Virus record (IMG/VR): IMGVR_UViG_3300030060_005114
Span: 4,290-25,864 of that record
Direction: 5' to 3' (one strand)
DNA: 21,575 nucleotides
Origin: a virus
The notes under the pieces are model-generated. The model worked only from the letters and a program-made list of their open reading frames with translations, ran no database searches and was not told the DNA's origin. This document shows positions 1 to 21,575 of this stretch, one piece after another. Made by a program: the position numbers and the translations under genes. Each line of letters opens with the position of its first letter. Position 1 is the stretch's first letter.

Positions 1-38
1 GAGATACCTTTGAACTGTTTTTTCACGGAGAAGGAACA

Positions 39-668
39 ATGGCCGCACACAATACATTTGATAGTAGATTTGGTGCAAAGACGACAGCAAGAGATATTTG
101 TCATTTAATCAATGAAGAGTTCCCTGCTAATACTGCACAGTTTACAGGGGCTAATAGAGAAAAAGAGAGGACATCTTCTCCTAATGGTTTAAGCATAAGT
201 GATTTCTTTTATGCTTCAATAGACCCTGACAATGGATATAAAATTAATATTTCAAGTTTGTTAGCAGGGGAAGATGGTTCGGGATGCACAATTACACTCA
301 CAGATAAAGCAGGGCAGAACTCACAATCCTCTTCGGAGATATTTACTGATAAGCAAGACATGAAAAGGCTAGGTAGTTTTTGGAGTATCAAGGATGATGG
401 TAGAATATTTTTCCTAAGAGATTATCCATATCATACTCAAAACTCTATCATTATTACATATGTTGCGGGTTCAAGCCGTGTTCCATCCGCTATACACAAA
501 GCCACGACGATGTTAGTAGCGGCTGAATTATTGCGACATGATGACCAAACAATTATGATTGCTGAAACAGGTGGTAATATTACTACTAAAGAAAAATATG
601 ATATTTTGACTAAAGAAGCAATGGACATACTGAAAGGAAAGGGTGATTTAGTTTATTTACTTGAGTGA
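39..668 (+). CDS. Head-tail connector (adaptor) protein, gp6-like
   Basis: Likely the connector that sits under the portal and links the filled head to the tail. The 209-residue protein begins with a segment (residues 15-30) resembling the 'region, helix, N-terminal' start of connector proteins. Near residues 148-170 it has the motif VPSAIHKATTMLVAAELLRH, which matches the 'P..I..A...La..lL' helix of HK97 gp6/SPP1 gp15-type adaptors. The gene comes just before tail-completion and tail-tube candidates, the usual place for a connector. The start at 39 is chosen because GGAGAAGG lies 5-12 bases upstream. The reading frame has no stop back to the window edge, so a longer N-terminus cannot be excluded; a different frame carries a TGA ending at base 13 that could close the preceding gene. 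The connector call rests on motif resemblance and gene order. Confidence 0.6.
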   Translation: MAAHNTFDSRFGAKTTARDICHLINEEFPANTAQFTGANREKERTSSPNGLSISDFFYASIDPDNGYKINISSLLAGEDGSGCTITLTDKAGQNSQSSSEIFTDKQDMKRLGSFWSIKDDGRIFFLRDYPYHTQNSIIITYVAGSSRVPSAIHKATTMLVAAELLRHDDQTIMIAETGGNITTKEKYDILTKEAMDILKGKGDLVYLLE

Positions 669-673
669 TTACC

Positions 674-871
674 ATGCAAGAAATTCAAATGTTCAAGAAA
701 TTTTTAGAAATAGAAATAGAAAGACAAAAAGCCATGCAAGAATTATCTCAAGTTTTAGGTATAGATGTATCCTTTAGTGATGAAGAAATGGTAAAAAATG
801 CAGAAGAAAGTTTTGCTAAGGCAATAAGTAAGAAACTGAACGATAATTTACAAAAAGCATTGAGGCGATAA
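674..871 (+). CDS. Small helical hypothetical protein in the neck module
   Basis: I do not recognise this protein. It has about 65 residues, is highly charged and almost entirely helix-forming, with a likely amphipathic helix at each end and no cysteines, signal peptide or membrane segment. An in-frame GTG at 665 overlaps the stop of the connector gene by 4 bases. ATG at 674 is preferred because GAGTGAT, close to the GGTGAT ribosome-binding pattern used elsewhere here, lies 4 bases before it. The gene sits between connector and tail-completion candidates, so it may be a small neck or assembly factor. Its existence is well supported by tight packing; its role is unknown. Confidence 0.65.
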   Translation: MQEIQMFKKFLEIEIERQKAMQELSQVLGIDVSFSDEEMVKNAEESFAKAISKKLNDNLQKALRR

Positions 872-872
872 A

Positions 873-1382
873 ATGGATGAAGTAAGTTTACTTATAGATT
901 TAGTTTCAAGTAAGTGGAGTTCTTCTGTTACAACTTTAATTAGCGAAGGAAAGATAACTGCTGACCATGCAGGAACTCCTAATTTTGTTGATGTTAGAAC
1001 ATTAGATAAAAATAGAGGAGTTAGATATGACTTAACTGCTAAAGATGTAATTATCTTCTTCGAGGACTCACAAAATTTAGAATACCCAACCGTTCACTTT
1101 GATGTAAGAAATGAAACTTATTCATTTACAATGCATATAAGAACAATACATGATGAAAGAGCAGGAACAGATGCCGCCTTTGGTAAAGACAGGCTAAAGG
1201 CTTTATACTTGATAGCCCGTCATACGCTTGAGCGTGGTCGTAAAGGATATACCGCAAGTGATGGTTCTAAGTTTAATCAAGTGTTTGTGGGTTCAAGAAG
1301 CGAAAGTAACGATAGAGCAAAGAGGTTATTTGGATATAAATTGACAGTAGAAACAAAACGATTCGCATTAAGTATTCCCTAG
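873..1382 (+). CDS. Putative tail-completion / head-tail joining protein
   Basis: A 169-residue protein with mixed alpha/beta character and no membrane segment or signal. It has an N-terminal helix, then strands rich in aromatic and basic residues (about 60-110: DVIIFFEDS, YPTVHFDVRN, FTMHIRTIH). A helix near residues 113-132 (KDRLKALYLIARHTLERGR) is followed by final strands. This layout, a short antiparallel sheet with one long helix, fits tail-completion/tail-terminator proteins (lambda gpU, HK97 gp10 group), and its place directly before the tail-tube gene is where such proteins are encoded. ATG follows GAGGCGAT, and the gene starts 1 base after the previous stop. No diagnostic motif is visible, so the call is mostly positional. 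Confidence 0.45.
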   Translation: MDEVSLLIDLVSSKWSSSVTTLISEGKITADHAGTPNFVDVRTLDKNRGVRYDLTAKDVIIFFEDSQNLEYPTVHFDVRNETYSFTMHIRTIHDERAGTDAAFGKDRLKALYLIARHTLERGRKGYTASDGSKFNQVFVGSRSESNDRAKRLFGYKLTVETKRFALSIP

Positions 1383-1411
1383 TAAGTATGTAAGGAAAGG
1401 GGAGATAGAGC

Positions 1412-3052
1412 ATGGCAATAAACACAGACATTTTTTTAGGAAGCGGAGCGAACTTGGCCTTAGTGCCGGAAACTGATTTAATATTTCAAATAGATGCAAG
1501 CGAAAGTAGTGATTTAACAAATCTACACGCTGTTTCAGGCTTTTTGAATAGTTATTCCTTTGTTGATGATATTTATGTTGGGTGCGTTGTTGATTTTTTC
1601 AATGCTGATGTATCTCTTACCGTTCCTGCTTCAACTCACATAATTACAAAAAATGACAGCGACTCAATCACAATTAGCCCTAGTATCGCAAGCACAGTTA
1701 CATTAGCATCTGATGATAGTGATTTTGTAATAATTAGAAGTTATGGTGCGCCATGTGTAGGGCAAAAAAATGGAACTGTTAAAAGATTAAACGCTGATAA
1801 CTGGCTAGGAATATTAGAATCATCTACATTCCCTAATATAGAAACAGAAGTAAAACAACTGAATATTGGTCTAGGAACAACTAGAAACATGGAATATCAA
1901 TACAAAGGTATGGAAACTGCTAGCGGTGGTAATTTAGGATATGTTTGTAATCACGGTGCATTTTTGTATTATGCTTTAGGTTCTTGTAGCCATGTTAAAT
2001 GCACTACTACTGCCCCTAATCCTTCTAATCATCTTCTTGCCGGAACAGCAGGAGATGTATATATTGACAATGGAGATGCCGGTGGTGGAGAGAATACAAC
2101 ACAAACTCATTTAAGTCAAGGGCCAATTTTCTATAAGACGGGTTATGGTGCGACAGGAGTAAAAGGAGTAGCACTTACCCCACCTCTTCTTTATAATTTA
2201 GATTTGACCGCAAATGTAGAATTATTGTCAAGAACAACAACCGACGCTACTTCTCTTACAAACCCAATTACTTACACCTTTACAGAATCAAATGGAGAAG
2301 AGTTACCTTCATTTTCACTTGAACAAAGTCTAAGTAAACTTGAATCAAGTAACACATTTATCACAGGAGATACTGGAATAGCAACAGAATCACATAACTT
2401 TGTTAGAATCGCTAGAGGTAATAGAGTTAATACTCTAACATTAACTGCTAATGAAAATGAAGAGTTAAAAATGACTATGGATTTAAACAGTAGAACAGTT
2501 CACAAACTTAAGACTAATGAAAGTTATGAAGCGAGAGGTGGTGCGGGTGACGATAATAATAAATTATTCAACCTTAATGATACAACCGATGATGCTGAAT
2601 TCTTAGAACCGTTTTTCTTTTCATCCGGTTCTTTCACAATTTTTGGTGAAGAATTCTTAAAGATAACAAATTTATCTCTAACTATCAATAATAACATACA
2701 AGACAAAAGATTTGTTGGGATTGGTAATAAGCAAATAAAAGATGGTATTCCTGCAAATAGAAACTATGAATTGACATTTACTGCTTTAGTTACAGATAAC
2801 AGGCTATTCGAAGAATTATTCGACCAAGCAGAACAAACAGGAACTACACTTACTGCTGACAATGGCTTAATTCAACTTCTTTTTACAAAAGGAAATACGG
2901 AGCAAATAAAATTACAATTCAAAAACTACATGATAGGTTCGGCTAATTATACAATACCGGATGATAAAAGTTCTATTACTGTCGAAGCCACAGTAATGCC
3001 AAGAAGTTTACACCTATGCGAAGTTACAACCCACTGGGTATTGCAGGGGTGA
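1412..3052 (+). CDS. Major tail tube protein with large domain insertions
   Basis: Predicted to polymerise into the tail tube through which DNA passes. The C-terminal part (about 430-546) has a tail-tube pattern: a strand around 'YELTFTALVTD', a helix 'RLFEELFDQAEQTG', then 'IKLQFKNYMIGSANYTIPDD' and a final strand. Tube proteins are usually 150-300 residues, so 546 is long. Residues about 45-115 hold a beta module (YVGCVVDF, then PASTHIITK, then ITISP) resembling modules in the fibre/hub protein at 7284-15761. Residues 160-230 are glycine- and cysteine-rich (three cysteines within 30 residues). GGGGAG lies about 10 bases upstream of the ATG. Position between tail-completion and chaperone/tape-measure genes agrees with the call. 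It could instead be a tube protein fused to a surface-decoration domain. Confidence 0.6.
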   Translation: MAINTDIFLGSGANLALVPETDLIFQIDASESSDLTNLHAVSGFLNSYSFVDDIYVGCVVDFFNADVSLTVPASTHIITKNDSDSITISPSIASTVTLASDDSDFVIIRSYGAPCVGQKNGTVKRLNADNWLGILESSTFPNIETEVKQLNIGLGTTRNMEYQYKGMETASGGNLGYVCNHGAFLYYALGSCSHVKCTTTAPNPSNHLLAGTAGDVYIDNGDAGGGENTTQTHLSQGPIFYKTGYGATGVKGVALTPPLLYNLDLTANVELLSRTTTDATSLTNPITYTFTESNGEELPSFSLEQSLSKLESSNTFITGDTGIATESHNFVRIARGNRVNTLTLTANENEELKMTMDLNSRTVHKLKTNESYEARGGAGDDNNKLFNLNDTTDDAEFLEPFFFSSGSFTIFGEEFLKITNLSLTINNNIQDKRFVGIGNKQIKDGIPANRNYELTFTALVTDNRLFEELFDQAEQTGTTLTADNGLIQLLFTKGNTEQIKLQFKNYMIGSANYTIPDDKSSITVEATVMPRSLHLCEVTTHWVLQG

Positions 3053-3057
3053 TTAAT

Positions 3058-3174
3058 TTGGATAAGTATGAAAAAAGAAAGTTAGCAGAAGAACGCCTAA
3101 AAAAAGAAAAGGCGGATGCTAAGAAAAAGACTAAGGCTAAGGAGGAGAAGAAAAAAACTCCAAAGGCCGAGTAA
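3058..3174 (+). CDS. Lysine-rich 38-residue peptide
   Basis: A short frame starting at TTG 5 bases after the tail-tube stop, with GGGGTGATT directly upstream as a strong ribosome binding site that overlaps the tail-tube stop codon. The product is almost entirely charged: about 16 lysines and 8 glutamates in 38 residues, with KKKTKAKEEKKKTP near the end. It should form a single helix or be disordered and could bind nucleic acid or act as a scaffold. I recognise no family. The good start site and the otherwise unexplained 176-base space between tail-tube and chaperone genes support a real gene. Low-complexity composition leaves some doubt. Confidence 0.55.
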   Translation: MDKYEKRKLAEERLKKEKADAKKKTKAKEEKKKTPKAE

Positions 3175-3182
3175 ATATAAAT

Positions 3183-3224
3183 TCCACCAACACCGTTTGT
3201 TTGTTTGTTGGTTTTGAAGGTGGA
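3183..3224 (+). promoter_or_regulatory. Hairpin covering the ribosome binding site of the chaperone gene
   Basis: TCCACC at 3183-3188 is the exact reverse complement of GGTGGA at 3219-3224. The latter is the ribosome binding site for the ATG at 3229. Nested inside, CCAACA (3187-3192) pairs with TGTTGG (3206-3211), and the loop holds a GTTT tetranucleotide run (3195-3207). Folding would hide the binding site, so the structure could reduce translation of the tail-assembly chaperone. The pairing is seen directly; the regulatory role is inference. It is not followed by an oligo-T run, so a terminator is less likely. Confidence 0.4.
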
Positions 3225-3228
3225 TAAT

Positions 3229-3594
3229 ATGACTGAAAAGAAAGTAATAAGTGATAAGAAAGTGCTATTTGCACTACAAGAGCCTACGCTACATTATGTT
3301 AAAGTAGCACCCGACCAAGAAGAATATCTAAAAGTGTGGGTAAAAGAACCCACATGGCTAGAGGCTGAAAGGGCCATGAATAGCATAATGAAATTAGATG
3401 CTAAGACACAGAATGTAGATATTGATATTAACGCTATGTATCGCTATATGGTCGAGAATTTCATTTCAAAAACAGAACCATCACTCTCAACAATTGATAT
3501 GCTAAGGCTAAGTCCTTATGTTGGCAATCAATTAAAAGAAATTTTACCAAATCCTATGAATGTTTTACAGGAGGATGAAGAAAAAAACGAATGA
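3229..3594 (+). CDS. Tail assembly chaperone, upstream frame (lambda gpG-like)
   Basis: Predicted cytoplasmic chaperone that coats the tape-measure protein while the tail tube is built. The protein is 121 residues, acidic and helical towards its end, and is encoded between the tail-tube and tape-measure genes, where tailed viruses place the G/GT pair. The ATG at 3229 is chosen over an in-frame TTG at 3205 because GGTGGAT lies just before it. The last codons contain A AAA AAC (3582-3588) in the zero frame, followed after 6 bases by a stem, so part of the ribosomes should shift -1 and make a 191-residue fusion with the next gene. The next gene's ATG also overlaps this stop (ATGA), so separate translation is possible. 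Sequence similarity to gpG is not obvious; the call rests on order and on the frameshift signal. Confidence 0.7.
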   Translation: MTEKKVISDKKVLFALQEPTLHYVKVAPDQEEYLKVWVKEPTWLEAERAMNSIMKLDAKTQNVDIDINAMYRYMVENFISKTEPSLSTIDMLRLSPYVGNQLKEILPNPMNVLQEDEEKNE

Positions 3595-3632
3595 TTGAGG
3601 GTGCTATTAGAGGAAAAAAAACTAGCCCTCAA
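3582..3632 (+). promoter_or_regulatory. Programmed -1 ribosomal frameshift signal
   Basis: The heptamer A AAA AAC lies at 3582-3588 with zero-frame codons AAA and AAC, the X XXY YYZ form needed for tandem -1 slippage. A 6-base spacer (3589-3594, containing the zero-frame TGA) follows. Then a stem forms between 3595-3601 (TTGAGGG) plus 3604-3606 (CTA) and 3623-3625 (TAG) plus 3626-3632 (CCCTCAA): 10 base pairs, one 2-base bulge and a 16-base loop. After slippage reading continues as CGA and then directly into the frame starting at 3591. Heptamer, frame, spacer length and stem all match canonical -1 signals, and the location in the tail-assembly chaperone pair is where such shifts are known in tailed phages. 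Confidence 0.85.
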
Positions 3633-3803
3633 ACAGCATTCTTAATCATGACTTATACTTTGGCTTCGGCTTTATCTATAAGTCCTTTAGAAATATACAA
3701 AATGCCATCTAGTCTAGTGATGGATTTGTTGTCAGTTCATTTTAATATGGAAAAGATTAAACATGAGGAATTAGAGAAAATAAAACGACAAGCAGGTAAT
3801 TGA
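3591..3803 (+). CDS. Tail assembly chaperone, downstream frame (lambda gpT-like extension)
   Basis: A 70-residue helical segment in the -1 frame relative to the upstream chaperone gene. It could be translated from its own ATG at 3591 (ATGA overlap) or as the C-terminal 70 residues of a 191-residue fusion made by -1 frameshifting at 3582-3588. In lambda the gpGT extension recruits the tail-tube protein to the chaperone-coated tape measure; the same task is likely here. The end of the protein is basic and helical (EKIKHEELEKIKRQ). The next gene, the tape-measure protein, begins 1 base after its stop. No strong separate ribosome binding site lies before 3591, which favours the fusion as its main product. 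Confidence 0.7.
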   Translation: MIEGAIRGKKTSPQTAFLIMTYTLASALSISPLEIYKMPSSLVMDLLSVHFNMEKIKHEELEKIKRQAGN

Positions 3804-3804
3804 C

Positions 3805-5526
3805 ATGGCCGATGATGAAGTCACCAAAATGGTTAATAATCTGGGTGACTTAAATTCAGTAACTTTCAAAGCAGGTTTAGAATTTCAAGGACTTACTAAG
3901 CGTCTTATTACAATGTCCGATAGTATATCGGGCGCAGGTAAAAAATGGACTATTTTTGCTAGGCTTGTTTCCGGTAGTCCGCTATGGAGATTGCAGAATA
4001 AAGTAAGGGCGTTTGTTGATTCGTTGGCTTTGATGGAGCAGGCTTCCAAAGATAATAGCAAAGCCCAAAAAGAAGCAAATGAGCGTGTGATAAATCTAGT
4101 TCAGTCTAACGAGAAGATGAGAAAGGAATTTAGAAGAATTAGCAACGAAAATCAACTTGTGATTAAAATAAATGAAAAATTTAGCGAAGGGCTAATGACA
4201 CAAAGAGAAAGAATAAATCAATTAAGAAAAATACAAAAATCACATAACGATGACCAACAAAATGCAATAAAAGGCACTTTGGCTTATAATAAAGCGGTAT
4301 TAACTGGCATTAGTCCGGTAATGGCATATGCTAAAGGATTAGAAGAGTTGAATGATAAAGCAAAAGCAACTGAAAAAGTATTTAAAGCGGCAAAACAAGA
4401 CGCTTTGATTCAAGATGCCATGATTGGAGACGATAAAACATTCAAAGAAAGAATGAAGAGTGTGGACAAAGCAGTAAAAACAATCAAAAAAAGAAGAAAG
4501 GAAGAAATTGGTTTCGGTAAAATGTTTCAAGATGTAGGGGATTTCTTTCTTGGAACGAGGGGCAAAAGAAAAAAAGAAGGTATGCCGGAAACAGGAAATA
4601 TATTTCAACGATTCGGTAATAAAATAGATGTCATAACAAAAATACAAAGGATGCGTATAAAATACGAAGATTTCATGACAAAGTTTGCTAAGTTTTCAAA
4701 AGGAATATTAAATTATTTATTTAAAACTTTAATATTTATTACTATGGCTATTTTGGGATTCTTTATTTTACTAAAAGTTGCTCAAAACGCTTATGAGTTT
4801 TTAGAAGAATTAGGAGCAATAGAGCAGATAATTGAGATAGGGCGGATGTTAATGGAAGCGGCTAGTTTAATATTTGGAATGATAGTCGCTTTAGTAGAAA
4901 ATGATTTAGATACTTTGTTAGAAAAGGGAGGACAACTAGCAGGAGTATTGTTAGATATTGCAGTAACAACGGGAATCGTAGCACTGAAAGCAATATACGC
5001 TCTAGGAGTTTCTTTGTTCTATACTTTAATTGATTTAGGAATACGCTTTATGAAAGGAGACTTTAACGATATTTTATTTAAAGTCGCAAAGTTCTTACTT
5101 ATAGCACTAGGGGCAAAAATAATAATTGGCGCAATGATACAAGTAGCGGCAATAGCGGCATTGCCGCTTTTGATATTGGGCGTAGCATTCTTACTCATGG
5201 CGGCATTTTTCAAGAGAGCAAAAGGAATGCTACCGTTTATGGCAGAAGGTGGTGTTTCTGATGGTGGTATAACTGTCGTTGGAGAAAAAGGGCCGGAATT
5301 AGTTAATCTACCAAAAGGGGCTAGAGTTCATAGTAATGCTGATAGTAAGAAAATGCTAGCAGGTTCACAAAACAACAATAGTAGTGTATTCAATAATACT
5401 GTCAATGTTACGATAAACTCTAAAGATACATCGGATGCTGAACTAAGAAGAATAGCCGATAAAATAAGTAATATGGTGACAAATAAAATACAACGAAGTG
5501 TATCTTCCAGTGGATTTGTGAGGTAA
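3805..5526 (+). CDS. Tape measure protein
   Basis: Sets tail length and is ejected with the DNA. In the 573-residue protein, residues 1-300 are charged and largely helical, including a coiled-coil-like stretch about 70-150. Three hydrophobic stretches follow, at about 299-325, 380-415 and 425-470, each long enough to cross a membrane. Residues 491-510 carry VVGEKGPELVNLPKGARVHS, the 'GExGPExv.LPxGa.V' signature found near the C-terminus of many tape-measure proteins. A serine/asparagine-rich linker and a charged end complete it. At roughly 0.15 nm per residue, the known scaling for siphoviruses, the tail would be about 85 nm. Position right after the chaperone pair confirms the call. Confidence 0.9.
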   Translation: MADDEVTKMVNNLGDLNSVTFKAGLEFQGLTKRLITMSDSISGAGKKWTIFARLVSGSPLWRLQNKVRAFVDSLALMEQASKDNSKAQKEANERVINLVQSNEKMRKEFRRISNENQLVIKINEKFSEGLMTQRERINQLRKIQKSHNDDQQNAIKGTLAYNKAVLTGISPVMAYAKGLEELNDKAKATEKVFKAAKQDALIQDAMIGDDKTFKERMKSVDKAVKTIKKRRKEEIGFGKMFQDVGDFFLGTRGKRKKEGMPETGNIFQRFGNKIDVITKIQRMRIKYEDFMTKFAKFSKGILNYLFKTLIFITMAILGFFILLKVAQNAYEFLEELGAIEQIIEIGRMLMEAASLIFGMIVALVENDLDTLLEKGGQLAGVLLDIAVTTGIVALKAIYALGVSLFYTLIDLGIRFMKGDFNDILFKVAKFLLIALGAKIIIGAMIQVAAIAALPLLILGVAFLLMAAFFKRAKGMLPFMAEGGVSDGGITVVGEKGPELVNLPKGARVHSNADSKKMLAGSQNNNSSVFNNTVNVTINSKDTSDAELRRIADKISNMVTNKIQRSVSSSGFVR

Positions 5527-5530
5527 TTAA

Positions 5531-6163
5531 ATGAGTAGTGTTTATCTTAAGTTACAAGCACATAAACCGAGTGATGGTTTGACTACAAATGTAATAGAAT
5601 TAAAAGCCACATCAGTTAGCATAAGTGTTAGTAAAACAATCCCCTCCTTTGAAGTTCCACTGTCCGGTGTTGCCACAGGTGAATCAATAACTGCGGCATT
5701 AGACTTAGGCATGGCACAAAAAACAATATCAGTTAGTGGAGTAATACTAGACCAAACTGTAACAAAAAGTGAAGTGGGTAGTGCTGTCACATTTACAGCA
5801 CATGAAGTTGCTCAATTGATTGCATCGGGGGTTGATTCAACGGGATTTGCTAAAAATCAAGCATTTAACGAATTAATAATCTTAATACCTTCATTTGTTG
5901 ATTCTAATTATACTCAAAGAGGAGGCATAGACACTAATGATAGAAGCACCGGAACAAAGATTCCATTTAATTTTGCATCAAGAGGAGAGAATAATGCTTT
6001 AGATAATGTAGGTGTTCCTGCAAAAATATCCTCATTTCCCGACGCTGATACTGATACTGGAATGACGGGATTCATTCGGAGTTTTTCTTGTGATATTAGT
6101 GCAGATACATTTGAGTTAAGTTTTAGTTTGGAATTTGAAACTGCCTTATTAGTTCCATCGTAG
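5531..6163 (+). CDS. Putative distal tail / baseplate protein
   Basis: A 210-residue protein, mostly beta, following the tape-measure gene where the distal tail protein is normally encoded. Its first third reads 'VSISVSKTIPSFEVPLSG' and then 'KTISVSGVI', a pattern seen in tail-tip proteins where a short strand pair precedes a 'SG' turn. A helix about 85-115 (AHEVAQLIASGV) follows, and strands close the protein (DISADTFELSFSLEFETALL). No membrane segment or signal peptide. GAGGT before the ATG overlaps the previous stop region. Role inferred from position and composition only. Confidence 0.45.
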   Translation: MSSVYLKLQAHKPSDGLTTNVIELKATSVSISVSKTIPSFEVPLSGVATGESITAALDLGMAQKTISVSGVILDQTVTKSEVGSAVTFTAHEVAQLIASGVDSTGFAKNQAFNELIILIPSFVDSNYTQRGGIDTNDRSTGTKIPFNFASRGENNALDNVGVPAKISSFPDADTDTGMTGFIRSFSCDISADTFELSFSLEFETALLVPS

Positions 6164-6171
6164 GTGATAAT

Positions 6172-7287
6172 ATGTATGATACACTTATAGGAAAACAGCG
6201 TGGTTTGGTATTCCCTGTGATGTGTAATGGTCATGTTAGAATAGATTATAGCGATAATGTTCCTAGCACTTTAGATAATCAAGCATACGGCATATTTGAA
6301 CATACAGGAGATTTTACTTTTGAAGCCATACTTACTCCATATGACATAAATGGTTTTGGTCAATATTCTACAACAGCGAGGCCAACTATTACAGCATCAA
6401 AAAAGGTAATGCCTACAGCAACTAACGCTAATGCTAGTAGTAATAATTTTCAAAGCAACGAATATATGCCAATCGCTAATAGACTAGTGCATGAGATGAA
6501 TATATTTTCTAGTAGTAACCTAACCATATCAATAGTTAATGCTACTTCACATAATGAAAATCAACCTGCTGAATATAAGATAAAAGCCACAATTAAATTA
6601 GGCTCGACAGACTATACAGTGACGACAGATAATACTGTAATTAATGCAACTTCAGGTTTTGGTTGGTTTTATACTGCTGATACACTAGAAGGGTTTGATA
6701 AAAATGGTAGGATAACTCATGTTCTTGGTGGAACTACAGATTCTAATAGCGTTGGTGTAACTATTCACATAGATGACACTGCTAAATTTCATGCGGGGCA
6801 AGAGATTTTCATAAGGGATGGTTTTAATTTTACATCTTTAGGAACTATAACTAGTAATAACTTTACTAGTGGTTCTAGTGGAAGTTTTGAACTTGATGAT
6901 TTAAGCATACCAATAACTTCAGGAACTAAAATTTTTATTCCTGCATACAAAGATGCTACTTACATCAATAACCAATTTCATATTGCTTGTGTCTATAATG
7001 AAAATAGCAAAGAAGTTAGATTATTTTTAGATGGTATATTAGTAAAAAGACAGACAATATCAACAAGCGACACATTCTCTATGGCACAAGAAGATTATTT
7101 TATTGGTGCGTCTAGTAACAATGGAACGGGTGCGGCTGAAAGTGCTATTGCCAATAAGCAATTTATGGGGGAGTTGCATGAAATGTCTATGGTAAAAACA
7201 ACTAAAAAACAATTTTTCATAAATAATTTATTACCAAATTTTAGTGATACATTATTTTATTTTAGATTCGAGGAGGTAGATGAATGA
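6172..7287 (+). CDS. LamG/concanavalin A-like tail protein
   Basis: A 371-residue protein with features of the LamG jelly-roll fold, which often binds sugars. The N-terminus holds GDFTFEAILTPYDI, matching the 'ftieaWvkp' strand. About residues 266-300 contain 'NQFHIACVYNENSKEVRLFLDG', the 'whhvAvtydg..vrLYvDG' core, and about 331-345 contain FMGELHEMSMVKTT, matching 'g.iddvrvyn'. Between the halves (about 175-262) lies an inserted beta module with VTIHIDDTAKFHAGQEIFI, related to repeats in the next gene. Likely a surface tail protein that touches the host envelope. GGTGAT precedes the ATG and overlaps the previous stop (TAG). The gene ends in an ATGA overlap with the hub/fibre gene. Confidence 0.65.
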   Translation: MYDTLIGKQRGLVFPVMCNGHVRIDYSDNVPSTLDNQAYGIFEHTGDFTFEAILTPYDINGFGQYSTTARPTITASKKVMPTATNANASSNNFQSNEYMPIANRLVHEMNIFSSSNLTISIVNATSHNENQPAEYKIKATIKLGSTDYTVTTDNTVINATSGFGWFYTADTLEGFDKNGRITHVLGGTTDSNSVGVTIHIDDTAKFHAGQEIFIRDGFNFTSLGTITSNNFTSGSSGSFELDDLSIPITSGTKIFIPAYKDATYINNQFHIACVYNENSKEVRLFLDGILVKRQTISTSDTFSMAQEDYFIGASSNNGTGAAESAIANKQFMGELHEMSMVKTTKKQFFINNLLPNFSDTLFYFRFEEVDE

Positions 7288-10200
7288 CAGAAGTTTCTAC
7301 TTTGGTTGCGCTAAGTAGGCCAACCGCTACGGTAACTAAATCTACAACAACCGCTACATTGGGTAGTGAGACTTTGCCAATTAGCGATACTAGTAATATT
7401 CTAATAGGTATGAAAGTAAGTGGAACTAACATAGAAGATAACACAATAGTTACTGCAATTACAACTAATACTAATATAACTATGAGTAAAGAAGCAAGTG
7501 ATAATGGGGCAACAGGAACATTAACATTTACTAAAACAGCGTTTGATACTCCAACCAATCCCGAACTTTGTGTAAGCACTACCTCTACATCAGTAGATAC
7601 CTTTGGAGTTGTGGTAGCAGAAGAAGGTTCGGGGACTATTACTCTAACTTCTGTCGGTAGAAGCACTTTAGCAAATTGTAACGCTACACAAAATAGTAAT
7701 GTAGTTACTCTATCAAGCGGCAATACCGATTCTTTGTATGTTGGTCAAAGCGTCAATGGAACAGGGTTTACTGGAACACAGGCAAGAATAGAAAGAATAA
7801 TTTCTTCTACTGAATTTGCACTAACAGAAAAAGCAAGTGCCAATGCTACAAATGCAACATATGTTTTAGGATTAGAACATAGAAATTTAGCAGTAACAGA
7901 AGGTAATAGAATAAAATGTTTTAATGATTTTACAAGCACAGGAGTTAGACTTAACAGCATAAATTTAGAAACAACCCATTTGTTTGTTATGATACATTCA
8001 GATGACGAAAGTAAACATCATTTTGCTAAGGTAACAGAACTGTTTGATGACGATGTGACAGAAGATTCATTTGAGTTTAGGCCAAAATTAGGAAATGAAA
8101 TAGGTAAAGATGTAAAGTTTAAACTATTTTCTACTCCTATTTCTAACAGCATTACAGAAGTGGCGGTGGGCTTAGGAATAAAAAGCACTTTATCGAGTTC
8201 TGTTTCTTTGGCAAGACCTTTGTTTTATTTCTTTGATGAAAACTTAGATAAAATAAATGAATTAGACCACAATAAAAAATATAGTTTATTTTACAGCGAG
8301 TTAGATTTTATTAGCGGTGCTACTGACATATTATCGGCAACTAGTTTTTTTACTACATCACCGGATTTTGGCACTGACATAATAGACTATGGCAGACACT
8401 CTTTGAAAACTAGACTAATTGATAATTTAAAAAATCAAGACAATCCCACCACGCACACTAGTAATGAAGGATATACAACATTATTAGATTATACTCCATT
8501 TTCAAGAGATGCTTGTTTTACAAACGCTAGAAGAGATGCAAATGATGAAGTTACTGATTCCGCAAGTCAAGATTATACTGGCCCATACAGATATTTGTCG
8601 TATGGTTTTTCAAAAGACAAAGCGAATATAGCATACAATGTATTAGACCAAATATTGTATGAATCAATGGGAGCAAAGGGAACTTTGGCAGAACTTAAAT
8701 TAGCCGACCCGTTTAGAATACTAGTAAAAAAAATAGGAGACGAAGAATCTCTTAGAATTAGACATCAACTTTTTAGAGGAAATTTCAATGAATTCAAATC
8801 AATAGGGGCAAAAATAACTTCTAATACTGGTGGCAACACTTATGCTACAAATACTAACCATGATTTAGGCAGTTATCTAAATGTTGGGGATGAAGTTAGG
8901 GTTGGCACAAGAATAGTCATAGTTCAAAGTATAGCATCTATTAGTGGTAAAACTCAAAGCATTACTTTTAGAAGTGAAAATAGATTAGAAACTGAATCAA
9001 TATTCACCACAGGCTCTTACACTTTAGCAAATGACAGTATTCTTGAAAGAAGGTCTTACAATAAAAAAGATAAGACACTACTTACAGATTTTCCGCTAGT
9101 GACAAACAGAAACAGCACTTTACACATAAAATTCTTTTCTAAAGAATTTGCGTTTTTACATGCTACTGTATCAGCAGTAGATGTAAATAAAAAATTACTA
9201 ACTCTATCTTTTTCTGATAAAGCATATTTTGATTCGGATGGTAGCACAAGCACAGAAGAGGCTTATCATTCTCAAGGAAATATGTTGGATTATATGTCGG
9301 GCCAATATGCTATTCTTATGGAAAAGATAACAGGTGAAATAGAAAAAATAGAAAATTTCAAAGAAGATGGTTTAACACAAATGCAATTAGTAGGTAGAAG
9401 TAATATCAGAAAATTAATTTCTCCTGTAATTAACAAAAACACCCTGTTTTCACTTGATGCAATTTATTCAACACAAAGCCCTTATAATAAATTAACAACT
9501 TTAGGTGGCTCGGCTTCATGTAATTTTAGTAGTAAAAAAGTTCATTCAGTTAAGGCAGTATATGATGCCGCAACAGTAGGGGATATAATACACATAAAAC
9601 ATTCCACAGGCACTATGTCTTTTGCCGGCAAAGTTGCTTCTAAGGGCGCAAGTTCGGAAACTGCTTCTTTTGTCTTTTTGGATAATACTATCACTAATGT
9701 TACTGTAAGCGATTATGAAGTTGGTCAGCGAGTAGTGCATGTTCCGGTAACATTAGGTTCTTCAATTATTCCCGATGATACTTTTGTAACTGAAATAGAC
9801 ACTAGCGCAAATAAAATAACTTTGAGCCAAAATGCTACTAGTAACACTACTTCTACTGAAACATTAGAAAGGCCGGCTATAACTTTAGAAGATTTTTCAA
9901 GAGCAGAAACTAAAGTATTGCCTTCTAATAATACCACCTTATTCAAAGAATCAAATAAAAATTATATGTTAAATAAAGCCTTAGCAACTAATCCTTTAGT
10001 AGATTCAACCACTAGTCTAAGTGGTGCATCTAACAAGGGTCTATTTTTTAATTCCGGTGTTAAGATTACATCAACAGGAGAGGAAAGTGATAATTTAGTT
10101 GGTAGTAGTGGTAGTGTTCACGAAAACGCTGTTGGTTATCTTATTAGTGATGTGGCTAACATAAAAGATGATTCACACTTTCAAGCAATATTAGAAGATG

Positions 10201-13200
10201 AAGATAGTAATGCAGAATCGTTTGATACTATAAATACACTATTAGATTTTGAAATATTAGAAAATAAATCTTTGGGAGATGGCAGTGGCTCTATTGTAAA
10301 AATAGCACCCTACAACCCTTTGACTTTAGGTAGAGTGGACATAAATTATGCTAACACCCAAACAACCACTTTTTCTAAAACCAATTTAGGCAAAACAACA
10401 ACAGACTTCTCTATCGCTAAAAAGTTCATAGAAGTTGATAGTGAATTTGCATTGTCGGCCTTTAATCACATTAGAGGAGAAAAAAACTTACACAGCAAGC
10501 CGGTATATGTAAACGGAAAATTATTGGGTAAAGTAATACAAGTAGAAAAAAACTACCACATCAGTTTAAGCACAAGTGTAACTAGCGGTTCGGCAACAGC
10601 AACTTTAGACACTACTTCTTTATCAGTCGGTATGGAAATAGAAAATGGAAGTAATGCACATATACCAAATGGAACAACTATCGTATCTATTCAAAGTAAT
10701 ACAAGTTTAACAATGAGTGCTAATGCAACTGGAACTAGTTCCAATAGTGCAACTTTCGTTTTACCGACAACACAAAGTAGGATATATTTAGATAAATCAA
10801 TTGGATATGTTAGTTTAAGTGGAGATGCTAATTCAAATAAAATAATAACAAACTTACCATCTACTGAAAAAATATATGTTGGTATGAAAATAACATCATC
10901 TTCATTTAGTGCTACTGCCACTGTTGAATCCATAGATAGTATTAGTCAAGTAACTATGAGCGAGAATGCTACAGCGAGTGCAGTCGGAGAAACAATGGTG
11001 TTTTATTTACCAAGCGGAACAGTCGTAGATAAATTAGAAGGTCATCATAATCAAGATTCTACTAGAGAAAGTTCAAAACTTACACATGAGTTAAATTTAT
11101 TAAACGCTGGTCACTTACACGGTGCGAAAAATATATCTTTAATTCACCCTAAGTTACAAACAGGCAACACTTACAATAAAACTAGTGTGTTAGATTTTAG
11201 ATTAAAGGGGGCGCAACCATTTCATAGAAGGGTAAACCATAGTGGGGCGAATGCTAGTAACAAAGCACAAAACGCTGGAGGTGCTGATAAATTAGATGAG
11301 TTTGGAACATATCAATCTAATTTTGGTGCATCCATTTATAACTTAATAAATATAGAAAAGGGTAACTACAATAAATCAAAGGCACTTTTATTTGATGATG
11401 TTAATTTACTTTTTTATACGGAAACTCTAAGCAAGATAAAATATTATGCTAGCGCATACAGATATAATGCAGGTTATTATACTGATGGATTCTTACAAAA
11501 TAATATTATAGGAACTGATATTTGCGGTATGAATATTGTTGGACAATCATTAATAGAGACATTTTCCGGTAGTCCGTATATAGAATTTAAATTTGAGAAT
11601 CTTATAGGTGGAGACTCCAATAGCCATTTTCACGATACCGCTAGAATAGGGCAAAAGATAGTTGCGACGGGAATACCGGATAATACCTTTATAGGAAACA
11701 CAATAGGTATGGCATTTGGAAATTCCAATACAACCGGAGAAGTTAGATTAGTAGATTTAGATAACAGTGCTGTAAATGCAACAGCAACTAGTAGTGGTCT
11801 TATAAATGCTAAATTCTTTGAGTTCGATAATAAAAAACTAATAGAGAGTAGAGGTTTTACTAATAGTTTAGGTGATAGATTGTTTGAGCCTAAGACATTA
11901 GAGAGTAAGAGCAAACAACGATATGTGTATAATGGAACAACCACTATTAGTTCATCGGGTGATTTTTTCAAGGAGGGTTTTTCTCCATTTGTGTTATATT
12001 CTCCTAATCCGTTTTTAATTACTCAAACCGTTGGCTCAACAAATGTTAGAAGTCCTTTTCAAATAAAAGATAACTTTATACAAATTGACCCTAAAGTTGC
12101 TAGAATGTTCTTATTCAGTAATAGTGATTTATTACCATATTCTTCTACAAGAAAGGATAGCCTATTAAATAAAAATAAAACCAGACAAATAAACAACTAT
12201 TCTTTATTGTCAATAAATGATACAAGAAAGACTACTCACTCACAACTAAAAGATGATGTTATTGGAACTACTCTTTCAATAACAAACCTAGATACAGATT
12301 ATCAAAATCATCAAATAATTTCAATCAATAAAGAAATAAACTCGCTAAAAAGATTTAGTTTAATGCGACTTACTGAAGTGGTTTATGATTTTTGTTTTAA
12401 TCAATTTGACCCCGAAAATATACCAAGTAAAGAAAAACATATTGGAACTATGAACTATCCTGCTTATACTAGAGAAGCCGTTGAAGATAGTAGTAGTAAC
12501 CACCTTCATATTTTATCAGTAAGTGGTAAAACAATAAGCACCGGTAAGCATCCGAATACTGCCGCCACTGCTAATGGATTAACAGCAGGCGATATTATAG
12601 TAGACAGAGCAGGAAGATATATTGGAGTTGTTGCTTCTGTTGGCACTAATACTATTGTATTACAGGATAATGCACATAAAACCGACCTTGATACTAGTTC
12701 TCAAGCCGACCACTATCAACCTAGACTGAATACTAGAGGAGGAACAACACCCAACGGTTCTTTTATGCCTTTATATTACATCACAATCGAAAGTCAAAAT
12801 GCATCAAGCGACTCTAATCAAGGCGTTGCTTCATTAAGAGGGTATAATACAGATGGCAATTTTACTGAATTAGGAAATATAAATTTGCTTCAAATGGCAA
12901 CCATGAGAGGCATTTCCGGTGGAAGTTATGTTACTGGAACAAGAGGTGATGCAGAAGCAGGTTACGGAACTGATGATTCTAGCGAAGGCGATACTACTTT
13001 TAGTAGTGCAAAAAGCATTACCCAAATGGGAAATGTTACCATAGAAGAGGAGGATGTTAATATAATACTACCCGTAGAGTTAGATTTTAATTCAAAATTG
13101 GGTAGTTTCATTGGTTCGGGTGGCACACAAGGAAATTTAAATTTGTCATTCTTTCATCAACCGTTTCCTGTATTTGCTCATTATGCTCGAATAGGTGATG

Positions 13201-15761
13201 AAGTAGGTTTGGGAGTTTTAGGTAGTAATTCTGCTCGTATGGGTGGTAGTAACTCTACTCTACTATCGAGGTCTATACCTAGAATGCTTCAAAATTTTAT
13301 TCCTATATTTTTAGATAGATATGATATTGATGGCGGTCAAGGGGCTAATGTAGACATAGGAATGGCGGGTAATAAAATAATAAATCATAGAGGATTATAC
13401 TTGAACTCTAGTAGTGCAAACACTGATGAAATAAGAATAGGAGCAGTTATGGGTAGCATAAAAAGCGATAACACATTAATTAATACCGGCTTACATAATA
13501 GAGCATCTTTAAGAGATGAACCTAATTCATTCAACGGCTATAATGATGCGGCTGATGGGGTATTTGCAGGATTCAAGCCAACTTTAAAAATTGATGTGGG
13601 ATACGAAGTTGCCGCTACATTTAATGATACAGCCTCTACTAAAGCGTTTTTTACTGTAACCGAAGGTAATGTTAGTGCTACTAGCACCGCAGGTTTTATT
13701 GGTGATTTTATCAATGATGGAGTAAATGCTGACCTAATTTCCCATTATGTTTATTCACCGACTGGTAAAGTTCCTAAATTTACTAGAACATATCAAGTCG
13801 AAACTTCTGCTAATCCTGACCGAGTTCTTATGAATGCCAATGCTACTAGTGCTGGAACAGAAACGGTTAGGTTGAGTAGGCATTATGTTTGTGAAGAAAC
13901 TGCAACAAATGGAACTACCGTTCATACTTTAGCGTTTAAAGACCATTTAGTAGAAGAAGGAGAAACAATACGAAGTGAATTTGACGGTTATCCTAGAGCA
14001 GACAACCCTTTTTGGTTAAGTTTTGTTGATTTAACAGGATGTTATTTGGTTTCGGAAGAAGGTAATCAATATACTGATGGCGGAGCAGTAGAAGACTTGG
14101 CTACTGCTGGAACTACCGGAGTAGCGGGTTCTCATGGATGGGGTTCAAGTAAAAACCAACGAAGATTTACTATGAATGGAACTACACCGGCAAATATTCT
14201 TTATGTAATTTCACATGAAATAGACACTACCCAACAAGGTAGAACACATATATTAACAGTAAGTGGTAATATGCCTTCTGCCTCTCCTAAATGGGATGGA
14301 GGAGATACTTTTAACAGATTCAAATTCTTTAGAATTATGCAACCTAATCATACTTGTTTTTATAATTTCAGTCCTAAAAAAATAAGATTAAATGAAATGT
14401 CTTCTAAATACACTAAGAAACCAAGACAAGATTCTACTTACGGAAAAATAAATTCTTTTCATTTGAATAACAAACAAACTAATTCTAGGGAACTAGAAGG
14501 AGAAAACGAGGCTGTATTATCTATGTATGTTGTTGTTGATTCCGACTCACAAACAACAGAAGATAACTTAGTTATAACAAATCCAACAAGCATGAGAGGT
14601 AATATTCTTACTGAAACTAATTTTGAAATGAACATAAGTGACGGTGAAAATAACAATTTAACTAATGTAAGAATAGTAGATTCTGGTGATGACATTGGGT
14701 TTTATTTAGAATTAGAAGAACAAAAAGAAATGTTAGGAGTTACCTCTATTTCAGAAACAGCAGAAATAACCATAGAAGAATCTGACAATATAGGAAAGAG
14801 GGCTTTGATAGGTTCTGTTGTTTCAGTATGCAGGGAAGTAGAAGAATTAATTGATGAAATTTTAGAAGAAAATGACATACCCTTTGATTTAGCAAAAGAT
14901 GAAAGTGGTGTTAGGACTAGCCCCTATCCTTATTTTGTTGCTCCTAATTTTAGAGGAGTAGATTTATTTTCAGCAATAAAGTTTTTGATGATTAAAAAGA
15001 ATCAAACCTTGATAGAAAATAATGGAGTATTTGAGATAAAAAATGATGATGACTCTAATTTATTTACGCAAATAATATTTTCTACTGCAAATGATAATAC
15101 AAGAATATACTCTTATAGTAGAGAAAAAAGTAGTTTTGATTTTTATAATGAAATAATAGTATTTGGGAAAAGTCATAAAGCAATAAGAAAAGAACTCAAA
15201 AGCATAAAGAAAAAGGGTAGGAAGACTTTACAAATTTTTGAAAATGAATTGACAACACAACACGATGTTGATGAAAGAGCGTCAGAATTATTAAAAATAC
15301 ACAACGATAATAGTTTTGGTTTAAAACTAACAGTGGGTCATAAAGGTATATCGCAACTTAGAGTTGGAGACATAGTTACTGTAGAAATACCTGAAGAAAA
15401 TATAACTAGAAGTGAGTTTATTGTTTTAGAAATACAACACAATCTTACAGGAACTGTGGACTTGGAACTAGGAAGTTACACCAAAGGCTTAGAAGACCGA
15501 TTTGCTGAATTACAAATAGAGAGCAGGGCAGTAAATAATAAAATAAGAGAGAATGCTTTTGACGATTCTCAAATTAGTTTTGATTTCTTAAATGGTATAA
15601 ATGTAAACACCATAAAAATCTTAGCAAGGAAAAAAACAGTTCCAAGTGGCTCGTTCACTTTGGGAACAAATAGTAGTGACTCGGAAACGCTAAATACAAA
15701 TACCAATGCATTGAATATAGGAGTGACTACATTTACTACACTTTTGGAGGAAGAATTTTGA
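7284..15761 (+). CDS. Giant fused tail fibre / baseplate hub protein (2825 residues)
   Basis: By far the largest gene in the window. The C-terminal part (about 2490-2760) looks like a baseplate hub/tail-tip protein: an unusual 'VSVCREVEELIDEILEEN' helix, a 'FRGVDLFSAIKFLMIKKN' segment typical of hub domains, then FDFYNEIIVFGK and 'LRVGDIVTVEIPEE', the strand pattern of gp27/gpD-type hubs. The N-terminal 2300 residues are beta-rich, with few cysteines. They contain at least five copies of a roughly 60-70 residue module (about 13-83, 124-197, 800-862, 1094-1163, 1174-1245) built as VGM.I....I...T.V..I.S...I.TMS.NAT, and a possible sixth at about 1440-1510. The start has GGAGGT 7 bases upstream and overlaps the LamG gene by 4 bases. 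The protein probably forms the tail tip and side fibres in one chain. Confidence 0.7.
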   Translation: MTEVSTLVALSRPTATVTKSTTTATLGSETLPISDTSNILIGMKVSGTNIEDNTIVTAITTNTNITMSKEASDNGATGTLTFTKTAFDTPTNPELCVSTTSTSVDTFGVVVAEEGSGTITLTSVGRSTLANCNATQNSNVVTLSSGNTDSLYVGQSVNGTGFTGTQARIERIISSTEFALTEKASANATNATYVLGLEHRNLAVTEGNRIKCFNDFTSTGVRLNSINLETTHLFVMIHSDDESKHHFAKVTELFDDDVTEDSFEFRPKLGNEIGKDVKFKLFSTPISNSITEVAVGLGIKSTLSSSVSLARPLFYFFDENLDKINELDHNKKYSLFYSELDFISGATDILSATSFFTTSPDFGTDIIDYGRHSLKTRLIDNLKNQDNPTTHTSNEGYTTLLDYTPFSRDACFTNARRDANDEVTDSASQDYTGPYRYLSYGFSKDKANIAYNVLDQILYESMGAKGTLAELKLADPFRILVKKIGDEESLRIRHQLFRGNFNEFKSIGAKITSNTGGNTYATNTNHDLGSYLNVGDEVRVGTRIVIVQSIASISGKTQSITFRSENRLETESIFTTGSYTLANDSILERRSYNKKDKTLLTDFPLVTNRNSTLHIKFFSKEFAFLHATVSAVDVNKKLLTLSFSDKAYFDSDGSTSTEEAYHSQGNMLDYMSGQYAILMEKITGEIEKIENFKEDGLTQMQLVGRSNIRKLISPVINKNTLFSLDAIYSTQSPYNKLTTLGGSASCNFSSKKVHSVKAVYDAATVGDIIHIKHSTGTMSFAGKVASKGASSETASFVFLDNTITNVTVSDYEVGQRVVHVPVTLGSSIIPDDTFVTEIDTSANKITLSQNATSNTTSTETLERPAITLEDFSRAETKVLPSNNTTLFKESNKNYMLNKALATNPLVDSTTSLSGASNKGLFFNSGVKITSTGEESDNLVGSSGSVHENAVGYLISDVANIKDDSHFQAILEDEDSNAESFDTINTLLDFEILENKSLGDGSGSIVKIAPYNPLTLGRVDINYANTQTTTFSKTNLGKTTTDFSIAKKFIEVDSEFALSAFNHIRGEKNLHSKPVYVNGKLLGKVIQVEKNYHISLSTSVTSGSATATLDTTSLSVGMEIENGSNAHIPNGTTIVSIQSNTSLTMSANATGTSSNSATFVLPTTQSRIYLDKSIGYVSLSGDANSNKIITNLPSTEKIYVGMKITSSSFSATATVESIDSISQVTMSENATASAVGETMVFYLPSGTVVDKLEGHHNQDSTRESSKLTHELNLLNAGHLHGAKNISLIHPKLQTGNTYNKTSVLDFRLKGAQPFHRRVNHSGANASNKAQNAGGADKLDEFGTYQSNFGASIYNLINIEKGNYNKSKALLFDDVNLLFYTETLSKIKYYASAYRYNAGYYTDGFLQNNIIGTDICGMNIVGQSLIETFSGSPYIEFKFENLIGGDSNSHFHDTARIGQKIVATGIPDNTFIGNTIGMAFGNSNTTGEVRLVDLDNSAVNATATSSGLINAKFFEFDNKKLIESRGFTNSLGDRLFEPKTLESKSKQRYVYNGTTTISSSGDFFKEGFSPFVLYSPNPFLITQTVGSTNVRSPFQIKDNFIQIDPKVARMFLFSNSDLLPYSSTRKDSLLNKNKTRQINNYSLLSINDTRKTTHSQLKDDVIGTTLSITNLDTDYQNHQIISINKEINSLKRFSLMRLTEVVYDFCFNQFDPENIPSKEKHIGTMNYPAYTREAVEDSSSNHLHILSVSGKTISTGKHPNTAATANGLTAGDIIVDRAGRYIGVVASVGTNTIVLQDNAHKTDLDTSSQADHYQPRLNTRGGTTPNGSFMPLYYITIESQNASSDSNQGVASLRGYNTDGNFTELGNINLLQMATMRGISGGSYVTGTRGDAEAGYGTDDSSEGDTTFSSAKSITQMGNVTIEEEDVNIILPVELDFNSKLGSFIGSGGTQGNLNLSFFHQPFPVFAHYARIGDEVGLGVLGSNSARMGGSNSTLLSRSIPRMLQNFIPIFLDRYDIDGGQGANVDIGMAGNKIINHRGLYLNSSSANTDEIRIGAVMGSIKSDNTLINTGLHNRASLRDEPNSFNGYNDAADGVFAGFKPTLKIDVGYEVAATFNDTASTKAFFTVTEGNVSATSTAGFIGDFINDGVNADLISHYVYSPTGKVPKFTRTYQVETSANPDRVLMNANATSAGTETVRLSRHYVCEETATNGTTVHTLAFKDHLVEEGETIRSEFDGYPRADNPFWLSFVDLTGCYLVSEEGNQYTDGGAVEDLATAGTTGVAGSHGWGSSKNQRRFTMNGTTPANILYVISHEIDTTQQGRTHILTVSGNMPSASPKWDGGDTFNRFKFFRIMQPNHTCFYNFSPKKIRLNEMSSKYTKKPRQDSTYGKINSFHLNNKQTNSRELEGENEAVLSMYVVVDSDSQTTEDNLVITNPTSMRGNILTETNFEMNISDGENNNLTNVRIVDSGDDIGFYLELEEQKEMLGVTSISETAEITIEESDNIGKRALIGSVVSVCREVEELIDEILEENDIPFDLAKDESGVRTSPYPYFVAPNFRGVDLFSAIKFLMIKKNQTLIENNGVFEIKNDDDSNLFTQIIFSTANDNTRIYSYSREKSSFDFYNEIIVFGKSHKAIRKELKSIKKKGRKTLQIFENELTTQHDVDERASELLKIHNDNSFGLKLTVGHKGISQLRVGDIVTVEIPEENITRSEFIVLEIQHNLTGTVDLELGSYTKGLEDRFAELQIESRAVNNKIRENAFDDSQISFDFLNGINVNTIKILARKKTVPSGSFTLGTNSSDSETLNTNTNALNIGVTTFTTLLEEEF
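10563..10772 (+). repeat. Fibre beta module, copy 4 (protein-level repeat)
   Basis: Encodes residues about 1094-1163 of the giant tail protein. It carries SVGMEI, then TTIVSIQSN and LTMSANATG, the same order as the copy that starts 30 bases downstream. The similarity is in protein, not in long identical DNA, so the duplication is old. Confidence 0.65.
10803..11018 (+). repeat. Fibre beta module, copy 5 (protein-level repeat)
   Basis: Encodes residues about 1174-1245 of the giant tail protein with YVGMKI, then TVESIDSI and VTMSENATA, aligned in order with the preceding copy. The two copies are adjacent, a likely tandem duplication. Such modules are known as strand-rich units in phage fibres. 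Confidence 0.65.
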
Positions 15762-16102
15762 TAACTGAAAAATTACAGAATTTGCTGGCTACGCACTTAG
15801 CAGGATTAGTTAATAACGGTAAGGTTGGTTTAGGAGGTAACTCCACCTTTTCTTCACAGACTGACCTAGATGTTCCACTAGTAGCGGCAACTTCGATAAC
15901 TGCTGTTCAGTCCGATGAAAATGTAGTTCAAATTAAACTAACTATGTCGGGTAGTTCTGCTTCTATGACAGGGCAGGTTATTAGAGAAATAGGAGTTTTT
16001 GATTCGAGTTCTAATATGTTATTTAGGGAAAACTTCGATGGAATCGGGCCATTTTCTTCAACTGATACATTAGAATTTTTTATATTTTTAGAGGTAGAAT
16101 GA
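15758..16102 (+). CDS. Small baseplate / tail-fibre attachment protein
   Basis: A 114-residue beta-rich protein. Its second half reads 'GQVIREIGVFDSSSNMLFRENF' and ends in a hydrophobic strand (LEFFIFLEVE). This 'IrEiGlfd..g.mlaR..f' pattern is typical of small tail proteins and fibre N-termini that attach fibres to the baseplate. It starts at TTG, with the TTGA overlapping the stop of the giant hub gene and GGAGG 7 bases upstream, so the two are probably translationally coupled. Its place between hub and fibre genes supports a linker role. It ends 1 base before the next gene. Confidence 0.6.
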   Translation: MITEKLQNLLATHLAGLVNNGKVGLGGNSTFSSQTDLDVPLVAATSITAVQSDENVVQIKLTMSGSSASMTGQVIREIGVFDSSSNMLFRENFDGIGPFSSTDTLEFFIFLEVE

Positions 16103-16103
16103 T

Positions 16104-17771
16104 ATGACAAGCGAAGCAAATCCGCATTATTTTGCGACGAATACGAAAGATGATACATCAATAGACCAAATAACTGATGCAGTAGATTTTCCACATACAG
16201 GATTAATCAAAGCGTTAAGTTTAGGCATGAAAGGAAACTATGCTGTCAAGGGGTCGGCAACTGATTTTGATATTACACAAAGCGCAACTAGTAGTAGTGT
16301 AGTAGTAGTAAAGTCCGGTAAAATATTCCGTGACGGTGCATTACATACTGTTCCCTCTGACGGAGCAGACACAACTTTTGCTGACACTAGTTTTCAAGCA
16401 ACAGCAAACACTCACCATCTTTTAGTCGCTGACAGTTCTAATGTATTACAAATAAGAAAGCATGGTAGTTCTACTCAAAATGCCATACCTCCTTACGATG
16501 ATGGAGATACTATAATTGCCGTTATTACACATACAAGTGATGGATTTAACGATATGACAGTTCAATACTTAACAACTAGTAAAGTTGCTAATAATGTAAG
16601 TATTGGATATGGAACTTCGGCTTATACTGAAACTGCTAGTATTAGTGGTGCTAGCGGTGGAACAACTATTACTAATAGCGTGGGTGATTTAATAATTGAT
16701 AATACAGACACCAATGACCAAGTAGCAGTAAGGCTAGGAACAGATACTAGTGCTACGGGATTTGAAGTTAGAAACAACTCTGATGTTGTTAAATTTACAG
16801 TGACAGGAGAAGGCAAAGTTGGAATCGGTGAAAGTTCACCCGATACGATGCTACATTTAACAGATTCATCAGGTGGCTCTCCTACTATTAAAATAGAAAA
16901 TACCGGAACTGAAGCAAGCGAAGCAGAAATAATTTTTCAAAGAACGGGAACTGCGGCACAATCTCAAGATATAGGACATATTAAATTTAAGGCTTTAGAT
17001 GATGGAGGGGCTACACATACATATGCTAGCCTATTTGCAGATGCTCAAGACGAAACAGCAGGAACAGAAGATGGAAGATTATTATTTAATGTTGCTAAAG
17101 GGGGAACAGATAATGTTGAAATTTTGCGACTAAGCGGTTCGGAAGGATTTGTTTTCAATGACGCTTCAAAAGATTTGAATTTTAGAATTGAATCTAACGG
17201 TAATGCTAATATTCTATTTGTAGATGGAGGTAATGATAATGTTGGTATTGGAACTAACAGTAATGATGCTAATGCAATATTAACAGTAGAAGGTGCAATA
17301 TCTTTAGATGAAATATCAGCCCCTAGTAATACTGCTGATAGAGGGCAATTATACACTAATGCTGATAATCATTTACATTTTATTAATGGTGCAGGAACGG
17401 ATGTAAAAGTCACAGAAGAAGTTTTCATTGTGGCTTTATCGGATGAAACTACTGATTTAACTACGGGAACTGGTAAAGCAAGTTTTCATATGCCGTTTGC
17501 TATGACTTTAACAGGAGTAAAAGCAAACTGCACAACTGCTCCAGCAGGTGCTACTATTATTGTAGACATTAATGAAGCAGGTTCTACAATACTAAGCACT
17601 AAATTATCTATTGATGCAAGCGAAACTACTTCTGCTACTGCCGCTAGTGCCGCAGTAATCAGCGATACCGCTTTGGCTGACGATGCTTTAATTACTTTTG
17701 ATATAGACCAAGTAGGTTCTTCAACTGCTGGTAAAGGATTAAAAGTCACGCTATATGGTTATAGGGCGTGA
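16104..17771 (+). CDS. Tail fibre protein
   Basis: A 555-residue fibre-like protein. Two copies of the VGIG turn motif common in phage fibres are visible, at residues 237-242 (GKVGIG, followed by SSPDTMLHLTDSSG) and 380-385 (VGIGTN, followed by 'ILTVEGAISLDEI'). Each precedes a 'L.v.g' strand as in trimeric fibre shafts. The N-terminal 150 residues, with VVVKSGKIFRDGALHTVP, resemble a baseplate-binding region. The last 120 residues (from about EEVFIVALSDETTDLTTG) look like a separate beta domain, probably the receptor-binding tip. No C-terminal endosialidase-type chaperone domain is visible. GAGGT lies 8 bases upstream of the ATG. Confidence 0.7.
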   Translation: MTSEANPHYFATNTKDDTSIDQITDAVDFPHTGLIKALSLGMKGNYAVKGSATDFDITQSATSSSVVVVKSGKIFRDGALHTVPSDGADTTFADTSFQATANTHHLLVADSSNVLQIRKHGSSTQNAIPPYDDGDTIIAVITHTSDGFNDMTVQYLTTSKVANNVSIGYGTSAYTETASISGASGGTTITNSVGDLIIDNTDTNDQVAVRLGTDTSATGFEVRNNSDVVKFTVTGEGKVGIGESSPDTMLHLTDSSGGSPTIKIENTGTEASEAEIIFQRTGTAAQSQDIGHIKFKALDDGGATHTYASLFADAQDETAGTEDGRLLFNVAKGGTDNVEILRLSGSEGFVFNDASKDLNFRIESNGNANILFVDGGNDNVGIGTNSNDANAILTVEGAISLDEISAPSNTADRGQLYTNADNHLHFINGAGTDVKVTEEVFIVALSDETTDLTTGTGKASFHMPFAMTLTGVKANCTTAPAGATIIVDINEAGSTILSTKLSIDASETTSATAASAAVISDTALADDALITFDIDQVGSSTAGKGLKVTLYGYRA

Positions 17772-18462
17772 TATTATCCCTATTCATATTATTAACACTT
17801 ATACACAATTTCCTGCTACTGGAGGTGGAGGCGTAACACCTGCTATTACAATAGCGACTTCATCTGCGGGTAATTTCGATAACGCTGTTAAGTTTGCAGT
17901 TCTTAATGTTAATAGCCTTCAGTATGATGGAACTTCAACGGGTATTTTTGATGGGTCGGGTTCGACTTTTGGAACTGCATCCTCTCCAACAAGAACAACA
18001 CAAAATCAAAATATTTCTGCTACTGACTTAAGAGACAATGCTTATTTTAATGGAACTGCCTCTATACAAGCCACCGATGCTATTTTTGTAATTGGGTGTT
18101 TTATTAGGCACAATGGCTCTAGTGCTAGCAATTTCCAAGTTAGAGTTAATGCAGTTAGTAATGGTTTAGTTTCATCATCAGTAAGCAATTCACAAGTTGT
18201 CATGGCACAAAATGTATTAACTTATGCTAATCAACAAGACTCAACAACTTTTACTACAGGACTTGGCGCACAACACGGTTTTTATGAGGTGAATGCGATT
18301 CCAAGCGCAGTTAATCATTATGTGGCCAACTTACAATTAGTAGGTAAAAGTAATAATGTTCCTCAAGCGGGAGATACTTTTACTATTAGAATAGATGCAA
18401 GCGCAACAGTTGATGGAGTGGCTTGCACTGCAACACACGATTTAACAATTACATTAACATGA
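17755..18462 (+). CDS. Putative tail fibre tip / second fibre protein
   Basis: A 235-residue serine-, threonine- and asparagine-rich beta protein without a recognised family. It begins 17 bases inside the preceding fibre gene in another frame. No other in-frame start with a better binding site was found, and the binding site before 17755 is weak, so translation may depend on the upstream gene. A GGGG linker (residues about 23-26) separates a short hydrophobic N-terminus from a roughly 200-residue domain that ends VDGVACTATHDLTITLT, an immunoglobulin-like last strand. A virion surface protein or receptor-binding tip is likely. Two cysteines (in VIGCFIRH and GVACTA) could pair. Confidence 0.55.
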   Translation: MVIGRDIIPIHIINTYTQFPATGGGGVTPAITIATSSAGNFDNAVKFAVLNVNSLQYDGTSTGIFDGSGSTFGTASSPTRTTQNQNISATDLRDNAYFNGTASIQATDAIFVIGCFIRHNGSSASNFQVRVNAVSNGLVSSSVSNSQVVMAQNVLTYANQQDSTTFTTGLGAQHGFYEVNAIPSAVNHYVANLQLVGKSNNVPQAGDTFTIRIDASATVDGVACTATHDLTITLT

Positions 18463-18575
18463 TTTTACTTCTCTTATTCTTGCTTAGTTTCGCTATTGGT
18501 TATTTAACCGTTAGCGCATTATTCGTTGAAGATAAACCATTGGGCTTTATTATTTTAAATTCAAACGATGAATAA
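18459..18575 (+). CDS. Short single-pass membrane peptide
   Basis: A 38-residue peptide whose ATG overlaps the stop of the fibre gene (ATGA). Residues 1-25 are hydrophobic (MILLLLFLLSFAIGYLTVSA) and form one membrane-spanning helix or signal anchor. The tail is short and acidic at its end (NSNDE). It is the last gene of the late unit, directly before the terminator region, where lysis or envelope-acting proteins are often placed. A holin-like role is possible but unsupported by any motif. The coding call rests on the overlap and on the clean hydrophobic/polar split. Confidence 0.55.
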   Translation: MILLLLFLLSFAIGYLTVSALFVEDKPLGFIILNSNDE

Positions 18576-18593
18576 CTTTCGCCTATTCAGGAA

Positions 18594-18620
18594 TTTTTTT
18601 TTGCTTTTTTAGAAATTTTT
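18594..18620 (+). terminator. Oligo-T terminator cluster for the late transcription unit
   Basis: Three T runs follow the last + strand gene: nine T at 18594-18602, six at 18605-18610 and five at 18616-18620. Archaeal RNA polymerase terminates at such oligo-T tracts without a hairpin. The cluster lies 19 bases after the stop at 18575. Confidence 0.6.
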
Positions 18621-18632
18621 GAAAAAAAGACC

Positions 18633-18672
18633 AAAAAAAAAATTAGAAGGAGAGTAGCCTAAACTACTCTCC
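18633..18672. terminator. Bidirectional hairpin terminator between convergent units
   Basis: GGAGAGTAG (18649-18657) pairs perfectly with CTACTCTCC (18664-18672) around a 6-base loop. On the - strand the stem is followed after 6 bases by ten T (18642-18633 read in reverse). On the + strand it is followed by a T-rich stretch with a run of five at 18678-18682. The right arm contains the stop codon of the zinc-ribbon gene. Confidence 0.7.
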
Positions 18673-18819
18673 CTCTATTTTTGTGTCTACCGACCACACG
18701 CCTTTACAAGAACGACATTCCCAAAGTTTTACTTGTTCGCTAGAGCCGACATAGAATCCTAAGATTCTCTTTGCTAGCGTTTTATCCTTACAATAAGGAC
18801 ATTTTTGTTTCAAACTCAT
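18664..18819 (-). CDS. Small zinc-ribbon protein
   Basis: A 51-residue protein with two CxxC pairs: C7-P-Y-C10 and C35-R-S-C38, 24 residues apart, the layout of a zinc ribbon as in archaeal transcription factors and small RNA polymerase subunits. Residues between are basic with a short strand (GFYVGSSEQVKLWE), and a GVWSVD strand follows the second pair. It is the last gene of the replication operon; its start overlaps the previous gene (ATGA) and its stop codon lies in the terminator stem. It may bind nucleic acid or regulate transcription; the metal-binding call is strong and the role open. Confidence 0.7.
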   Translation of the reverse strand: MSLKQKCPYCKDKTLAKRILGFYVGSSEQVKLWECRSCKGVWSVDTKIEGE

Positions 18820-18965
18820 TTCTTCTCTTCCGTTTGACCCATTAGCCTCTTGATATAATCATCAACACTTTGTTCTGTTATGTTCGTGCCACCGAATGCG
18901 GCAAAGAACAACAGTGTCAAGATTACCAAGAAGATAAACAAGCCAATCCATTCTGCTGTGGACAT
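18816..18965 (-). CDS. Small single-pass membrane protein
   Basis: A 49-residue protein. Residues 6-25 are a clear transmembrane helix (WIGLFIFLVILTLLFFAAF), followed by a polar C-terminal part with a short charged helix (EQSVDDYIKRLMG) and a lysine end. It starts inside the exonuclease stop (TAATG, 1-base overlap) and ends in an ATGA overlap with the zinc-ribbon gene, so it belongs to the same operon. I recognise no family. The length and the membrane segment make chance coding unlikely given the overlaps on both sides. Confidence 0.6.
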   Translation of the reverse strand: MSTAEWIGLFIFLVILTLLFFAAFGGTNITEQSVDDYIKRLMGQTEEKK

Positions 18966-19558
18966 TACCAATCTACCTCCAAATCTACAAATTCTTCTTT
19001 CTCTATTGAGAATGCTTTAACAATCCCATGCTCCTTTCCATATTGCCAAAGGTCATAAACTAATTGGGTGTCTTTCATGCAGTATTCTACTACCTCATCA
19101 TATTGACCCATCTTCCATAACTTAGGTGCGTCGGCACTATCCATAAGTTTGAAATCATCCATAGTGCATTTTACAAGATTCTTTAATTGGAATCTTTCAC
19201 CATGTTCTTTTAGTAATACTTTACTAGTGTCAATATAGTTTTCTTCATTTAGATATTTATGAATACAATATATATCCATAGAGTCTCTAAGTATAGGTAG
19301 GTCAAACACTGCTATGTTATGGCCTAAGACTTTACCACCTTTAGATAGATGGTCGTCTAAATCATATTTTAGTTCACTTAATCCTTTAACAACATGGCCG
19401 GACTTAGCAAATGAATCTACAGGCTCATCTACATAGACTGTTCCTGTATTTCCATCCCAAGTAGCAACGGTAGAAACTTGAAACATATGGGTATTACCAA
19501 AGCCGCCTATTTCATGCGACATATTTTTTGTTTCAATATCTAACGCTAATACTGACAT
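18965..19558 (-). CDS. DEDDy 3'-5' exonuclease (PolB exonuclease-like, RNase H fold)
   Basis: A 197-residue stand-alone exonuclease with the family's three motifs: Exo I at residues 7-10 (D7-I-E9-T), Exo II at 80-90 (H-N81-I-A-V-F-D86) and Exo III at 159-163 (Y159-C-M-K-D163), the tyrosine placing it in the DEDDy group used by family B DNA polymerases. The four metal-binding acids (D7, E9, D86, D163) are all present. It removes nucleotides from a 3' end and could proofread, trim primers or degrade host DNA. No polymerase domain follows; the protein ends at 197 residues. It lies in the operon with the helicase. The start has AGTGATTAAGC just before the ATG. Confidence 0.85.
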   Translation of the reverse strand: MSVLALDIETKNMSHEIGGFGNTHMFQVSTVATWDGNTGTVYVDEPVDSFAKSGHVVKGLSELKYDLDDHLSKGGKVLGHNIAVFDLPILRDSMDIYCIHKYLNEENYIDTSKVLLKEHGERFQLKNLVKCTMDDFKLMDSADAPKLWKMGQYDEVVEYCMKDTQLVYDLWQYGKEHGIVKAFSIEKEEFVDLEVDW

Positions 19559-19560
19559 GC

Positions 19561-19736
19561 TTAATCACTAGACCAAAGTTTGCTAATCTTTTCGCTTTCT
19601 TCATCTACTGTCGGTTCATCTGCGCCAATTCTTCTTTTCAAGAAAGCGACAATGTTAGTTCCTGCTATACTTAGCATGGAACAACATTCCCAACCTTCAT
19701 CACATCAAACACAACATATGTATTTTCGTATTTCAT
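19561..19736 (-). pseudogene. Small gene after the helicase, apparently -1 frameshifted
   Basis: The ATG at 19736 overlaps the helicase stop (ATGA) and has GGAGG 7 bases upstream, one of the best start sites in the window, yet its frame ends after 21 codons at 19671. Changing to the -1 frame after codon 11 (near 19704) gives a smooth 58-residue protein ending at 19561. It runs from MKYENTYVVFD into CDEGWECCSMLSIAG, with a three-cysteine N-terminal region and an acidic C-terminus. The second part alone can also start at ATG 19677 (38 residues), but no binding site precedes it. No slippery heptamer is seen at the switch. A lost or extra base in the virus or the assembly is therefore the simplest reading; two separate tiny genes are the alternative. 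No family recognised. Confidence 0.5.
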
Positions 19737-21373
19737 TTCTTTTCCTCCTTCAATTTCAAGTAAACAGAACGACCCACTTTGTTTTCCTCAAACATATTCT
19801 TAGTTTTATACTTACCAAATAAACGATGTATGGTTGCCCTTGCCATAGATTTTTGTAACTCATCTATTACAGATTTCTTACTAAAGAAACCATTTTCATC
19901 TTTCTTTGACTCTCTAATTTTCTCCAAGAACAACTGTTCATTGGGTGATTGAGTTTGTGTTCCGACCCTCCTGCTAACCTTTAGGCTTCGCTCTAACCAC
20001 AAAACCAATGTGTTATAACATTGTCGCACTACATTCCCTGCCTGTCTAACATTTCTACCACTAACAGTAAATCTTCTACTAGGATTCTCTATGGTCTTTG
20101 CTTCTGCAATAGAACATAGAACTGCCATCTTAATTAGAATCTTAAGCATTCTAGTTGTAAAGTTAGATGCAATCTTTCTAACTACAGGCTCGGTATCTTG
20201 AATGAACTCCTGCATGGTTTCGTATTCTAGCATTAGGTTCTCGTTGAAGTCTTTAGTAAATTTCATGGTCTTTAATGGGTCTTTACCAACTTGATTGAAT
20301 CTTTCTTGGACTAATTTATAAATCTCATAGAACTCATCAGCAAACTCATCAATAGGTTGATTGATTTCTTCTATTTGACCTGCCTTTAGTATCTGCATTC
20401 TTCTCATTTTGTCTAATATTGCTTCAGGAACATCCCAAATAAATAGAATCATTCTTTGTAATACACCTTTGTTAGCAACAACCTTGACTAGTTTTTCCGG
20501 TGGATAAGTCATGGCTAAAATAGAACGCTCGCAAAAGCATTCCATTATTTCTCCACGCTTTAGTTTCTTACTAATAATCCACGATTCACCGGCTAATGTA
20601 TTCATCAATGTATTTAGATAAACGATAGCCTGTTCCTTGTTTTGGCTTTGTTTGAAAATACCGGAGTATTCAAATTCATCCCAATGTGCTAATCCACTAC
20701 CTTCTAACAAACCCGCTTCTCTAACCCATGTCAATTCTCTTTTAGTTTTAGTATAGGCTTCATCGTAGCCATCTTGACCGTGACGAATCTCTCTTCCGTT
20801 TTCGTCTTGTTTGATTAAATGCCCTGCATTGTCTTTAAGAGGAACATCGGCAAAAATTTCTTCATAGCCGCCTATCAATGCGGCATCGGTATATTCAGTT
20901 GTAGACATCACATCGAACTTCTTAGTTCCGTATTCTTCCTGCCCCTCTTCATCAGTAGACAAGGGAATATTGTAGTTCATCACATGAATATTATTCGTAG
21001 AGTCATTTATCTTTTCAAATAGTTTCTTTGAAACTGGCCCGACAAAATTCCATAGGGTTGATTTGCCCGAACCGGAAGTTTGTATTTGACAGAAATGAAC
21101 TCTACTATCTTCTATACTTCTACCGTTTGGTATCTGAACAAAGTCTTTACAAATTTGCCCCAATATCACGAAACAACTTAGTGCCGCAGGTATATCATTC
21201 TTAAAAGAAACTTTCACAGCGTCTTCTTGAAAACGCCTAATGAAACTCGGCAGATTGGTATTGAAAATTTTAGTATTTTCTTCAATCTTATACAGGTATT
21301 CTTCTTGCTCTTTACTTAATTCAAACTCTTCATAGTTCAATGCTTCTTCATTTATATTTTCATCTTCATTCAT
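19733..21373 (-). CDS. MCM-like / DUF3987-like AAA+ replicative helicase
   Basis: Predicted ATPase that unwinds DNA at the viral replication fork. In the 546-residue protein, residues 99-106 hold a Walker A loop (T-S-G-S-G-K104-S-T), about 228-234 a Walker B strand (LAHWDEF with D232-E233), about 284-290 a sensor-1-like strand (SILAMTY) and R307 in GVLQRMILFIWD a possible arginine finger. The final 70 residues (KSVIDELQKSMARATIHRLF...) form a winged-helix-like end as in MCM proteins. The acidic N-terminus of about 40 residues has no known domain. Primase motifs are absent. GGTGA precedes the ATG, which overlaps the helix-hairpin-helix gene (ATGA). A packaging or other AAA+ role is less likely given the operon. 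Confidence 0.7.
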   Translation of the reverse strand: MNEDENINEEALNYEEFELSKEQEEYLYKIEENTKIFNTNLPSFIRRFQEDAVKVSFKNDIPAALSCFVILGQICKDFVQIPNGRSIEDSRVHFCQIQTSGSGKSTLWNFVGPVSKKLFEKINDSTNNIHVMNYNIPLSTDEEGQEEYGTKKFDVMSTTEYTDAALIGGYEEIFADVPLKDNAGHLIKQDENGREIRHGQDGYDEAYTKTKRELTWVREAGLLEGSGLAHWDEFEYSGIFKQSQNKEQAIVYLNTLMNTLAGESWIISKKLKRGEIMECFCERSILAMTYPPEKLVKVVANKGVLQRMILFIWDVPEAILDKMRRMQILKAGQIEEINQPIDEFADEFYEIYKLVQERFNQVGKDPLKTMKFTKDFNENLMLEYETMQEFIQDTEPVVRKIASNFTTRMLKILIKMAVLCSIAEAKTIENPSRRFTVSGRNVRQAGNVVRQCYNTLVLWLERSLKVSRRVGTQTQSPNEQLFLEKIRESKKDENGFFSKKSVIDELQKSMARATIHRLFGKYKTKNMFEENKVGRSVYLKLKEEKK

Positions 21374-21575
21374 ATTTTCACCTTTTCTTCGGAATGCAAA
21401 ACATTCAAGATTCTTCGGGCTAGGGTTTTTCCTATGCCATCCATTTCTTGAAGTTCTTTTTCTGTTTGTTCGCCTATTTCCATAATCGAACCATATTGCT
21501 TTATCAGCGCATTCGCTTTGTCTACTGATAAGCCCTTTATAGTTATGAGGGTGTCTATCCTCAAATCATCTGTTG
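21370..21575 (-). CDS. Helix-hairpin-helix protein, C-terminal part (likely XPF/Hef-type), runs off the edge
   Basis: The visible 68 codons encode two helix-hairpin-helix units: IKGLSVDKANALIKQYG and 'MDGIGKTLARRILNVL', the (HhH)2 layout that closes ERCC4-type nucleases (XPF, Mus81, Hef) and binds branched or single-stranded DNA. The frame is open to the window edge. A TTG at 21564 could serve as start but has no ribosome binding site, and the codons before it (T-D-D) read smoothly, so the gene probably continues to the right and may include a nuclease domain. It ends in an ATGA overlap with the helicase gene. A small stand-alone HhH protein is the alternative. Confidence 0.6.
   Translation of the reverse strand, partial: TDDLRIDTLITIKGLSVDKANALIKQYGSIMEIGEQTEKELQEMDGIGKTLARRILNVLHSEEKVKI

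Follow-up and report, generated by a model that had tools for sequence, protein, structure and literature searches.

The -1 frameshift signal of Escherichia coli dnaX is tripartite, consisting of a Shine-Dalgarno (SD)-like element, the slippery heptamer A_AAA_AAG, and a stem-loop. Tailed phages differ in their use of -1, -2, or +1 shifts (PMC5009743). The chaperones gpG and gpGT of phage lambda are produced by a -1 shift, as summarized in PMC5009743 with reference to Levin 1993 and Xu 2004, 2013, and 2014, and the tail chaperone of phage Mu by a -2 frameshift (PMC5009743). Outside the tailed phages, Trichomonas vaginalis virus 1 (TVV1) uses a -2 shift and TVV2-4 use a -1 shift (PMC5009743). 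As for archaeal viruses, -1 shifts have been predicted in the G/GT genes of the haloviruses HVTV-1, HCTV-1, HCTV-2, and HCTV-5 (Pietila 2013; Sencilo 2013; as summarized in PMC5009743 and PMC8211752) and of Hardycor1 (PMC7911831). The heptamers listed for these G/GT genes in the summary of PMC5009743 are A_AAA_AAC in HCTV-2, G_GGA_AAC in HCTV-1, and G_GGA_AAG in HCTV-5. The fucA1 gene of Saccharolobus solfataricus (A_AAA_AAT) is the only experimentally demonstrated case of archaeal -1 programmed ribosomal frameshifting (PMC8211752). The initial annotation of the locus described here held that such frameshifting is little characterized in archaeal viruses, which is correct for experimentally established cases but overlooks the predictions in haloviruses. 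A literature search on frameshifting in magroviruses turned up a single paper, and the sole mention of frameshifting that we found in it was a reference title on chlD.

We analyzed a stretch of viral DNA of 21,575 nucleotides (the window; positions 4,290 to 25,864 of record IMGVR_UViG_3300030060_005114). With a probability of roughly 0.93, it carries a three-part signal for programmed -1 ribosomal frameshifting, through which a single start gives rise to two chaperones of tail assembly: G (121 aa) and, in smaller amounts, a G-T fusion (GT, 191 aa). The G gene, located on the plus strand like the elements of the signal, the T extension, and the tail tube and tape measure genes, spans 3229-3594 including its TGA stop codon (3592-3594). 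Its zero frame ends with GAA AAA AAC GAA TGA, which places A_AAA_AAC at 3582-3588 in the slippery register, with AAA and AAC as zero-frame codons just as the initial annotation had read them. From the heptamer, the -1 frame reads AAA AAA CGA ATG ATT and continues into the ORF at 3591-3803, so that the extension joined to G, the T domain (3588-3803), is open to 3803. Residues 1-120 of G (3229-3588) and 71 codons from 3588 add up to 191 residues, confirming the length previously given for a fusion through the -1 frame into the downstream gene. The 150 relatives, the predicted fold, and the gene order strongly support the reading of the locus as a chaperone (G/GT) with -1 frameshifting. The elements of the signal, their conservation, and the covariation, as well as the fold and the gene order, come directly from the analysis.

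The 121-aa G protein matches PHROG 25860, a tail assembly chaperone, with an E-value of 1.6e-5. A BFVD search with its AlphaFold2 model, built from a 20-sequence alignment (pLDDT 81.5), retrieved at E 2e-7 the chaperone of Haloarcula hispanica tailed virus 2 and at E 5e-4 those of two Bacillus phages. The best match in the PDB, the HK97 chaperone, was not significant (E 1.3), and a tblastn search of G against phage records gave no match. Nor did three structural-region proteins of the related genome G002 find named relatives in the phage collection. The G/GT locus resides at the position expected for it, between the upstream tail tube gene (1412-3052; Pfam PF18906, Phage_tube_2, E 2e-11) and the tape measure gene directly downstream of G/T (3805-5526; phrog_19914, tail length tape measure, E 1e-9). 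The PHROG match, the predicted fold, and the gene order agree with the earlier designation of G as a tail-assembly chaperone. The known domain covers only residues 272-527 of the 546-residue tail tube protein, which has about 270 extra N-terminal residues. A short Lys/Glu-rich ORF (3049-3174), whose GTG start overlaps the tail tube stop codon, lies between the tail tube and chaperone genes. The tail region also includes a 2825-aa ORF (7284-15761), probably encoding a tail tip or host-binding protein, for which the first 500 residues had no Pfam match.

Eight viral-contig scans and one genome-contig scan yielded 150 distinct related sequences, with protein identities as low as about 50%. Every one of the 150 has a canonical zero-frame heptamer near the end of G, at the place homologous to 3582-3588. 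The heptamers fall into three classes: A_AAA_AAN (A_AAA_AAC in 86 sequences, A_AAA_AAG in 24, of which 12 are the -2 type described below, and A_AAA_AAA in five), G_GGA_AAN (G_GGA_AAC in 25, G_GGA_AAG in four, and G_GGA_AAA in three), and T_TTA_AAA (three). Because the heptamers were searched by pattern, agreement inside them, including the preceding base, is definitional, and the real evidence is that every relative has one there. Elsewhere in G, a canonical heptamer occurs at any one position in at most 28 of 141 sequences. Across the 150 relatives, the neighboring codons vary while the heptamer stays. The codon before or at the heptamer start is of at least 12 kinds (GAA, CAA, GGA, GCA, GTA, TCA; ACG, ATG, AAG, GAG, GCG, TCG; GAT), with its first two bases changing freely. 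As a plain word, A_AAA_AAC is not rare in the A-rich window (12 copies, compared with 14 expected), and zero-frame heptamers of the X_XXY_YYZ form number 37 per 6053 codons; the weight of the heptamer therefore rests on the comparison among relatives, in which its conservation (150 of 150) far exceeds chance. G and T are fused in one frame in none of the 150 sequences, and no relative keeping both genes has lost the heptamer, so that the heptamer of the initial annotation stands. In the most distant relatives (L370, L371, and L373), T_TTA_AAA is located 25 nt before the stop codon, and the -1 frame is closed just upstream of the heptamer.

The initial annotation overlooked an internal SD-like element, AGGAGGAT, at 3569-3576, in which GGAGG begins 12 nt before the heptamer. 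The CAG and GAG codons that form this element are the two strongest synonymous constraints of 112 G columns in the A-type relatives. Glutamate in this column is encoded by GAG in 77 of 78 sequences, compared with 24% GAG among the Glu codons of the gene. GGAGG, GAGGA, AGGAG, or GGGGA is found upstream of the heptamer in 108/109 A-type and 29/32 G-type sequences, nearly always at 11-13 nt before it. Ordinary gene starts of the same virus bear GGAGG/GGTGAT-like sequences, which makes anti-SD pairing plausible for the host of this virus. By analogy with the bacterial dnaX gene, the SD-like element would stimulate slippage.

Downstream of the heptamer, the minimum free energy (MFE) fold is a two-part stem of -23.9 kcal/mol (z -5.9), in which a 15-bp outer stem (3591-3605 with 3635-3649) encloses a 4-bp inner stem (3610-3613 with 3627-3630). 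The outermost predicted pair, 3591-3649, follows the heptamer after 2 nt of the spacer (3589-3593), and the first pair that more than 80% of the relatives retain, 3594-3646, follows after 5 nt. This stem replaces the one of the initial annotation, TTGAGGG/CCCTCAA, the letters of which are present but evaluate to only -8.3 kcal/mol, compared with -22.7 kcal/mol for the conserved stem alone. The pairs of the earlier stem form in 47% of cases in 50 divergent relatives, against 46% in shuffled columns, which refutes it. As RNAalifold found no consensus structure for all A-type sequences, we tested the conserved stem by register scanning and pair counting. In a gap-free T-frame alignment of 95 A-type sequences, the conserved register forms 10.9 of 14 pairs, compared with at most 7.7 in any other register. 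Among 50 sequences differing by more than 15%, 76.4% of the cells are paired in this register and 41-53% when it is slid, 115 cells are changed on both sides compared with 42-53, and the covariation score is 0.378 compared with 0.15-0.17. Against synonymous-codon shuffles, z falls below -2 for 34 of the 40 nonredundant sequences with A_AAA_AAC, and the extra fold stability is confined to the immediate 3' side of the heptamer, with none in the windows further up- or downstream. With 5 nt to the conserved stem core, the downstream structure lies at the distance expected for -1 frameshifting (5-9 nt), although not clearly so in the main G_GGA_AAC clade (L078 type; e.g., L078:5350-5480). In this clade, the compact stem is missing downstream of the heptamer (mean z about 0). 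A larger structure, a hairpin of some 95 nt, is weakly suggested in its place; its z values lie between 0 and -4.3, most of them under -2, and it shows no covariation. The class of heptamer and the class of structure go hand in hand.

In the mechanism we propose, the ribosome would pause with Lys-tRNA on AAA in the P site and Asn-tRNA on AAC in the A site, held at the rear by pairing between AGGAGGAT and the 16S anti-SD and at the front by the 15-bp plus 4-bp stem. Both tRNAs could then slip back by one base and pair anew on AAA AAA, after which CGA ATG ATT and the rest of T would be decoded. We infer that such slippage occurs, at an efficiency that would make GT the scarcer product. By analogy with lambda, G would coat the tape measure protein, and T would recruit the tail tube.

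Twelve distinct relatives (L041, L045, L048, L049, L051, L055, L056, L071, L072, L090, L326, and L339) have one base fewer 3' of the heptamer than the -1 type, which shortens the spacer by exactly 1 nt and places T in the -2/+1 frame. Their sequence reads GAA AAA AAG GAT GAT TAA, with TAG or TGA as the stop codon in some and with GAC AAT TAA in L090. Their T domain is clearly homologous to that of the -1 type, and a -1 shift would hit TGA at once in all but L090. They keep the SD-like element and the A_AAA_AAG heptamer, as well as the stem, which forms 12.3 of 14 pairs in an unchanged register. The GAA AAA AAG sequence permits a two-base slip in which both tRNAs re-pair on AAA AAA, and the predicted -2 junction, EKKRMI, is as long as the EKNRMI junction of the -1 type. 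According to PMC7618472, which cites Lin 2012 on this point, -2 frameshifting is optimal with a spacer 1-2 nt shorter than that for -1, for all stimulators tested. The lost base would both move T into the -2 frame and shorten the spacer by a base that favors -2, so that the indel would partly repair itself. A DNA tree built without the signal region has five changes between the -1 and -2 types, at least four of them forced by supported branches; these counts do not separate gains from losses, and part of the changes could stem from recombination among members of the group. We consider it reasonably probable that this single group, made up of probable archaeal viruses, alternates between -1 and -2 frameshifting at its tail-chaperone signal through the loss of one base between an unchanged A_AAA_AAR heptamer and an unchanged stem. 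The frame of T in the 12 relatives would also be reached by a +1 shift, with the P-site Lys-tRNA moving forward from AAA to AAA; the sequence permits both, and a +1 shift was proposed for the halovirus HSTV-2 (PMC8211752). The GAA codon preceding AAA AAG in all 12 is common to most -1 types as well and therefore does not discriminate between +1 and -2. However, the SD-like element, A_AAA_AAG, and downstream stem kept by these relatives are stimulators of backward shifts, and the A-site codon is neither slow nor a stop codon. Moreover, a spacer shorter by exactly 1 nt is the condition favoring -2 over -1 in the account of PMC7618472, and the +1 product, EKRMI, would be one residue shorter, whereas a -2 shift leaves the product as long as in the -1 type. 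A +1 shift is thus unlikely in our judgment, even though it retains some weight.

Returning to the -1 shift in the window, T might instead be a protein of its own, translated through termination-reinitiation or internal initiation from the ATG at 3591, which overlaps the G stop codon as ATGA and might use the upstream AGGAGGAT as its Shine-Dalgarno sequence. The first 12 codons of T, however, contain no ATG in 81/128 relatives and none of ATG, GTG, or TTG in 43/128, which rules out reinitiation as a mechanism common to all. Unlike the ATG, the heptamer is kept without exception, the SD-like element is fixed in position relative to the heptamer, and the 16 nt from GGAGG to the ATG are too far for normal initiation, all of which makes separate synthesis very improbable. 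The run of seven A residues in the A_AAA_AAC members of this A-rich genome could also invite transcriptional slippage, producing mixed mRNAs translated by an unshifted ribosome, yet the G_GGA_AAC, G_GGA_AAG, and T_TTA_AAA homologues have no run longer than four, and some members have A6 only (GGA, GCA, or GTA followed by AAA AAC). As a conserved SD-like element and stem suit ribosomes and are needless for a polymerase slipping on a homopolymer, we give slippage of the polymerase hardly any credence. An assembly or sequencing error within a single intact gene would be conceivable for metagenomic contigs with an indel near an A run, but we deem it practically negligible: the 150 distinct sequences come from many samples, all with separate frames and none fused, and the base that distinguishes the -1 and -2 types is lost 3' of the heptamer, outside the A run.

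The initial annotation had also presented the DNA as that of a probable archaeal virus; for the 27-kb record containing the window, such an origin is not proven, but probable from its relatives. One relative, G010 (the record of L062), has a 295-aa ORF with a TFIIB domain that scores above the cut-off of Pfam. Another, G002 (the 95-kb record of L012), carries genes for PolB, an RFC-like clamp-loader, an ERCC4 nuclease, an ATP-dependent ligase, and Cpn60, a set much like the description of Aoguangviridae/magroviruses (PMC10768690). Pfam searches for PCNA_N and PriS gave no match, and MCM gave a weak one below the cut-off. Searches for MCM, PCNA, TFIIB, and PriS in the window's own record found nothing, and three related records contained no tRNAs. 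In view of the genes present in the relatives, with PCNA_N and PriS not found and MCM weak, we regard the assignment of the record as archaeal and magrovirus-like as probable, not proven. The single match of the genome-contig scan, L288 (NZMJ01000011.1), a 10.5-kb contig in a MAG of the bacterium Maricaulis, encodes the same viral chaperone with G_GGA_AAC TGA. It is most likely a mis-binned viral contig and is uninformative on the host.

The family offers more than 100 natural variants of one signal in three heptamer classes, in viruses with probable archaeal hosts. Its SD-like element would put to the test a stimulation of frameshifting by anti-SD pairing in archaea, and matched natural -1/-2 pairs would allow a test of the mRNA-tension idea, in which a shorter spacer favors -2.

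Compared with the known systems, the window's site alone is a signal of a kind already predicted in haloviruses, including A_AAA_AAC. The haloarchaeal tailed viruses share with it the chaperone gene before the tape measure gene, the predicted -1 shift, and the archaeal host, which is probable here. Yet the window's virus belongs to another group (marine, magrovirus-like), and its G has no tblastn match to phage records. In the window's family, an SD-like element and a covarying stem emerge from comparison. Lambda gpG/gpGT is alike in gene order, in its two products, and in a -1 shift near the end of G, but differs in host domain, heptamer, and stimulators, and we found no sequence similarity. 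E. coli dnaX is alike in the upstream SD-like element, the A_AAA_AAN heptamer, and the 3' stem; its function, gene, and host are different, and in the window's family A_AAA_AAC is commoner than A_AAA_AAG. The fucA1 gene resembles the locus in its A-rich heptamer, putative stem, and archaeal setting, but encodes a cellular enzyme, has the two-ORF form in few strains, and has no known conserved two-product role. Phage Mu is comparable in using the -2 frame for a tail chaperone, and the TVVs in having relatives that differ between -1 and -2. In contrast to both, the window's group alternates repeatedly between -1 and -2 among close relatives, with the same heptamer and a one-base spacer change. 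It is because of the three-part signal established by comparison, together with this repeated switching among close relatives, that we count the family as a new form of a known kind of signal.
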